A DNA stretch of 64,000 nt from the NCBI GenBank assembly GCA_020832285.1, contig JAFIFB010000094.1:1-64000 (forward strand), in the 5' to 3' direction. Below are positions 1-64,000 of the stretch, in pieces. This DNA comes from Balneolaceae bacterium (GTDB lineage Bacteria; Bacteroidota; Rhodothermia; Balneolales; Balneolaceae). The notes under the pieces are model-generated. The model saw only the letters and a list, made by a program, of their open reading frames with translations, searched no databases and was not told the DNA's origin. Both the position numbers and the translations under genes were made by a program. How positions within the stretch are numbered: position 1 is the first letter of the stretch; every line of letters starts with the position of its first letter.

Positions 1-340
1 TATTATTTATTAATCGACAGTTGAATTAAATTGACACTGGTAAATTACGAGATCAAGTCGATAAAAATTTTAATAGCACTTATTCCATTGCACAACAATA
101 AGTTACAAAGGTATGAGTTTCAGTTAACCGGACACTACTGATATAAACTGAACGAAAATCCTGTACGATAGAAAACAGCCAGATAGATCCCCACGGAAAA
201 ACTGGTTCATCATGTGGTTAAATTTTACCAATCCAATATTCTTAAGATGATCCCTCTCTGCCCGTTTTCAAAATCAGTGAACGACCGAAATCCTGAACTT
301 CAGGATATTGTGCGTCCCAAAAACAGGCCTCCCGGCTTCT
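1..340. other. Left-edge non-coding stretch
   Basis: I see no convincing gene in this AT-rich stretch. Just beyond the 3' end of the minus-strand FNT gene, positions 290-306 form a perfect short palindrome with arms ATCCTGAA/TTCAGGAT around a central C. It could be a transcription-terminator stem, but no clear T-run follows, so this is only suggestive. Confidence 0.4.
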
Positions 341-1225
341 CTATTCCGAACCTTCATCACTGCATTTGTCGAATCGTGTTTCCCTGATAAAAACAAAGTA
401 ATAGATAAGTGCTATAAAAATTCCGCCCCCTATAATATTTCCCAACGATACAAACGCAATATTGCTGGTGACTGCCCAGAAGGTAACCTCGGAGGGTAAT
501 TCAAGATCTACAGTTTCAGTTTCTGAAATTAGAGCAAGAAAAAACTGAAACATATTGCCGGTACTGTGCTGGAAGTTCATTGCAGGGACTGCGGCAACCG
601 GCAGGTAAAGGGCAACAAATTTATCCATAAGGGATTTTCCGCTCATTGCCAGCCATAAACCGGCACAAATCATAATATTGCCAAATATTCCAATGATGAT
701 TGTCTGAACCGGTGTAAAATGCAACTTTTGAGAAGTCAGAGTTTTTGCTGCATCAATCAGGCCAAAATCAAACTGGTATATCAAACCAGAATAGTAAAAC
801 AGAACCACTACAGTGGCCGCGCCAGTTATATTTGCAACAAGAACAAATGTCCAGTTTATGGTTAGCTCCAGCAAAGAAATTTTACCTGATGCAGCACCCA
901 TCACAGCCAGATTATTGGTAGTAAAAATTTGCGCTCCGCTGATAAATGCCAGCACATAGCCCAGGGCATAGAAAAGCGGCCCCAAAACAGCGCCTGTACT
1001 CGTTTCAATAAATGGATCGGCATACATATACAGTTCAAAAAGTGCGCCCATTGAAATAAATCCACCACCCATAATTCCAAGAATCAACGTCTTGTAGATG
1101 GGATATCGCACTTTCTTTACACCTACACTGAGAACCTTTTCTGCAATCAGGTCTGGCTCGTACGCATCATGAGTTTCAGATTTTCGTTGTTGCCCCTTCT
1201 CATCATTGTGATACTTTCCCGACAT
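341..1225 (-). CDS. Formate/nitrite transporter (FNT) family channel
   Basis: This 294-residue protein is a predicted inner-membrane channel of the FocA/NirC family, which passes small monovalent anions such as formate, nitrite or hydrosulfide. After a charged cytoplasmic N-terminus of about 45 residues come six hydrophobic segments in the typical FNT arrangement, beginning near the glycine-rich ILGIMGGGFISMGA stretch. Later segments read FGNIMICAGLWLAMSG and SLGNIIGGGIFIALIYYF, typical of FNT channel helices. Length fits the family (about 260-300 residues). It stands alone on the minus strand, 102 bp from its upstream neighbour, which is not functionally related. The substrate cannot be assigned from sequence alone; the long hydrophilic N-terminus is shared by several less characterised FNT members. 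Confidence 0.85.
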   Translation of the reverse strand: MSGKYHNDEKGQQRKSETHDAYEPDLIAEKVLSVGVKKVRYPIYKTLILGIMGGGFISMGALFELYMYADPFIETSTGAVLGPLFYALGYVLAFISGAQIFTTNNLAVMGAASGKISLLELTINWTFVLVANITGAATVVVLFYYSGLIYQFDFGLIDAAKTLTSQKLHFTPVQTIIIGIFGNIMICAGLWLAMSGKSLMDKFVALYLPVAAVPAMNFQHSTGNMFQFFLALISETETVDLELPSEVTFWAVTSNIAFVSLGNIIGGGIFIALIYYFVFIRETRFDKCSDEGSE

Positions 1226-1327
1226 TAAATCCCCTTTTTCAAAGCGTTATTGAATAATTACTACTTTTCTTTTTTCTGGGTGAATTGGCTAGTGTTAAGT
1301 CAAATATGAACGGTCGATTGAAAACTG

Positions 1328-1798
1328 TCAGGTTGATTTCCTGTAATCCGCTGCCTTTATCTCTCCTCCTTCAACCAGGTTCGTTTCTTTCCCCGGAATG
1401 ATATCTGTGTTCTGTGCTGCTGCACAGCTCCATCCGTTTTCCGTTTTGTGAACAACGAAAGTGAAGATATTGAAACGCATCCCGGGTTTGATGTTATCTA
1501 TTGTAGTCTGTCCCTTCAGCCTCATGCGGGCATGTACGGTTGCGATGGCATCGGCAAGAAATTTTACCTTCGTTTTGGTCACTTTTAAATCGGATTCATT
1601 GAAAATCACACGCAGTCCGTAATTATGAGCTTTGCAGATCTCCTCCCGATTGCTCCACCAGATTCCCACAACATTGACAAAGTCGGCATCTTCATCAAAA
1701 AGAGCAGCGAGTTTGGCGGCATCACGTTCGTTCCAGGCTTCGGCAAATCGTACAGGAATTTCTTCTGGAGAGGTTATGGGCGGGTTGGGGTTCATCAT
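1328..1798 (-). CDS. SnoaL-like / SgcJ-EcaC family protein
   Basis: I place the start at the double methionine (1798/1795), giving about 156 residues. An upstream in-frame ATG at 1945 would add a 49-residue arginine-rich tail that overlaps the end of the gamma-glutamyltransferase gene and does not look like part of the fold. From PEEIPVRFAEAWNERDAAKL through LFDEDADFVNVVG to the C-terminal half, the sequence has the NTF2-like pattern of SgcJ/EcaC and SnoaL-type proteins: an N-terminal helix, then a cone-shaped beta sheet. Members range from polyketide cyclases to proteins of unknown role. It lies 82 bp downstream of the gamma-glutamyltransferase gene on the same strand and may be co-transcribed. 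No specific substrate can be inferred. Confidence 0.72.
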   Translation of the reverse strand: MMNPNPPITSPEEIPVRFAEAWNERDAAKLAALFDEDADFVNVVGIWWSNREEICKAHNYGLRVIFNESDLKVTKTKVKFLADAIATVHARMRLKGQTTIDNIKPGMRFNIFTFVVHKTENGWSCAAAQNTDIIPGKETNLVEGGEIKAADYRKST

Positions 1799-1880
1799 AT
1801 TTATCTGTGTATTTTCAATGGCAGGAACTCTTTTTTTTCTGAAGCCATATAAAACTGAAACCGCCTGGCATAAGGCTTTG

Positions 1881-3614
1881 TCAGTACCCTGCCGCCTGCC
1901 CGTCCACCCGCGATTCGGATGCTCCGAAGTAGACTCCTTTTTCATGATCTTTCAGAATGCCCTGGTAACGCCCGAAGAAGCTCTCACCGATGCGCACCGT
2001 ATGGCCGCGGCTTCGTAAAGCGCGTACTACTTCATAGTCGACAGAAGATTCAAGATGTACGGTTCCGGTACTTTCGAGCCGTGAATCCAGAACATCGGTC
2101 GGTTCGGTTGAGCCTTCGTGCATCCAGCGAAGAGCATCCCCTGCTTCCTGGATGTTCATTCCGAAATCAATAACATTGGTAAGTATACTCAAATGGCCCA
2201 CTGGCTGATAAGCTCCTCCCATATTCCCAAAGCTGAACCACGGTTTACCGTCTTTCATCGCAAAACCGGGTATGATGGTGTGAAACGGCCGTTTGCCGGG
2301 AGCATACACATTCGGGTGGTCCGGATCGAGTGAAAAGAGCTCACCGCGATTCTGAAAACTGAACCCCGTTCCCGGAACTACAAACCCGGTACCCATTCCG
2401 CGAAAATTGCTCTGAATCAGCGATACCATATTTCCTTCGGAATCGGCAGTGGTAAGATAGATGGTATCTCCCTCTTCCATCACTTCCACCCCGGAGGAAA
2501 GGTCATTCATTGCCCGTTCACCGATCAATTCCCGGCGTTCGGCGGCATAATCTTTCGACAGAAGTCGCTCCATAGGAATGTTGTAAAAATCGGGATCGGC
2601 ATAATGCCTGGCCCGGTCTTCATAGGCCAGTTTTTTGGCTTCCACCATCAGGTGCAGCGTTTCTTCGGTGGCAAAACCCTTTTTGGCCAGATCGTAACCT
2701 TCCAGAATATTCAGCATCTGAAGAACGGCCGTACCCTGGTTATTGCCGCCAATCTGGTAAATATCATACCCCCTGTAGTTGACAGTTACCGGATCAATCC
2801 ACTCGGAAGTGTGATTTTCAAAATCTTCGAAACGGAGGTAGCCGTTGTTATCACGCATCCATACATCGATTTTTTCGGCAATTTCACCGCGATAAAAAGC
2901 ATCACGCCCCTGTTCGGCCAAAAGACGAAACGTATTGCCAAGGTCTGAATTTCTGAACACATCTCCTTTTTCCGGCCCTCGCCCGTCGATGGTAAACGTC
3001 TCTTCAAATACTCCGGGCTGATCTTTCAACATGGGCACACTCCGCTGCCAGGATGCGGCAATAGCCTCGCTTACGGGGAATCCCTCTTCTGCGTAGTAGA
3101 TCGGTTCAGCCAGGATATCTTCCATCGGGGCGGAACCGAACCTATCATGCATTTCGAACCAGCCGTCCACAGCACCCGGAACTGATACAGAGAGCAGATC
3201 ATACGGCGGGATAGAATCATCACCCTGGTCATCCAGAATTTCAATGAGCTCATCGTAGGAAAGGTCCATTGGTGATCTTCCGCTTGCATTCAAAGCGTAC
3301 AGCTCTCCGCTTTCTGCATGCCAGATCAATGCGAAAAGGTCACCCCCGATTCCATTTCCTGTTGGTTCCATCAGGCCCACAGCGGCATTGGCGGCTATCG
3401 CGGCATCAATAGCGTTTCCTCCACGGCGCAGAACTTCAAGCCCGACCTGAGTGGCCAGCGGCTGACTTGCAGCCACCATTCCTCGCTGTGCAATCACCTC
3501 GGATCGGGTTGCAAACGGTTCTCCGGTTTCACGGTCAATCTGTGCTTCAACTGTGGTCATGGTAAAAAAGATTAAAAGAAAGGTTCCGGCGGAAAAATTC
3601 AGAACGAATTTCAT
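1881..3614 (-). CDS. ggt: Gamma-glutamyltransferase family protein (secreted)
   Basis: This 577-residue Ntn-hydrolase family protein should cleave gamma-glutamyl bonds, for example of glutathione, in the periplasm. Residues 1-24 form a Sec signal peptide (LLIFFTMTTVEAQ). The large-subunit part starts with the family signature MVAASQPLATQVGLEVLRRG and NAIDAAIAANAAVGLMEP. The autoprocessing and catalytic threonine is most likely Thr384 in EGDTIYLTTAD, the position equivalent to the TTHYS motif of E. coli enzyme. The small-subunit glycine loop appears as GNMGGAYQP rather than the more usual GSPGG, so transferase versus hydrolase preference is uncertain. Length matches the family. The SnoaL-like gene follows downstream. 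Confidence 0.92.
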   Translation of the reverse strand: MKFVLNFSAGTFLLIFFTMTTVEAQIDRETGEPFATRSEVIAQRGMVAASQPLATQVGLEVLRRGGNAIDAAIAANAAVGLMEPTGNGIGGDLFALIWHAESGELYALNASGRSPMDLSYDELIEILDDQGDDSIPPYDLLSVSVPGAVDGWFEMHDRFGSAPMEDILAEPIYYAEEGFPVSEAIAASWQRSVPMLKDQPGVFEETFTIDGRGPEKGDVFRNSDLGNTFRLLAEQGRDAFYRGEIAEKIDVWMRDNNGYLRFEDFENHTSEWIDPVTVNYRGYDIYQIGGNNQGTAVLQMLNILEGYDLAKKGFATEETLHLMVEAKKLAYEDRARHYADPDFYNIPMERLLSKDYAAERRELIGERAMNDLSSGVEVMEEGDTIYLTTADSEGNMVSLIQSNFRGMGTGFVVPGTGFSFQNRGELFSLDPDHPNVYAPGKRPFHTIIPGFAMKDGKPWFSFGNMGGAYQPVGHLSILTNVIDFGMNIQEAGDALRWMHEGSTEPTDVLDSRLESTGTVHLESSVDYEVVRALRSRGHTVRIGESFFGRYQGILKDHEKGVYFGASESRVDGQAAGY

Positions 3615-3769
3615 CAGTTTAAGAGTTAAAAGATTCTGTGTACATTGAATTGATGGTACAATCTGATCAAATCCATCACTCCAATCAGGTTGTTTGCATA
3701 AAATGCGTTATTTTTTTGATTGAGCCAATGAAACTTGAAAAAACCGAACGATAAATCAACTCTTTTTTT

Positions 3770-4147
3770 ATGATTCAGGATTATCTCAACTCTGTTGATA
3801 AATTTGTCATTGTAGGCGACCGCGTTCTCCTAAAGCCAAGAGAGATGGAAACGCACACCAAAAGCGGCCTTGTACTACCTGCTACTGTGAAGGAAAAGGA
3901 GGAAATTCAAAGCGGGTATATCATCAAAACCGGACCAGGCTACCCTGTTCCTTCACAAGAGATTGATGAACCCTGGAAAGATAATAAAACCGAACCGAGA
4001 TATATCGGCATGCAGGCCAAAGAGGGCGATCTCGCCATTTTTCTGAAAAGCCGTGCCCACGAAATTGAATTTGAAAATGAAAAATACCTGATCCTTCCCC
4101 ATGCAGCCATCCTGCTGCTGATACGGGATGACCATCAGCTTGAATAA
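3770..4147 (+). CDS. GroES-like co-chaperone family protein
   Basis: The 125-residue product begins with about ten extra residues, then has a GroES-like fold: KFVIVGDRVLLKPRE, SGLVLPATVKEKE, GYIIKTGPG, EGDLAIFLKSRAHEIE and YLILPHAAILLLI correspond to the beta-barrel strands of Cpn10. It differs from canonical GroES (about 95 residues) by an inserted region (residues about 60-80) and a diverged mobile loop, and no groEL lies nearby. Such stand-alone GroES-like proteins occur widely in Bacteroidota; their partner is not established. The gene is divergent from the gamma-glutamyltransferase gene across a 155-bp promoter region, and its 3' end overlaps the next, broken reading frame, which suggests a translationally coupled small operon with the zinc-ribbon gene. 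Confidence 0.8.
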   Translation: MIQDYLNSVDKFVIVGDRVLLKPREMETHTKSGLVLPATVKEKEEIQSGYIIKTGPGYPVPSQEIDEPWKDNKTEPRYIGMQAKEGDLAIFLKSRAHEIEFENEKYLILPHAAILLLIRDDHQLE

Positions 4148-4358
4148 AACCGCTGCCTATGAACCGCTCTACATGCGCGATTTCCTTTCCCACCATCGGG
4201 AGTACACATAACAGGGAATTCAGGAAAACAAAAGCCGTGAAGAACTGCTGCAAATTCAGCAGTTTGATTCATTCCCGAATCACGAAAGCCCCAATGATTT
4301 TCTTTCACTCCCCAAAAATATTGATGTAGCCTGGTTTGAACTCACCAATGCAGAATAA
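4128..4358 (+). pseudogene. Small gene interrupted by an in-frame stop
   Basis: From the ATG at 4128, which overlaps the end of the GroES-like gene, one frame reads well for 76 codons but contains a single TAA at 4209-4211. Both halves look like one protein: before the stop NKTAAYEPLYMRDFLSHH, after it ENKSREELLQIQQFDSFP, then LPKNIDVAWFELTNAE. The frame ends at 4358, overlapping the start of the zinc-ribbon gene, so the three genes form an overlapping chain. I do not recognise the family. The simplest reading is a recent nonsense mutation or a sequencing error in a small conserved protein. Restart downstream of the stop is possible but I see no good start codon. Confidence 0.6.
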
Positions 4359-4545
4359 CCCAAATCAACAACATAATTATCCTGAAAGTCCTGAGCGCTG
4401 TCCTTACTGCGGACAACCTAAAAAACTGGTTTGGGTTCACGGTCACGGACAGTGTGCATCTTGCGGTACCAACGTAGATGAATGCTGCCGCGGCGAAAAT
4501 GGCTCTTTTCAGATGCTTTCATGTCAACAACAAAACGACGGGTAA
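4348..4545 (+). CDS. Small zinc-ribbon protein
   Basis: The 65-residue product (start at ATG 4348) contains two Cys pairs, CPYC (about residues 18-21) and CASC (about 36-39), followed by DECCRGENG. Together these look like a rubredoxin-like or zinc-ribbon knuckle that binds one metal ion. An upstream TTG at 4336 would add only four residues and is less likely. The start overlaps the stop of the preceding broken frame, as in a translationally coupled operon with the GroES-like gene. The stop codon merges into the left arm of the 77-bp inverted repeat that follows. Function unknown; DNA, RNA or protein binding are all possible. Confidence 0.7.
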   Translation: MQNNPNQQHNYPESPERCPYCGQPKKLVWVHGHGQCASCGTNVDECCRGENGSFQMLSCQQQNDG

Positions 4546-4621
4546 GTCATCTGACGAGTTTTTCGAAAAGATAACCCTTTATGATGATTGGCATGTTTCC
4601 GGACCGACTCGTCTGATGACT
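4545..4621. repeat. 77-bp REP-like inverted-repeat element, copy 1
   Basis: The ends are AGTCATCTGACGAGT (4545-4559) and ACTCGTCTGATGACT (4607-4621), an inverted repeat with one mismatch over 15 bp. Both ends and the adjoining sequences (TTTTTCGAAAA inside the left end, CTCCCATA beyond the right end) recur at 25028-25104 with exactly the same length, while the middle differs. The two copies define a dispersed element. It begins at the stop codon of the zinc-ribbon gene and may also act as its terminator. Confidence 0.75.
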
Positions 4622-4627
4622 CTCCCA

Positions 4628-5411
4628 TACTTTTATAGATGAAACGGCATTTGTTACAAGCCAAAAACTTATTTTTTGCAACTATTTGTATAATGCTGGG
4701 TGCTGGGTGCTGGGTGCTGGGTGCTGGAAAATAAATTTTTCAATTCAATCCATAAATCCAAAATCTTTTTCATCCCGAGCTACATTATTATGCAGCGGTG
4801 TAAATCTGGATAGTGCAAGTTTGGGATACTGAAACGCCGCTTACCTTAATAAATAGTAAGCATTGTCATCTCCAAGTGAGCGGAGCGAACGCGTGGAGAG
4901 ATCTCCCTGAATCAACTCACAAGCTAATAGTAAGCGCCCTTTGCGGTTACCCCCCTGCCCCGAAATGTTGTCCTTCATCTGATTTTTATTTTGAGAAGCA
5001 CTTCCGTCAATAATCTCAAATGTGCCAAGCTTCACATAGATATGATTGCCAAACCTCCGATTCCAATCAGTGTTTTTCATAAATCGAGCCGGAGGTTTTT
5101 GGTTTTGGACATCCTCTTATCCCCCGGGTTCCGCAAAAGCACTACACCCGGGGCTATTTGATGGCCGCCCGCTTTGGGGCTAATTCAGGGGTAAGCACCT
5201 AACCCGGATATCTCACAATAAATATGCTAAACAAATTTTAAATTATTGATATATAATGCTTTATGATCCAAATTTTGGATCTATGGAAATAACACCCTGT
5301 TTTTCTGCGACATTTCCCCCTCCCCGAATTGCCGGAGCAGGCTCTTCCTTAAGAAGAGGAGAATCTCGACATGTAAAACGACAAATTTCATTTGTTACAT
5401 TCTGAGTATCC
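4628..5411. other. Intergenic region with several repeat-like segments
   Basis: No convincing gene. Apart from the heptamer tract, 4866-4915 resembles a palindromic dispersed repeat (TCTCCA at one side and TGGAGA at the other of a short GC-rich core). Positions 5122-5153 form a stem with arms CCCCGGGT and ACCCGGGG and a 16-base loop, followed by another GC-rich short stem near 5163-5178. A minus-strand frame at 4841-5080 is open for 79 codons, but its content looks like repeat translation and I do not call it a gene. Confidence 0.5.
4694..4727. repeat. Tandem heptamer repeat TGCTGGG
   Basis: Nearly five consecutive perfect copies of the 7-mer TGCTGGG lie between two AT-rich stretches. It is not in a gene. 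Seven-base units of this kind are prone to slippage, so the copy number may vary between strains. Confidence 0.85.
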
Positions 5412-7583
5412 TTATTCCGGCAATGAAAAAGCAACAAACGTATCTCCGGAGGGTGTGCCCATTTTCCCGCCACCGGCTGCGATCACCACGTATTGCTTTC
5501 CATTCACTTCGTATGTTGACGGAGTTGCATAACCGCCTGCAGGAAGTTTTGTTTCCCACAGCACTTTTCCGGTTTTCTTATCAAAGGTACGAAATTTCTC
5601 ATCCTGTGTGGCCCCGATAAATAGCAGTCCGCCAGCCGTAACGACAGGCCCTCCGTAATTTTCGGTGCCGGTTTGGGGGATCCCCCGTTCTGTCAGTTCA
5701 CTGAATTCACCCAAGGGAACCCTCCAAAGATATTCCCCGGTATTCAAATCGATGGCATTGAGCGTTCCCCATGGCGGTTTCACTGCAGGATATCCTTCCG
5801 GGTCGAAAAACCGGTTATAACCGGTATGGGTATAGGGTACTTGATTACGGTGCTCAATCGTTTCAGCAAGATCAACCTCTTCCGCGATCTCTGATTCTAC
5901 ACCTTTCAGATAGCCAACCAGTGATTCAACTTCATTATCGGAAAGATGGCCGAACGGAGGCATCACGCCGCTTCCGCTTACGATAACATCCCGAATTTCA
6001 TCATCACTCATCCTCTCTTCAATATCCAGCAGCGAAGGATAATCCCCCTGTGGTTGCCCTGACCGGCCGGCACCGTGACAGCTTGCACAGTTCAGTGCAT
6101 ATATGCTGGCAGCAGTGGAAACCGGACTGCCATCGCCTCTGCCGGTTTCAACTAACGTTACAATCCAGGGCATTTCATTAGCATTGATATAAAGAACGCC
6201 CGTTGCCGGGTTTACAGCTGCTCCGCCCCATTCGGCTCCGCCGTCAAAACCGGGAAAGATTAACGTTCCTTCTTTGCTTGGCGGATCGAACGGATGGGCA
6301 GTTCGTATTTCACGAAACCGCTCCAATACAGCTTCGTGAGATTCAGGTGTTATATCGGTAATATCATCCTCAGTCATCTCCTGCCTTGAAAAAGGTTCCG
6401 GTTTTACCGGCAGCGGCTGGTTGGGCCAGGCTTCTTCACCCGGAACATCGGACGGTGGCGCTTCGATAACTTCGATCGGGTAAAGCGGCTCACCGGTTTC
6501 GCGGTCAAAAATAAATAAGTGCCCCGATTTTGTCACCTGGACCACTGCATCAATGAACTCGTTATCCCTGCGAATAGTAACCAGGTTGGGAGGCGCCGGA
6601 AGGTCCCGGTCCCAGATATCGTGGCGCACAAACTGGAAGTGCCAGATCCTCTCTCCTGTGGATGCATCCAGAGCGATCAGCGAAGTGCCGAACAGATTTT
6701 CCCCCAATCGCTCCCCGCCGTAAAAATCATGTCCCGGTGAGGCCGTGGGCACATACACAATCCCGCGCTCTTCATCCAGCGTCATTCCTGCCCAACTGTT
6801 TGCATTCCCCACATGCGTCCATGCATCGGGCGGCCAGGTTTCGTAACCGTACTCCCCGGGATGAGGCACCGTTCGAAACACCCACTCGATCTCACCCGTG
6901 CGAACATTAAATGCCCGGATATGACCGGGAGCCCGATTAAATACCGTGGAACCCTGAATCAAGAGATCATCATGGATAACACCGGGAGAAGTAGCTGTTA
7001 TTTCAATGTTGAGCTCATCCCTGTCCAAACCCAGGGCAAAATTAACCGAGCCATTCTCCCCGAAACCTTCTGCAGGCTGTCCGGTTTTCATATCCACCGA
7101 ATAGAGCCTTGAACCGGCCACATAGAAAAGCCTCTGTTCATCTCCGTCGGTCCAGTAGTTGATCCCCCGGTTGCGATTCCGCGCCCTTGGCGACTCCCCT
7201 TCGAACGGATCAAACATCCATATTTTTTCGCCGGTACCGGCATTCAGTGCAAATAATTTTAGCTGAGGCGATGTGGCATAAAGCACATCATCGACAATCA
7301 GCGGATTGTTCTGGATTTCGGTATTGGCATCAGAGATGGCATCATTCGTAGAAAACGTCCATGCCACTTCAAGATCTTGAACATTATCCACGTTAATCTG
7401 ATTCAGCGATGAGTAATGAGTGCGGGCCTTGTCTCCCATATAAGAAGTCCAGGAGCGGTAATCTTCTTCATTGATCGGATACGGTTCCGGTTCAGCACAT
7501 CCCGCCATTAACACCGCAAAAAAGCATGCAGCAATAGTACCAATTCTTAAATTTTCTGCAGATTTTTTACTCATTCTAAACAT
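5412..7583 (-). CDS. PQQ-dependent dehydrogenase with cytochrome c domain (lipoprotein)
   Basis: This 723-residue quinoprotein should oxidise an alcohol, sugar or aldehyde in the periplasm. It begins with a lipoprotein signal (lipobox LMAGC, Cys29). Repeated beta-propeller units with the tryptophan-docking pattern follow, for example TGEKIWMFDP, TGEIEWVF, TGERIWHF and TGKVLWETKLP. A c-type cytochrome domain is inserted in the propeller at about residues 485-565: haem motif CASCH (Cys499, Cys502, His503), with Met541 in GVMPPFG as likely axial ligand. The propeller resumes after it and ends with YVVIAAGGG. This domain order is known for the PQQ glucose/alcohol dehydrogenase-like family of Bacteroidota and planctomycetes. 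It is the last gene of the ECF-SusCD locus, 24 bp after the ceramidase-type gene. PQQ biosynthesis genes are not in this window; the substrate is unknown. Confidence 0.9.
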   Translation of the reverse strand: MFRMSKKSAENLRIGTIAACFFAVLMAGCAEPEPYPINEEDYRSWTSYMGDKARTHYSSLNQINVDNVQDLEVAWTFSTNDAISDANTEIQNNPLIVDDVLYATSPQLKLFALNAGTGEKIWMFDPFEGESPRARNRNRGINYWTDGDEQRLFYVAGSRLYSVDMKTGQPAEGFGENGSVNFALGLDRDELNIEITATSPGVIHDDLLIQGSTVFNRAPGHIRAFNVRTGEIEWVFRTVPHPGEYGYETWPPDAWTHVGNANSWAGMTLDEERGIVYVPTASPGHDFYGGERLGENLFGTSLIALDASTGERIWHFQFVRHDIWDRDLPAPPNLVTIRRDNEFIDAVVQVTKSGHLFIFDRETGEPLYPIEVIEAPPSDVPGEEAWPNQPLPVKPEPFSRQEMTEDDITDITPESHEAVLERFREIRTAHPFDPPSKEGTLIFPGFDGGAEWGGAAVNPATGVLYINANEMPWIVTLVETGRGDGSPVSTAASIYALNCASCHGAGRSGQPQGDYPSLLDIEERMSDDEIRDVIVSGSGVMPPFGHLSDNEVESLVGYLKGVESEIAEEVDLAETIEHRNQVPYTHTGYNRFFDPEGYPAVKPPWGTLNAIDLNTGEYLWRVPLGEFSELTERGIPQTGTENYGGPVVTAGGLLFIGATQDEKFRTFDKKTGKVLWETKLPAGGYATPSTYEVNGKQYVVIAAGGGKMGTPSGDTFVAFSLPE

Positions 7584-7607
7584 TTTCTTTTGATTGTAAA
7601 CACGATT

Positions 7608-9002
7608 CTAATAGTTGTAAAAAGTTATACCTGCTTCCTCTGCCAGTTGAATCAGCTCATGAATAATGAGAGATTCAATATCCGGAGTCCACTTGGAAGG
7701 AAGGCCGTAAACCATCTGAGAAAAATCTCCCTCATAACCACCTTCCATCAATATTTTTTCCGAAGGAATGTAGCCCATCACATCGTTGGAATAACCCAGA
7801 ACAAAAATGTCCTGCCCGAAAATGCGTTTCAGCCGAATAGAATATTCAACAACCAGCTCACCACCCAGGCCAAACACGGCCTGATCTCCCAGTTTCCAAA
7901 CCTGCAACGGAAACGGATACTCCGTCATGATGGGCTTGCCTTCTTCCACTTTATCGTAATATCGTTCCGCCCACCGCTGCTGATAGCCTGAACGCTCCTG
8001 TATCATTTCCAGCAGCTCCTCTTGTGAAGGATGTCCGGTCAACGCCAGGTCAACTTCGGTGTATGCAGTGGAAAGTGTTGGTTCCAGTTTTCTCATATCT
8101 TCATTCAACACTCTTTTTACCGCTGCAGCAAGGGTACGTCCATATTGTTCGGCAAGTTCTATGGTTTGTCTCGGAAGGGGATTTTGATCGGCTCCGGCAC
8201 CCTGAAAAAAGAGGGCCACAGCATCAGGATAAGTTTTTTCCAGCTCAATCTGTGCAAATCCAGGATAGTCGCCCGACCATTTGTAATTATTGAGAACCGT
8301 CGGATGACACGCATACCCAAAAGCAATGGCCATGATCTCTCCTGAAGCATCAACAACTTTTATCACAGGAACAGCATAATCATTTGGCCCGCTCAGTTCT
8401 GTTTGCCTGTGGAGAGTAGCCGCATCGTTATTTCGTCTGTTCACCTGGAACCGGGTGACTCCATTTTCAGCAAATATAGTTGCCGGCTCCATTTTTTCAA
8501 CGGCACTGCCAACAAGTTTTACAATCTGGTCTTCAAGATGTGCCGTGTACTCTTCAACAAGTTTTAACTGATCTGAATCCATCGGGTAGATATCAACCAG
8601 TGCATTCTCCAATACAGGCCCTGTATGTGTGTGCGAGCTGTTGAGCAAAACCTGGGACCTGCCGAGACCATAATCCTGCTCAATGCGGTCGCGGATCCGA
8701 TTTGAGAGGTCAGTTGGAAAACCCAGGATATCCGTGGTAACAATTACGGCCATGTGGCCTTCGGCATCTTCAATCACCAGTGCCTTGGCCCAGAGATCGT
8801 GGAGCGTGCCATCTGCCGGCCGGTCCCTGAAACCGTAACCGGCCATCCAAATCTGTTTCTCCGGGGTAATCACTGTTTTTGCCACACCAGCCTTCCATTC
8901 AGCAGAAGGCTCCGGATGACTGTAACTGCCACTATTCAGAACAAGCAAGAGCAAAGTTGTGATTACAGTGAAGAGTATTCCGGATGCAGGTGAAAATTTC
9001 AT
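7608..9002 (-). CDS. Neutral/alkaline ceramidase family amidase (secreted)
   Basis: The 464-residue protein has an N-terminal signal segment (residues about 8-28) and then the neutral ceramidase (CDase) signature AGVAKTVITP. Visible active-site elements are the zinc-binding NSSHTHTGP (His124, His126), GYACHPT (His233) and SGDYPG, whose Ser243 matches the catalytic serine of Pseudomonas neutral ceramidase. QGAGADQNP is also characteristic. These enzymes hydrolyse the N-acyl bond of ceramide; short bacterial members lacking the C-terminal immunoglobulin-like domain, as here, may act on other amides. It lies directly upstream of the PQQ dehydrogenase and 329 bp downstream of three amidohydrolase genes, so an amide substrate for the locus is plausible but inferred. 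Confidence 0.87.
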   Translation of the reverse strand: MKFSPASGILFTVITTLLLLVLNSGSYSHPEPSAEWKAGVAKTVITPEKQIWMAGYGFRDRPADGTLHDLWAKALVIEDAEGHMAVIVTTDILGFPTDLSNRIRDRIEQDYGLGRSQVLLNSSHTHTGPVLENALVDIYPMDSDQLKLVEEYTAHLEDQIVKLVGSAVEKMEPATIFAENGVTRFQVNRRNNDAATLHRQTELSGPNDYAVPVIKVVDASGEIMAIAFGYACHPTVLNNYKWSGDYPGFAQIELEKTYPDAVALFFQGAGADQNPLPRQTIELAEQYGRTLAAAVKRVLNEDMRKLEPTLSTAYTEVDLALTGHPSQEELLEMIQERSGYQQRWAERYYDKVEEGKPIMTEYPFPLQVWKLGDQAVFGLGGELVVEYSIRLKRIFGQDIFVLGYSNDVMGYIPSEKILMEGGYEGDFSQMVYGLPSKWTPDIESLIIHELIQLAEEAGITFYNY

Positions 9003-9331
9003 GTCGGCTTAAAACGGTTTATGATTCGGTTTTTTAGTACCACAGGAATTCTTGTGGGCAGTTATTTTTGAGATAATTGGAATCCCCAACCTTTCGGGGA
9101 GGGGACAACAGGGGCCATCATATCAACTTATCCACACCAATTCCCGTGGTACCATTTTTAAATGCGGGAATTTGTTTCCATGATTCTATTGTCAGGTCAA
9201 CACTAATTTGTCGGGTAAAGACCTGACAGGTTTCAACAAAGTATGCTAATTATGTATGAAATATCGAACAAAACCTGTCAGGTCTCACCCTATATTATAA
9301 GCTTGACAAGAAACTAAGCATACTAAGAAAT
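9003..9331. other. Intergenic region inside the catabolic locus
   Basis: The 329-bp gap separates the amidohydrolase cluster from the ceramidase gene on the same strand. It holds the inverted repeat described at 9219-9285 and a short GC-rich tract near 9091-9115. No gene is visible. A separate promoter for the ceramidase and dehydrogenase genes could lie here. Confidence 0.5.
9219..9285. repeat. Perfect 15-bp inverted repeat (AGACCTGACAGGTTT arms)
   Basis: The arms at 9219-9233 and 9271-9285 are exact reverse complements and flank a 37-base AT-rich spacer. A related GTCAGGTC word also occurs at 9191-9198. Palindromes built on ACCTGTCAGGT are, to my recollection, common as dispersed repeats in Bacteroidota-like genomes. 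It may also end transcription of the upstream amidohydrolase gene. Confidence 0.75.
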
Positions 9332-10189
9332 TTACACATCATAACCTTTTTCCCGCATGATCGGAACTGCAATCTGTCTGAGGTTTGAGCCAAATATTTT
9401 TTTCCGTTCTTCATGATTCAGGTCGGCATCAAACACTTTTGAAAGTTCGTTTGCATAACTTCGGGACGGCAGGTGTCCGCCCCAGACAAGGCGGTCAACA
9501 CCCATTTCCTGAACGGCAAAATCAACGGCACCTGACTCCGGATCTCCCCCGCTGAATTCGAGAAAGACGTTTTCAAATGCACGAATTGCCCGAATTCCCG
9601 GCTCCCAGTCACCTCCCTGGTGTCCGCAAATCAGAGTTACATCCGGGAATCGCTTTGCAAGTTCTGCTACATCCATGGGTGTGGATTCGCCGGTTTTCAT
9701 TCCTCCGTCAATCGTCCTCGGCTCCCCTCCCACCAGAATCCAGGTGTGAATATAAATTAATGCCCCCAGCTGATCGGCCAGTTCTATGATAGGGTCGTTA
9801 TTGGGATGGCTGCAGTTGATGTCTTCCTGGTTCCGGTTTGCGTATTTGATCCCGACTGCCGGTCCATTCTGAATCCATTCCCTCATTCTTTCCAGGCTTT
9901 CCTCTACCCGTGAGGGATCGATACGTATCAAACCTGCAAGATTATCCTTGTTTTCCCTGAGCAGTTGCCGGTCTCGTTCACTGATAGTTTCAGCCTCAGG
10001 TGAATTCCCCCATAGACGTCCGATATCAAGTGAAAACACACGCTCAACACCCATCCGGCTCACATACTTCATCACTGTTTCGTGATTGTTTATCCCGTGA
10101 TAATGGAGGTCCCAAATCCGAAGCTCCACAAGCTCTTCACGGGTTGGCAGGCCAAAATTTTCGGGATTAAATGCGAAACGGTTATTCAT
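9332..10189 (-). CDS. Amidohydrolase-2 family metal-dependent hydrolase (cytoplasmic)
   Basis: This 285-residue protein is a TIM-barrel hydrolase of the amidohydrolase-2 (ACMSD/LigW-like) group. The metal-site motif WDLHYHG appears near residue 27, a further histidine in IYIHTW, the strand-6 histidine in LICGHQGGDWE, and a late motif VWGGHLPSRSY in place of the usual GSDxP, so the strand-8 aspartate is replaced by histidine. There is no signal peptide, unlike the two amidohydrolases upstream. It starts 32 bp after the preceding amidohydrolase gene, implying co-transcription. Substrates of the family include carboxylated aromatics and lactone or amide rings; none can be assigned here. Confidence 0.82.
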   Translation of the reverse strand: MNNRFAFNPENFGLPTREELVELRIWDLHYHGINNHETVMKYVSRMGVERVFSLDIGRLWGNSPEAETISERDRQLLRENKDNLAGLIRIDPSRVEESLERMREWIQNGPAVGIKYANRNQEDINCSHPNNDPIIELADQLGALIYIHTWILVGGEPRTIDGGMKTGESTPMDVAELAKRFPDVTLICGHQGGDWEPGIRAIRAFENVFLEFSGGDPESGAVDFAVQEMGVDRLVWGGHLPSRSYANELSKVFDADLNHEERKKIFGSNLRQIAVPIMREKGYDV

Positions 10190-10221
10190 AAGTAAAAGAC
10201 GTTCATGTCAAAACAGTTTAT

Positions 10222-11154
10222 TTAAGTATATTCTTTGAGCTCCGATGCATTTCGATACATGATGGCTTCCGCTTCATCCTGTGATAAGTCTGATTCCATA
10301 AATTTGAATACTCCATTTTCAAGCGGAAAATATGGCATATGAGAACCAAAAAGGAGCCTCTCGGCCGGGAGCGGGACACTGCTTACATACGGATGCTCTC
10401 CTTTCAAGATCAGCTCGATCGCGGCAGTATTGTCCAGATTCGAGATCTCAAACCGAACGTCTGTTTCCTCAATCATCGTTTTCAAACGCTCACCGCGAAC
10501 ATGACGAAACGGATTGATGAGCTGAACCCGGGCGCCCGGCAGATCTTTTAAAACTTCGGCAAGCGGGGTGACATCCACAGCTTCCACATCAACCCTCGGA
10601 TGCTGCATCCGCTCATCCTGTATGTCGATTGCAATTTGTATCAGCAACTTTCGTGCAGATGCTTCCTGTAAAAGACTTACAAAATGGTCATTATCAAGCG
10701 TATATCCATGATATCCGGGATACAGCCTGATTCCCGGCATTTCGTGACGCTCATGGCAGCGTCTCAGGTCTTCCTCCCAATCCGGGAAAACAGGATTTAC
10801 CGTTCCGAATGGTATCAGCATACCCTCCCCTTTTGTCCGGCATTCCTCTGCCAGTGAGGCGTTAATATGATCGATATTTTTATGAAAAAGGGAATAAAAA
10901 CTGCCGGCCCATGCTTCGGTCACATTGTGCTTTTTCAGTTTGGCCAGAAGCCTGCCGGTATCGCCATATTTCAACTCACGGAACGGATATGGGAAGAGAT
11001 GGATATTGGTATCAATCAAACCCTGGCCTGTGGGAAGAGTGTCATTAGTGGAATATACAACCTCTTTATCCGAATGGGTCCCTTTCCATACCTGAACTGG
11101 TGTAGCCAGTGCAGCCAAAAGCAAAGTATCTTTAATAAAACGACGACGGTTCAT
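10222..11154 (-). CDS. Amidohydrolase family protein with export signal
   Basis: The 310-residue protein opens with MNRRRFIKDTLLLAALATP, a twin-arginine-type signal (RRRFIK then a hydrophobic stretch). The barrel begins at GLIDTNIHLFPYPF, with NIH in place of the canonical HxH motif, and continues with AIDIQDERMQHPR and a C-terminal LLFGSHMPYFP that resembles the GSDxP motif with His for Asp. Missing canonical ligands suggest an altered metal site or a non-hydrolytic role. It is 35 bp downstream of the double amidohydrolase gene and 32 bp upstream of the next family member, so three related genes form one transcription unit. Confidence 0.78.
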   Translation of the reverse strand: MNRRRFIKDTLLLAALATPVQVWKGTHSDKEVVYSTNDTLPTGQGLIDTNIHLFPYPFRELKYGDTGRLLAKLKKHNVTEAWAGSFYSLFHKNIDHINASLAEECRTKGEGMLIPFGTVNPVFPDWEEDLRRCHERHEMPGIRLYPGYHGYTLDNDHFVSLLQEASARKLLIQIAIDIQDERMQHPRVDVEAVDVTPLAEVLKDLPGARVQLINPFRHVRGERLKTMIEETDVRFEISNLDNTAAIELILKGEHPYVSSVPLPAERLLFGSHMPYFPLENGVFKFMESDLSQDEAEAIMYRNASELKEYT

Positions 11155-11189
11155 TTCAGTTTTATTTAATTGTTCACCCGTTTCATCTC

Positions 11190-12950
11190 TCAGAGAAAAA
11201 CAGGATGATTGTATGCCGGCAATCTATCCAGACAGGGCTGAATTACCTCCAGTGCGTTTTGAGCCAGCACCTTCTTTTTAGCTGCTAACGGTAGCCGTGA
11301 ATAAATAACCCAGCCGAGTTGCTGACGCGGATCGCGCATCGGCAGGTCGGAACCGTAAACAATCCGGTCTTCACCGGCATGATCTGCCAGATATTCTATG
11401 ATACCGAGCGGAACAGATGTAAATGTAAGCTCGGCATATACGTTCGAAAATTTATTCATCGCTTCAATGGCGATATCGGCCCACTCATAACTTCCCCCTG
11501 CATGGGCAATCACCCACCGAACATTTGGATATTTTTCCGCAAGCACTTCCACTTCCAGTCCGTCTCCTCTTGAACGGTGAACCAGCGCGTAGAGCTGATT
11601 TTCATTTCCATACTCCCACCACACATCGTAGGAGTGATGATGGTACTGAATACCGTAATGTGGGTAAGGCTTCATCCCAATCATCCGCTGATCGGAATAA
11701 AATTCTGCAATCATGCGGCTGAGTTCGTCCTGTGAATAATGGCTCGGATCAAAGGTGCCCAGTCCCCAGTATCCCTGCGGGGCGGCATCAAGCGCTTTGA
11801 TGACACTTTCATTGCCGGCGTGAGCATCTCCGCTTACCACACCAATCCAGCTCATTATCCCGCCGCCTGGCTTTTCTGAGAGGCGGTTCATCATATTAAA
11901 CACACCTTTTGGCCCGCCGTTTACCATTCTGTAGTGGGCACCTGCTCCATGCAGCCCTTCATGAAGAATATGCATGTGCATGTCAAGCACCGGGCCTTGA
12001 AGAGGGCTTCCCCGCCTTGCATCTGCCATCAATTCATCTTCATTCTCTTTGATACGTGCAACAGGAGGTTCCTGGCCGCGGAGAAGGCGAATCAAGTTTC
12101 CACCCGCAATTTTAGCTTTTTCTTCTGCGGATATGTCGGCAAAGTCGATATACATTCTGTGAGCGCCAGCAGACATTTCCGGGGCATGGGAAGAAAAAAT
12201 AAGCTGATCCCCAAAACCGCGTTCCAACAGGTCTTCCGGGCCTTCATTGATCTGAAACCGATTGAATGTCAGATGCAGATTGCTGTGCTTCTCGAGCAGC
12301 GGGAGCACCTGGCGCTGTTCACTCCAGGCGGCATTCCGCAGCAACACCGGCAGTTCGGGGTAGCGCTCGAGAAACTGGCCGAGTGTATCCCAGCCTCCCA
12401 CGGCCGGAGCTGTCAAGATTGAAAGAATTTTCTCTTCACTGAGCCACCCAATCAGTTCTTCGCTCTGACCAGCCCGCCAGTTCCAGCTGTTGACTCCTGG
12501 ATTCAGGGTTACAGCCCGTACATCATTCTCTTTCATCAATTCACCAAGTTTTTCAGGCGGAGGGAATTCTCCCGAATGATGTGGCATTACATTCCAGATC
12601 GCAAACAGGTGGGGATAGCTTTGCAGCTTTTCGCTCAGTTCCAGGTTTATGTACATCGGATCGTACAGGGTAGAGAGCGTATGAGCAACCAGCGCACCTG
12701 ATATAGAGCAATGATCCAGCTCCTCAAGAAGATGAGATAAACTCCACTGTTCAGCCGGATGTTTGTTCTGTCGATGGCCGATTAGTGTGAAGGCATCAAA
12801 AAAGAGTGGCAAATCACCATTCGACGAATCCCGGAACTCCCGTTTTTCATCAAATAAAGCGGATCCAAGCCCCATTGAAAGAAATGCCCCCGCTCCTGCC
12901 AGTGTATTTTGTCTTATAAACTCACGTCTCGAATAATGCTTCTTTTTCAT
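11190..12950 (-). CDS. Exported tandem (double) amidohydrolase
   Basis: At 586 residues this is about twice the size of its neighbours and reads as two amidohydrolase-2 barrels in tandem after a Tat-like signal (SRREFIRQNTLAGAGAF). The N-terminal barrel (about residues 48-295) starts FFDAFTLIGHR, lacking HxH, and ends with IFSSHAPEMS and NLIRLLRG. The C-terminal barrel (about 318-580) has the full set of canonical motifs: DMHMH (Asp323, His325, His327), WVIAHAGG (His483) and YGSDLP (Asp535). The first half therefore looks catalytically degenerate and the second active. It sits between the aminotransferase and the two single-domain amidohydrolases. Either the halves form an intramolecular pseudo-dimer or the N-domain binds substrate; this is inference. 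Confidence 0.82.
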   Translation of the reverse strand: MKKKHYSRREFIRQNTLAGAGAFLSMGLGSALFDEKREFRDSSNGDLPLFFDAFTLIGHRQNKHPAEQWSLSHLLEELDHCSISGALVAHTLSTLYDPMYINLELSEKLQSYPHLFAIWNVMPHHSGEFPPPEKLGELMKENDVRAVTLNPGVNSWNWRAGQSEELIGWLSEEKILSILTAPAVGGWDTLGQFLERYPELPVLLRNAAWSEQRQVLPLLEKHSNLHLTFNRFQINEGPEDLLERGFGDQLIFSSHAPEMSAGAHRMYIDFADISAEEKAKIAGGNLIRLLRGQEPPVARIKENEDELMADARRGSPLQGPVLDMHMHILHEGLHGAGAHYRMVNGGPKGVFNMMNRLSEKPGGGIMSWIGVVSGDAHAGNESVIKALDAAPQGYWGLGTFDPSHYSQDELSRMIAEFYSDQRMIGMKPYPHYGIQYHHHSYDVWWEYGNENQLYALVHRSRGDGLEVEVLAEKYPNVRWVIAHAGGSYEWADIAIEAMNKFSNVYAELTFTSVPLGIIEYLADHAGEDRIVYGSDLPMRDPRQQLGWVIYSRLPLAAKKKVLAQNALEVIQPCLDRLPAYNHPVFL

Positions 12951-13039
12951 TTAATGTGCTCTGTGAAAAATCTACCGTTATACAAAGTTTTTTCAGTGTG
13001 AATGGGTCGGACGGGTAAACATCTTAATCAAGAGAGAAA

Positions 13040-14428
13040 TCAGGCTTCCAGATGTTTTTTGATCTCTCCTGCATGTTTTTGAATTTTACTGATCGATTCG
13101 ACAATCTCATCCAGGTCTGATCTTTCGCTGATGAGAATATTCTGAGTAAACCACATCGCTTCTTCATCGCAAAGCCGGTCGTTTTCAGGGCAATGATTCC
13201 TTTCATTATACAGATCTATATCCAGCATCTCTTCAGGATACATCTGCTGAAAATTCTTCGAATGAAATGCGTCGTTCAGATAGGGCATTATATTCAGCTT
13301 TCCGTATCCGGGTGATACTGGTACCCCTTCGGCTACAAGCGCCTGCCTGAACTGATGTTTGTTGAGCCCTTCAAATTCCTCCTTTTTAAACCGGAACAGA
13401 TAGAGGTGGTAGGCCGACCGGGTCACATGATCGTACAGTTTATGTGGAATGATTCCGGGAATCTGTTCAAACTGCTCTGTCAGATACTGTGCATTATCAT
13501 TCCGAAGCTGCGTCTCTTCTTCAAATCTTTTAAGCATAGCCAGCCCGATCGCAGCCTGATATTCTGTAAGCCGGAGCTTGGTACCCAGCCTGAGTGTACC
13601 TGAACCGGGTTCTCCGGTTACCGATCCATATGGATTGCCAAAGTTGTGATAGGAATAGCACTTGTCCATGAACTCATCGTTATCACTTACAATAGCGCCG
13701 CCTTCGCCAATCGGCAGGTTTTTGCTATTCTGAAAACTGTAGCAGCCCGCATCTCCAAACGTGCCCACCTGTTTGTTGTTAATTTCAGCCAGCCAGGCCT
13801 GGCACGCATCCTCGACTACATAGAGATCATGTTGTTCAGCGATCTCCATGATGCGGATCATATCAGCAGGATTGCCGCCAATATGCACAGGCATGATCGC
13901 TTTGGTCCGTTCGGTAATCTGATCTTCAATTTTGTTTACATCGATCTGAAACGTCTCCGGATCGGTGTCCACAAAGATAGGAATAGCGCCATTCATCAGA
14001 ACGGCCTGAGGACATGCGATGAAGGTGTAAGGGGGGATAATCACCTCATCTCCCCCGCCGATGTCCAGGTTGGCGAGGGAACAGATCAACGCGTTTGTGC
14101 CGTTTACAGTGGTCAGGCAACGTTTTGCCCCGACAGTTTCTGCCCATGTTTCTTCAAACTCCGTTACCGTACCGGCACGCGACCACACACCGCTTCGGAC
14201 TACATCCAGAAAGTGCTCTTCATCATACTCCGGGTGCCATTGCGGCCACTCCGGCCACCCGGCTGTACGGACAGCAGTTCCGTCTAAAATAGCCGGCGTA
14301 TCCGAGCTGCCTGAAAAGCCTTTCAATAGCGTTGGCGCCAATCCCGCCGACATGAATGCACCGGCGCCAAGAATGGTGTTTTTTTTTAAAAACTGACGCC
14401 TTGAGTAATATGTTATATTGTCATCCAT
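13040..14428 (-). CDS. DegT/DnrJ/EryC1/StrS-type PLP enzyme with Tat-like signal
   Basis: The 462-residue protein has a twin-arginine-type N-terminus (YYSRRQFLKKNTILGAGAF) similar to that of the double amidohydrolase next to it. The rest is a complete fold-type I PLP enzyme: GTNALICSLANL, IIPPYTFIA, the cofactor aspartate in VVEDACQAW (Asp207) and the Schiff-base lysine in NSKNLPIGEGG (Lys236). DegT enzymes normally transfer amino groups to keto-sugars in the cytoplasm, so export by Tat, which carries folded cofactor-loaded proteins, is notable though known for some Bacteroidota and planctomycete members. It lies 65 bp after susD. Possible role: deamination or amination of an amino-sugar fragment in the periplasm; unproven. 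Confidence 0.85.
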   Translation of the reverse strand: MDDNITYYSRRQFLKKNTILGAGAFMSAGLAPTLLKGFSGSSDTPAILDGTAVRTAGWPEWPQWHPEYDEEHFLDVVRSGVWSRAGTVTEFEETWAETVGAKRCLTTVNGTNALICSLANLDIGGGDEVIIPPYTFIACPQAVLMNGAIPIFVDTDPETFQIDVNKIEDQITERTKAIMPVHIGGNPADMIRIMEIAEQHDLYVVEDACQAWLAEINNKQVGTFGDAGCYSFQNSKNLPIGEGGAIVSDNDEFMDKCYSYHNFGNPYGSVTGEPGSGTLRLGTKLRLTEYQAAIGLAMLKRFEEETQLRNDNAQYLTEQFEQIPGIIPHKLYDHVTRSAYHLYLFRFKKEEFEGLNKHQFRQALVAEGVPVSPGYGKLNIMPYLNDAFHSKNFQQMYPEEMLDIDLYNERNHCPENDRLCDEEAMWFTQNILISERSDLDEIVESISKIQKHAGEIKKHLEA

Positions 14429-14493
14429 AGTAGGTAGTGTGGTTAAATTACTGGCCTGCTGAAAAAAGTGTGATTATGTTTATTTGCATTTCA

Positions 14494-15945
14494 TCAGTAT
14501 CCGGGATTTTGCTCCAATACTCCTTCAGTCTGATTGATCTCATGCTGAGGTATTGGAAACAGAGCATGATGCGGCTGAACATTCAGATCAACTGTTAAAG
14601 TCGGAGTTCTTTCAATCTGCGAAAGCTCATCGATAAATCTTCCGGTTCTTACAAGGTCGAACCACCGCTCATTTTCCAGGGCAAACTCAAGTTTTCTTTC
14701 CAGGAGCAGCACATCAATAAAGTCGCTTTCAGAGGCAATGTCGGAGAGTTCATAATTATGATCTGAATTTCCATACGCTCTTTCACGTATCCTGTTCAGA
14801 TAGTCCAGAGCCCCGCTCTGATCACCCTCAAAATACAATGCTTCAGCTTTTAACAAAATTACATCAGCAAATCGCAGAACTGGCAGGTCAAGTCCTGACC
14901 CGTGAAATACCCGCCCCTGGTGTGGTACTGCAAATTTACTGATGAAGGGCCTGTACTCCGGCTCATCGCTGCTTCCCGGTGCACGCCAATATTCGGTAAT
15001 TGTGGCACCTTTTCTGGAATCTTCATCATCAAACATCTTGTGAAGCCCCCATCCAAGATCGGCTCCTTCATTCCCAGTATCGCTGACTCCTTCCATTCCA
15101 AAGTAAGGAATAAAATCGGATGAGAGAGGATGGCCTGCATCATTCTGAAGATACTTCATCACAAAAATTCCCTCATCATGGTCTTCATGGTCCAGGGAAT
15201 AGATATGAGAAAAATCATCCAGAAGCGTGTAATCCATCTGCTCCACCTGGTTCAGATAGGTAAGGGCAGCACCATAATCTTCCAGATAAATATGCACTTT
15301 TCCTAACAGTGCGGCAGCAGCACCTGTGGTTGCTCTCCCGGTTTCAATCTGACCTTTTGAAGGGAGGTTACTGAGTGCAAACTCAAGATCATCTATAATA
15401 ATTTCATAGATCCTATCTTCACTTGCTCTCGGTTTATCACGCGCTTCTTCTATAGTAAGAAGGCTTGTAACATCGGGTACACCTCCGAAAGCACGCACCA
15501 GGTCAAAATAGATCAAGGCTCGCATAAATCGCGTTTCTGCCTCCAATTGGGTCCGGCGGGCCGGGACGAGATCATCGGGTGTATCGATATGGTGCAGAAC
15601 CGAATTGGCCCGGAAGATACCCTGATAACTGGCCTGCCAAAAATCCCGGTATATATCGGTCTGCGGATTGAATGCGATCTGGTTAATTGAGTTATCTGCC
15701 GGAGAAGTGTAGGCAGACATGTGAATCGATTCTGTGGGCATTTCAAAAATGGTCCAGAACCGGGAGTAACGAGTCTGATAATTGGCGTACACCCCGATTA
15801 CAGCCTGCTCCATATCTTCACTGCTCTGGAAAAAATTGGCCTCGGTTAAAACCGACTCCGGTGTAAGGTTTGTAACACTGTCGTGGCACGCGGTTATGCC
15901 GCTCATCATCAGTACAATCAATAAAATAAATATGCTCTTTTTCAT
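14494..15945 (-). CDS. susD: SusD/RagB-family nutrient-binding lipoprotein
   Basis: This 483-residue protein is the outer-membrane surface partner of the adjacent SusC. It has a lipoprotein signal (GITACHD, Cys20). The family features are evident: LTPESVLTEANFF near the mature N-terminus, repeated TPR-like helices such as ETRFMRALIYFDLVRAFGGVP, ATTGAAAALLGKVHIYL, and the C-terminal LLLERKLEFALENERWFDLVRTGR followed by LFPIPQHEI. Length is typical for SusD (about 450-550). It starts 31 bp after susC. Together they bind and import a ligand through the outer membrane. The ligand is not inferable from this sequence alone, but neighbouring amide-cleaving enzymes hint at an amide-containing compound. 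Confidence 0.93.
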   Translation of the reverse strand: MKKSIFILLIVLMMSGITACHDSVTNLTPESVLTEANFFQSSEDMEQAVIGVYANYQTRYSRFWTIFEMPTESIHMSAYTSPADNSINQIAFNPQTDIYRDFWQASYQGIFRANSVLHHIDTPDDLVPARRTQLEAETRFMRALIYFDLVRAFGGVPDVTSLLTIEEARDKPRASEDRIYEIIIDDLEFALSNLPSKGQIETGRATTGAAAALLGKVHIYLEDYGAALTYLNQVEQMDYTLLDDFSHIYSLDHEDHDEGIFVMKYLQNDAGHPLSSDFIPYFGMEGVSDTGNEGADLGWGLHKMFDDEDSRKGATITEYWRAPGSSDEPEYRPFISKFAVPHQGRVFHGSGLDLPVLRFADVILLKAEALYFEGDQSGALDYLNRIRERAYGNSDHNYELSDIASESDFIDVLLLERKLEFALENERWFDLVRTGRFIDELSQIERTPTLTVDLNVQPHHALFPIPQHEINQTEGVLEQNPGY

Positions 15946-15976
15946 GGCTTGTCCGGTTAAACGTTTAAGAATTTGA

Positions 15977-18900
15977 TTAGAAGTTCATGTTGATACCGAT
16001 CGCAATGGTTCGGTTGATAGGTTCTGAACCTTGATTCAAACCGGGCATACTGCCAATACCACTGATTCCCGCTGAGGTATAACCTTCAGGGTTATAGCCG
16101 TGGAAATCGCTCCGTGTGAACATGAACGGATTGCTAACTGACATATACAATCGCAAATCCCGTACGCCAAGTGGCTGCAATACCGAAGATGGCATAGAGT
16201 ATCCAAAGTTGATATTTCGTACAGCCAGGAAAGAGGCATCTTCAAGAAAATAGCTGGAAGGCCCTACAAAATTTTGTGCCGCGAGTGATGCAGCCGGGTG
16301 GTGTCCGTCTCCGGGTTCATCGACCGACCACCACTGGCCTTCCGTAATCGGACGCAGAAATGCACTCACGGTTGCACCCTGATAAAACAGGTTTTCCAGA
16401 TTGTACATCTTCCCGCCAAGTGAAGCTTGCATAACAATACTGAGGTCAAAATTTCTCCAGTTCACTTCATTCACAAACCCGAAAGTGTAATCTGGCATAA
16501 AATTGCCCAGGATTTCACGGTCGGCAGCATCGATCACTCCATCTCCGTTTAAATCTTCCATCATCACCGTTCCAACTGGCTGACCCGGCATGGTTGCCAC
16601 TTCATTCAGTTGTTCTTCGGTTTGAATGACACCAATCTGGCGGTGGCCGTAGTAAGAAAACATCGGCTCGCCTTCACGTAGAATCCATCCCATACCGCGG
16701 AAGTGTGTATTGATTACTTCTTCTACACCGCCTCCCAGACGAACTACCTTATTTCTGTTCAGCGTATAATTAAACGATGTTGTCCAGAAAAAGTCAGAGC
16801 GGTTTACATTTATGGTGCTTACTTCCAGCTCAAAACCGCGGTTGTTAATGTCACCGATGTTTGTAAGGGAGTTGGTAAAACCGGTAGTGGCCGGCGTACT
16901 TACATTATATAGGAGGTCCATGGTCGTTTTGTCATAATAATCTATCACAAAACTTAACCTGTGATCAAAAAGGCTTATATCTAAACCGATATCGTAACTT
17001 CGGGTTCTTTCCCACTTCAGTTCGGGATTACCGAAACTTTGCTGAGCCTGGCCAATTCTTAATTGTCCATCTGGTGCATAGGCTGCATCCCCGATAGTTC
17101 CGAGATATCCGAAGTCGCCGATATTAAAATTTCCCGTCACACCATAACTTGCACGTATTTTTAACTCACTGATGCTCTGGAAATCATCCATAAATCTTTC
17201 CTGCGATATTCTCCAGGCAGCTGATGCAGACGGGAAATACCCCCATCGATTATTCGGTCCAAACCGGGAACTTCCATCTGTCCGGAAAGATGCCGAGAGC
17301 AAATAACGTTCATCATAATCATAATTTACTCTGGCAAAATAGGATGCCAGCCCCCACTGTGTTTTTGTAGAGCTTGTTGCACCGGGATTGATAATTGCAT
17401 TATTGAGTGTACGAATGGTTTCGTTTGCAAATTCACCAGGTATAGCTGCCATATTTGCATTCCATGTACCGCTGTGCTGAAATGAAGCACCCAACAATCC
17501 TGCAAAGTTATGTACCTGGCTGAATGTAGTCTGATAATTCAGGATGTTTTCATTGATAAGGTTAATCGTTCGTCCGCGAAATTCACTTCCCGCCGGACGG
17601 TTCAAACCTGTACCTCTCGCCTCTGTGAAGTTTTCATTGTTGATAAATGTTACGTTGGCTCCTACAGAGGTTCGGAATTCCAGATTCTCCAGCAAAATCG
17701 CTGATAAGAACATCTCACCATTATTGTTAAATCGATTCTGATAGATGTGATTTCCCTCAAAATGTGCCAGCGGGTTCACGCCTGCAGAAACGGTGGTTCC
17801 CCAATAATCAAGCGGTTTTAAGTAACTTCCATCTTCCTGGCGTTCCGGTGAAAGAAACGGGGGCATCTTGATCTGGTTTTGCAGTCCGCCTCCGTACAAT
17901 CTTCGCTGATTGTAGCTCGGGTTCAGCATGATTCCGGCTCTCATCCGCTCACTTACATTCACGTTGAAATTGGCGCGTACAGCATACTGATCGGCCCATG
18001 AGTTCGGAACGGTTCCATCTTCAGTGCGATAGGTGCCGGAGAGGTAATAATTGGTATTATCGGTACCACCGGCAACAGAAAGATTATAGTTCTGAATTGG
18101 AGCAGAGTTCATGATAATGTCTTCCCAGTTGTAATTACCGGTCGAGAGAGCTTCCTCAGCAGCCCCTACCCGGTATTGAGCCGGACGATCCGGGCTGTTA
18201 AGCGGAAGAGACGTATCCCCACCCTGGTAAAAGAAATCGCGGTTAACATACCGTGCCGTATATTCGAAAAACTCCTGTCCGCCGGGTATCCAGGCGTCAA
18301 CACCATGTACCATTGGAGTAGCGATCCCATAATAGGAATTGAAACTAAACCGTGGTTCATCGCCGGTTCGTCCCTGCCTGGTTGTCACAATAATCACACC
18401 TCCGGAACCCCTGGAACCATAAATGGCAGCGGAAGATGCATCTTTAAGCACCTCAACAGATTCCACATCATTCATGTTGATATCATCAAAACTACCACCG
18501 GGAAATCCGTCGATCACAATCAGCGGGTCATTGCTTGCCGAGATGGAACCGGGCCCTCTGATGGTAATGGTTGGCCCGTCTCCAGGACGGCTTCTTGTTT
18601 GAGCAATGTTAACACCGGCCATACGCCCTACCAGGGCAGATTCCGGACGGCCAACAGGCATTTGATCAAGCGTTTCATTTTCAATTTTTGAAATAGCGGC
18701 CGTCAGCGAGCTCTTCTTAACTGCACTGTAACCAATTACTACCATCTCGTCCATTCTGCCGAGATCCTGTTCCATGCTTACATTAATAACACTTTGGCCG
18801 TCCACCTCAATCTGCTGTGTTCCATAACCCACATACGAAAAAATGAGAACAGCACTTTCATCAGGAATTTCGAGACTGTATTGTCCATCCTGGTCGGTGG

Positions 18901-19441
18901 CCGTTCCTATGGTCGTTCCTTCGATGGCTATATTAACACCGGGCATGGTTTCACCGGTTTCTGAATCTCGTACAGTTCCGGAAACGGTGATATTATCTTC
19001 TTCAAAATCAGCCATTTCCTCCAGTGTTTTAAAAACAACCTGTCCCCGGGGTGATGCGAGTACCTCAAAACCTGTTCCATCAAGCAAGGCGTAAAAAGCC
19101 TCGATAATAGTAACATCGTAAAGATTCAGTGAAATTGTTTCATCGGGCAGCAGTTTTTCATTGTAGGTTAAACGGATGTTTCCCAAACTGGCAATTTCTT
19201 CAAATGCTTCTGCCAGTTTCATTTCATTAATAGAAACATCAATTTTCTTCATATACACCGATTCTTCCGACTCCTGGGCAAACCAGCTTAAAGGAAAATG
19301 ATAATCGGTATTAATCTCAGTCTGTGCCAGGTTTTGTCCTGATAAACTGATTGAAAAAAACAGGACAATAAATAATCCAAAACATCCTGTACGGATGGCT
19401 TTATCAAATACTATCAAATGCTTATATGTACTCGTGTGCAT
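15977..19441 (-). CDS. susC: SusC/RagA-family TonB-dependent transporter with STN domain
   Basis: I use the ATG at 19441, five bases after the fecR stop; this gives 1154 residues. A start at 19480 would add 13 residues and overlap fecR. After the signal sequence comes a secretin/TonB N-terminal (STN) domain (SINEMKLAEAFEEIASLGNI onward), which in FecA-type receptors talks to an anti-sigma factor. Then follow a carboxypeptidase-regulatory-like domain (VSGTVRDSETGETMPGVNI), the plug with the SusC signature GRMAGVNIAQTRSRPGDGP and DPLIVIDGFPGG, and a long beta-barrel ending in an aromatic residue (GINMNF). The STN domain beside FecR and an ECF sigma gene indicates ligand-responsive transcription of the whole locus. 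Confidence 0.95.
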   Translation of the reverse strand: MHTSTYKHLIVFDKAIRTGCFGLFIVLFFSISLSGQNLAQTEINTDYHFPLSWFAQESEESVYMKKIDVSINEMKLAEAFEEIASLGNIRLTYNEKLLPDETISLNLYDVTIIEAFYALLDGTGFEVLASPRGQVVFKTLEEMADFEEDNITVSGTVRDSETGETMPGVNIAIEGTTIGTATDQDGQYSLEIPDESAVLIFSYVGYGTQQIEVDGQSVINVSMEQDLGRMDEMVVIGYSAVKKSSLTAAISKIENETLDQMPVGRPESALVGRMAGVNIAQTRSRPGDGPTITIRGPGSISASNDPLIVIDGFPGGSFDDINMNDVESVEVLKDASSAAIYGSRGSGGVIIVTTRQGRTGDEPRFSFNSYYGIATPMVHGVDAWIPGGQEFFEYTARYVNRDFFYQGGDTSLPLNSPDRPAQYRVGAAEEALSTGNYNWEDIIMNSAPIQNYNLSVAGGTDNTNYYLSGTYRTEDGTVPNSWADQYAVRANFNVNVSERMRAGIMLNPSYNQRRLYGGGLQNQIKMPPFLSPERQEDGSYLKPLDYWGTTVSAGVNPLAHFEGNHIYQNRFNNNGEMFLSAILLENLEFRTSVGANVTFINNENFTEARGTGLNRPAGSEFRGRTINLINENILNYQTTFSQVHNFAGLLGASFQHSGTWNANMAAIPGEFANETIRTLNNAIINPGATSSTKTQWGLASYFARVNYDYDERYLLSASFRTDGSSRFGPNNRWGYFPSASAAWRISQERFMDDFQSISELKIRASYGVTGNFNIGDFGYLGTIGDAAYAPDGQLRIGQAQQSFGNPELKWERTRSYDIGLDISLFDHRLSFVIDYYDKTTMDLLYNVSTPATTGFTNSLTNIGDINNRGFELEVSTINVNRSDFFWTTSFNYTLNRNKVVRLGGGVEEVINTHFRGMGWILREGEPMFSYYGHRQIGVIQTEEQLNEVATMPGQPVGTVMMEDLNGDGVIDAADREILGNFMPDYTFGFVNEVNWRNFDLSIVMQASLGGKMYNLENLFYQGATVSAFLRPITEGQWWSVDEPGDGHHPAASLAAQNFVGPSSYFLEDASFLAVRNINFGYSMPSSVLQPLGVRDLRLYMSVSNPFMFTRSDFHGYNPEGYTSAGISGIGSMPGLNQGSEPINRTIAIGINMNF

Positions 19442-19445
19442 ACTT

Positions 19446-20540
19446 TCACCTTTGGGATTGATTGTTAGTAAAAAAAACATGCCTATCTCTATCTGATTTT
19501 CTGTATTCGAGATTCAGGGCAATAGAAATGGCTTCAAGAACTTCATCCATCGTTTGGTTTTCGCTGAATGTTGCAGTCAGTTCCTGATCTTCTGTTTTGG
19601 TCAGGGTAGTATCAATATCCGTTTCGATATTGTACCATCTTTCAAGTTTTTGCAAGGTTTCTTTCAGAGGAGTTTGGTAAAAAACCAGATTTCCTTCCGT
19701 CCAGCCTAAAAAGGGAGACAGGTTGGTAATCGCTGTTACTGTTACAGATCCGTCTTCAGCTAATACACCGAGCTGATTTCTTGTAACAGGTACACCGCTT
19801 TCCCCCGAATCGCGGTTCTGAAGGCCAATTTTGCCGTCGGATACCACTACTTCGACATTGGCATTTTCAGGATATGAGCTCACCTGAAATTTCGTTCCTA
19901 AAACTTTTGTAGCCGAACCCTCTGTATAGACAACAAACGGCCGATCGGGGTCATGTTCAACTTCAAAAAATGCTTCACCAGACAGGTAGACTTCCCGGGG
20001 TGCATCTTCATGAAAATATTCTGGAAGCCTGATTGTACTTCCGGCATTGAGTATAATGCTGCTGCCATCATTTAAATTCAGATAAGTTCGCTGCCCATAC
20101 TGTGTTTCTATGACTCTTTCCGGAATCTCTTCAACAACAAATTCTTCGGCAGAATAGATTTCATTCCAGGCAAAGAAGGCTGAAAAAATCACAAGAACCG
20201 AGGCAGCTACGGCAACCCAGCTTTGCCAATTTCGTTTTCGTCGCAAAGGCATTCTCAGGGTTGATTTCTGCTTTGTTTTTTCACCTGAAATTTTGTCATT
20301 ATCATCTTTGGCTTCAAAAGGCAGGTTATAATCTTCATTGAACCGTGACCAGGCAGTATCCACATCCCACTCATGCTTCTCCTCGGCCGATGACTGCCAG
20401 ATTCTTTCCAAAAATTCTATAAAATCCCGGTGCTTAGGATCCATATTGATCCATTCTTGAATCATCTCTTCTTCCTCTTGTGAACTGTGCCCGGTTATAT
20501 AATTCACAAGGGCATCCCAGTTTATATACTCGTTATTCAT
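19446..20540 (-). CDS. FecR-type anti-sigma factor
   Basis: The 364-residue protein should span the inner membrane and relay the state of the SusC STN domain to the sigma factor. It has an N-terminal cytoplasmic sigma-binding part (WDALVNYITGHSSQEE, DPKHRDFIEFLERIW), one transmembrane helix (SWVAVAASVLVIFSAFFAW, about residues 107-125), then the FecR domain (LNDGSSIILNAGSTIRLPE, REVYLSGEAFFEVEHD, FVVYTEGSATKVLGTKF) and a C-terminal DUF4974-type domain (PLKETLQKLERWYNIE). This is the classical Bacteroidota arrangement. The susC start lies five bases beyond its stop, so the two are tightly coupled. Confidence 0.93.
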   Translation of the reverse strand: MNNEYINWDALVNYITGHSSQEEEEMIQEWINMDPKHRDFIEFLERIWQSSAEEKHEWDVDTAWSRFNEDYNLPFEAKDDNDKISGEKTKQKSTLRMPLRRKRNWQSWVAVAASVLVIFSAFFAWNEIYSAEEFVVEEIPERVIETQYGQRTYLNLNDGSSIILNAGSTIRLPEYFHEDAPREVYLSGEAFFEVEHDPDRPFVVYTEGSATKVLGTKFQVSSYPENANVEVVVSDGKIGLQNRDSGESGVPVTRNQLGVLAEDGSVTVTAITNLSPFLGWTEGNLVFYQTPLKETLQKLERWYNIETDIDTTLTKTEDQELTATFSENQTMDEVLEAISIALNLEYRKSDRDRHVFFTNNQSQR

Positions 20541-20907
20541 TCAGCTTTACTTTTCAAAAAATCTGGTTAATAATGGCTGCTATGTCAGTCAAATGCGGCC
20601 TTCATTTTGTCTTGTAAAGGTCTATACAGCAAAAAGCCGGTTTACCCCCACAAAAAAATTTTTATTTTTTAAGAAAAGATGGAAAAGCAGTGGTTATTTT
20701 ACGAGGGAATGGACAATAAACTGATGAAAATTAGAAGCTTTAAAAGACTGACCTGAATGATTTCATCAGAACTATTTTGATACAAATTAAATTGACATGG
20801 AAAGGGTTGAACTGAAAAGAAAATATCGGTTTCTGAGAAATTTTTAAGAGATGAGTGGCTGTCTAAAAACCGATAAACAAAAATCCCGGTCTGAACCGTC
20901 TGTAAAA
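20541..20907. other. Gap between sigma-factor and fecR genes
   Basis: This 367-bp AT-rich gap has no gene that I can support. It sits between two genes normally read together and may hold a separate promoter for fecR-susCD, possibly the target of the ECF sigma factor. I could not identify a convincing promoter motif. Confidence 0.4.
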
Positions 20908-21519
20908 TTATTTGATTCGAAACTCGGCGAGCTTTTCTCCGAGAAACTTCAAAGAACGGCTCATTTGCGTTTCCACTGTTTTAATGGAAATATCAAGTGT
21001 ATCAGCGATCTCCTTGTATGTTAATTTATCTTCACGGTGAAGCAGAAAGATCTGCCTTCTGCGATCCGGAAGCTGACTAACCGCAATTTTTACTGCGCGG
21101 CTGAATTCCTTGTACTCAATAGATTCTTCGGATTTATTCTCCCGGCCATGTAATTTCAAGTGATTGTCAAGGCTCACATGATGTCTGTTCTTATGTTTAT
21201 CGAGATAATTAAGAGCATGGTTTCTGGCGGAAGTGTACAGGTAGGCCCGAAGTGTTCCTCTTGGCTCGAGATTTTCGCGTTTTTCCCAAATAATGTAAAA
21301 CAGGTTCTGAGTGAGATCTTCTGCAATTTTCTGCGATTGCACAAATCTCATAAAAAATTGCCCCAGCCGAGGGTAATAATGTCTGTACATTGCTTCAAAT
21401 GCTTTTCCATCTCCCCGATTGATACCCTCAACCCACATATTTTCACGTGAAATTCGCTCATCCTTCGATGACGAAAATTCTACTCCTTTAAGATCGTGAA
21501 GCTTATTTACCGACGGCAT
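20908..21519 (-). CDS. ECF-type RNA polymerase sigma-70 factor
   Basis: The 203-residue protein has both ECF sigma regions. Region 2 reads FEAMYRHYYPRLGQFFMRF to EDLTQNLFYIIWEKRENL and TLRAYLYTSARNHALNYL. Region 4 reads ISQLPDRRRQIFLLHREDKLTYKEIADTLDISIKTVETQMSRSL in overlapping pieces, with a clear helix-turn-helix. This matches the Bacteroides-expansion ECF group that works with FecR anti-sigma factors and SusC STN receptors. It heads the 16-kb minus-strand locus and most likely drives it when the SusC ligand is present. Confidence 0.94.
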   Translation of the reverse strand: MPSVNKLHDLKGVEFSSSKDERISRENMWVEGINRGDGKAFEAMYRHYYPRLGQFFMRFVQSQKIAEDLTQNLFYIIWEKRENLEPRGTLRAYLYTSARNHALNYLDKHKNRHHVSLDNHLKLHGRENKSEESIEYKEFSRAVKIAVSQLPDRRRQIFLLHREDKLTYKEIADTLDISIKTVETQMSRSLKFLGEKLAEFRIK

Positions 21520-22356
21520 TTATCTAAGAAATTAACAACTGTAAATGCAAATAAATTTATATTTAATTGCACTTCATTCAGGTTTTGGATTGACAGGAAT
21601 TTTTAAATATCAGAGAAATATCTTTTGACAGAAAAGCACCTATCGATTCATTCCTTTATAAGATATGATTCAAAAAGTATAAGTCAAGTAATAAAATTAA
21701 ATACAGGTTTAAATTCCCGCATTTCACTCTTACTCTTGATCAATAAACTACTGTTTTCCCTTGCCTAATTCTCAAAAAAATAAAACTTAAAAATCATCTT
21801 ATTTAACACGATTTTAACGCTTAAAACCAATCAAAAGCCAATATTTCCAATAAATCCAGAGAGTACATCAGTCACAAAATCTATAAATAATAAAAAAACA
21901 ACCAGCCGTTACTAATTCAGTAAAATGATTCTTTTATATACGTTATAATACATTATTTATTTTCAATAATACAATATCAATATCATCAGAAATAATTCAT
22001 ACGCCTCAATAATAATTTATAAAAATGAACGAAAAGAATATTTTAAATATTTTTTTATATGGAAACAAAATTAATATTTACTGCAATATGAAAGAAAAGA
22101 AGCTATCAAAAAAACTCCAACTGTACGAATTTCACACTATTTTTCATTCTGCAGGAACCGGAATTTTAACATTAAAACACCAACAACCAGACCGGGCAAC
22201 TTTTTTCGATTGTAAAGGATTTATCAATTCTGGAAAACCGGATAATGTTTGAACTATTTATTTGATATCATCGAAATAATTTATTTCTGGTTTTTCTCAG
22301 GATAAATAAGAATTGAATGACTATTTTAATTTTAATCATTAAAAAGACCTGATCGA
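21520..22356. other. Long AT-rich intergenic region
   Basis: These 837 bases separate divergent genes. The sequence is strongly AT-rich with many A and T runs. A plus-strand frame at 22025-22252 (75 codons) is rich in Lys, Asn and Ile and looks like chance. I see no RNA gene. Promoters for both the ECF sigma gene and the SEC-C gene must lie here. Confidence 0.5.
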
Positions 22357-22590
22357 ATGGCTGAGAAACCCAAAAGAAATGACCCGTGCCACTGCGGCAG
22401 TGGCAACAAGTACAAAAACTGCTGCCAGCACAATGACAACCAAAAAAGGAGCTCTTGGTTTGGTATTGCTGGCCTCGTAATTCTTTTTGTCTTCGGCTTG
22501 TGGTTGTTCAGCACCTATGTTTTCGGCAGCTCACAGCCAGATTGCCCTCCCGGCACAGTCTGGTCTGAAGCTCATCAGCACTGTCATTAA
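22357..22590 (+). CDS. SEC-C motif membrane-anchored small protein
   Basis: The 77-residue product carries the zinc-binding SEC-C motif near its N-terminus ([17 protein letters not shown], about residues 7-23), the same knuckle found at the C-terminus of SecA. A single hydrophobic helix follows ([20 protein letters not shown], about 37-56), then a short tail with [15 protein letters not shown] containing two cysteines and two histidines. SEC-C motifs bind zinc and often mediate protein contact. Predicted topology is an inner-membrane protein with the zinc knuckle inside the cell and a Cys/His tail outside. Function unknown; stands alone. Confidence 0.78.
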
Positions 22591-22899
22591 ATTTATGTAA
22601 ACCATTGTGGCTCATTTCGCATAGCGATCCCACCGGACAGGAACCCGGAAATATACCGATCACCCTGCCAGGCCGCAGAACAAATCGACCTTATCTATTT
22701 ACCCACAAAGTTTCCGGCAGAACCTCTAATTGCTGTATCCCTCGGCCCCGACAATAGAACGCCGGCACATAATCGAATATCACAGTGAGACAGAGCCGCT
22801 TTTATTCGTAATGCCTTCTCCAATTATCAAGTAATTTATCTCTATTCTTCCTATTTTTGGAGGCTGTCAGATACACTATTTTTGAGTTTATAACCACCT
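22591..22899. other. Intergenic stretch
   Basis: This 309-bp gap between the SEC-C gene and the DUF1611 gene contains no gene or recognisable RNA. The promoter of the DUF1611-epimerase operon is expected near its right end. Confidence 0.4.
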
Positions 22900-23904
22900 A
22901 TGATTAAAACACCCTATTTACTTTTTCTCGGGGATGCCCCCGACCAGCTTGCCGTGAAAGTGGCTAAAGGCATACGCGACTGGCGGCCCGAATACTCCGT
23001 GGGTCAGCTTCGCCTAAACGGATGCAATGCAGATCTTGGCCTTCCCGACATGACACTTGAAGAAGCCCGTGATGCCGGCGCCCAAACCATGGTGATTGGC
23101 GTGGCCAACCGCGGAGGGGTTATCTCCGAAACCTGGAAGGAGATGATGCTTCAGGCACTTGAGCAGGGTTTTGACCTTGCCTCTGGCCTGCACAAACTAT
23201 TACGAAACGATCATCTGCTTTCCTTTACTGCTGACAAACACAGCCGTGAACTGTTCGATGTACGCGTGCCCCAACACGAATTCCCTATTGCAACCGGTGA
23301 GCGTCGTTCCGGTAAACGATGCCTCGCCGTAGGCACCGACTGCTCGGTCGGGAAAATGTACACTGCCCTGGCAATGGAAAAAGAGATGCATGCACGCGAG
23401 ATGAATGCCACATTCCGCGCCACCGGACAAACCGGAATCCTCATCACCGGCGGGGGAATTCCGCTGGATGCCATTCCTGCCGATTTTATGGCAGGTGCAG
23501 TTGAGTGGCTCACCCCGGATAACGATCCCGACCACTGGGACCTGATTGAAGGCCAGGGATCACTGTTCCATATCTCTTTTTCGGGCGTGACCCTTGCTCT
23601 CATACATGGAGGCCAGCCTGATGCACTCATTCTCAGCCATGAACCTACCCGGGAACACATGCGCGGTATCCCCGGATTTAAATTACCAACACTCGAAGCC
23701 CTGCGTGATCTGTCACTTCAGACCGCACAAATGGTGAACCCAGACTGCCGCGTTGTTGGCATTTCGGTCAACACTGCAGCCCTTTCCGATGAGGAAGCTG
23801 AAGATTATCTGAATGAAGTTGAATCCCGTATGGGCCTGCCCACGGTAGATCCCTATCGCCACGGAGCCGCCCGCCTGGTAGATGCACTTGAAACCTTTGA
23901 ATGA
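22900..23904 (+). CDS. DUF1611 family protein, DgcN-like (putative D-glutamate N-acetyltransferase)
   Basis: This 334-residue protein belongs to the DUF1611 family. A P-loop-type segment GTDCSVGKM (residues 145-153) and QTGILITGGGIPLD are the clearest motifs; SLFHISFSGVTLALIHGGQPDA follows. DgcN, a family member from marine bacteria, N-acetylates D-glutamate, and its partner DgcA then racemises N-acetyl-D-glutamate. Here the next gene is an enolase-superfamily epimerase whose ATG overlaps this stop by four bases (ATGA), so translational coupling and a joint pathway are well supported. Assignment of the exact substrate rests on family knowledge and not on residues I can check. A peptide-related role is the alternative. 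Confidence 0.78.
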   Translation: MIKTPYLLFLGDAPDQLAVKVAKGIRDWRPEYSVGQLRLNGCNADLGLPDMTLEEARDAGAQTMVIGVANRGGVISETWKEMMLQALEQGFDLASGLHKLLRNDHLLSFTADKHSRELFDVRVPQHEFPIATGERRSGKRCLAVGTDCSVGKMYTALAMEKEMHAREMNATFRATGQTGILITGGGIPLDAIPADFMAGAVEWLTPDNDPDHWDLIEGQGSLFHISFSGVTLALIHGGQPDALILSHEPTREHMRGIPGFKLPTLEALRDLSLQTAQMVNPDCRVVGISVNTAALSDEEAEDYLNEVESRMGLPTVDPYRHGAARLVDALETFE

Positions 23905-24875
23905 GCCGCTTTCAGACTGATATACGAACAGAATCCTTTGCACTCTCAGAGGTTTTTACCATCGCACGGGGGTCGCGAACTCATGCCGAAGTGATCACCG
24001 TCAGCGTAACCAAAAATGGAATCACAGGATGCGGGGAGTGCGTTCCCTACTCCCGCTACGATGAAACCATTGAAAGCGTAACGCACCAGGTCCTTTCACT
24101 GCCCCCGGATTTTGACCGTACCTCCCTTCAGGAGCTGCTCCCTGCCGGGGCAGCACGAAACGCAGTTGACTGCGCCTTGTGGGACCTTGAAGCCAAGTCA
24201 GTAAAAAAACGGGCATGGGAGCTGGCCGGCTTGCCCGAACCAAAGCCCCAAATCACTGCATTCACACTATCACTTGACTCACCGGAGCGGATGAAAGCAG
24301 CTGCCGCAAAAAATGCATACCGTCCCCTGCTGAAAATCAAGCTGGGCACTCCGGATGACATGCCGCGCCTTGAAGCTGTTCGCGAAGGTGCTCCCGATTC
24401 GCGTATTATTGTGGATGCAAATGAGGGTTGGACCGCAGAAGTGTATAAAGAGTTGTCCCCTCACCTGCTGCGGCTGGGTGTAACAATGGTGGAGCAGCCT
24501 CTGCCCGCCGGAGAAGACGAACTTCTGGAAGAGATAGAACGCCCTCTGCCGGTCTGTGCCGATGAATCGTGCCACGACCGAAAAAGCCTCCCCGCCCTGA
24601 AAGGCCGCTACGACATGGTCAATATCAAGCTTGATAAAACCGGAGGATTGACCGAGGCACTTGCCCTGCGTGATGCCGCCCGCAAAGAAGGCTATGACAT
24701 TATGGTGGGATGCATGGTGGGATCATCCCTGGCAATGGCTCCTGCTGTCATTGTCGCACAGGGAGCCACCGTCACCGACCTTGATGGCCCTCTTCTTCTG
24801 GCTGAAGACCGCATACACCCCCTCCGTTACGATGATTCCGGTGTTCACCCCCCGCAGCCCGAACTTTGGGGATGA
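23901..24875 (+). CDS. Dipeptide epimerase / DgcA-like enolase-superfamily racemase
   Basis: The 324-residue protein has the mandelate racemase/muconate lactonising enzyme fold. Active-site elements are visible: KIK (Lys145 and Lys147), metal ligands in VDANEGW (Asp172), VEQP (Glu198) and CADES (Asp221), and the second catalytic lysine in NIKLDKTGG (241-249). This pattern is shared by L-Ala-D/L-Glu epimerases and by the N-acetyl-D-glutamate racemase DgcA. The four-base overlap with the DUF1611 gene favours a DgcN/DgcA-like D-glutamate catabolic pair; muropeptide recycling is the alternative. Cytoplasmic, no signal peptide. A 77-bp dispersed repeat lies about 150 bp downstream. Confidence 0.88.
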   Translation: MSRFQTDIRTESFALSEVFTIARGSRTHAEVITVSVTKNGITGCGECVPYSRYDETIESVTHQVLSLPPDFDRTSLQELLPAGAARNAVDCALWDLEAKSVKKRAWELAGLPEPKPQITAFTLSLDSPERMKAAAAKNAYRPLLKIKLGTPDDMPRLEAVREGAPDSRIIVDANEGWTAEVYKELSPHLLRLGVTMVEQPLPAGEDELLEEIERPLPVCADESCHDRKSLPALKGRYDMVNIKLDKTGGLTEALALRDAARKEGYDIMVGCMVGSSLAMAPAVIVAQGATVTDLDGPLLLAEDRIHPLRYDDSGVHPPQPELWG

Positions 24876-25027
24876 GTGAAACTGACTCTGGAAACCAGTG
24901 ACAGTGGGTTAAACCGGATTTCTCATACATAATTTAGATTTCTTGATTGACCAACCTTTATGAGCTGTCTGGATTGTATTTCTGCGACATTTTTTCCTCA
25001 CCTGCGGTGAATCTAAAATGACGGCTA

Positions 25028-25104
25028 AGTCATCTGACGAGTTTTTCGAAAAATCAGACAATTTAAATGATTGGGATGATCTCTGATCGACTCGTCTGAT
25101 GACT
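25028..25104. repeat. 77-bp REP-like inverted-repeat element, copy 2
   Basis: Same terminal arms as at 4545-4621 (AGTCATCTGACGAGT and ACTCGTCTGATGACT) with identical total length and the same CTCCCATA just outside the right arm. The internal 30 bases are diverged. Conservation of ends and length but not of the middle suggests a mobile or folding-constrained element. Confidence 0.75.
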
Positions 25105-25345
25105 CTCCCATATTTTTTCAAATAATACGACAGTTGTATTAAGCAATTTAAACTGTGCCATAAGTGTACGTGTTTAGCAGATAAAATAACTGTCAGTTCG
25201 ATTGCAGGGACTGAGTGGCAACGAAGGAATAAAATTGAGATCGGTTTTGTGAAATAGCCTCTCGACATTATTCGACCCAATCGTTCCTGATTACGCTACC
25301 GGGGAGAGATTGTTTTAGCCCTATCCACTCGGACCCATCCCCCGC

Positions 25346-25466
25346 CCCCTTCCCTATGCCGCAAACAAACGGCACATGGAAGGGGTGACGTTTTGCAGTT
25401 TTTTTGGGTAAATCGATAGGTTCAAAAGCCCCTCCTTGCGGCGTGTGGTTCGCCGGAGGGAGGGGT
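25346..25466. repeat. Two adjacent GC-rich palindromes
   Basis: The first (25346-25385) pairs CCCCTTCC with GGAAGGGG and continues with TGCCG/CGGCA near the loop. The second (25429-25466) pairs CCCCTCC with GGAGGGAGGGG around a GC-rich loop. Both are hairpin-capable and separated by 43 bases. Similar C/T-rich palindromes occur inside the restriction gene at 28.7-29.7 kb. Confidence 0.65.
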
Positions 25467-25517
25467 TTGGGGTGGGTCGGAAAAAATCGAAATAAAAACT
25501 TCTTGTGAAAGTGGGTG

Positions 25518-25579
25518 CTGTCACCTTTTGAAATAGTGTTGCCCTGCTTTTGGGCAAGATGAGGGGCTACCAGTGACAG
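25518..25579. repeat. Duplicated hairpin element, copy 1
   Basis: This 62-bp segment begins CTGTCAC and ends GTGACAG, so its ends are inverted repeats. It contains an internal stem TTGCCC/GGGCAA. About 50 bp of it recur in direct orientation at 25842-25892 with several substitutions. Confidence 0.7.
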
Positions 25580-25642
25580 TTTTACAAATAGTGTGTATTT
25601 GGGCTTTAATCAACGATATTTGCGTTTACAAACTCTCCCGTA

Positions 25643-25834
25643 AATCCCCTCTTGAGAGGGGACAGATTTGAGTAAGATCGCGAAGCGAGTCTTTCAAAAA
25701 TCAGGGGTGTGTTTGCATGGGCAAGGAACCTGAAACGAATACGGTTCACGATCAAAGCTATGGAACACACCCCTCGCTAAACTCACCCGGTTTCGCCGTT
25801 TCGTTTACGCTTTTCCCCTCTCAAAGAGGGGATT
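25643..25834. repeat. Long imperfect inverted repeat
   Basis: The outer arms at 25643-25662 and 25814-25834 are reverse complements with one inserted base; each arm is itself palindromic (CCCCTCTTGAGAGGGG at left). Inner segments around 25704-25720 (AGGGGTGTGTTTG) and 25760-25775 (GGAACACACCCCT) also pair. The whole unit sits between the two copies of the duplicated hairpin element. Confidence 0.65.
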
Positions 25835-25841
25835 ATAGAGC

Positions 25842-25892
25842 CTGTCACTTCTGAAATAGCGTTGCCCCCGCTTTTGGGCAAGATTAGGGGCT
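25842..25892. repeat. Duplicated hairpin element, copy 2
   Basis: Direct-orientation, diverged copy of 25518-25579. It keeps CTGTCAC at the left end and the TTGCCC...GGGCAA stem and AGGGGCT word, but lacks the right-hand GTGACAG end. Confidence 0.7.
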
Positions 25893-25973
25893 CAATGTGG
25901 TGTAAGAAGCCGATTTAACCCGTTAACCAGGTACTCATCAGTTTAATTGTAACGTTCTAACCGATCGGCTTTT

Positions 25974-26843
25974 TCATACTGGCATGGATTCCGTTTCAAG
26001 AACCTGGTCTAAAATATTTTCACTCAATTCCCACAGCTTCTTGCAGGCATTATCGTCCCTGGCAATCGCCGACGGCTTTTTGGACTTTGACTTGATGAAA
26101 TACTCACCATTCAGAGATTCAATTCCCGGTTCGGTGCAAAGGTAAATAGTTGTTTCGGCACCCTTTTCCGGGCTAATCATAAAAAACCGGCCAATGTTAA
26201 AAAGCTTGGCGAAAAATGAATCGCTCTCCGAAGCAAAGTTGGTATTAACAACACCCGGGTGCAGGCTGTAGGTAGTTATTGATTGATCCTTCAGGTTCTT
26301 TGCCAGCTGTCGCGTAAACATGATGTTAAACAGCTTGGAATTTCCGTACGCTTTCATGGTGCTGTAGCTCTGCTCCAGCTGAATGTCATCAGGATTGAAA
26401 GTGCCCGATTTATGAGCTTCAGAAGCTACATTTATGATTCGCGCACTATCTGCATTTTCAAGAAGAGGGAGTAATTCTCTTGTCAGCAGAAAATAGGCAA
26501 GATGGTTTACGGCAAATGTGTATTCTAATCCCTCGGAGGTCTCCTCTCGTACACTATCAGGAAGTAATCCCGCATTATTCACGAGCAGGTCAATTTTTGA
26601 GTACGTATTCCTGATATACTCAGCTTTTTTGGTGATCTCAGCCATCGAGGAAAGATCGCATAAAACAACATCAACCTGCTGGTTATCACTCTCTTCAATA
26701 ATCTCTTTTTTTGCACATTCCGCTTTCTCCGGATTTCGGCACACCATCACAACATGATAGCCCTGACGGGCAAGTTCTTGGGCGGTTATTTTTCCAATTC
26801 CGGAGTTTGCACCTGTTATTACTGCTATTCTTTCTGGCATCAA
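25974..26843 (-). CDS. Short-chain dehydrogenase/reductase (retinol dehydrogenase-like)
   Basis: The 289-residue protein is an NAD(P)-dependent oxidoreductase of the SDR superfamily. The cofactor loop TGANSGIG starts at residue 10, NNAG is at 89-92, and the catalytic Tyr166 and Lys170 are in AYGNSKLFN. VMVCRNPEKAE after the second strand suggests NADP preference by the arginine. Overall pattern (LHPGVVNTNF, ISPEKGAETTIYL) resembles the retinol dehydrogenase and protochlorophyllide reductase-like branch. Substrate unknown. It is convergent with the D-glutamate-type operon across the repeat cluster and divergent from the restriction-modification gene. Confidence 0.9.
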   Translation of the reverse strand: MMPERIAVITGANSGIGKITAQELARQGYHVVMVCRNPEKAECAKKEIIEESDNQQVDVVLCDLSSMAEITKKAEYIRNTYSKIDLLVNNAGLLPDSVREETSEGLEYTFAVNHLAYFLLTRELLPLLENADSARIINVASEAHKSGTFNPDDIQLEQSYSTMKAYGNSKLFNIMFTRQLAKNLKDQSITTYSLHPGVVNTNFASESDSFFAKLFNIGRFFMISPEKGAETTIYLCTEPGIESLNGEYFIKSKSKKPSAIARDDNACKKLWELSENILDQVLETESMPV

Positions 26844-27115
26844 TGTATTTGTTTAATTCTGTTACTGCCTGTCAAACAATATTCAAATGCCTTTGCATTC
26901 CTGGAGTTCTGTATTTTCTACACCTATCCACCCGGCTGTGATAATACCGGTTTCGATTCATCTAAAGAGTAACTGATTTGATTTTTAATGGAATCAGTAA
27001 TTATAATACCCCTGAAAAACTCTTTATACTGCACTTTGCTTTTCCGCACAATCTGTTATTTTATCTGAATATCGTTTGGACAGAGACTACGTTAAATTCA
27101 GATGTGTAAAATAGC

Positions 27116-30100
27116 ATGAAATTTGAGGCCAGGACCGTACGCAACACCATCAACAAAGCTTTTCTGAAAGAGCCGATTGAGCGAAAGAAATTTGAGGCCT
27201 TTAAAGAAGCACTGGGAAAACTGCTAAGTGGCATAGAACAATCGGAGAAAGCGGAAGAGCGCGAAGAGCATTTCAAAAATCTGCTGCCGCCATTTTTTAA
27301 ATCGATTGGGTTTGGTGATTACAAGATCAACACCAGCAGCAATATCGACCTGGCCATATATACCGGCAGCAAGACCAAAGATCCGCTCGGGGTGATGATG
27401 GAGGTGAAACGTCCTTCCAACAAATCCGAGATGATCTCCAAAGAGCGGCTGAACCGCAAGGCTCTGCACGAAGCGGTGCTCTATTACCTGGAACAGCGGA
27501 TTGACCAGGGGAACGATGACCTGAAACACGTCATCATTACCGACATGACCCATTGGTACATCTTCGATGCCCAGGAGTTCGAGCGCTGCTTTTACCGGCC
27601 ATCGACGCTTCGAAAAGCCTACAAAGAGTGGAAAGAGAACCGAAAGGTCTCCTCCAATACCGACTTTATGTATAACGAAATCGCATCCTTCATCAGTGAG
27701 AGTGATGCAACCATCAGCGGCGTAAGCCTGCCGCTGAAGCCGGTGGCCAAACTGTTGAAAGGGAAAGAGGGAAGCGATTATGAAAAGCGGCTTATTTCTC
27801 TCTACAAGTTTTTTTCACCGATTCACTTGCTCAAAGAGCCTTTTTCCAACGACAGCAACAGCCTGAACAAAGAGTTCTACCGTGAGTTACTTTACATTCT
27901 TGGCCTCGAAGAGACTAAACAAGGGAGTACCCGCTATATACAGCGTGCAGGTGAAGATAACCGGCACAGCGGTTCGATCATCGAAAACACCATTCGCATT
28001 CTGGATTCCGAAGACCACCTCTCAACGTTAAAAAATGCACGAAGCAGTTACGGAGCCAACCGCGACGAACAGCTCTTCAGCGTGGCAATAGAGCTGGGAA
28101 TCACCTGGATGAACCGCGTTCTGTTTCTGAAACTGCTGGAAGCGCAGCTCTACCGTTACCACCGGAAAGACAACCGCTTTAAATTCCTGAATTACGGCAC
28201 CATTGACGGTCTTGATGAACTCAATAAACTCTTTTTCCAGGTTTTGGCGCGGAAAGAGAACGACCGATCGGCGGACGTCAACGAAAAGTTCGGCCATATT
28301 CCGTTTCTGAACAGCTCTCTGTTTGATGTCTCCTCACTGGAACACCAAACCACACGCATATCCGGGCTGGACGATCACGCGGAAATGCCTGTGTACAGCA
28401 AAAGTGTGCTGACCGACACCCGCGGCAAAACAGTGAACACGCTCGATTACCTGTTCCGGTTCCTGGAAGCGTACGATTTCTCCGCTGAAGGATCCGAAGA
28501 GATTCGCGATGAGAGCAAGAGCCTGATTAACGCCTCGGTACTCGGGCTGATCTTTGAAAAAATCAACGGCTACAAAGATGGCTCGTTCTACACGCCTGGC
28601 TTTATAACCGAATATATGGCGCGGGAGACGTTGAGGAAGGCGGTGGTGGATAAGTTTGTAGAAGCCTTTTCTGCCCTCTCCCCTTCGCCCCTCACCCGCG
28701 GGAGAGGGGTTGGGGAGAGGGCAGAAAAAGGCGATGAACGCGGCATGTCGGCCTCTGAACCCTTGAAGAAACTCCCTGAATCCCTCCTCGCAAACGCACG
28801 TCATTTACGTAAAAACCAGACCGATGCCGAAGAACTGATGTGGCAGCTGCTTCGCAAAAAACAGTTACAAGGATTAAAATTCAGGCGTCAACACCCGATT
28901 GAAGAGGGCTTTATTCTCGACTTTTACTGCCATGAAAAGAAATTGGCGGTTGAACTGGACGGTGCGTACCACAACACGGAAGATCAGAGAGCTTCCGATG
29001 AAGAAAGAGAGCAGTTTTTAAACGATATCGGCGTGCGGGTTATTCGCTTTTCGAATGAGGAGGTTATGGGGGATGTTGAGACAGTATTGAAGCGTATTGC
29101 CTCTTCGGCCCTCTCCCCTGCACCCCTCTCCCGCGTGATTGGGGACGGGGGTGAGGGCGAAAAAGGACAGGAAGCCATCGCTGAGCTAACCTTCACGGAA
29201 ATCTACAACCGCATCGGCCGCGATATTTCCATCGCCGAAGCCAATAAACTCATCAACTCCATCACTATTTGTGACCCCGCTGTGGGGTCTGGCCACTTTT
29301 TGGTGAGCTGCCTGAATGAACTGCTGGCGATTAAAAGCGAACTGGGTATTTTATGTGACGAAGAAGGAAAAGTGCTGCGGGATGTGACGGTAGAAGTGGA
29401 GAACGACGAACTGATCGTCAGCCAGGGTGAAGAGCTGTTCGAGTATGACGTCAGCCACACCTGGAGCGGCACCAGGCTGAAAAGCCGCAAAATTGCCCCT
29501 GACAAACAGCGCATCCAGAAAACCCTGTTCCGTGAAAAGAAACACCTGATTGAAAACTGCCTGTTTGGCGTGGACATAAACCCAAACTCGGTGAAGATCT
29601 GCCGGCTGAGGTTGTGGATTGAGTTGTTGAAGCGTGCGTACTATTCCGTCACACCGCAGAGCCCTCTCTCTAACTCTCTACCAGGGAGAGAAAGGACTGG
29701 TGAGGGCGGCGGGCACCTCGAAGTCCTCCCCAACATCGATATCAACATCAAACAGGGCAACTCGCTGGTGAGCCGGTTTGAGCTGGACAGCGATTTAAGC
29801 ACCGTTTTTAAAAACAGCAACCACTCGCTGGAAGATTACAAAGAGGCGGTACGCTCCTATAAGCAGACGGGCGACCGCAACGAAAAAGCCGACCTGCAGA
29901 AGCTGATTGACAACATTAAAGATGAATACACCACCACACTCACCAACCTCCGTCCGATTAACCAGAAACTCTCCAAAGCGCGGGGACGGATGGAGATTAT
30001 GCAGAGCGACGACCTTTTTGGCGAGGTGAAGTTCAGCAAAGAGGATATTGAGAAGCAGAAGAAAAAGCTGAAAAAGCTGGAAGTGGAAAAGGCCGGGGAA

Positions 30101-31345
30101 GAAAGCGGCACGTTTTACAACCAGGCGTTTGAGTGGAGGTTTGAATTCCCCGAAGTGCTGGACGATGATGGGGAGTTTACCGGGTTTGATGTGGTGATTG
30201 GGAATCCGCCTTATATACAGTTACAAAAAAATAAAGGGGAATTGGGTGATATATATTCGAATTTAAAGTATGAAACATACTTCAAGACTGGTGATATTTA
30301 TTGTCTTTTTTATGAAAGATCTTGGCATTTGCTAAGAGATAAAGGGATGCTTTCATTTATAACTCCAAATACATGGCTACAATCATTTTCATTTGGACCG
30401 TTAAGAAAGTTTCTTGTAAACAGATATATATGGAAAAAGATTTTATTAACTGAACAAGTATTTGATGAAGCAGTAGTTGATACGCATTGTATTATTTTTG
30501 AAAAAGGAATAAACACAGGAATTTGTGAAATATTCGAAAGAGTTGGTGTAGAAATTGTTTATTCACATTTCGTAAAAAATGAAAGTTTATCAAAAGATGG
30601 TGATTTAATAAATATTGAAATAACTAATAATGTTCGGGAAATTTATGATCGGATCATAAAAGAAAATAAAACTTTAGATTATTACTGTAATGTTTTTAAT
30701 GGTGTAAAACCGTTCGAGAGAGGAAAAGGTAAACCACCCCAAACTAAAGAAATAATGAAGTCTAAACCTTTTGTTAAAAAAGGAGAGAAACCAGATAATA
30801 ATTGGCAACCATTATTACGTGGAAGTTTGATACAACGATATGAAAATTTGTGGGACTCTAATTATTGGATTAAATATGGAGAGTGGCTTGCGGCTCCAAG
30901 GAATTCCAAGATTTTTGAAGCTGATAAGAAAATAGTCGTAAGACAAACCGGAGATGGAATTATTGCTACTTTAATTGGTAAGGATATTATTTGTAGAGAT
31001 AATTTGCATATAATTTTGTTAAAGAACTCAATTAACTTAAAGTTTTGTTTGGGGATCCTAAATTCGAAATTGATTGATTTTATTTATTCAATTTTAAATC
31101 CGGAAAAAGGCGAGGCATTAGCCCAAGTTAAGAAAAGTCATTTGGTACGTCTGCCAATAGCAACTGGTAAGCCGGAAGTAGAGAATTCTATAACTTCATT
31201 GGTTTCAAAAGTTTTAGAAGATAAAAAACAAAATCCCGAAGCTGACACCAGCAAACTGGAAGCTGAGATTGACCGGTTGGTGTATGAGTTGTATGGGTTG
31301 AGTGAGGAGGAGATTGGGGTTGTGGAGGGGAATATAGAACAATAA
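27116..31345 (+). CDS. Type IIG-like restriction-modification enzyme with in-frame DUF559 insertion
   Basis: This 1409-residue fusion combines nuclease, adenine methyltransferase and DNA-recognition functions. Near the N-terminus a PD-(D/E)xK nuclease site appears (Asp78 in NIDLAIYTG, Glu96-x-Lys98 in VMMEVKRP). A helical region leads to the methylase: motif I DPAVGSGHF at about residue 720, motif IV NPPYIQL at about 1030. The C-terminal third is the specificity domain, ending in a coiled-coil-like EAEIDRLVYELYGL. Two features are odd. Residues about 517-683 are an inserted segment carrying a DUF559 endonuclease domain between palindromic repeats, and residues about 848-864 encode a further palindrome. 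The specificity domain (from about 30.2 to 31.2 kb) is much more AT-rich than the rest. The HEPN gene starts three bases after its stop. Confidence 0.88.
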   Translation: MKFEARTVRNTINKAFLKEPIERKKFEAFKEALGKLLSGIEQSEKAEEREEHFKNLLPPFFKSIGFGDYKINTSSNIDLAIYTGSKTKDPLGVMMEVKRPSNKSEMISKERLNRKALHEAVLYYLEQRIDQGNDDLKHVIITDMTHWYIFDAQEFERCFYRPSTLRKAYKEWKENRKVSSNTDFMYNEIASFISESDATISGVSLPLKPVAKLLKGKEGSDYEKRLISLYKFFSPIHLLKEPFSNDSNSLNKEFYRELLYILGLEETKQGSTRYIQRAGEDNRHSGSIIENTIRILDSEDHLSTLKNARSSYGANRDEQLFSVAIELGITWMNRVLFLKLLEAQLYRYHRKDNRFKFLNYGTIDGLDELNKLFFQVLARKENDRSADVNEKFGHIPFLNSSLFDVSSLEHQTTRISGLDDHAEMPVYSKSVLTDTRGKTVNTLDYLFRFLEAYDFSAEGSEEIRDESKSLINASVLGLIFEKINGYKDGSFYTPGFITEYMARETLRKAVVDKFVEAFSALSPSPLTRGRGVGERAEKGDERGMSASEPLKKLPESLLANARHLRKNQTDAEELMWQLLRKKQLQGLKFRRQHPIEEGFILDFYCHEKKLAVELDGAYHNTEDQRASDEEREQFLNDIGVRVIRFSNEEVMGDVETVLKRIASSALSPAPLSRVIGDGGEGEKGQEAIAELTFTEIYNRIGRDISIAEANKLINSITICDPAVGSGHFLVSCLNELLAIKSELGILCDEEGKVLRDVTVEVENDELIVSQGEELFEYDVSHTWSGTRLKSRKIAPDKQRIQKTLFREKKHLIENCLFGVDINPNSVKICRLRLWIELLKRAYYSVTPQSPLSNSLPGRERTGEGGGHLEVLPNIDINIKQGNSLVSRFELDSDLSTVFKNSNHSLEDYKEAVRSYKQTGDRNEKADLQKLIDNIKDEYTTTLTNLRPINQKLSKARGRMEIMQSDDLFGEVKFSKEDIEKQKKKLKKLEVEKAGEESGTFYNQAFEWRFEFPEVLDDDGEFTGFDVVIGNPPYIQLQKNKGELGDIYSNLKYETYFKTGDIYCLFYERSWHLLRDKGMLSFITPNTWLQSFSFGPLRKFLVNRYIWKKILLTEQVFDEAVVDTHCIIFEKGINTGICEIFERVGVEIVYSHFVKNESLSKDGDLINIEITNNVREIYDRIIKENKTLDYYCNVFNGVKPFERGKGKPPQTKEIMKSKPFVKKGEKPDNNWQPLLRGSLIQRYENLWDSNYWIKYGEWLAAPRNSKIFEADKKIVVRQTGDGIIATLIGKDIICRDNLHIILLKNSINLKFCLGILNSKLIDFIYSILNPEKGEALAQVKKSHLVRLPIATGKPEVENSITSLVSKVLEDKKQNPEADTSKLEAEIDRLVYELYGLSEEEIGVVEGNIEQ
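28667..28728. repeat. Left palindrome of the DUF559 cassette
   Basis: The arms at 28667-28683 and 28712-28728 (TTTTCTGCCCTCTCCCC and its complement) pair perfectly over 17 bp; an inner CCCCTC/GAGGGG stem around CCCGCGGG extends the hairpin. It is translated in frame as part of the restriction enzyme. Confidence 0.9.
29102..29164. repeat. Right palindrome of the DUF559 cassette
   Basis: A diverged relative of the left palindrome: GGCCCTCTCCCC at the left end, GGGGGTGAGGGC at the right end, and CCCCTCTCCCGCG in the middle. Pairing is imperfect, consistent with an older or partly decayed copy. Confidence 0.75.
29661..29707. repeat. Solo palindromic in-frame insertion
   Basis: GCCCTC (29661-29666) pairs with GAGGGC (29702-29707), with an inner CTCTC/GAGAG stem. 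It is translated as a Ser/Pro/Gly-rich stretch (about residues 848-864) between TPQS and HLEVLPN, where the methylase sequence needs no such insert. It resembles the two cassette palindromes but carries no gene. Confidence 0.65.
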
Positions 31346-31348
31346 AGC

Positions 31349-32602
31349 ATGAATTATTTCGGAAAGCAAGATTTTGTTATAAAGGGGTTAAAGCTAAAGC
31401 ATGATGGCTATATGTTTGATGGTCATGGCTTTATGGAGTGGCATCCTGATAATGGCTTCGAACTAAAGCTCTTTGTTGAAAATGACCAATATAAACCATC
31501 AAAAAACAAAAAGTTTGGTGGTTACAAAATCATTAAGGATCGTGATAGGACTGATGTAAACTTAATGCTTGATGGTTATAAAAGGGCAATAGTTCCCTCT
31601 ATAAATATTATAAATACATTAAGCTTTGAAATAGACCGTGTATTGCAATTAAAATGTAACAGGTTACTTTTTTTCGAAGATATTTTTGTGGCCGATGGTG
31701 AATATTGGACAGGTGGTGCCTTATATCGAATTACAAATTCGAATTATAACTTTCCAGACACTTTAAAAAGAATAACAAAGCATGGAGATACAGAGGTAGA
31801 AAGATGTTCGGAAGCGGGAGGTATTTATTATGAAAATCAACACTTACAAATTAGAGTCCGGAAAGAAAGAAAGGAATATCTAAGGGTTACATTCAAGATT
31901 AGTAAAGAAAAATATTCACAGCAATTTGCACTAAAATTTCCTTGTGGGCTTCAAACAGCTTTAACATTTATTTTAGGAGAAACCGTACAACGATTAAGGT
32001 CAGAAGTTGACTGTGAAAACAGTACGGTGATTGAAGTTTTTAAAATTTCTGATGTAAAAAGATTGAAAAATTATCAGGCCTTGCAAAGCTTCAAAAACTT
32101 TAATTCTGAACTGCTGGTGAACCTAAGTGAATTTTTTACATTTGGTTACATAAGTACAGAAAAGTACACCGAGTCTTATGTTGGCAAATTAATCTTATCG
32201 CAATTAGTTGAAGCGGAAAACCAAATAAGCAGAACATCACAAGAATTATTAACAGCAACCATTCTTGAGGCAGCATTAAGGACAATATACGGTGTCCCTT
32301 TTTTAGAAGAAGGTAAAAGTAAATTTGATGTTTCTTATTACCTAAAAAATGAATTTATACCTCAATACTCAGATGGCAAAAAATGGAGAGTAGTAAGAAA
32401 AGAAGTCATAAAAGCATTTGAAAGAATGAGACATCGAAATGCACACCCCGACTGGTTGATAAAAGAAGATGACGTCTATTCTGATAATCGTGCTTCTGAT
32501 ACCTATTTAGATCTGAGGATTATGATTAAATTTTACCAGCAAATGATACTACTGATGGCTGGAATTAAAGATGTAAAACCTGAACTACCTAACAAGATTT
32601 AA
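31349..32602 (+). CDS. HEPN-domain protein, ApeA-like candidate
   Basis: The 417-residue protein follows the restriction-modification gene by three bases and is AT-rich like the island. Its C-terminal region contains RHRNAH (Arg361 to His366), which fits the HEPN RNase consensus R-x4-6-H, set among helices (LLTATILEAALRTIYG, WRVVRKEVIKAFERMR, YLDLRIMIKFYQQMILLM). The N-terminal half is beta-rich (GYMFDGHGFMEWHPD onward) and resembles, by layout only, the N-terminal domain of ApeA-type abortive-infection proteins. Most HEPN proteins in such islands cut RNA to stop phage growth. Coupling to the restriction gene suggests either a backup effector or a modifier; this is inference. Confidence 0.6.
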   Translation: MNYFGKQDFVIKGLKLKHDGYMFDGHGFMEWHPDNGFELKLFVENDQYKPSKNKKFGGYKIIKDRDRTDVNLMLDGYKRAIVPSINIINTLSFEIDRVLQLKCNRLLFFEDIFVADGEYWTGGALYRITNSNYNFPDTLKRITKHGDTEVERCSEAGGIYYENQHLQIRVRKERKEYLRVTFKISKEKYSQQFALKFPCGLQTALTFILGETVQRLRSEVDCENSTVIEVFKISDVKRLKNYQALQSFKNFNSELLVNLSEFFTFGYISTEKYTESYVGKLILSQLVEAENQISRTSQELLTATILEAALRTIYGVPFLEEGKSKFDVSYYLKNEFIPQYSDGKKWRVVRKEVIKAFERMRHRNAHPDWLIKEDDVYSDNRASDTYLDLRIMIKFYQQMILLMAGIKDVKPELPNKI

Positions 32603-32913
32603 TAAATATTATTCCCTTTAACACTCCAATTTGGTGAGAACTAACTGAACTAAAAGCCAAGATAGACCAGATCGAATATGAGTATATTGCTTAATTGAGG
32701 AGGGGATTGAGGTCGTGGAGGGGATGTACTTTGATTCACAATGATTAGAATTCCTTAATGCACGGGTTTTATGAAATTTCTGTAAGTGAGATGAGGATTT
32801 AATAAATTCTCACTGGACATGTAATAAATATGTGTAACACCTTTCATATTTCACTCTCCGGTAAGAGATTCGAGAAAAATCAAATGCGCAAAATTTAAAC
32901 GAGATTATATAAC
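32603..32913. other. Intergenic region with gene debris
   Basis: Apart from the broken restriction-type C-terminus at 32638-32744, the stretch is AT-rich and gene-free. Confidence 0.6.
32638..32744 (+). pseudogene. Remnant of a restriction-modification C-terminus
   Basis: Two frames together resemble the last residues of the intact enzyme upstream: ELTELKAKIDQIEYEY in one frame up to the stop at 32692, then LIEEGIEVVEGMYFDSQ in the frame shifted by one base. The intact gene ends EAEIDRLVYELYGL and EEEIGVVEGNIEQ. The match in order, spacing and position after the HEPN gene suggests a decayed paralogue or an exchanged tail. Confidence 0.55.
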
Positions 32914-33192
32914 ATGATTGATTTATATACATTGAATGTTGATAAGATACGATACATTGAAGTAAAGACTTCTATATCCCAATTAAGTTTTTTCAACACC
33001 GTTTATGACACCGGTGGCCAATTATGGAAAGTTAAGGATGGTATGGTATTTATTAATGAAATGTCAATCACAAGGCATCCGAATGAAGGCTATAAATCTA
33101 CATGGAAATCTGTAGTACCGTCAGAAGTAGCCAAAGAAATTGTTATCTATGATTGGCCGCTTAAAAATGAATTAAAAAGAATAATTCTTTAA
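32914..33192 (+). CDS. Hypothetical protein in defence island
   Basis: A 92-residue reading frame with a normal-looking composition (IDLYTLNVDKIRYIEVKT at the start, VVPSEVAKEIVIYDWPLK near the end). I do not recognise the family. No signal peptide or membrane segment. It lies between two broken genes; it may be a small partner protein or itself a fragment. Kept as a gene because the frame is open from a good ATG and has beta-alpha-like alternation. Confidence 0.5.
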   Translation: MIDLYTLNVDKIRYIEVKTSISQLSFFNTVYDTGGQLWKVKDGMVFINEMSITRHPNEGYKSTWKSVVPSEVAKEIVIYDWPLKNELKRIIL

Positions 33193-33532
33193 CTCTTTAG
33201 TTCCACTTTATAAAAAAGGCCAGATCGTCAACCTTTTGAAATCACTCAACAATCCCGCTGTTCAGGGTGTGGTTGCCGTATACGACAAAGAATCAAATCG
33301 AGAGAATCAGAGAACATGCCATAGAAGTCACCGACCTGCAGGATAAAGAAAAACTCTGGGACTGCCAGGAAGTCCTCACCGTCCACGAAAACCTGGAATA
33401 TGTGAATGAGAGTATTATTAAGCTGGATTTGGTGCCGGGCATCCAATTGGGAGGTGCCGAGTGAGTTTTGAAACTTTTAAATATGAGTTTATATAGGGAT
33501 TGATTGAGGAGACTGAAGTTGCGGAAGATGCA
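33193..33532. other. Stretch between the 92-residue gene and the Trypco2 gene
   Basis: Occupied by remnant copy A and, from 33479, a second restriction-type tail fragment. No intact gene is present. Confidence 0.6.
33195..33464 (+). pseudogene. Recurrent remnant, copy A (VHENLEYVNESI family)
   Basis: Coding-like sequence with a frameshift. The first part reads LVPLYKKGQIVNLLKSLNN and PAVQGVVAVYDK, then the frame shifts to QIERIREHAIEVTDLQDK, EKLWDCQEVLTVHENLEY and VNESIIKLDLVPG, stopping at 33462-33464. The second part is closely similar to sequence at 37336-37491 and distantly to 37853-37936. I do not recognise the parent protein. Confidence 0.6.
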
Positions 33533-33544
33533 TTAACTCGATGA
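33479..33544 (+). pseudogene. Second fragment resembling a restriction-modification tail
   Basis: One frame reads KYEFI, a TAG, then GLIEETEVAEDALTR before a TGA. This recalls VYELYGLSEEEIGVVEG at the end of the intact restriction enzyme. The match is short and uncertain, but it lies directly after remnant copy A and overlaps the 3' end of the Trypco2 gene. Confidence 0.3.
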
Positions 33545-33886
33545 AGATAACTCTTTTTCACTCACTGTAGTTACAGGTGGAACTAACGGAATTGAAAATT
33601 GGATACGACTTACGTGCCCAGTTTCTTCATCCTTCACACGACCACCCCCAATATCAATTCCCATCACTTTAATACCTCCTTTATAGTTATCTGAAGCCTT
33701 ATCTGATACTGTAACAGCAATGTCAAATTTAACATCTTTGATATGAGTACTGTTTACATCATTTGCGGATCCCCATACCGGATTGATAACACCATTCGTA
33801 TTTGATTCTTTACAAGAGTTAATGGCTTCTTGTACTCCCTGTTGGACTTCAACCAAGGTTTCTTTAATGAATTCTTTGATTTCCAT
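33533..33886 (-). CDS. Trypco2 (trypsin-co-occurring domain 2) family protein
   Basis: The 117-residue protein has an N-terminal helix (IKEFIKETLVEVQQGVQEAI) and then a beta-rich domain with DVKFDIAVTVSD, GGIKVMGIDIGG and SRIQFSIPLVPP, the strand pattern I associate with Trypco2, a domain found next to trypsin-like proteases and other effector modules in bacterial conflict systems. No protease gene is visible here, so the partner may be lost or elsewhere. It is 38 bp downstream of the DUF3892 gene on the same strand. Family assignment is by pattern memory and should be verified. Confidence 0.62.
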   Translation of the reverse strand: MEIKEFIKETLVEVQQGVQEAINSCKESNTNGVINPVWGSANDVNSTHIKDVKFDIAVTVSDKASDNYKGGIKVMGIDIGGGRVKDEETGHVSRIQFSIPLVPPVTTVSEKELSSSS

Positions 33887-33924
33887 GTTGGATGATATTT
33901 ATAGTTTAAGTTTAGACAAAAAAT

Positions 33925-34179
33925 CTAACAATCCGGCAATTCCAAAAGATTATTCCTTTCAGTCTTATCCCGATCAGTACGCAAATATTTACCATTTGCA
34001 CCATTAACTACATGGATATCCACTTCATCGAAACCGATTCTTACATAGTATCTATATGTTTTATTTTCGATTTCACGAATTGCCTGTGAAGTGCTTACCG
34101 GGGACCACCATTTAGTGCTGTTGCAAATTGCCGTAATTACGCCATCTTCTTTTTTTGTAGAAGTGATTTGTCTTTTCAT
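33925..34179 (-). CDS. DUF3892 domain protein
   Basis: The 84-residue protein is almost entirely one DUF3892 domain: ITAICNSTKWWSPVST, AIREIENKTYRYYV, VDIHVVNGANGKYLRTD and NNLLELPDC are its conserved blocks in order. The domain's role is unknown; it is common as a small stand-alone protein in accessory regions. It precedes the Trypco2 gene and is divergent from the sce7726-sce7725-RES operon, with about 110 bp between it and the remnant at 34292. Confidence 0.82.
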   Translation of the reverse strand: MKRQITSTKKEDGVITAICNSTKWWSPVSTSQAIREIENKTYRYYVRIGFDEVDIHVVNGANGKYLRTDRDKTERNNLLELPDC

Positions 34180-34291
34180 AAAAATTTAGTTTATTAATGA
34201 TTAATAATATGTACAAAATATGTTCTGAAACAGCAAGTTAGGGTTTGTTAATAATATGCAGGTAACCTTTTACCCAAAACCCTGAAACATT

Positions 34292-34402
34292 ATGGAGAAA
34301 GAGAAAGCTTGTGGTGGTTCCTGGACGGAGAAGAAGCTGGATGCGTTTGAGCAATGTAACACTGAAAAATTTTCCTTACTTTTAAGAAAAATACAGACTT
34401 AA
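34292..34402 (+). pseudogene. Short remnant resembling a three-Cys-motif partner (TcmP) N-terminus
   Basis: A 36-codon frame reads ACGGSWTEKKLDAFEQC before losing similarity. The WTEKKLDxFE pattern is typical of the N-terminus of TcmP-type methyltransferase-like proteins, which occur in defence loci. What follows is not similar, so I treat it as a truncated relic directly upstream of the sce7726 gene. Confidence 0.4.
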
Positions 34403-34409
34403 TCTTAGC

Positions 34410-35291
34410 ATGGGCCACAGTTATCAAAATAGTACTGATGTAAGCATGTCGATCTCAGGCGTCTTTTCCAACTCGCATTTCAAGAATGTACTTGATAAAG
34501 GTTATAGTCCCTATATTGATAAAAAAATTGAGAGGCTTCAGGGGGTTTTGCCAATCGGGAAAGAGGAAAGCCGAAAACAAGCTCTTGAAACCATGTATAA
34601 CCATTTGTTAAAGAAGTACCGTTGTGAGTACATTTATAAAAATTTCATCACTCAAAAAATTTTACTTGGCAGACATAGCCTTAACACCTCTACTTTAATC
34701 AATGAATTCAGAGTGGGATCATCTGTGGCAGATGTAGTGTTGATTAACGGAAAGTCCACCGTATATGAAATTAAAACGGAACTGGATAATCCCGATCGGT
34801 TGCGAGACCAGCTTTCTGATTATCAAAAGGCATTTACTGAAATCTATCTCGTTGTTCATTATTCCTGTATTGATACTTATATGGAAAAATTGAATGGCGC
34901 AACTATCGGGCTTATTGCACTTAATAGACGCAACCAGCTTTCCGTAAGAAAAGAAGCAATATCGAATATCAATCACTTAGACACCACCACAATGTTTAAA
35001 TCACTCCGTAAGCAAGAGTATTCCAACATTATTAAAAAAGTCTATGGGTATGTTCCTGATGTTCCAAACATGTTCTATTTTAAAGAGTGCTTAAGACTGG
35101 CTAAAAGAATGGATGCAGTCGATTTCAATAAAATGATGGGGGAAGAGTTGAAAAAACGAAAACCAAAAGAGAAAGAAATTGCGGGTTCAAACAAAATCCC
35201 TGACTATTTACGAAATATATGTTTGGCGATAGATCCCACACGAAATGAATACCAACGCCTGTTTCACTACCTGAACCAAACAATCCATTAA
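34410..35291 (+). CDS. sce7726 family protein (putative PD-(D/E)xK nuclease)
   Basis: The 293-residue protein matches the sce7726 family by the block EFRVGSSVADVVLINGKS followed by TVYEIKTELDNPDRLRDQL. Glu99, Asp108, Glu120 and Lys122 form a plausible PD-(D/E)xK nuclease site, with ELDNPDRLRDQLSDYQKAF as the helix behind it. The C-terminal half is helical and basic (GEELKKRKPKEKE). Its stop abuts the sce7725 start (35291/35292), so the two are co-translated; the RES gene follows. Family function is not established. The fixed order with sce7725 and the island context suggest a defence role. Confidence 0.82.
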   Translation: MGHSYQNSTDVSMSISGVFSNSHFKNVLDKGYSPYIDKKIERLQGVLPIGKEESRKQALETMYNHLLKKYRCEYIYKNFITQKILLGRHSLNTSTLINEFRVGSSVADVVLINGKSTVYEIKTELDNPDRLRDQLSDYQKAFTEIYLVVHYSCIDTYMEKLNGATIGLIALNRRNQLSVRKEAISNINHLDTTTMFKSLRKQEYSNIIKKVYGYVPDVPNMFYFKECLRLAKRMDAVDFNKMMGEELKKRKPKEKEIAGSNKIPDYLRNICLAIDPTRNEYQRLFHYLNQTIH

Positions 35292-36236
35292 ATGTACTTA
35301 CCATACCTGAGAGGCAAACAATTTGAATTGATTGCGTTGCGCGAATTGGCAGAATCCATGGGAGAGACAGGAGTTATTCATCCCGTTATTGAGCCGGTCA
35401 AAGAATCCATATCAACACTCCGGCTAACCGTTGAGCAGCTAAAAGAGCATAATGTCACTTTCACAATCATCATCAATCCTGACGTAGGTGATTTTTCAGA
35501 TGATCATCTACCGGTTGCAGAATTTATTGACGAATATGTTGTGGATTACAATGAATTTAATGTTGGAGTTCTTCTCCAGCAAAACACTGATTTAGGGATC
35601 CTCGAAGCCTACTTGAATAATTTAGAGCATGATTATTCAATCAATGTAATCCATAAGGGAAGATTTCCGGATATGGATTGGTTGCAGAATTTTTTGGAGC
35701 AGCAGTCGGTTGGATATAACCTGTTTAGAGATCCAACCGTGATTCGTAGATACAGGAGGTTGATTGATAACACAACGAAAGTAATTTTGAGCGATCCATT
35801 TAATACTCAACCTACAAATGCTGATTATGCGAATAATACAGACGAATTTTTTTCGGATGAACATAATTTTTATGAAGAGGACGGGTTCTTAGGTTTTTCT
35901 GATTACGTAACTATTGGGGAGGACTATTCAGATGGCGGTTTTGCTCCCTATGCCGTTGCTATTCATTTGACGTATGAAAAAGACAAAGGGCAAATTTGGA
36001 TTCGCCATTTTGTATCAGATACAAACGAGGATTATACCGATGTGCCTGGAACGTACAGTGAGGCTCTTAAAAAACTGATCGAGTATATAGATATACACCA
36101 AGAGAAGTTTAATACAGTTGCTTGTAATGAATTCAGGGAACATTATAGAACCGGTCATTACCCGGGTTTGGGTAGTGTAAAGAAACTCTCCATCAAACAT
36201 CACATCGAACTGATCACCTCCATTCTGACACGATGA
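35292..36236 (+). CDS. sce7725 family protein
   Basis: The 314-residue protein begins MYLPYLRGKQFELIALRE, the signature of the sce7725 family, and continues with VIHPVIEPVKESISTLRL, which suggests an alpha/beta barrel-like fold. Near the end it has IWIRHFVSDTNEDYTDVPG and HYPGLGSVKKLSIKHHIE, also conserved in the family. No transmembrane or signal segment. It is wedged between the putative nuclease and the RES-domain gene, overlapping the latter by four bases. It may be the target-sensing component; this is inference only. Confidence 0.82.
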   Translation: MYLPYLRGKQFELIALRELAESMGETGVIHPVIEPVKESISTLRLTVEQLKEHNVTFTIIINPDVGDFSDDHLPVAEFIDEYVVDYNEFNVGVLLQQNTDLGILEAYLNNLEHDYSINVIHKGRFPDMDWLQNFLEQQSVGYNLFRDPTVIRRYRRLIDNTTKVILSDPFNTQPTNADYANNTDEFFSDEHNFYEEDGFLGFSDYVTIGEDYSDGGFAPYAVAIHLTYEKDKGQIWIRHFVSDTNEDYTDVPGTYSEALKKLIEYIDIHQEKFNTVACNEFREHYRTGHYPGLGSVKKLSIKHHIELITSILTR

Positions 36237-37306
36237 AATGTTGCGCGAACTGCTTCGATGATATTGAACTCACCGGGTTTATTATTTCCAATTCAACCGA
36301 AACAGGGGATTGTGATTTTTGTGGTTCAAAAAACACAAATTTAATTGATCCAAGGGAATTTGAAGAGAAATTTTTACTGTTAATAAATGTCTATGTACCT
36401 GTTATTGAATCAAATTTAGATGGAGTAGAACCGGCACTTCTTCATGAAAAACTACAGAAAGAGTGGGGTATTTTTAGTGAAAAAATAAACGCTGATGAAA
36501 CAGTAGATCTTTTAAAGAATATTTTAGGCGATATTTTTGATGGCGATGATGCTCTATTTGATGCGCCTGTTGAGAGAAAAGTAGTTTTGTTTGATCTTGA
36601 TGAAGCAGATGTTTTAGAGAAGGAATGGGATAAATTTGTTCATGAGATAACATCAATAAATAGATATTTTTTAGGAGAACAGATTGACCTTAAGTTATTA
36701 GAGAATTTGTTTCGTAACCATGAAAAAATCTATAGCAAGGGAAAATTGTTTTACAGAGCCAGAATATCTGATAAAAAAGGGTTTGAGCTTAATGAAATGG
36801 GAAAACCACCAGCCAAAAATAGTGTTTCGGGTCGTGCCAATCCTGTAGGAATACCTTATCTATATGTTTCAACAAATAAGGACACAGTATTGTATGAATC
36901 CAGGGCAACCCATTTAGATTTCATTACAATTGCGGAGTTCAAGCTTAAAGAAAGATTAAATGTCGTACAACTACGACAAATAGAAAATTTAAGCCCGTTT
37001 ACACATGAGGATAAATTAGAAGACTACCTTAAATATCAAAAATACATTAAACGACTTGAAATAGAGCTATCGAAACCCCTTCGGAGACATGATCGGAAAC
37101 TTGAATATCTGCCCACCCAGTATCTGTGTGAATATGTTAAATCACTTGGATATGATGCGATTGAGTATGGAAGTTCACTTCATGATGGTGGAGTGAACCT
37201 AGCCATTTTTAATGACGATAAATTAGAAGGAAAAAATGTTGAGGTTCATGAAGTTGTATCAGTAGAGTTGGATACAGAGGTTGTAAATCGTGAATTAGTT
37301 AATTAA
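36233..37306 (+). CDS. RES-domain protein with zinc-finger/HEPN-like N-terminus
   Basis: The 357-residue protein starts with a cysteine cluster (CCANC, GDCDFCGS) that looks like a zinc finger, then an acidic helical region (about 45-165) as in the HEPN/RES N-terminal family, then a RES domain. RES features are LFYRARI, the SGRANPVGIPYLYVS block and the ESRA motif; the pattern R-E-S residues define NAD-degrading toxins (RES/Xre pairs). Unlike toxin-antitoxin loci there is no Xre partner; instead the gene overlaps sce7725 by four bases. A plausible effector that depletes NAD when the upstream pair senses invasion. Confidence 0.8.
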   Translation: MKCCANCFDDIELTGFIISNSTETGDCDFCGSKNTNLIDPREFEEKFLLLINVYVPVIESNLDGVEPALLHEKLQKEWGIFSEKINADETVDLLKNILGDIFDGDDALFDAPVERKVVLFDLDEADVLEKEWDKFVHEITSINRYFLGEQIDLKLLENLFRNHEKIYSKGKLFYRARISDKKGFELNEMGKPPAKNSVSGRANPVGIPYLYVSTNKDTVLYESRATHLDFITIAEFKLKERLNVVQLRQIENLSPFTHEDKLEDYLKYQKYIKRLEIELSKPLRRHDRKLEYLPTQYLCEYVKSLGYDAIEYGSSLHDGGVNLAIFNDDKLEGKNVEVHEVVSVELDTEVVNRELVN

Positions 37307-37335
37307 TAAGGAGCTACTGCTTTCAAACCAAAGGA

Positions 37336-37491
37336 AGCATCGACAAGATAAAAGCCCATGCGGAAGGCGTTCAAGGTTTAAATGAAAAGTTAAAACTTTG
37401 GGATTATGTTGAAGTCCTAAATGTGCACGAAAACCTGGAGTATGTTAATGAGAGCATCAACAAGCTGGATCTTGTGCCGGGTGGGTTTTGA
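37336..37491 (+). pseudogene. Recurrent remnant, copy B (VHENLEYVNESI family)
   Basis: Open for 51 codons to a TGA without a start: SIDKIKAHAEGVQGLNEK, LKLWDYVEVLNVHENLEY and VNESINKLDLVPGGF. It is the clearest copy of the motif also seen at 33195-33464 and 37853-37936. It starts about 30 bases after the RES gene stop. Confidence 0.65.
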
Positions 37492-37562
37492 GGAATGAGG
37501 ATGTGATATAGATTTTTAAAAACCCGGAATTGTGGAGAACTGTTACATAGCCATTACATAAA

Positions 37563-37826
37563 ATGACCCGAACAGACAAAGAACAACTGGAATACGCACT
37601 CGAAATTTTGAAAGAGTGGAAGGAAGGTGATGAAATTGTAGAGGTTAATGCTGCCTTTAGTATGATGGCTTCATGCGATCAAACCAACCATCAGGATTTA
37701 TGGGAAAAACTGCGAAAGGCACTTCGGGAAAATGAGGATTTGAATCAGGATTATATGACAAAACAGTTGCGAATTGAATCCCTTGCACAAAAAAACCTTT
37801 GGTGGTATGACCCGGATCAGTGGTGA
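37563..37826 (+). CDS. Hypothetical small helical protein
   Basis: The 87-residue protein is predicted mostly helical and acidic (KEQLEYALEILKEWKEGDE, WEKLRKALRENEDLNQDYM) and ends WWYDPDQW. I do not recognise a family. It lies between remnant copies B and C of the recurrent motif and is preceded by a short AT-rich leader. Composition and ATG context are compatible with a real gene. Confidence 0.55.
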   Translation: MTRTDKEQLEYALEILKEWKEGDEIVEVNAAFSMMASCDQTNHQDLWEKLRKALRENEDLNQDYMTKQLRIESLAQKNLWWYDPDQW

Positions 37827-37852
37827 GTATTCAATCCGAATGATTGCATTTC

Positions 37853-37936
37853 AAGAAACTTCTTTACACCCACGAAAACTTCGAGTTCACCAACAGAAAT
37901 TTCACTAAAATGGACCTTGTGCCAGGTGGTTTTGAA
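37853..37936 (+). pseudogene. Recurrent remnant, copy C (diverged)
   Basis: Reads KKLLYTHENFEFTNRNFTK then MDLVPGGFE, a diverged echo of VHENLEYVNESINKLDLVPGGF from copies A and B. It has no start codon and lies just after the 87-residue gene. Confidence 0.5.
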
Positions 37937-37997
37937 ATGATTTTTATAATCAAACTGTTTGTTTTAATGATAGCAGTTAATTGAAAAGGGTTTACTA

Positions 37998-38148
37998 ATG
38001 AGTGAAAAAAGAGATGTAGTACAGGTAAAGAATCCCAAAACGGGTAGATATGTAAAAATTGACAGACAGGAGTGCAGGTAAAATCATTTCACACAAAAAA
38101 TCTACTGGTAAATATAAGGGAGTGCCAGTTGCCAGAAAGCGGAAGTAA
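37998..38148 (+). pseudogene. Frameshifted small basic protein
   Basis: From ATG 37998 the frame reads KRDVVQVKNPKTGRYVKIDR and stops at 38079. One base of slippage near 38066-38072 continues it as SAGKIISHKKSTGKYKGVP and ARKRK to a TAA at 38146-38148. Joined, this is a basic protein of about 49 residues, a type I recall as a frequent small gene in defence regions. The rejoined stop overlaps the ATG of the next frame (TAATG), showing the original pair was translationally coupled. Confidence 0.7.
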
Positions 38149-38468
38149 TGATCTATTACAATCCGATAGATGCTGATCCCATATCAAAGCCGGTTAGTTA
38201 TTCACCGAGATCCTGTTTTATAATGACAAAGCTGGGAGAACCAATTCCGGAAGTAATTTCGGAGATCAGGGAAAAACTCACCAGAAAGCTTGACTCATTG
38301 AATATTAATGAGTTTGATGCTTCATCAATGGTTACTGGCCGTGACTTCTTGTTAAAAATCTGGAACCAAATTCTTTCAGTGCCATTGGGTATTGGTATTG
38401 TAGATGAGTCAATGAGTGCACAAACCATGGCGAATATTTTCTATGAAATTGGGATTGTGAAGGGGTAA
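38148..38468 (+). pseudogene. Truncated TIR-like / nucleotide-hydrolase-like effector
   Basis: The 106-residue frame begins MIYYNPIDADPISKPVSY and has the alternating strand-helix pattern of a TIR-like or deoxyribosyltransferase-like fold: RSCFIMTKLGEPIPEV, NEFDASSMVTGRDFLLKIW, VPLGIGIVDESMS and NIFYEIGI. It then stops at GIVKG, where a Rossmann-like fold of this kind would continue. The last codons and stop belong to the 106-bp repeat that starts at 38452, so truncation by repeat insertion is likely. Family assignment is tentative. Confidence 0.5.
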
Positions 38469-38557
38469 ACTATGATTTTTTTGATGGGCTATGATTGACT
38501 TTGATAGATACTTTATAAATCACAGTCCATCACACAATCAGCGAAAATCATAGTTCA
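38452..38557. repeat. Tandem palindromic repeat, unit 1
   Basis: Begins GGATTGTGAAG and carries AACTATGATTTT (from 38468) that pairs with AAAATCATAGTT (to 38555), plus an inner GATGGGCTATGATT/AATCACAGTCCATC stem with mismatches. Unit 2 at 38582-38685 is nearly identical. Its 5' part supplies the terminal codons of the truncated frame upstream. Confidence 0.85.
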
Positions 38558-38581
38558 GACAGTTGAATGAGGAGAGCATTT

Positions 38582-38685
38582 GGATTGTGAAAGCTTAACT
38601 ATGATTTTTTTGATGGGCTATGATTGACTTTGATAGATATTTTATAAATCACAGTCCATCAAATATTCAGCGAAAATCACAGGTC
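38582..38685. repeat. Tandem palindromic repeat, unit 2
   Basis: Near-identical direct copy of 38452-38557, separated by 24 bases. The right arm is slightly decayed (AAAATCACAGG). Together the two units mark the right edge of the defence island. Confidence 0.85.
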
Positions 38686-38894
38686 AAGTTTGAAGTAGTC
38701 AGCTTATTTTAGTGTACTCTGACTTTAACCAAGACTTCCGAAACCTTCTTTTCTATTGTTTAATTTTGCTTAAAATAGCTAACAAAATCTCATCCCGAAA
38801 AAAAACAGTTTTCGAAATTTCACCTTTTTTTGTATTTATAAATAAAATACAAACAGCAGCACTTCTTGTATTTTCCGAACGATTTATCAGGTTT

Positions 38895-41800
38895 ATGTTA
38901 TTCTCAGGCAAATATATATTTTTACGGCTGAAGTGCTCATTTTTCATTGCATTCGGCCTCTTTCTTTTTATTAGCTGCTCATCCGACGAACCCCGGCTTG
39001 CCGAAGGAGAAGAACCTCTGCCTGAAGTTGTGGATTTTAATCAGCACATTCGCGGTATTTTGTCTGATACCTGTTTTGCCTGCCACGGCCCCGATGAAAT
39101 GGCCCGTGAAGCCGGTCTCCGCCTCGATACGGAAGAGGGCGCTTTTTCTCCGCTTGAAAGTGACAACAGAAAGTATGCCATTGTCCCAGGAAACGCCAAT
39201 GCGAGCGAAATCTACCGGCGCATCATATCGGACGATCCCGACTACTTGATGCCAACCCCCACTTCCAACCTGAGTCTGTCCAACCGCGAAATTGCCCTCA
39301 TCAAAAGGTGGATTGATCAGGGTGCCGAATATCAGCCGCACTGGGCGTTCATCCCGCCGGAAAAACCTGAGCTTCCTCAAGTCTCAAATACAGAGTGGCC
39401 ACAAAACGAGATTGACTATTTTATCCTTGAAAAAATTGAAGCTGCGGGAATATCTCCCTCAGACCGTGCGAGCCGTGAAATCCTCCTTCGCCGAGTCTCG
39501 TTTGATCTGACCGGGCTTCCTCCCACCATCGAAGACCTGGACCGGTTCCTGGAGGATGATTCAGCCGATGCGTATGAAAAAGCGGTAGACCGCCTGCTGG
39601 CTTCCCACTCATACGGTGAACGCCTTGCCACCGAATGGCTCGATGTAGCCCGCTATGCCGACACCCACGGATACCAGGACGATGGCGCCAACGAGATGTG
39701 GCCCTGGAGGGAATGGGTCATCAGCGCATTTAACCGAAATATGCCGTTTGATCAATTTGCGACCTGGCAGCTTGCAGGAGACCTGCTGCCGGATGCAACC
39801 CGTGAACAGCGCCTTGCTACCGGATTCGGACGGGCTCATCAGCAGAGCCAGGAAGGGGGAATCATCGGTGAAGAATATCGCGTGGAGTATGTGGCCGATC
39901 GTGTGCAGACCACCGGAACCGCTTTTCTTGCCATAACCATGCAATGCGCCCGCTGCCACGATCATAAATACGACCCCGTATCCGAAAAAGAGTACTACGA
40001 ACTTGCCGCATTTTTCGACAATATCAACGACATCGGACAGATTCCCAACCGCGGAGCTGCGGGCCCAACCATCTTGTTGCCGGATGACGAAACAGATGAG
40101 CTGATCAACTATCTCGAAAGCCGAATTTCTGAAAACGAGGATGCTTTGAACCGGCTGAAATCCAGCCAAACCGATGCGTTTAATGAATGGCTGTCTCAGC
40201 CCGCTCTTGCTGAACAACTCGAAACAGAAAACGAAGGCCTTTACGCCTACATGAGCCTTGACTCCATTCAGGGAGACAGTGCCGTGGTTGTGCAGGGACG
40301 CGACAGTCTGCTCACCGCCTGGATTACCGGCAGCCTGGAAGAAACGGAGGGCGTAAACGGCGGATCCATTGAATTCCGCCACGGAAACGCTCTGAACCTC
40401 CCGCGGGAGTTTGCTCGTTTTGACCGAACCGATCCGTTTTCTCTGAGCTTCTGGATTTATCCGCCCGAATCGACCGGCGAAGTTCCGGTACTTGTGAAAA
40501 AAGGAGCCATTTTTATCGGGCACCGCGGTTATGATGTCTCTCTCTTTAACCACCGCGTATCTATGAGACTGGCTCACGGCTGGCCGTATAATTCAATCCA
40601 GGTCCTCACAAACGATCCGCTTAAAACGGGCGAATGGAGCCATGTTACAGTTACCTACAACGGATCAAGCAGAGCCGAAGGCATAGAAATTTACGTAAAC
40701 GGAGAGCCTCAGCCGCTGCACACCGAGCACGACAATCTGTTCAAAAATATTATGATTCCGTATGACGAACCGCGTTACGGATCCCAGAATTTTCTGATTG
40801 GCCACCGCCATTCGTTCGAGTCGATGCGTTATGAAGGAATGCGAATCGATGAAGTGCGTCTGTACGAACGCGAGCTCAGCTCTGCCGAAGCCCTGATGCT
40901 CTCCGGCAACCAACAGGAATTGAACCGTATCCTGGCTGCAGGTTCCTCACAGATGAGTGACGAAGAAAAAACGATTCTTTTCAGCCACTACCTCCTTCAC
41001 GCCGACCCGGAAATCAATGAGCAGAAAGAAAACCTCCGAAATTTCAGAGAAGAGCTGAGCAGTGTAAAAGACACTCTTCCCGAAGTAATGGTGATGGAAG
41101 AGCGGCTCAACCGCCGCACATCCTACATCCGTGAACGGGGCATGTACGATCAGCTTGGCGAAGTGGTCTACCCCGGGGTTCCGACAAGCATCCTGGATTT
41201 TCCCGAGGAGTTTCCGCAAAACCGTCTCGGGCTGGCCAAATGGATTATGCATGATGAGAATCCGCTCACTGCCCGTGTTCTTGTGAACCGATACTGGCAG
41301 ATGCTGTTCGGAACCGGCCTGGTGGATACACCTGATGATTTCGGGAACCAGGGTTCGATGCCAAGCCACCCCGAACTGCTCGACTGGCTGGCCGTGGAAT
41401 TCCGCGAAAGCGGCTGGAATTTGAAGGAACTGCTCAAAACGATTGTGATGTCGGCAACCTACCAGCAGTCGTCTATTATAGCGCCGGATATGCTTGAAAG
41501 GGATCCCAATAACCGGCTTCTCGCACGGGGTCCGCGTTACAGGATGACGGCCGAAATGATCCGCGATAATGCACTGCTTGCAAGCGGCCTGCTGGTGGAT
41601 GAAGTTGGCGGCCCCAGTGTATTTCCCTATCAGCCCGATGGATTGTGGGAAGAGACCACTTCCGGCCGGCACCTCACAGAATACTTTCAGGACAGCGGAG
41701 AAAATCTCTACCGGAGAAGCCTATACACCTTCTGGAAGCGAACCGTACCCCCGCCTGGTATGACCACGTTCGATGCCGCCATGCGCACCCATCCCACCGT

Positions 41801-42167
41801 TCAGCGGGAAGCCACCAGCACCCCGCTTCAGGCTCTTCACACTCTTAATGACCCGATTTACGTGGAGTCATCCCGGCTGCTGGCAGAACGGATGCTTAAA
41901 GAGGGTGGCGAAAGCATCGATGAGCAGATCACCTTTGCGTTTAGGGCGGCCGTATCGCGCAAGCCGAATGAGCGGGAGCTTTTAATTCTGACTGAACTCT
42001 TTGAGGAAGAATATCAAACCTATAAATCCGAACCCGAATTAGCTGAAGAGTTGCTGAAAACAGGTGAGTATCCTGCAGATCCCGAACTCGATTCGGTTGA
42101 AGTAGCCGCCAGAACAATCCTGGCAAGTGCCATTTTTAATTTAGATGAAACACTGACAAAGCATTAA
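38895..42167 (+). CDS. PSCyt1/DUF1549/LamG/DUF1553 lipoprotein (planctomycete-type)
   Basis: I choose ATG 38895, which gives 1090 residues and places a lipoprotein signal (FLFISC, Cys28) at the N-terminus; longer upstream starts would precede it with an unlikely 61-residue tail. Domains in order: a PSCyt1-type haem domain with CFACH at 60-64; PSCyt2/DUF1549 (YFILEKIEAAGISPS, RYADTHGYQDDG, QCARCHDHKYDP with a second CxxCH); a laminin-G-like domain (FSLSFWIYPPES to GEWSHVTVTYNG); and PSD1/DUF1553 at the C-terminus (LAKWIMHDENPLTARVLVNR, RGPRYRMTAEMIRDNALL). These multidomain proteins are hallmark genes of planctomycetes and are paired with DUF1501 proteins, as here. Role probably in periplasmic redox or polysaccharide breakdown; unproven. 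Confidence 0.9.
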   Translation: MLFSGKYIFLRLKCSFFIAFGLFLFISCSSDEPRLAEGEEPLPEVVDFNQHIRGILSDTCFACHGPDEMAREAGLRLDTEEGAFSPLESDNRKYAIVPGNANASEIYRRIISDDPDYLMPTPTSNLSLSNREIALIKRWIDQGAEYQPHWAFIPPEKPELPQVSNTEWPQNEIDYFILEKIEAAGISPSDRASREILLRRVSFDLTGLPPTIEDLDRFLEDDSADAYEKAVDRLLASHSYGERLATEWLDVARYADTHGYQDDGANEMWPWREWVISAFNRNMPFDQFATWQLAGDLLPDATREQRLATGFGRAHQQSQEGGIIGEEYRVEYVADRVQTTGTAFLAITMQCARCHDHKYDPVSEKEYYELAAFFDNINDIGQIPNRGAAGPTILLPDDETDELINYLESRISENEDALNRLKSSQTDAFNEWLSQPALAEQLETENEGLYAYMSLDSIQGDSAVVVQGRDSLLTAWITGSLEETEGVNGGSIEFRHGNALNLPREFARFDRTDPFSLSFWIYPPESTGEVPVLVKKGAIFIGHRGYDVSLFNHRVSMRLAHGWPYNSIQVLTNDPLKTGEWSHVTVTYNGSSRAEGIEIYVNGEPQPLHTEHDNLFKNIMIPYDEPRYGSQNFLIGHRHSFESMRYEGMRIDEVRLYERELSSAEALMLSGNQQELNRILAAGSSQMSDEEKTILFSHYLLHADPEINEQKENLRNFREELSSVKDTLPEVMVMEERLNRRTSYIRERGMYDQLGEVVYPGVPTSILDFPEEFPQNRLGLAKWIMHDENPLTARVLVNRYWQMLFGTGLVDTPDDFGNQGSMPSHPELLDWLAVEFRESGWNLKELLKTIVMSATYQQSSIIAPDMLERDPNNRLLARGPRYRMTAEMIRDNALLASGLLVDEVGGPSVFPYQPDGLWEETTSGRHLTEYFQDSGENLYRRSLYTFWKRTVPPPGMTTFDAAMRTHPTVQREATSTPLQALHTLNDPIYVESSRLLAERMLKEGGESIDEQITFAFRAAVSRKPNERELLILTELFEEEYQTYKSEPELAEELLKTGEYPADPELDSVEVAARTILASAIFNLDETLTKH

Positions 42168-42315
42168 ATCCGGAAATTTCAAATTTTTCAAATAACAAAC
42201 ATTCAAAATCATAGTTACAGGACTAAAACTGAGCAAAACTGTTTAAAATTGGTGCTTGTGATTTGAAATATTTCTTTCTTCCATAATATCAATCAATTTA
42301 AAAAGGCAGAAAATC

Positions 42316-43776
42316 ATGTCTGACGAAATTTACAAATGTAACTGCAACATCAACCGGCGACATTTTCTTTCCAGAACCAGCATGGGACTGGGGGCGGCTG
42401 CACTGGCTTCACTTCTGAGTCCGGCCCTGCTTTTTTCCAAAAAGAGTGATCCATCCGCCGGAGCACTCGACACTCCCCATGTGATTCCGAAGGCGAAACG
42501 GATCATCTTTCTTTTTCAGAGCGGCGGTCCCTCCCAGCATGATCTCTTCGACTATAAACCGAAACTGAACGAACTGGAAGGAGAAGATCTCCCCGATTCA
42601 GTGATGGGAGAACAGCGGCTGACCGGCATGACAGCCAATCAATCCGGATTCCCGATGGCAGGCGCACGATGGAAATTTAAGCGTCACGGTAAAAGCGGGG
42701 CTTGGGTGAGCGACCTTTTGCCACACACCGCAGGTATTGTGGATGATCTCTGTTTTCTGAAAACGGTGTACACCGAGGAGATCAATCACGATCCGGCCAT
42801 CACGTTTTTCCAGACCGGTTCACCACAGCCGGGACTGCCAAGTATCGGTTCGTGGCTCAGTTATGGACTTGGATCAGAAAATGAAAACCTGCCGGCATTT
42901 ACCGTGCTGATTTCAAGAGGAACCGGGCGGCCATTCGACCAGCCTCTCTACTCCCGTCTGTGGGGCAGCGGAATACTTCCCTCGCTTCATCAGGGTGTGC
43001 AGTTCCGTGCAGGCAGCGAGCCGGTGCTCAATCTCAAAAATCCCAAAGGGATGAAAAAGATGACGCGGCGAAATATGCTGGCCGCACTGAAAGACCTGAA
43101 TGAACTCCACCTCAATGAATACGGTGATCCGGAAATCACCACTCGCATATCCCAGTACGAGATGGCCTACCGGATGCAAACATCCGTCCCCGAAACTATG
43201 GATGTTTCCGATGAACCTGAATCCACGTATGAACTTTATGGCGAAGAAGCCCGTACACCGGGAACCTATGCTGCCAACTGCCTGCTGGCCCGCCGGCTGG
43301 CCGAACGCGATGTGAGGTTCATTCAGCTCTATCACATGGGGTGGGACCAGCACGACGGTATCCCCAACCAGCTCCCGCTGCAGTGTAAAGATGTAGATCA
43401 GGCCTCCGCTGCCCTGGTTAAAGATCTGAAACAGCGCGGACTTCTGGATGATACCCTTGTTATTTGGGGCGGAGAATTTGGCCGGACAGCCTATTGCCAG
43501 GGTCCTCTTACAAAACAAACCTACGGACGTGATCACCATCCGCGCTGTTTTACCATGTGGATGGCAGGTGGCGGAATCAAACAGGGTATTACCTACGGTG
43601 AGACGGATGACTTCGGCTACAATGTAGTTCGTGACCCGGTTCACATTCACGATCTTCAGGCTACCATCCTTCACCTGATGGGTGTCAATCACGAACGCCT
43701 CACCTATCGTGCACAAGGCCGGCGTTTTCGCCTTACAGACGTCCATGGAGAAGTTGTTCATGATATTGTTGCCTGA
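42316..43776 (+). CDS. DUF1501 family protein with Tat signal
   Basis: The 486-residue protein has a twin-arginine signal ([20 protein letters not shown], about residues 12-31) and then the DUF1501 (sulfatase/alkaline-phosphatase-like) fold: [59 protein letters not shown] and [19 protein letters not shown]. Acidic and histidine residues in these motifs match a metal site. DUF1501 genes are usually neighbours of PSCyt/DUF1549/DUF1553 genes, as here (148 bp upstream). Exact reaction unknown. Confidence 0.92.
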
Positions 43777-43955
43777 GGTCGTAATGGCTCAATTTACTTT
43801 TCCCGGATTAATATCGCCGGAAATACCCAAATTTTCTCAAGGCCGGGGAAAACTTCTTCGGTTAACCGGCATATCCGGAGTTCGGGAAAACAAAAGATAT
43901 GTTACATTTACAGACACCACTATATTCACATCTATAGCAGAATCAGCCTGACCTT

Positions 43956-45473
43956 ATGAACCGAACGTTTCTTTTCCCTGTGGCAATACTACTCTGTTTG
44001 CTTTCTGTCATTTTGCTGCATACCACTCCCGCTGATGCATTTTTACTGTATGAATCAGAAGAACTCCTGGCTGAAACTGCTTCGGACTCTTCAGACCTGT
44101 CACTGTTTTTTGGCCGGTTTCATCCCGTGTTGGTTCACCTGCCGATCGGTTTTCTGTTGATGGCTTTTTTGCTCGAATTTATGGGCCTGATCAAACGATA
44201 TGAGCAGCTTGCACACGCCGTGCCTTTTGTTCTGCTTATGGGATTTCTGAGCGGCCTCTTTTCTGCTGTAACCGGATGGCTGCTTTCAGATGGAGGAGGT
44301 TACGGCGAAGATCTGCTTTGGCTTCACAAGTGGCTGGGAATCAGTGTAGTGGTGCTTTCACTGGCCGCCTGGCTGCTGAGGATTACGCTCTATGATGATC
44401 CATTCTACAAAAAAATCTTCCGTGGTACTCTTACCGTGATGGTTGTAGCCCTCATCACCGCAGGACATTATGGCGGAAGCCTTACGCATGGCTCCGATTA
44501 CCTCTTCCGCTATATGCCCGAACCGGTACGGAGCTGGATTGGTGTTGAAGAGGAAGAACCTGAACAGCTCTCACTCATTGAAAACCTCGAAACAGCCCAT
44601 GTGTACCGTGATGTGATCGAACCGATTTTTGCAGCCCGTTGCCAGAGCTGTCACGATCCCGACCGGACCGAAGGTGAGCTTTTAATGACCTCCTACGAAA
44701 ATCTGATGAGAGGCGGAGAGAGCGGGCGGGTCATCGAACCGCATCAAATCGAAGAGAGTGATCTCTACCGAAGACTGCGACTGCCCGACCGCCACGACGA
44801 TCGGATGCCGCCAAGAGGACGGACTCAGCTTACGGCCGATCAGATCCGCCTCATCGGCTGGTGGATTGAACAGGGAGCTCCCTCTGATCCGCTGGTGACC
44901 GAACTGGAACGACCCGTAGAGATTCAAACCATCCTCGAACGATTAACTGTGGGTGGGCAGGCGTTTTTTGAACGTGTGCAGGTCGCTCAGGCCGATCCGC
45001 AAATAATTGAAGAGATCCAAAGCCGCGGATTTCGCATTTCACCCGTTTCGGAAGGCACAGCATTTTTAAATGTAAACACACTTCAATCAAAAACCTCCAT
45101 TTCAGCCGAAGATATGGAGGCGCTGCTTCCCCTTTCCGAACAGATTACCTGGCTGAATTTAAGTCGCACATCGGTGCAGGATGATGACCTGGAGCTCCTC
45201 CCGGAATTCAGAAACCTCACCCGGCTCTACCTTCAGCATACCGGGATTTCAGACGGTACACTTGCCCGAATCCAATCACTCGAAAATTTGGAATATCTCA
45301 ATCTCTACGCCACCAGTGTTACCGATGATGGATTGATCTACCTCGAACAACTTCAAAACCTCAGCACACTCTATCTCTGGCAGACTGGTGTGACTGCTGA
45401 CGGTGCAATCGCCCTTCGTGATCGGATGTCTGGTATTTACATTAATATGGGTGTGGAATTTGAGGAAGAATAA
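43956..45473 (+). CDS. DUF2231 membrane - cytochrome c - leucine-rich repeat protein
   Basis: This 505-residue protein joins three parts. Residues about 50-170 are four membrane helices of the DUF2231 type (GRFHPVLVHLPIGFLLMAF). Then a PSCyt1-type haem domain follows with RCQSCHD (Cys229, Cys232, His233) and RMPPRGRTQLTADQIRLIGWWI. Finally three or more leucine-rich repeats occupy about 400-500 (EQITWLNLSRTSVQDDDL, RNLTRLYLQHTGISDGTL, ENLEYLNLYATSVTDDGL, QNLSTLYLWQTGVTADGA). A signal segment lies at the N-terminus. The DUF2231-cytochrome pairing suggests a membrane electron-transfer step for the two upstream proteins, with the repeat array binding a partner. It is the third gene of the planctomycete-type trio. 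Confidence 0.88.
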   Translation: MNRTFLFPVAILLCLLSVILLHTTPADAFLLYESEELLAETASDSSDLSLFFGRFHPVLVHLPIGFLLMAFLLEFMGLIKRYEQLAHAVPFVLLMGFLSGLFSAVTGWLLSDGGGYGEDLLWLHKWLGISVVVLSLAAWLLRITLYDDPFYKKIFRGTLTVMVVALITAGHYGGSLTHGSDYLFRYMPEPVRSWIGVEEEEPEQLSLIENLETAHVYRDVIEPIFAARCQSCHDPDRTEGELLMTSYENLMRGGESGRVIEPHQIEESDLYRRLRLPDRHDDRMPPRGRTQLTADQIRLIGWWIEQGAPSDPLVTELERPVEIQTILERLTVGGQAFFERVQVAQADPQIIEEIQSRGFRISPVSEGTAFLNVNTLQSKTSISAEDMEALLPLSEQITWLNLSRTSVQDDDLELLPEFRNLTRLYLQHTGISDGTLARIQSLENLEYLNLYATSVTDDGLIYLEQLQNLSTLYLWQTGVTADGAIALRDRMSGIYINMGVEFEEE

Positions 45474-45533
45474 AAATTCTTCAAATGATCTGTTTCTGAA
45501 AATTACATCAGCCGCGATGACAATATTAAAAAT

Positions 45534-45609
45534 CGAATATCGCTACGTCGTTCAATCTCCTTAATCGAATATCATTGGATTGAACAATTCAGAAGATACT
45601 CGATATTCG
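45534..45609. repeat. Nested palindromic element
   Basis: CGAATATCG (45534-45542) pairs with CGATATTCG (45601-45609), and inside it GTTCAATC (45550-45557) pairs with GATTGAAC (45578-45585). CGAATATC also recurs at the centre. It lies between convergent genes and could serve as a bidirectional terminator or be a dispersed repeat. Confidence 0.75.
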
Positions 45610-45619
45610 GTTTAGCGAT

Positions 45620-46093
45620 TTAAATATTGCTGAAAAAGTAATAGGCAAGAATGATCGCAACTCCCACTTTCAGTCCGAGAGAAATCAGAAAACCTACAAA
45701 AGAACCCATCGCAACTTTCAGGGCTGAACCTGATCTTTTACCAGCAACCAGTTCACCCACAAAAGCTCCTACAATCGGGCCAAAAATAATTCCCATCGGC
45801 GGAAAGAAAATAAGCCCGGCCGCAAAACCAACAAATGTTCCGTAGATACCCAATTTACTTCCGCCCATTCTGCGGCTGCCTTCTGCGGGCACAAAACTGT
45901 CGAGTGTAACTGCTACTGCAACAATCAATCCCCAGAACACCAAAAAGAACCATGAAAAAGGGTAATCGTGTGTGAACTGAAGAATGAGAAGTCCGATATA
46001 ACTGAGCGGAGGCCCGGGAACCACTGGTACAAATGCACCGATAATTCCTGCAGTAATGAACAGTGCGCCTATAACAATCCAGATGGTTTCCAA
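45620..46093 (-). CDS. DUF456 family membrane protein
   Basis: The 157-residue protein is hydrophobic throughout with about four membrane helices: LFITAGIIGAFVPVVPGPPLSY, FFLVFWGLIVAVAVT, the glycine-rich FVGFAAGLIFFPPMGIIFGP and AMGSFVGFLISLGLKVG. The VPGPPL and glycine-rich GxxxG stretches are the DUF456 signature. Its function is unknown. It is encoded upstream-adjacent to the ApbE-type flavinyltransferase on the same strand, 37 bp away, and could be in one operon with it. Confidence 0.88.
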   Translation of the reverse strand: METIWIVIGALFITAGIIGAFVPVVPGPPLSYIGLLILQFTHDYPFSWFFLVFWGLIVAVAVTLDSFVPAEGSRRMGGSKLGIYGTFVGFAAGLIFFPPMGIIFGPIVGAFVGELVAGKRSGSALKVAMGSFVGFLISLGLKVGVAIILAYYFFSNI

Positions 46094-46130
46094 AATTTTC
46101 CCGGTTTATGAGTTGATTTATAGTAGATAA

Positions 46131-47147
46131 TTATTGCCTTACGTAATCGTGAAAACCTTCGCTCATCCATTCCTGAATGCCCTCTTCTGTATTCATGTAA
46201 ATCACAGCCTCTGTATTTTCCAGTGAATCAATAAGGCGGATACCTTCTTCCGGTTCCAACAATGTTAGAACAGAGGCATAAGCATCGGCCCAGGTTCCTT
46301 TATTTGATATTACGGTGGCCTGAATCTGGCTGACAGCCCCCAATCCTGTTTTCGGGTCTAAAATGTGTGAATATCGCTGTCCGTCAATTTCCACAAACTG
46401 AAACATATCCCCTGAAGTGGTTACGGTTTTTCCGGTCAGGTTCAATGAAATAAAGCTCGATTGGTTTTGGCCCATATTTTTCGGGATAGCCACGTCCCAG
46501 TAATCCCTGCCCGGAGGCGGATCACCCAGGGTGATATCTCCGCCCCCATCCACCAGTGAAGAGTAAATCCCTCGCTCTCGCAGAACTCTCACCGCTTCTT
46601 CAGCTGCATATCCTTTTGCGATGCCACCAAGATCGAGTTCCATTCCCTGTTTATCCAGTTTTACGGATTGCCGGGCCTCGTCCAGCTCCATGTATTGATA
46701 GCCAACTCTGTCCAGCAGCTCCCGGAGTTGATCCTCAGAAGACAATTCCGGTTCGGGCATGCGCCTTAAAAAGCGCCAGTATTTGGTGAGCGGGCCAATG
46801 GTAACATCAAATAGTCCGTCAGTTTTTTCAGATATCTGATACGCTTCGTATAACACTTCAAAGAGAGGATCGCTCAGCTCCATCGCTTCTCCGCTGCCTG
46901 ATGTGCTTGCGAGCCGGTTCAGCTCACTATCTTCGAGGTAATCACTCATGATCTGGTTCAGCTCCTCTATCCGTTCAAATACAGCCTCTGCGGCTTCATT
47001 CGCTTCTGTTTCGTCATCTGCATAAAGAGTTACCGAAAAACGGGTTCCCATATGAGCAGAATTGAAGATATAGCGCTGCAAATCCTGTCCGGTGACCAGT
47101 ACAGGCAGCAGAACAGAAAAAAAGAATAGTCCTGAAATTTTTTTCAT
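46131..47147 (-). CDS. apbE: FAD:protein FMN transferase (ApbE family)
   Basis: The 338-residue protein covalently attaches FMN to threonine residues of periplasmic or membrane redox proteins. A Sec signal covers residues 1-20 (LFFFSVLLPVLVTGQ). The family motifs are visible: SAHMGTRFSVTLYADDE, LFDVTIGPLTKYWRF, MELDLGGIAKGYAAEEAV, SSLVDGGGDITLG and KTGLGAVSQIQATVISNKG. TWADAYASVL near the end is also typical. Length agrees with the family. Candidate targets such as NQR or RNF subunits are not in this window. Confidence 0.93.
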   Translation of the reverse strand: MKKISGLFFFSVLLPVLVTGQDLQRYIFNSAHMGTRFSVTLYADDETEANEAAEAVFERIEELNQIMSDYLEDSELNRLASTSGSGEAMELSDPLFEVLYEAYQISEKTDGLFDVTIGPLTKYWRFLRRMPEPELSSEDQLRELLDRVGYQYMELDEARQSVKLDKQGMELDLGGIAKGYAAEEAVRVLRERGIYSSLVDGGGDITLGDPPPGRDYWDVAIPKNMGQNQSSFISLNLTGKTVTTSGDMFQFVEIDGQRYSHILDPKTGLGAVSQIQATVISNKGTWADAYASVLTLLEPEEGIRLIDSLENTEAVIYMNTEEGIQEWMSEGFHDYVRQ

Positions 47148-47244
47148 TGGCTGGGGTTTTAAACAGAACGGAAAAGTACATAAATTTATGATCCTGTTCA
47201 GGCCTGCATGAGAAATGAGCTGTAAAAACTGTATTTTTCTTTTT

Positions 47245-47316
47245 GCCGGAGTAGCTCAGGGGCAGAGCAACGCTCTCGTAAAGCGTAGGTCGTCGGTTCA
47301 AATCCGATCTCCGGCT
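47245..47316 (+). tRNA. tRNA-Thr (anticodon CGU)
   Basis: A full cloverleaf is visible: acceptor GCCGGAG (47245-47251) with CTCCGGC (47309-47315), D-arm GCTC/GAGC, anticodon stem ACGCT/AGCGT with loop CTCGTAA, and T-arm GTCGG-TTCAAAT-CCGAT. The discriminator is T and no CCA is encoded. The anticodon CGU assigns threonine. Confidence 0.95.
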
Positions 47317-47391
47317 CTCTTATCATTTCGTGACATCTAAAACTATTCAGGACAATATTTGTGACGGCTTTTGGATGTTTACTCTCTTCAC

Positions 47392-47464
47392 GACCCTGTA
47401 GTTCAACCGGATAGAACGAAAGCCTCCTAAGCTTTAGATCTGGGTTCAAGTCCCGGCGGGGTCA
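47392..47464 (+). tRNA. tRNA-Arg (anticodon CCU)
   Basis: Acceptor GACCCTG (47392-47398) pairs with CGGGGTC (47457-47463), with A as discriminator. D-arm GTTC/GAAC, anticodon stem AAAGC/GCTTT with loop CTCCTAA, and the T-loop TTCAAGT are in place. The anticodon CCU reads the AGG arginine codon. It is 75 bp after the tRNA-Thr. Confidence 0.95.
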
Positions 47465-47800
47465 TTTAAACTTTAGCCTGTCCATCAGATCCCAAATTTT
47501 TATAACCTGAATGCCCGGCACTATTGCTGAAAACATAATTATTTCTTAATGTTGCGAAGATGAGATGCATTTCTGTATAAATCTTTGGTAAGTATAAACC
47601 GGCACAGCTTCTTTGCCGGCCACTCACCGGTTGATCACACTTCCGGTTTAATTGATTGCAGCAGGTTTTATTGCAGGTACATTTATCAAAACAGACCGGT
47701 GGATATTGGTGAGGACAGCTCCAGGGCGGACTCTTTCGTTCAATCATCACACTCAGCTCCCGGTATTAACACTGAGTGTTTCATTTCGAAACCGAAACAG
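47465..47800. other. Intergenic stretch after the tRNA pair
   Basis: No supported gene. A minus-strand frame (47466-47750) would encode a cysteine-rich peptide, but it runs into the tRNA edge, starts at an ATG with no obvious signals, and has no family resemblance I can name. Confidence 0.45.
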
Positions 47801-48562
47801 TTAACCTGCAGCCGAAGCGCCTCCATCCACAGTCAGCACTGTTCCGGTGATCCAGGAAGCATCATCACTGGCTAAAAAGAGAACCGCTTTGGCGATATCT
47901 TGAGGAGTACCCACTCGCTTCATGGGCAGACTCCCCGGCACTTCATCCAGGATGGTATCAGCATTGGGAAAAGCAACAGCCGAAGAACGGTACAGCTCTG
48001 TATCCACCGCTCCGGGCTGTATCAGGTTAATCCGGACCTGAGGCGCATAATCCACAGCCAGCTGCTTTACAAGAGCCTGAACCGCACCTTTGCTCGCGTT
48101 GTATGCTGCGTGATTGGGAAACCCTTTATGCGCGGCAATGGAGCCGGTAACCACTACTGTTCCGCCCTCCTTCTGCATGTGCGGAATGCATTCCCTCAGC
48201 AGATAAAACACCGAATTCAGGTTGGTATCAAGCGTTTTATGCCAGGTTTCAACAGGTACTTCAGTGAGCGAACCAAGTCCCAGCATCCCGGCATTGGCTA
48301 CCACAATGTCTACACTCCCATAAGCTTCCAGGGCACGTTCAACCAGAGCCCTGTTCTCTTCTTGATTACGAACATCAGTTTTTACAAACAGAGCCTTCCC
48401 TCCTTTTTTCCTGATCGTTTCCACTACATCGTTTCCCAAATCTGAGCTGCGACCTGCCAGCACCACACGTGCCCCCTCTTCGGCAAACCGCTCAGCAATA
48501 GCTCGTCCCATTCCTTTGGTGGCCCCGGTTATGATGGCCGTTTTATCTGTAAATTTTTTCAT
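47801..48562 (-). CDS. SDR family NAD(P)-dependent oxidoreductase (FabG-like)
   Basis: The 253-residue protein is a classical SDR. The cofactor loop TGATKGMG is at residues 12-19, NAG at 90-92, and the catalytic Tyr154 and Lys158 in YNASKGA, with Ser141 in TGSIAA. The arginine in AGRSSD after the second strand favours NADP. The C-terminal LFLASDDASWITGTVLTVDGG matches the FabG-type family. Substrate cannot be assigned; 3-oxoacyl and sugar alcohol dehydrogenases both look like this. It stands alone on the minus strand with about 120 bp to the next gene. Confidence 0.92.
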   Translation of the reverse strand: MKKFTDKTAIITGATKGMGRAIAERFAEEGARVVLAGRSSDLGNDVVETIRKKGGKALFVKTDVRNQEENRALVERALEAYGSVDIVVANAGMLGLGSLTEVPVETWHKTLDTNLNSVFYLLRECIPHMQKEGGTVVVTGSIAAHKGFPNHAAYNASKGAVQALVKQLAVDYAPQVRINLIQPGAVDTELYRSSAVAFPNADTILDEVPGSLPMKRVGTPQDIAKAVLFLASDDASWITGTVLTVDGGASAAG

Positions 48563-48683
48563 TCTTTTTCCAGTTCATTAACCCTTTCATCTCTGGTTGA
48601 AATCATTTTTCTAATACTTAACTGATTGATAATACATAATCTGGTTACAGGACACACTCCTTATTTTATTTATATTTTCTTAT

Positions 48684-50144
48684 TCAACGAATCAACAGAG
48701 CCCAGGGGCCGTCCGACGGAGCTGTTAATTCCACCGCATCTGACTCTTCAAGCAAAATATCCTCCTGCCACTCGCTGTTCATGATGTCCATCCATTTGAT
48801 AGTTAGACTGCCTGAAGCAGCAGAGGTATCCAGCGTTACAGATCCCCCATTTGGGAAATAGACAGCATACACGCTGCCTTCCTCAGCAAATACATACGCC
48901 TCGTTCTCCTCCCGATTCGATAGCAGGTGATTTGCCGGTTCGCTTGCAAACGGATTCATCTCATCGGTAAACATTCGCAAACTTTTGAGCTGAATCTGCG
49001 CAAGCGGCTTCAGCCCGATTCCAGATGGATTAAATGGATTGGAAGTACGATGAAAACGGGATGATGCAAAGCCTCCAAAAATATTACGCCACAATTTGTT
49101 CGTACCTTCCTCAAAGCTGTGTCCGTGATGGGTGCCTCCGTAAATTTTCACATTGTTCATGGGGCGTTGCCCGTCTGCCAGGCGTTCGTTTCGGACCTGC
49201 TGGGCGTTGTCCCAGTGAGTCTGTCCCTGTTGATGTGTATTCTGAGAGATGTCCACATAGGTGTAGAGTTCGGGTTTGTCGAATGTAGCATCATGTTCAG
49301 GGTTGGAGAGGTCCCAGGCATCCCACATTTCGGTTACGTGAACAGTCAGTCCGCTCTCTTCTGCACGCTCCCGGATTAGTTCAGCCCAGTAATCACTCCA
49401 TAAAGGCGACTCATTGGTTTCATTGCTGATACAGTAGAGCACATGAGGATATGGAAGGGATATACTCAGGAGTTTCTCCATATAGGCGTTCTGAAAATCA
49501 AGTACGATGGGATTATCCTCAAAATCAGGCGGAGTTCTGAAAAAGGGATTTTCACGCTGGCCGGGATGAGTTTCGATCACTTCGGGAAGGCCGCTTTCAT
49601 CCGTTGTATAATTTATATTGTTCTTCGGGTTAAACGGATTTAGCTGCCAGGGATCGCGTGCAAAGTCGAAACGGTCCCAGATTTCAATTTGCACAATGAT
49701 TCCCCGCTCCAGGGCCATATTTAAAAAATTCTCAAACCGGCTCCAGTACTCATCACTCCAGGTGGTCAGGTCGTACAGGCCTTCATCATTGCGGCCAAAA
49801 GCCCAAGGATTTCCATGATCGCGGCTCGACATAGTGTTTCGTACATAATTCCCGCCATTTTTTACCATCAGGTCCAGGTGCGACTCCAGCCCGAATGGCC
49901 AGATATCGGGATGGTTAAAGAGATTGTCCTGGTCAGTGGCTCCCAGCAGCAGCACCGGCTCCCCTTTAAATTGCCAGTATCTCGGATTCTGAGTATATGT
50001 CGTAATCCTGTCTTCATTACTGAACGAAGCGATGTCTGTACGGCCCTCCCCGCCGGTTGGATGTTGCGATGAATTTGTGCAGGATAACATCAGCCAAAGA
50101 AATCCGGTCAGAGTCAGAAAAAATGAATATTTCATTAGATGCAT
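48684..50144 (-). CDS. Glycoside-hydrolase-like TIM-barrel lipoprotein
   Basis: This 486-residue protein begins with a lipoprotein signal (WLMLSC). The central region reads like a glycosidase barrel (NGGNYVRNTMSSRDH, ERGIIVQIEIWDRFDFA, HVLYCISNETNESPLW), with the SNETNE glutamates in the place of the acid/base residue of clan A enzymes. KIYGGTHHGHSFEEG and the C-terminal beta domain (VTLDTSAASGSLTIKWMDI, a collagen-binding-like sandwich) fit families DUF4038/DUF6298-like found in Bacteroidota. Its natural substrate is unknown. It is divergent from the nitrilase-family gene. Confidence 0.72.
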   Translation of the reverse strand: MHLMKYSFFLTLTGFLWLMLSCTNSSQHPTGGEGRTDIASFSNEDRITTYTQNPRYWQFKGEPVLLLGATDQDNLFNHPDIWPFGLESHLDLMVKNGGNYVRNTMSSRDHGNPWAFGRNDEGLYDLTTWSDEYWSRFENFLNMALERGIIVQIEIWDRFDFARDPWQLNPFNPKNNINYTTDESGLPEVIETHPGQRENPFFRTPPDFEDNPIVLDFQNAYMEKLLSISLPYPHVLYCISNETNESPLWSDYWAELIRERAEESGLTVHVTEMWDAWDLSNPEHDATFDKPELYTYVDISQNTHQQGQTHWDNAQQVRNERLADGQRPMNNVKIYGGTHHGHSFEEGTNKLWRNIFGGFASSRFHRTSNPFNPSGIGLKPLAQIQLKSLRMFTDEMNPFASEPANHLLSNREENEAYVFAEEGSVYAVYFPNGGSVTLDTSAASGSLTIKWMDIMNSEWQEDILLEESDAVELTAPSDGPWALLIR

Positions 50145-50280
50145 ATTAATTTAATTTGTCTCCCATTATACCTGATACTTGAAATGAAGGCAAAGAACTT
50201 TTTCATTTTCCGGTTTCTGAAAATCATATGAAAGTTTCTCATATTAAGGGCAGATTTCACGAACCAGAAACAAAAAAACT

Positions 50281-51102
50281 ATGTCAACATTTATAGCCGC
50301 TGCTATACAGCTTAACAGCCAGCCCGATCTCTCCGAAAGCATGAAACAAGCCAAAAATGCTGTTGAAAAAGCCGCTGGCCAAAACGCTGATTTCATTGCG
50401 CTTCCTGAAAACTTTCCTTTTATGGGCGATGAAAAAGAGAAACATCTTCAGGCTGAACCAATCTCGCAAGCAGTGATGGAGCAAATCCCGCAATGGGCAA
50501 AAACATATCAGGCCACCATTATGGCTGGTGGATTTCCCGTGCGAGCCAAGAGTGGAAAAGTGTTTAATCGTGCCATCCTTGTGAACCCCAAAGGAGAAAT
50601 CACGGCCAAATATGATAAAATCCACCTGTTTGATGTCACCCTGTCTGATAACGAGAGCTACTGCGAATCAGAAACGGTGGAGGCGGGCAAACCGATACCA
50701 ATTGTGGGCCGCCTTGAAGGCCCTGACGGAAAAGCTGTTTCCATCGGGTTATCCATCTGTTACGATGTACGATTCCCCGAACTGTACCGAAAACTTGTCG
50801 ATAGTGGAGCGGACCTGATATGTGTTCCTGCCGCTTTCACCCGGCCCACTGGCAAGGCTCACTGGAAAACCCTTCTTCGCTCACGCGCTATCGAAAACAC
50901 CTGCTTTGTCATTGCACCGGCTCAGACCGGTATTCACGGAGCCAAACGAAAAACCTATGGCCATTCACTGATTATTGATCCCTGGGGTCGCATATTGGCT
51001 GATGCAGGCACCAAGCCGGGCATGGCTATATCAGATATCAATTTAGACCTGATTGACGATGTGCGCCGAAAATTGCCCTCGCTTAGTCATCGCAGACTCT
51101 AA
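50281..51102 (+). CDS. Carbon-nitrogen hydrolase (nitrilase family, Nit1/YbeM-like)
   Basis: The 273-residue enzyme has the nitrilase catalytic triad Glu43 (LPENFPF), Lys113 (KYDKIHLFD) and Cys160 (LSICYDVRFPELY). AIENTCFVIAPAQTG and KTYGHSLIIDPWG near the end are characteristic of the Nit1/YbeM branch, which hydrolyses deaminated glutathione in a metabolite-repair role. That branch assignment is inferred from the whole pattern. Length and cytoplasmic location fit. The gene is on its own, divergent from the glycosidase-like gene. Confidence 0.9.
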   Translation: MSTFIAAAIQLNSQPDLSESMKQAKNAVEKAAGQNADFIALPENFPFMGDEKEKHLQAEPISQAVMEQIPQWAKTYQATIMAGGFPVRAKSGKVFNRAILVNPKGEITAKYDKIHLFDVTLSDNESYCESETVEAGKPIPIVGRLEGPDGKAVSIGLSICYDVRFPELYRKLVDSGADLICVPAAFTRPTGKAHWKTLLRSRAIENTCFVIAPAQTGIHGAKRKTYGHSLIIDPWGRILADAGTKPGMAISDINLDLIDDVRRKLPSLSHRRL

Positions 51103-51223
51103 ATTGATTTTTCTGTTATTTTTCACCTTTTGATCTCAAAAAATAAGTATAACACAAAACAGAATTCAAATGCGCCTTATCCTCTGGATTTCCGGCCAAG
51201 CGGCTTGTATTCATGTCATATTA

Positions 51224-51330
51224 AAAAAATACAAACAACTCAGCCTTGATGATCGTCACAAGATGAAAACTCTTCTTGATACAGGCCATGCAAAGAGTGA
51301 CATTGCTGCCTTAACTAAACATCACCAGAT
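51224..51330 (+). pseudogene. IS30-family transposase N-terminal remnant
   Basis: A fragment reads KKYKQLSLDDRHKMKTLLD and TGHAKSDIAALTKHH, the helix-turn-helix at the N-terminus of IS30-type transposases, without the expected start or the downstream DDE catalytic domain. It abuts the 3' end of the minus-strand lipoprotein gene. Only this relic of the insertion sequence remains; I see no terminal inverted repeats. Confidence 0.6.
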
Positions 51331-52743
51331 TCTGAATGGCACTTCCGCCTCCCCTGCCCGGATAATATCGGAACTGTGTATGGAGATGTAGGGAAATACC
51401 TCTGCTTCTTTGGATGCCCCACAGCCATCTGATCGATAATCATGCATGGTTTCTTCCACAAGATTCTGGCTGAAATTCAGATTGGCCAGGCCAAACATTC
51501 TCATCGCTACACCAGCATTGATTTCGTAGCGGGAAAAGAGCCGGGTGCAGGTCGGAAATGTATAACTCGCCCCGATATAAAATTCCTGGGTAAGGTAAGG
51601 CACAACGGCATCACCGAATGCACTAAGAGATATTTTTGGCAATGCAAGGCCGTACTGTCCGCTTACGGTTCCTCCGAATCCGGCGGCATTTCCTTCTGCC
51701 TGATCAGCTCCGGGGTTCCGGATTCCCCCTTCCAGCATGGGTGTAAAACTGGTTCCTTCTACCTGCAGTCCCAGATCACCGGAATAGGTAAATGCAGTTT
51801 CAAACTGTGCACTTCCATCCGCTCCCAGGTCAAGCTTGTACACATATACCGGGCCCATGCGGAATGTCAGCGGAATAACACCCACACTGAAAGGAAGCAC
51901 GAGGGCAGGCATGGGCGGTTCCCAGCTGACCTCATCACTGTTACCCCCGGCCATTACAAACTGCATATCCACCCTTCCCTCAAGCCCGCGGTTATTGAAC
52001 CGGAAGGACTCTGTTTCATGATCGGTGATCGTAAACGCCGTGTTATTTTCAAACCCGCTGATCGTGAGCCGGGCCAGCATTGCCCCGGAAACCGAACCGG
52101 TATCGTACTTTACGAGAAGGGCCAGTACAGCCTCGTTGTCGCTGCGGTTCAATGTTCCCTCCACGGTAACATCTCCCAATTTGTACTCCCATTTTGTTTC
52201 ACCGGTTGCTCCTGCAACATTTGGCTTCAGCATTTTGCCATCGAACTCCAGCATCGCGTTTTCTGTGATGCTTTGCCTGAAATCAAACCGTTCTGTGTGA
52301 TCCACTTTGACATTACGAAACGCTTCATTGATTGACGCATAACCGGTTTCCACCGTAATCTCTCCTCCCTCTTCACTGACAGAGGTAATTCGCCTGAGCG
52401 CTTTATTGGCAAGAAGAAGAATTTCTCCCTCTTTAAGTGAAACACCTGCATTTTCCAGGACCGAAGAATTAAATATAAACTGATGGTTCTCTTCGTCATA
52501 CTCTGTAAGCGCCGCTTCAGTCACACTCTCTTCCAGCATCACTGTTTCACTACCGAGTTCAGCGTCAAACTCGCTGTACTCCGGAAAATCATCAGGGTTT
52601 TCAGAGCCTGATTCTGTTGATGAGGAACATCCTTTTGCAAGAACTGCAAATAAAAAGAGACAAAAAAATATTGCCGGCAGATTATTGAACCGGCAACTTT
52701 TTAATTCATTCAATAAATAGTTACTTACGTAAAATAGTTTCAT
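51322..52743 (-). CDS. Hypothetical lipoprotein, beta-rich
   Basis: The 473-residue protein starts with a hydrophobic segment (NLPAIFFCLFLFAVLAKGC) ending in a lipobox-like Cys39 (LAKGC, slightly unusual with Lys before Gly). The remainder is rich in alternating strands and acidic residues, for example LGSETVMLEESVTEAALTEY, GVIPLTFRMGPVYVYKLDLG and QYGLALPKISLSAFGDAVVPY, suggesting a secreted or outer-membrane-attached beta structure. I do not recognise a family. It is on the minus strand; a broken IS30 relic overlaps its 3' end slightly. Confidence 0.75.
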   Translation of the reverse strand: MKLFYVSNYLLNELKSCRFNNLPAIFFCLFLFAVLAKGCSSSTESGSENPDDFPEYSEFDAELGSETVMLEESVTEAALTEYDEENHQFIFNSSVLENAGVSLKEGEILLLANKALRRITSVSEEGGEITVETGYASINEAFRNVKVDHTERFDFRQSITENAMLEFDGKMLKPNVAGATGETKWEYKLGDVTVEGTLNRSDNEAVLALLVKYDTGSVSGAMLARLTISGFENNTAFTITDHETESFRFNNRGLEGRVDMQFVMAGGNSDEVSWEPPMPALVLPFSVGVIPLTFRMGPVYVYKLDLGADGSAQFETAFTYSGDLGLQVEGTSFTPMLEGGIRNPGADQAEGNAAGFGGTVSGQYGLALPKISLSAFGDAVVPYLTQEFYIGASYTFPTCTRLFSRYEINAGVAMRMFGLANLNFSQNLVEETMHDYRSDGCGASKEAEVFPYISIHSSDIIRAGEAEVPFRIW

Positions 52744-53159
52744 TTTTTACTTATTGGGTGTAATTGGTTTGATGCTTGATACCCCCCTCACACGAAAAAC
52801 ATCCTCAAAATAGATCAGCATTGATTTAGTTTTTTATCGGGCTCGTTATTTTCTCCATATCTTATGGCCTATATCCAATTTTAACTGTTACTTAAAAACA
52901 ATATTAAAACTCAATAAAAAAATAAAGCTATGGTGCGCTTGGGCTGTTCGTTGTACGCCGGACAGCTTGTCCTGCAACTCGTAATCTTGCATAAGAAACA
53001 AAGGTGGTTGGGGGGAAATCTTGGGTTCTGGGCGTTAGTAAATACTTTCTTTGGGCGAAAATCGGAGTAACAGGTCAGCGACCCGTTGTACGGTGGGTGA
53101 AACTTTTTGAGTTATAACTTGTTGATAGTGATATACTTTTTATAATCAACAATTACAAT
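52744..53159. other. Intergenic stretch
   Basis: This 416-bp gap between divergent genes has no gene I can support. The segment about 52930-53100 is GC-richer than its surroundings and G-rich (for example GGTGGTTGGGGGG) and may be repeat debris. Confidence 0.4.
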
Positions 53160-53540
53160 ATGATACGCTTGCTAACTTCTTTTTTCATCATTCTTTCTTT
53201 TTTGATGATCTCATGTACAACCGAAGCAGATTCCATTGTCGTGGATTTCGGTGCAGACTATTCAGTCCTTGTTTCAGATGATTTTCCAACTATTTCAGAT
53301 AATGAACTGAATGTTGAAGTGCTTTACACTGGCTGTGAACCAAACCATGAATTTAATCTTGAGTATACTGAAATCAATGAAAATGAATTTGAAGTTTGGC
53401 TGAACAAGCTTACCCCGAACGAAGATTGTGAAGACTCATTTCAGGAAGTCCGCGTATTTACACTGCCTGGTGAGCTTGAAGAAGGCAAAATTATTTTCCT
53501 TGGCCCTAATATAGAGATCGTTCTGAAAGAGAGTGAATAG
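53160..53540 (+). CDS. Small hypothetical lipoprotein
   Basis: A 126-residue protein with a clear lipoprotein signal (TSFFIILSFLMISCTTEA, lipobox ISC with Cys19). The mature part is acidic with a few strands (VVDFGADYSVLVSDDFP, ELNVEVLYTGCEPNHEF) and two further cysteines. No family recognised. Convergent with the YbbR gene, whose stop lies 22 bases away. Confidence 0.72.
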   Translation: MIRLLTSFFIILSFLMISCTTEADSIVVDFGADYSVLVSDDFPTISDNELNVEVLYTGCEPNHEFNLEYTEINENEFEVWLNKLTPNEDCEDSFQEVRVFTLPGELEEGKIIFLGPNIEIVLKESE

Positions 53541-53562
53541 CCCGGAAATCTCACCAAGAGAA

Positions 53563-54573
53563 TTATTGTGAAACAACCCGAAAATAGGATACCCGCGGAG
53601 GCTGAAAGCTCCGGAGCCGCACAATCTGATCGGTAGTTTCTGAAACTTCCACTTCTGGTGTAATTCGGCCTGAATCGTCTCCCTCAAGAACGGAATAATC
53701 TACATACGCACTGAATGGACGCGTACCCTGGATTTCTGAGTATTGTTCGATAGGCACATCAAACCGTACAGTGATCGATGATGGATTATAAGTAACGGCC
53801 TGTCCACTTGGTAAATTTCTTGTACGCACAGGAACCCGGATTTCAGCTTCTGTGAATTCTGCAACATCAAGCTGCATCAGAACTGATGTTGGTTCAATCA
53901 TTAAAGATGAACTCCCGGTTTTCAACTGTACTTCGCGTTCCATACTCCGGTTCACATCTGAAATTTCAACATTCGCTGTTTCCCACGCTTCGAGTTCAGC
54001 CAATTTCGATTCAGCCCCTGTTACTAGCACACTGTCGGGAAAAAAAACAGGATCCTGAAGCAATCCGTATTGGCTTCTTAAAGAAATATCAACACGGTTT
54101 AAAATGGGTACTTTCTTACTGGTTTTTCGTTCCGTTTCGATATTTAGTTGCGATGGCTCCACCTGAACCACATTCAAATCAGTAAAAGCGCTCACCTGGT
54201 TGCGTACCTGCTCACTAAGGTTTACCTGTTGTGCTTCGGCATTTACTACCACACGGGGCGGATTGCTGTAAACCGAAATCAGTTTCCACCCCTCCCCCGA
54301 AAGATTGACTCTGGCTGTTGCTGGAATTTCGTTGCTCACAATCAGATCATCAGGTAAATTTGAAAGGTGAATCGGCACATTGATCGAGACGGTAAAATCG
54401 CGGTTCAGGTTCACAATGAACCAGAGGCATAGAGCAAAAAAGAGGGCAATACTGAAGGCAATTACCTTTTCCCTCCCTTCCAGGTCACTGCTTTTGGTCT
54501 CTTCGGATTTCGATTGGCCGTCTCCCGAAAAGAACTGTTTGAAGCGATCTGATATAAATTTTAAAAACGTCAT
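53563..54573 (-). CDS. YbbR-like (CdaR-type) domain protein
   Basis: The 336-residue protein has one N-terminal membrane helix (VIAFSIALFFALCLWFIVN) and then extracellular YbbR repeats (NVPIHLSNLPDDLIVS, RVNLSGEGWKLI, VQVEPSQLNIETERK, KVPILNRVDISL). YbbR/CdaR proteins act near diadenylate cyclase CdaA in other phyla; no cdaA is visible here. It follows the DUF721 gene by 27 bp and recF, forming a conserved cluster in Bacteroidota-like genomes. Confidence 0.88.
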   Translation of the reverse strand: MTFLKFISDRFKQFFSGDGQSKSEETKSSDLEGREKVIAFSIALFFALCLWFIVNLNRDFTVSINVPIHLSNLPDDLIVSNEIPATARVNLSGEGWKLISVYSNPPRVVVNAEAQQVNLSEQVRNQVSAFTDLNVVQVEPSQLNIETERKTSKKVPILNRVDISLRSQYGLLQDPVFFPDSVLVTGAESKLAELEAWETANVEISDVNRSMEREVQLKTGSSSLMIEPTSVLMQLDVAEFTEAEIRVPVRTRNLPSGQAVTYNPSSITVRFDVPIEQYSEIQGTRPFSAYVDYSVLEGDDSGRITPEVEVSETTDQIVRLRSFQPPRVSYFRVVSQ

Positions 54574-54600
54574 GACAACTCAAAGATAATCAATAATAAA

Positions 54601-54897
54601 TCATGTGCGCACGATAATTTCTTTTACCACATTCGATTCCACGCGCTCATTCAATTTTTTTGCAACAGAAAAACGGTTGGCATGCAGTTCATACCGCCAT
54701 GCTTCTGAAGTGACCGTTACAATCAGTTTCGATCCTTCAAAACGTACTTTTTTTGTTGCTGCGTTAATATTTTCACCCACCACGTCGGGCCAAATATGCA
54801 AAACCATACCTCTTTTCAGTTCTGCCTGCCGGGGAATTCGTTTCATAAATTCCTTCAACAGTTCATTCATCGATTTTGGTTTTCGTCCGAAGGCCAT
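54601..54897 (-). CDS. DUF721 family protein (DciA-like)
   Basis: The 98-residue protein fits the DUF721 family: LLKEFMKRIPRQAELKRG, LHIWPDVVGENINAATKK, LIVTVTSEAWRYELHAN. Members such as DciA help load the replicative helicase in bacteria that lack DnaC; here it is shorter and its function is inferred. The ATG follows the recF stop with no spacer, so the two are co-translated. Origin-proximal placement near recF and dnaA agrees with a replication role. Confidence 0.88.
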   Translation of the reverse strand: MAFGRKPKSMNELLKEFMKRIPRQAELKRGMVLHIWPDVVGENINAATKKVRFEGSKLIVTVTSEAWRYELHANRFSVAKKLNERVESNVVKEIIVRT

Positions 54898-56028
54898 CTA
54901 AAACTTTTGTTTTACGGTACCGCTATTAACGGTAAACCAGGAGTTTTCATTTTTGTTGCGATAGGCTTCTTCTTCAAAAGGCCGCTCTGAAGCTGAAGTT
55001 ATAAACGTTTGTCCGGAATGTTTATTCAGCGTCTCGGTAATAATATCGGTTTTTCGCTGATCAAGATTGCCAAACACATCATCCAGAAGCATGATAGGGA
55101 GATCGTCCAATTCGTCGGAGTAGTAGAAAAGCTGAGCCATTTTCAGTGCCATTGAAAAGAGCCGGTGCTGCCCCTGGGAACCGTAATTTCTCAACTCCAT
55201 ATCACCCAGAAAAAAAACCACTTCATCGCGGTGTGGGCCGATGAGGGTCTGCTCACGCTCGGCCTCTTTTTCAAAATTCTCATCAAGCATCCGCATGTAA
55301 ACATCTTTGATCTCCTCCTGAGAAGTGAGGTTCTTGCTGATGGTTTGGTATTCGAGGGAGGGTTCCAGTTCCAGCCCGGTAATCGTGCGGTATTGCAATG
55401 CGAGGTATTTTTTGAAACGCTCTAATACCTCGGCCCGTTTATGAATGATGGCCGAGCCGCTTTTTGCAAGCTGAATATCCCACGGTTCAAGATGCGTGCG
55501 AAGAGTTGAAACCGCACCCTGAAATTCCTGCAGCAGTTTGTTACGCTGTTTTCTGATTTTGCGGTATTCGATGAGATTTTTCAGATAGGCGGATGAAATC
55601 TGGCTGATCATACTGTCCAGAAATGTTCTCCGTTCAATCGGGCCGTCACTGGTCAGCTTCAGGTCTTCGGGGCTGAGAACCACCACCGGCACCATCCCGA
55701 TCAGATCGGAAAAACGGTCAAGCGGACTGTCGTTTACAAAAAAATTTTTCCCTTCACCGCGGGAATAATTGCAGCTGATTTTAAACGAAGAACGAATTTC
55801 ACCCTGAAATTGCCCGTGAATCATAAAATATTTCTGGTCGTGATGAGCAATATAGCGATCGCTCGATGCCACAAAACTGCGGGTCATGCAAAGGTAGTGA
55901 ATTGCATCAATGAGATTGGTTTTGCCAGATCCGTTCGGCCCTGTAATGAGGTTGATATGGGGTGCAAACTCAACAACGGTATCTTCGTGGTTCCGGTAGC
56001 CCTGAAGTTTTAAGGAATGAATTTTCAT
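54898..56028 (-). CDS. recF: DNA replication and repair protein RecF
   Basis: This 376-residue SMC-like ATPase helps load RecA at single-stranded gaps. Walker A is GPNGSGKTN (about residues 30-38), preceded by the RecF motif KIHSLKLQGYRNH. The signature GSQGQHRLFSMALKMAQ and Walker B LPIMLLDDVFGNLD are near the C-terminus. Length is standard. The DUF721 gene follows immediately. It is typical for recF to be near dnaA and dnaN; dnaN is not seen in this window. Confidence 0.96.
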   Translation of the reverse strand: MKIHSLKLQGYRNHEDTVVEFAPHINLITGPNGSGKTNLIDAIHYLCMTRSFVASSDRYIAHHDQKYFMIHGQFQGEIRSSFKISCNYSRGEGKNFFVNDSPLDRFSDLIGMVPVVVLSPEDLKLTSDGPIERRTFLDSMISQISSAYLKNLIEYRKIRKQRNKLLQEFQGAVSTLRTHLEPWDIQLAKSGSAIIHKRAEVLERFKKYLALQYRTITGLELEPSLEYQTISKNLTSQEEIKDVYMRMLDENFEKEAEREQTLIGPHRDEVVFFLGDMELRNYGSQGQHRLFSMALKMAQLFYYSDELDDLPIMLLDDVFGNLDQRKTDIITETLNKHSGQTFITSASERPFEEEAYRNKNENSWFTVNSGTVKQKF

Positions 56029-56217
56029 GGCTCTGCGCGGTTATTGTTGCGGTCAGGGCTGAAATAAGTGATGATTTTGAAGAGACTGGATTGGGTGAAT
56101 GATAATCACTGAATTTTAAAAAAATGAAGAAAAATTCGCACAAGAATCCAGGATATAAAATCGGATCAATCCTGAAATTCCTGTGCGGTTTTCAATATAT
56201 ATAGCAGGCGATATTAA

Positions 56218-57519
<1,302 letters not shown>

Positions 57520-57579
57520 TTAGTTAAATTTACATCACCGTAATGTACAGCTAAATCCTGTTACCATAAAGTAAAACCC

Positions 57580-58254
57580 ATGAAACCTATCCTGCTTTTT
57601 GATATTGACGGAACTCTTCTGAATGTGAAGAAATCTTTCATGAAAGACTTAATCGCTGAAATCCTGGATGAACTGAGTATTTCGCCAGATTTGATTAAAA
57701 AACGATCTTTTGCAGGGCGTACCGACCGTGATATCTTCAGTGAACTGGTTTCATTTTCTCCCAGGCCCAATGAAATGTATGAAGAAGCAAAAAAGATCTA
57801 CCTTCAATTGATGAATGAAAACTTTTCTCCTGCTGATGCGGAGGTAATTGAAGGTGCCCGCGAAGCCGTTTACAGAGCATTGGAAGCAGGATTGGAAGTG
57901 GGCCTGTGCACTGGTAATTTTCGGGAATCAGCCTATTTCAAAGTAGAGGCCGCAGGTTTTTCGGATCTGTTTGAATTTGGTGGATTTGGCTGTCATCACG
58001 AGGACAGAATCCATCTGCCTGAACAAGCTCATAAAAACTTTGTGGATATACGTGGCTATGAGCCTGAACCGCAGCAATACATGATAATTGGCGATACCCC
58101 GAATGACATCCGTTGTGCAAAATACTTTGGGGCAAAGGCCATATCGGTAACTACGGGCAGTTTTAACCGGGATCAGCTTGAAAAACATGATCCCGATCTG
58201 CTGCTGGAAAATCTGGGAGAGGTTACTGACTGGAGCCGGTATCCACTAAACTGA
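57580..58254 (+). CDS. HAD superfamily hydrolase (phosphatase-like)
   Basis: The 224-residue protein has the HAD motifs: I LLFDIDGTLL (Asp8, Asp10), II VGLCTGN, and motif IV IIGDTPNDIRCA. The cap region is helical (MKDLIAEILDELSISPD). It resembles phosphoglycolate phosphatase-type and beta-phosphoglucomutase-like enzymes, but the substrate cannot be chosen. Start at ATG 57580, 75 bp from the divergent enolase gene. Confidence 0.9.
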   Translation: MKPILLFDIDGTLLNVKKSFMKDLIAEILDELSISPDLIKKRSFAGRTDRDIFSELVSFSPRPNEMYEEAKKIYLQLMNENFSPADAEVIEGAREAVYRALEAGLEVGLCTGNFRESAYFKVEAAGFSDLFEFGGFGCHHEDRIHLPEQAHKNFVDIRGYEPEPQQYMIIGDTPNDIRCAKYFGAKAISVTTGSFNRDQLEKHDPDLLLENLGEVTDWSRYPLN

Positions 58255-58419
58255 GAAAAAACGACTCCGCTGAAATTTGTATGGATTGAATTTCAAATAA
58301 AAAGAAAGAGAGATTCCTCCGCAATGGGTAAAGCAGTTGTCTACATAAACACCGGCAACCAGTATCTTAAAAAGATAACCCATTAACCATTAAACGAATA
58401 CACCAAAAACCTGCACCAG

Positions 58420-59244
58420 CTACCAAAGCCAGCCAAAAGTGAATGTAATTTGTGGTGATCCAAAAAATCGCTGTGCATCGTAGAATGGTTCTAACAAAAG
58501 CTCACCGTTTTCATCAAACATAAACGGACTCTCCCCGGGGCCAACATTTTCCCGAAGCTGAGGCTGATTTGGCATCATAATCTGTATTCCATCAGGGAAA
58601 TAGTAGAAATAATACCCAAATTCGATACTGTTAAGGCGTGCAAAATTACTCCCGATATCCAATCCAAGTTTAAATTCTCCGGCTCCGCCCCAATGCCATT
58701 CACCATCACCCATCCCGGAAAACACATCATTAACCGGCTCAAAATAATTTTGAAACTGTTCCCGGAAGCCATTGTCATTTATATCATCAAAGTAGGGATA
58801 GGAGAATGCCGCAGCAGGCCCAATCGATGCACTTACAAAAAAGCGATAATCTTCCTGAATGGTATCTGAGAATACGCGCTGCCTCATGCCCAGTAGCAAT
58901 GGAAAAGCAAATGCCCTTTGATATTTATTAGGTACAATTTGCTGGCCAAAGAAAATATCGGTGAAGGTTTGCTCGCTCGCATCCCTCAGTCCAGTCATTC
59001 TGAGCGATGCAGTCAGCTCGGTCTCCCTGGCAATAACCTGCCTGAATTCGGCACCGGCGCCAAAACCAAAATTATTCATTGCAAAGTTAAAACCAAATCC
59101 GGCCCCATATTTATCCTGTATAGGTGAATAATTTCGTGGTATTTTGAGCACTTCCGGCTCCTGTATTTGAGCCTGTATTGCTTCGTTAAAAATAAACAAA
59201 GAGCAGAAACTGAATAGTATCAAATATTTAATCGATTTTCTCAT
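58420..59244 (-). CDS. Outer-membrane beta-barrel-like hypothetical protein
   Basis: I use the ATG at 59244 (274 residues); the ATG at 59265 would add seven residues before the signal peptide. The signal runs to IQAQ (YLILFSFCSLFIFNEAIQAQ). The mature protein is rich in alternating aromatic and small residues typical of barrels (FGFNFAMNNFGFGAGAEF, LGLDIGSNFARLNSIEFGYYF) and ends FTFGWLW with a terminal aromatic. No conserved family is recognised. It is convergent with the HAD gene. Confidence 0.7.
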   Translation of the reverse strand: MRKSIKYLILFSFCSLFIFNEAIQAQIQEPEVLKIPRNYSPIQDKYGAGFGFNFAMNNFGFGAGAEFRQVIARETELTASLRMTGLRDASEQTFTDIFFGQQIVPNKYQRAFAFPLLLGMRQRVFSDTIQEDYRFFVSASIGPAAAFSYPYFDDINDNGFREQFQNYFEPVNDVFSGMGDGEWHWGGAGEFKLGLDIGSNFARLNSIEFGYYFYYFPDGIQIMMPNQPQLRENVGPGESPFMFDENGELLLEPFYDAQRFFGSPQITFTFGWLW

Positions 59245-59444
59245 AGTATGTAATTCTTTGGTCAATTTGATAAGCTAACGATTTTTTTACTCTCGGCATT
59301 GCATCTTTAACACAGAAAATATCAGGTTTTATAAACTCATTATAAATTTCTTTCAAATACCGATTTGATTATTGTTTTATTTTGGCTTTTATTCCTGCTG
59401 AAATTTCGCCCTATTATTATTTAACTCATTGGGTTCTTTTTATT

Positions 59445-59843
59445 ATGAGCACAGTTACAAAATACCTGGTCTTCGGGCCACAAGCTACATTAAGACGATT
59501 ACCTGCAAAACTTTTTGAGCATAACGAACCTAAGTTCTTGTACACTTACAACGCTCCTTCGGGTAATGATCAGATTTATGTTGCCGTTTTTGAACAATTT
59601 GAAAAACAGATTAATGCCACTATTACATTAACCTGTGTAATTGAATGTACAAACAACCGCAACCGCATTGAAATGAAAAAATCTGGCGGCAGAATGGGCT
59701 TTCGAGGCAGTTCATTGTCTGAAGATAAAAATATTGAGTCTGACATTGTTGATTTTATCATGGATTTCTCGAAACGTTTTGGCCTCTCACTTCAGGAAGA
59801 AGTAGACAAAAAAGCATCACCCGACCAGGAAGAGGAAGCTTAA
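59445..59843 (+). CDS. Hypothetical cytoplasmic protein upstream of prmC
   Basis: Starting at ATG 59445 gives a 132-residue protein (a longer start at 59382 would add 21 residues that look like unrelated leader). The body reads TKYLVFGPQATLRRLPAK, IYVAVFEQFEKQINATIT, ECTNNRNRIEMKKSGG and ESDIVDFIMDFSKRFGLSL. No family recognised, but it looks like a compact alpha/beta domain. It is 18 bp upstream of prmC and probably co-transcribed with it. Confidence 0.68.
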   Translation: MSTVTKYLVFGPQATLRRLPAKLFEHNEPKFLYTYNAPSGNDQIYVAVFEQFEKQINATITLTCVIECTNNRNRIEMKKSGGRMGFRGSSLSEDKNIESDIVDFIMDFSKRFGLSLQEEVDKKASPDQEEEA

Positions 59844-59861
59844 ACCGATAAGCGAGACATT

Positions 59862-60734
59862 ATGAGCAAGGCAGACAAGGATTGGACTGTGCTGTCCATG
59901 CTCAAATGGGCCACAGACTATTTTACACAAAATAAAGTCTCTGAACCCCGACTGAGCATCGAATGGATGCTTTCGGAAGTTCTCGGAGTTAAGCGGCTTG
60001 ACCTATACCTTCAGTTCGATCGGCCATTATCTACGGCAGAACTAAAAGAACTTCGTCCGATGGTAAAAAGGCGTGCAGCCCATGAACCGCTTCAGTACAT
60101 CATCGGGAATACCTCTTTCGTTGGCACAACAATTTATGTTGAACCGGGTGTTCTCATTCCCAGGATTGAAACCGAGCAGCTCGTAGATCATATTCTTGAG
60201 CAAAATAAACATCGCAAAGATGAACCGTTGCGGCTACTTGATCTTGGTACCGGCAGCGGCTGCATTCCCATTGCCATTAAAAAAGAATACCCCGCCTGGA
60301 TTTGTTCCGGAGTGGACATTTCACCGGAAGCGATTGCCATTGCCAGGAAAAATGCTCAAGCCAATGAAACCGAAGTTGAATTTTGGATGGATGATTTCTC
60401 AGATCAAAACCGTTCTGCCAAGCTTGAATCATCCGAATGGGATCTGATTGTTTCGAACCCGCCATATATCACCGACTCGGAAAAAAGTGAGATGGACCGT
60501 CAGGTTTTGGACTACGAACCTCACATGGCTCTTTTCCACGAAAGTCCGCTGAACTTATACAAAGATATCATCCGATTTGCAGCTCAAAAAAAAGCAATCA
60601 CCTATCTTGAATGCAACGATAAATCAGCTCACCTGGCAGAGGAAATCGCCATACGTTTTTATGGTACCGTTCAATGCAAAAAAGATCTCGATGGCAACAA
60701 CCGCTTCCTGTTTGCATCAAATCCTCTAACTTAA
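59862..60734 (+). CDS. prmC: Peptide chain release factor N5-glutamine methyltransferase
   Basis: The 290-residue PrmC/HemK methylates the GGQ glutamine of release factors RF1 and RF2. The N-terminal helical domain (LSMLKWATDYFTQNKVSEP, RLSIEWMLSEVLGV) precedes the methyltransferase: VLIPRIETEQLVD, motif I LLDLGTGSGCIPIA and the catalytic NPPYIT motif in LIVSNPPYIT. Length is usual. Its 3' side opens onto the putative replication origin. Confidence 0.95.
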   Translation: MSKADKDWTVLSMLKWATDYFTQNKVSEPRLSIEWMLSEVLGVKRLDLYLQFDRPLSTAELKELRPMVKRRAAHEPLQYIIGNTSFVGTTIYVEPGVLIPRIETEQLVDHILEQNKHRKDEPLRLLDLGTGSGCIPIAIKKEYPAWICSGVDISPEAIAIARKNAQANETEVEFWMDDFSDQNRSAKLESSEWDLIVSNPPYITDSEKSEMDRQVLDYEPHMALFHESPLNLYKDIIRFAAQKKAITYLECNDKSAHLAEEIAIRFYGTVQCKKDLDGNNRFLFASNPLT

Positions 60735-61102
60735 TCTGCTGCATAGCCTTTAATTGGTTATCAACAGAAATTCCAATAATAAATTTCAAGCCTCTGTTTT
60801 ATTGTGGATAACATGTGGAAAAGTTTTTCTCCTGAGGATAAAATATTTAATATTATTGAAAATCAGTGTTAGTGAAATGTTAACGGCTGTCAAGCGGAAA
60901 TTGACAGTTTTATAATTTATTTTACAAAGCATTGCCGACCAATGGTTTAGCACGTTAATACAAATGTGGATAACTTTCATAAACTCAGGGAATATTTTTT
61001 TGATTTGTGGTACAGAAATTCACATTTTGACCGCAGATAAATCCACGATAAAAAAATTCGTGTGGATAACTAAGAGATATTGATAACATAGTAACCACGC
61101 TT
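60735..61102. promoter_or_regulatory. oriC: Putative chromosomal origin (oriC) with DnaA boxes
   Basis: The AT-rich gap between prmC and dnaA contains three exact TGTGGATAA boxes (60803-60811, 60965-60973, 61061-61069), the inverse of TTATCCACA, and looser forms TTATCAACA (60758-60766) and TGTGGAAAA (60814-60822). All three exact boxes share one orientation. A region rich in A and T between 60840 and 60960 could be the unwinding element. Location beside dnaA supports the call; it has not been tested by strand asymmetry. Confidence 0.75.
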
Positions 61103-61120
61103 TTGGGAGGCATTGCACCG

Positions 61121-62566
61121 TTGAATAGAATAACAGCTGAAACTGCCTGGAATGAATGTTTACAAATCATACAGGACAACATCAGCTTTCAAAAATATAA
61201 GTCCTGGTTTGAACCGATTAAGCCTGTAAAACTGGAAAACGATACCCTGACTATACAGGTGCCCAGCCAGTTTTGGTATGAATGGCTGGAGGAGCACTAC
61301 TATAACATGCTTCGTTCTACTATTGCAAAGGTTTTGGGAAGAGAGGGAAAGCTCGAATACTCCGTTTTGGTAGAACGTTCGGATCGCGCGGAAGATAACC
61401 GCTCTATACGCCTGCCCCAACGCCCCATGCCTCCGCAAAAACCACAGGAAATGAATACTTTTACCGAATATCATCCCGGTAAAATTGAGAATCCTTTTGT
61501 AATACCCGGCATCAGAAAAACCAATATCGATTCGAATCTTAACAGTAACTATGTATTTGAACGATATATTGAAGGAGATTGCAATCGGCTGGCACGATCC
61601 GCCGCAATGGCTATAGCTGACAACCCCGGAAGTAATTCATTTAATCCGCTCTTTGTCTATGGGGGTACAGGGCTTGGCAAAACACACCTGATCCAAAGCA
61701 TTGGAAACCGGATTAAACAGGAATTCGGCGATCAGCAGGCTGTACTTTATGTCTCATCCGAGAGCTTTACAAATGAATTTGTTCAGGCAATTCGAAATAA
61801 CCGAGCAAGTGAATTTTCAACCTTCTACAGAAATATTGATGTATTAATCGTTGATGACATTCAGTTTTTCAGTGGTAAAGAGAAAACCCAGGAAGAATTT
61901 TTCCATATTTTTAATGTGCTTCATCAAGATGGGAAACAGATCATTCTTAGCAGCGACCGGCCACCCAAAGACATCCCTGATATTGAGGAACGGCTTATTT
62001 CACGATTTAGCTGGGGGCTGAGTGCCGACTTGCAAATACCCGAATACGAAACCCGATACGCAATCCTCGAACGCAAATCAAGCGACAACGGAATTACACT
62101 CGATCCTGATATTATTGAATTTATCGCTTACAACTTCAAGTCGAATGTCCGGGACCTTGAGGGCGCAATTATCAAACTGCTGGCCACTGCTTCGCTCAAA
62201 CATGTTGATGAAATTGACCTTTCCATGGCCAAGTCGGTTCTGCGTGATATGGTTAAAAGTTCCAACTCGCAGATATCCATTGAGTTTATCCAAAACTATG
62301 TATGTGAATATTTTGGAATCGACACTAACAAAGTTCGTGAAAAAACCCGTAAACAGGAGATTGTAGAAGCGAGACAGATTGCCATGTTCCTGGCAAAAAA
62401 ATACACTAAATCGAGCCTCAAAACGATTGGGCTTCAATTTGGTGGACGGGACCACTCAACTGTTATCCATGCCATATCTACAGTGGAAGAACGCCTTTCC
62501 ACCAGCCCCAAACATAAACGTATGCTCAAGGAACTTGAACAAAAAATAGAAGTGGCCACTCTGTAG
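61121..62566 (+). CDS. dnaA: Chromosomal replication initiator DnaA
   Basis: I place the start at TTG 61121, ten bases after a GGGAGG ribosome site (61105-61110), giving 481 residues; TTG 61103 would put six extra residues over that site. Domains: N-terminal DnaB/DiaA-binding region (ETAWNECLQIIQDNISFQKY), a linker, the AAA+ ATPase with Walker A GGTGLGKTH (about 181-189) and Walker B VLIVDDIQFFSG, and a DNA-binding domain with the signature GGRDHSTVIHAI. It should bind the TGTGGATAA boxes directly upstream. Confidence 0.97.
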   Translation: MNRITAETAWNECLQIIQDNISFQKYKSWFEPIKPVKLENDTLTIQVPSQFWYEWLEEHYYNMLRSTIAKVLGREGKLEYSVLVERSDRAEDNRSIRLPQRPMPPQKPQEMNTFTEYHPGKIENPFVIPGIRKTNIDSNLNSNYVFERYIEGDCNRLARSAAMAIADNPGSNSFNPLFVYGGTGLGKTHLIQSIGNRIKQEFGDQQAVLYVSSESFTNEFVQAIRNNRASEFSTFYRNIDVLIVDDIQFFSGKEKTQEEFFHIFNVLHQDGKQIILSSDRPPKDIPDIEERLISRFSWGLSADLQIPEYETRYAILERKSSDNGITLDPDIIEFIAYNFKSNVRDLEGAIIKLLATASLKHVDEIDLSMAKSVLRDMVKSSNSQISIEFIQNYVCEYFGIDTNKVREKTRKQEIVEARQIAMFLAKKYTKSSLKTIGLQFGGRDHSTVIHAISTVEERLSTSPKHKRMLKELEQKIEVATL

Positions 62567-63066
62567 TGATTTGAGTATCTGGTGCTCTATCGATTTGTAT
62601 GGGTTATGAAATTTGATCAGAAGAGCATAATTTTTTACTGCTTGTATTCTTTCTATTACAGTTCCACTCCAGGTTTCATTTCAGCGTGAAAGTGAATTGT
62701 TATTTGTTCAGAACGCTGACCCCATAGCAGGGATCCCTGGGGCAGATCCGGCAAGTGCACCGAGGGGCGGGACGCTGCGGCCGCTGTCAGCTTGTTTGAT
62801 TCGAACCGCTAAAGACGTACATACCGTCAGGTATCAACAAAATTACCACTGTGACCAACTCATAATCCACTCATCTGCCAGCAGTCTTACAGAATTTGTC
62901 CGGTCATCTGCCATCATAATTGAATTTAATACCCTCTCAAATCAAAGCAGAACCAAAAACTTTTTATTTACATAAACAAGTTTTTTGAAACAACCGATGA
63001 ATTCTTTTTCTTTCCAAAGCAAAATGAAACAAACCCTTCTGTTTCTAACCTAAGCTTTGTTACGGT
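62567..63066. other. Gap downstream of dnaA with a GC-rich island
   Basis: Mostly AT-rich, except about 62690-62860, which is strikingly GC-rich. That island has the perfect palindrome CAGGGATCCCTG (62728-62739), GCGGCCGC near 62777-62784, and a GATTCGAACC word at 62798 that resembles an inverted T-loop. I see no complete tRNA, SRP, tmRNA or RNase P pattern. It could encode a structured RNA or be foreign debris; I do not name it. Confidence 0.4.
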
Positions 63067-64000
63067 ATGGGATTTACCTTAATCGATGCCATTGTAATTA
63101 TTCTCTATCTGATTGCCGTTGCTGTATTTGGCATCTGGTCTGCGGGGACACAAAAATCAACAACCGATTATTTTTTAGGCGGCCGGGCCATGCCCTGGTG
63201 GGCTATCCTCTTCTCTGTGGTAGCCACCGAAACCAGCACACTTACATTTATCAGCATTCCTGCCGTGGCTTATGGAGGAAACCTTACTTTCTTACAGCTC
63301 ACTTTCGGGTATATCATCGGCCGCATTATTGTGGCAATTTGGTTTTTGCCGGCCTATGTACAGGGAGAGCTTACAACAGCTTATCAATATCTCGAACAGC
63401 GCTTTGGGCCCGGTATGCGGAAAGCAGCGAGCTCTACATTCATTATAACCCGACTACTGGCTGATGGTGTCCGCCTTTTTGCAACGGCTATTCCACTGGC
63501 CATTATTTTCCGATTTGCCGGTGTATTCGACGGCTGGGGAGATGGCGGAATTTACCTGCTGGCCATTTCTGTTATTTCAGTAATTACTCTCATCTATACC
63601 TTTCTTGGCGGGATCAAAGCAGTTATCTGGATGGATGTTGTTCAAATGGTTGTATACATCGGCGGGGCACTTTTCGCTCTTTTTTTACTTTTCGGAAAGC
63701 TGCCAGTTTCGATCCCTGAAGCTTTCTCATCTCTCAGTGAAGCCGGTAAATTCACCTTGTTCAACTGGGGTTTTGATCTGAGCTGGTCTGCATTTCTTGC
63801 CGACCCCTACGTTTTTTGGGTAGCCATGTTTGGCGGGGCCGTTTTTTCGATCGCCTCTCACGGAACCGATCAATTAATCGTTCAGCGCCTGTTGGCCACC
63901 GGAAACCTAAGATCAAGCCAGAAAGCCCTGATCTGGAGTGGTATTGTTGCAAGCCTTCAGTTTGGCCTTTTTCTTTTTATCGGCTTGATTCTCTATGTTT
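63067..64000 (+). CDS. Sodium:solute symporter (SSS family), partial
   Basis: The frame is open from ATG 63067 to the window edge (311 codons, truncated). It begins with a hydrophobic helix (LIDAIVIILYLIAVAVFGIW), then the SSS-family signature DYFLGGRAMPWWAILFS, TSTLTFISIPAVAYGG and FGYIIGRIIVAIWFLPAYV. Further helices and TFLGGIKAVIWMDVVQM agree with a Na+/solute symporter such as those for sugars, proline or sialic acid. Substrate unknown. Confidence 0.92.
   Translation, partial: MGFTLIDAIVIILYLIAVAVFGIWSAGTQKSTTDYFLGGRAMPWWAILFSVVATETSTLTFISIPAVAYGGNLTFLQLTFGYIIGRIIVAIWFLPAYVQGELTTAYQYLEQRFGPGMRKAASSTFIITRLLADGVRLFATAIPLAIIFRFAGVFDGWGDGGIYLLAISVISVITLIYTFLGGIKAVIWMDVVQMVVYIGGALFALFLLFGKLPVSIPEAFSSLSEAGKFTLFNWGFDLSWSAFLADPYVFWVAMFGGAVFSIASHGTDQLIVQRLLATGNLRSSQKALIWSGIVASLQFGLFLFIGLILYV

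Follow-up and report, generated by a model that had tools for sequence, protein, structure and literature searches.

A DUF559 nuclease domain bounded by palindromes and inserted in frame in a type IIG restriction enzyme: a probable non-splicing, homing-type mobile element

A block of DNA located at 28664-29173 (plus strand) of the window, which is the whole 64,000-nucleotide stretch analysed here, lies inside a restriction-modification gene and leaves its reading frame open. This block most probably represents a resident copy of a mobile nuclease element of the homing type, which is bounded by palindromes, preserves the frame of its host and does not splice; solo palindromes would be its non-autonomous relatives. 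Sequence comparisons placed such in-frame units in many unrelated genes, detected homologues free of the insert as well as solo palindromes at the same and other sites, and indicated that palindrome sequences and nuclease lineages vary together, with no splicing domain recognized in the element.

The host ORF (27116-31345, plus strand) encodes 1409 amino acids and is open along its full length. Pfam assigned the domains DUF7149, DUF7814, Eco57I methylase and TaqI_C to it, and PADLOC identified it as a type IIG REase-MTase. A complete DUF559 domain (Pfam, E=2.8e-34) was detected within this ORF at residues 558-662 (28784-29098, plus strand), with a Vsr/EDxHD fold and the conserved residues RRQ, DF, ExDG, H, D and R. 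The domain is preceded by a left palindromic unit (28664-28731), which is a nested palindrome, and followed by a right palindromic unit (29099-29173), neither of which is assigned to a strand. The arms of the left palindrome (28667-28693 and 28702-28728) are 85% complementary, and the outer arms of the unit (28667-28683 and 28712-28728) are perfect over 17 bp; its folding as DNA gave z = -6.7, with none of 200 shuffles as good. The folding of the right palindrome was weaker (z = -2.1, 8 of 200 shuffles). The two units form a 75-bp direct repeat with 75% identity at a spacing of 435 bp, exactly 145 codons, and they are also inverted repeats because each end is palindromic. The coordinates of the whole element are a best estimate, corresponding to approximately 163 extra codons when compared with empty homologues, and the borders are fixed to within several codons since the host loops vary too. 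The initial annotation of this DNA, made from the letters alone, had described an uninterrupted restriction-modification frame, a complete Vsr-like DUF559 domain in an additional block, and two related C/T-rich palindromes, the left one with 17-bp perfect arms, all of which agreed with the present analysis. The location it gave for the block (28667-29164) was right to a few bases, while the extent was slightly too narrow.

A third, weaker palindrome, solo and in frame, was located in the same ORF at about 29661-29709 (no strand assigned), where it encodes SPLSNSLPGRERTGEGGG; its fold (z = -0.8) was no better than that of shuffled sequences. Palindrome-derived inserts were present in this loop in several homologues. 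No further copies of the exact palindromic unit of the window were detected in the source genome at E<=0.01, and a strict-pattern scan of that genome matched the left unit alone. Downstream of the enzyme, the region 31349-37306, containing a gene for a RES-domain protein (36233-37306) together with ORFs without a Pfam match, is a possible defence island; the ORF at 34410-35291 gave a weak PADLOC match to 'cll'.

The alleles of the restriction enzyme were surveyed by searching 92 genomes of the same family with the two flanks of the enzyme joined. The enzyme was found in 25-30 places, where most of the matches were contiguous with identity of up to 82%, and the homologues at 77-82% identity did not have the DUF559 block. 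The homologues lacking the insert, which the initial annotation had proposed to look for, thus exist and bracket the block. The number of residues between RETLRK and DPAVGSG was 54 in the empty alleles, 217 in the window protein and 72 in the congeneric genome G047, in which a single in-frame palindrome closely matching the right unit of the window occupied the site of the enzyme without DUF559. The full unit was present at the same site in G018, G065 and two Algoriphagus genomes (L212 and L224). As full units occur in several lineages, the solo palindrome of G047 is most simply read as what probably remained after the direct repeats had recombined and the rest of the unit was lost. In Lunatimonas, DUF559 was located elsewhere in the same enzyme family, inside DUF7149. 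The synonymous sites were saturated between the copies of the window and G065, and the insertion in the window enzyme is therefore old. The three nearest copies at this site (window, G065 and G018) are all old, so that, instead of being active, the window copy may have been inherited and domesticated. A tree in which all copies at this site form one clade was rejected (p-AU 0.0006), in part owing to a copy from a different site of that gene, which nests within the clade. The loop after KRAYY of the restriction-modification enzyme also holds unrelated palindromes, and nuclease-free palindromic repeats in frame were observed in a loop of this enzyme at L102 and L103.

The occurrence of DUF559 was much wider than this enzyme. 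The domain was present in 65 of the 92 genomes of the source family, and matches were found in 171 of 296 genomes of the phylum. All three DUF559 genes of the source genome, namely the copy in the restriction-modification enzyme, a second located between hsdM and hsdS, and a third with a frameshift, sit amid C/T-rich palindromes. The in-frame hosts in the source family included PheRS-beta (G040), HemF as an N-terminal fusion and HemD as a C-terminal fusion; PheT was uninterrupted in 12 of the 13 genomes checked, the nearest empty one being 90% identical to that of G040. Across the phylum, in-frame hosts confirmed with the aid of Pfam were LeuRS (two sites), MetH, RecG, methylmalonyl-CoA mutase, a UvrD-type helicase, HsdR, HsdM, HisF, RNase H and an M23 peptidase. 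When every species was represented by a single genome, the scan also yielded MnmE (Runella, L209), other sites of MetH (Stagnimonas and a Chloroflexota MAG), an HrpA-type helicase (HrpA/DUF3418, two sites), a Mur ligase domain protein and type ISP enzymes, with carriers in Bacteroidota, Pseudomonadota, Chloroflexota, Cyanobacteria and others. The palindrome-DUF559-palindrome unit sought by the initial annotation in unrelated genes was thus found many times, in frame and across phyla, and close relatives without the insert were present where checked (LeuRS, PheRS and the window enzyme). Neither a palindrome-free DUF559 domain in all homologues of the enzyme nor a lack of palindromes at other DUF559 genes was observed. 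The palindromes appear in translation as linker peptides, for example SPSPxGRG or PLPLGEGxGEG; the trait of Rickettsia palindromic elements (RPE), a palindromic element read in frame in unrelated genes, was present. In a rough count over the matches listed, a sample not designed for this purpose, DUF559 in ORFs of at least 290 codons accounted for about 6% of the matches in the source family and for around one third in the rest of the phylum. In the domains embedded in MetH, RecG, MCM, LeuRS and M23, the N-terminal motif YMTADPxxY or YMTGGNNSHL often directly preceded DUF559 (L185, L147, L171, L181, L200, L163-L166, L168, L170 and L313-L328), which suggests a DUF559 lineage specialised for living within proteins.

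The phylogeny of DUF559 mixed the host genes. A clade of 34 sequences (support 97) comprised copies from LeuRS (two sites), RecG, MetH, methylmalonyl-CoA mutase, a UvrD-type helicase, M23 and PurL. The M23 copy nested among the MetH copies, and the HrpA copies at two sites were sisters. Patchy occupation of a single site with empty alleles present was found for both LeuS and the restriction-modification enzyme. Site 1 of LeuRS was surveyed in one family with 199 genera sampled, and about 165 of the 195 genomes counted had a contiguous site, while in about 30 it was interrupted, in part by DUF559 and in part by other palindromes. Parsing of 46 alleles gave 26 empty ones, 9 with DUF559 and 11 with shorter inserts. 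All 26 empty alleles had an identical 45-nt gap, and the insert length was a multiple of three in 19 of 20 cases, consistent with the frame-preserving length for which the initial annotation had suggested a check. Nine changes were needed on the LeuRS tree for nine carriers. Independent invasion of the LeuRS site was unsupported, as a tree uniting the LeuRS copies in one clade was not rejected (p-AU 0.11), and loss of the element could also explain the patchy distribution.

The same loop of LeuRS also takes unrelated palindromic repeats. Since the loops of both LeuRS and the restriction-modification enzyme accept unrelated palindromes, they are permissive, and shared sites alone are no proof of homing. 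Nuclease-free repeats in frame were observed at LeuS site 1 in L291, L310, L314, L315, L317, L331 and L333; the peptides encoded by the nuclease-free repeats in the two loops are like SEAKQS, HSELVSES, LKQVQHD and HAELDTES, and they represent distinct repeat families that occupy these permissive loops as well.

These observations bear on a narrower version of the preferred explanation, namely true homing at conserved targets, in which an empty allele is cut and the element is copied into it by gene conversion, as for inteins and group I introns. The homology to an EDxHD homing endonuclease, the patchy occupation of one site in different genera, and the position of sites next to highly conserved motifs (VKGDVHDIGKN of MetH, Walker A of HsdR, RecG, and FTTRPDTIFG of LeuRS) are in favor of it. 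However, tolerance of the LeuRS loop, in which unrelated palindromes are found, could by itself explain the shared sites, and vertical descent plus loss is compatible with the LeuRS data at the above p-AU. Moreover, closely related copies were found in separate genes and also at separate positions within a single gene, a pattern that site-specific homing would not produce by itself. We thus regard strict homing as possible but doubtful.

More recent movement was suggested by the genome G017 (L050), in which two DUF559 copies with 99.8% identity over 537 bp were separated by 3.25 kb and had different flanks; the ends read TCAATCCTCCTG...CAGGGAGATTGA. No target-site duplication was apparent at these near-identical copies, the single recent duplicate examined. 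The two elements bracket a purU-like gene and mnmE (2956-6019 of L050), and MnmE is the host gene in Runella. Solo units were also found in other genera: matches to one unit numbered 22 in G022 and 11 in G023, among them some fragments and two copies flanking a DUF559 gene. In the window, an intergenic pair of C/T-rich hairpins without DUF559 was observed at 25640-25840 (AAATCCCCTC..GAGGGGACAG ... GGGGTGTG / ACACACCCC ... TCCCCTCTcaaAGAGGGGA). This subtype flanks DUF559 genes in congeneric genomes (L061, L065 and L067), and the pair is likely a non-autonomous copy. The search for carriage by phages gave three weak matches only, and the plasmid matches were below 60% identity.

The association between the palindromes and DUF559 was examined by two tests, adopted because a first-round hairpin score, applied without composition or arm filters, had separated the flanks only moderately from controls. 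In the motif-free test, the 250-bp flanks on either side of DUF559 were compared for a shared exact match of at least 12 bp. Such a match was found for 64% of the loci in the source family, 48% in the phylum set, which was deliberately enriched for in-frame cases, and 64% in all bacteria, whereas the corresponding values for control window pairs from the same loci were 1.9%, 0.8% and 3.9%. In the second test, perfect hairpins with all-pyrimidine or all-purine arms of at least 7 nucleotides were searched for at 217 loci. The upstream flanks were positive in 69%, the downstream flanks in 55% and both sides in 47%, when compared with 3.7% of the control windows and about 0.14% expected by chance on both sides. 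About half of the loci had no recognisable pyrimidine-armed hairpin on at least one side, and the palindromes of older insertions were partly decayed. The palindromes were similar within DUF559 clades and different between them (Mantel r=0.345, permuted maximum 0.063), and this remained the case once pairs with similar distal flanks, corresponding to orthologous loci, were removed (r=0.293, permuted maximum 0.073). The arms varied between lineages, yet their complementarity was kept. Shared descent could partly cause this co-variation of ends and nuclease. That an unusual lack of stop codons pre-adapts the palindromes to in-frame insertion was not supported, as 2.44 of 6 frames were open compared to 2.16 in shuffled and 2.55 in random sequences.

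The results of these tests are pertinent to another explanation, that the short palindromes are MITE- or REP-like repeats moved by a different enzyme and that DUF559 is passive cargo caught between two copies, in the style of a composite transposon. Indeed, solo units outnumbered those flanking DUF559 in one genus, both ends may consist of entire, directly oriented units, and nuclease-free palindromes in frame were also present at the LeuRS loop. Nevertheless, the passenger that recurs in phylum after phylum is DUF559, and the palindrome sequence can be predicted from its lineage. Cargo picked up at random would show no such co-evolution with the ends, which makes this explanation unlikely.

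The nuclease domain itself was predicted with a mean pLDDT of 84.6. VIA-align of the predicted structure gave Z scores of 16.0 to NGO0050 (3HRL), 11.5 to the catalytic domain of I-Bth0305I (3R3P) and 10.1 to Vsr (1CW0), and the sequence profile matched 3HRL (8.2e-32) and 3R3P (2.1e-5). The residues of active-site type (RxQ, DF, E..G, H, D and R) were invariant in 48 sequences including in-frame copies. By profile, fold and conserved catalytic-type residues, DUF559 belongs to the Vsr-EDxHD superfamily, and the comparison with homing endonucleases made in the initial annotation gains weight from 3HRL and I-Bth0305I being the closest solved relatives. Where synonymous sites were unsaturated, dN/dS was 0.03-0.08 in host genes and standalone genes alike, indicating that the domain is under purifying selection and is therefore kept functional even inside LeuRS or the restriction-modification enzyme.

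Such selection would also be expected of an accessory domain domesticated by restriction enzymes, in which DUF559 had been fused for additional nicking or cleavage and the palindromes were incidental linker repeats. Restriction-modification genes are common hosts (HsdR, HsdM, type IIG and ISP), and the second DUF559 gene of the source genome lies between hsdM and hsdS. On the other hand, the palindrome-DUF559 unit was also present in LeuRS, PheRS, MetH, RecG, MnmE and others, most of the close homologues of the window enzyme were without DUF559, the position of DUF559 within this enzyme family was not the same in Lunatimonas, and the palindromes tracked the DUF559 lineage rather than the host gene. 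Domestication as the general explanation is thus quite improbable.

Removal of the block as an intron or intein, or its skipping by the ribosome, is hardly credible in spite of the essential host genes and hairpin boundaries, because the reading frame runs through with the linker peptides in frame in translation, 19 of 20 LeuRS inserts are multiples of three in length, contradicting bypass, Pfam scans of the host ORFs found no intein/Hint splicing domain, and Rfam found no intron in the 64-kb window, where two tRNAs were the sole matches; the block is neither intein nor intron, as the initial annotation had put it.

The palindrome-bounded, homing-type nuclease element thus remained the preferred explanation, and the proposal of a mobile, frame-preserving nuclease element with palindromic ends was supported, its mobility being deduced from comparison. 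We infer the following scheme for its nuclease activity, cut site, target, direction of copying and mechanism of movement. A full element consists of a DUF559 reading frame with the Vsr/EDxHD fold between two C/T-rich nested palindromes (arm-hairpin-arm), and the nuclease would be produced either within the host protein, as one of its internal domains, or by itself as a small protein. It may act on the cognate palindrome or on the palindrome-free allele, and the element may then be copied in by strand transfer or break repair, in which the palindromes would serve as ends or as homology. The lineage-specific palindrome would be the likely substrate or recombination partner of the nuclease. Insertions in coding genes would persist in tolerant loops when the frame is kept and the host protein works with the extra domain. 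Unequal recombination between the direct in-frame units may remove the nuclease so that a single palindrome is left behind, a course of events suggested by G047.

On balance, it is more likely than not that these units constitute an undescribed class of mobile elements which reside in frame in host proteins, some of them essential, and do not splice. They would then also be the autonomous origin of at least some of the widespread CCCTCTCC...GGAGAGGG-type palindromic repeats in bacterial genomes, with a palindrome specific to each nuclease lineage. As a family, the nuclease is already known, since a 2022 paper placed a cyanobacterial DUF559 gene in the EDxHD family. A literature search on DUF559, palindromes, in-frame insertion, homing and Bacteroidetes, with preprints and most subscription papers outside its scope, found no description of such an element, and the novelty of the palindrome-bounded DUF559 element is provisional. 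Mobile elements entering conserved genes are expected to splice out; the DUF559 element instead persists as an extra domain in aminoacyl-tRNA synthetases, recombination helicases and metabolic enzymes. It offers a candidate for the enzyme that mobilises palindromic repeats inside and between genes, which is testable in that each nuclease lineage predicts its own palindrome. The element also suggests a possible route of domain gain by proteins, and its insertion sites point to loops of essential proteins that are naturally permissive.

Several known systems resemble the element in part. I-Bth0305I (PDB 3R3P) is an EDxHD homing endonuclease (Taylor et al. 2011, as cited in PMC9403480 and PMC3943268), described in the latter as a mobile-intron protein with extended DNA-binding regions and a target of nearly 60 bp. 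Its catalytic domain is homologous to DUF559 by the profile and structural matches above, and fixed sites in host genes are patchily filled in both cases. Unlike I-Bth0305I, the DUF559 element has no intron or intein, and its catalytic domain of about 105 amino acids is fused in frame and bounded by palindromes. The RPEs, approximately 150 bp in length and described without a nuclease (PMC10969869), share with the DUF559 element the insertion of a palindromic element in frame in unrelated protein-coding genes and its translation within the host protein. The full DUF559 element differs in carrying a conserved nuclease, whereas the solo palindromes resemble an RPE-like state. Vsr of E. coli and NGO0050 share the fold and conserved residues with the DUF559 domain of the window, but Vsr is a standalone repair enzyme that nicks mismatches, and the DUF559 unit is a bounded element. 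RAYTs are transposases of the IS200 type. The REPIN/RAYT system (PMC3116915) is similar in that short palindromic repeats track a dedicated enzyme gene and many copies are solo. The enzyme of the DUF559 element is instead a nuclease of the Vsr fold, and its units are often located within coding sequences.
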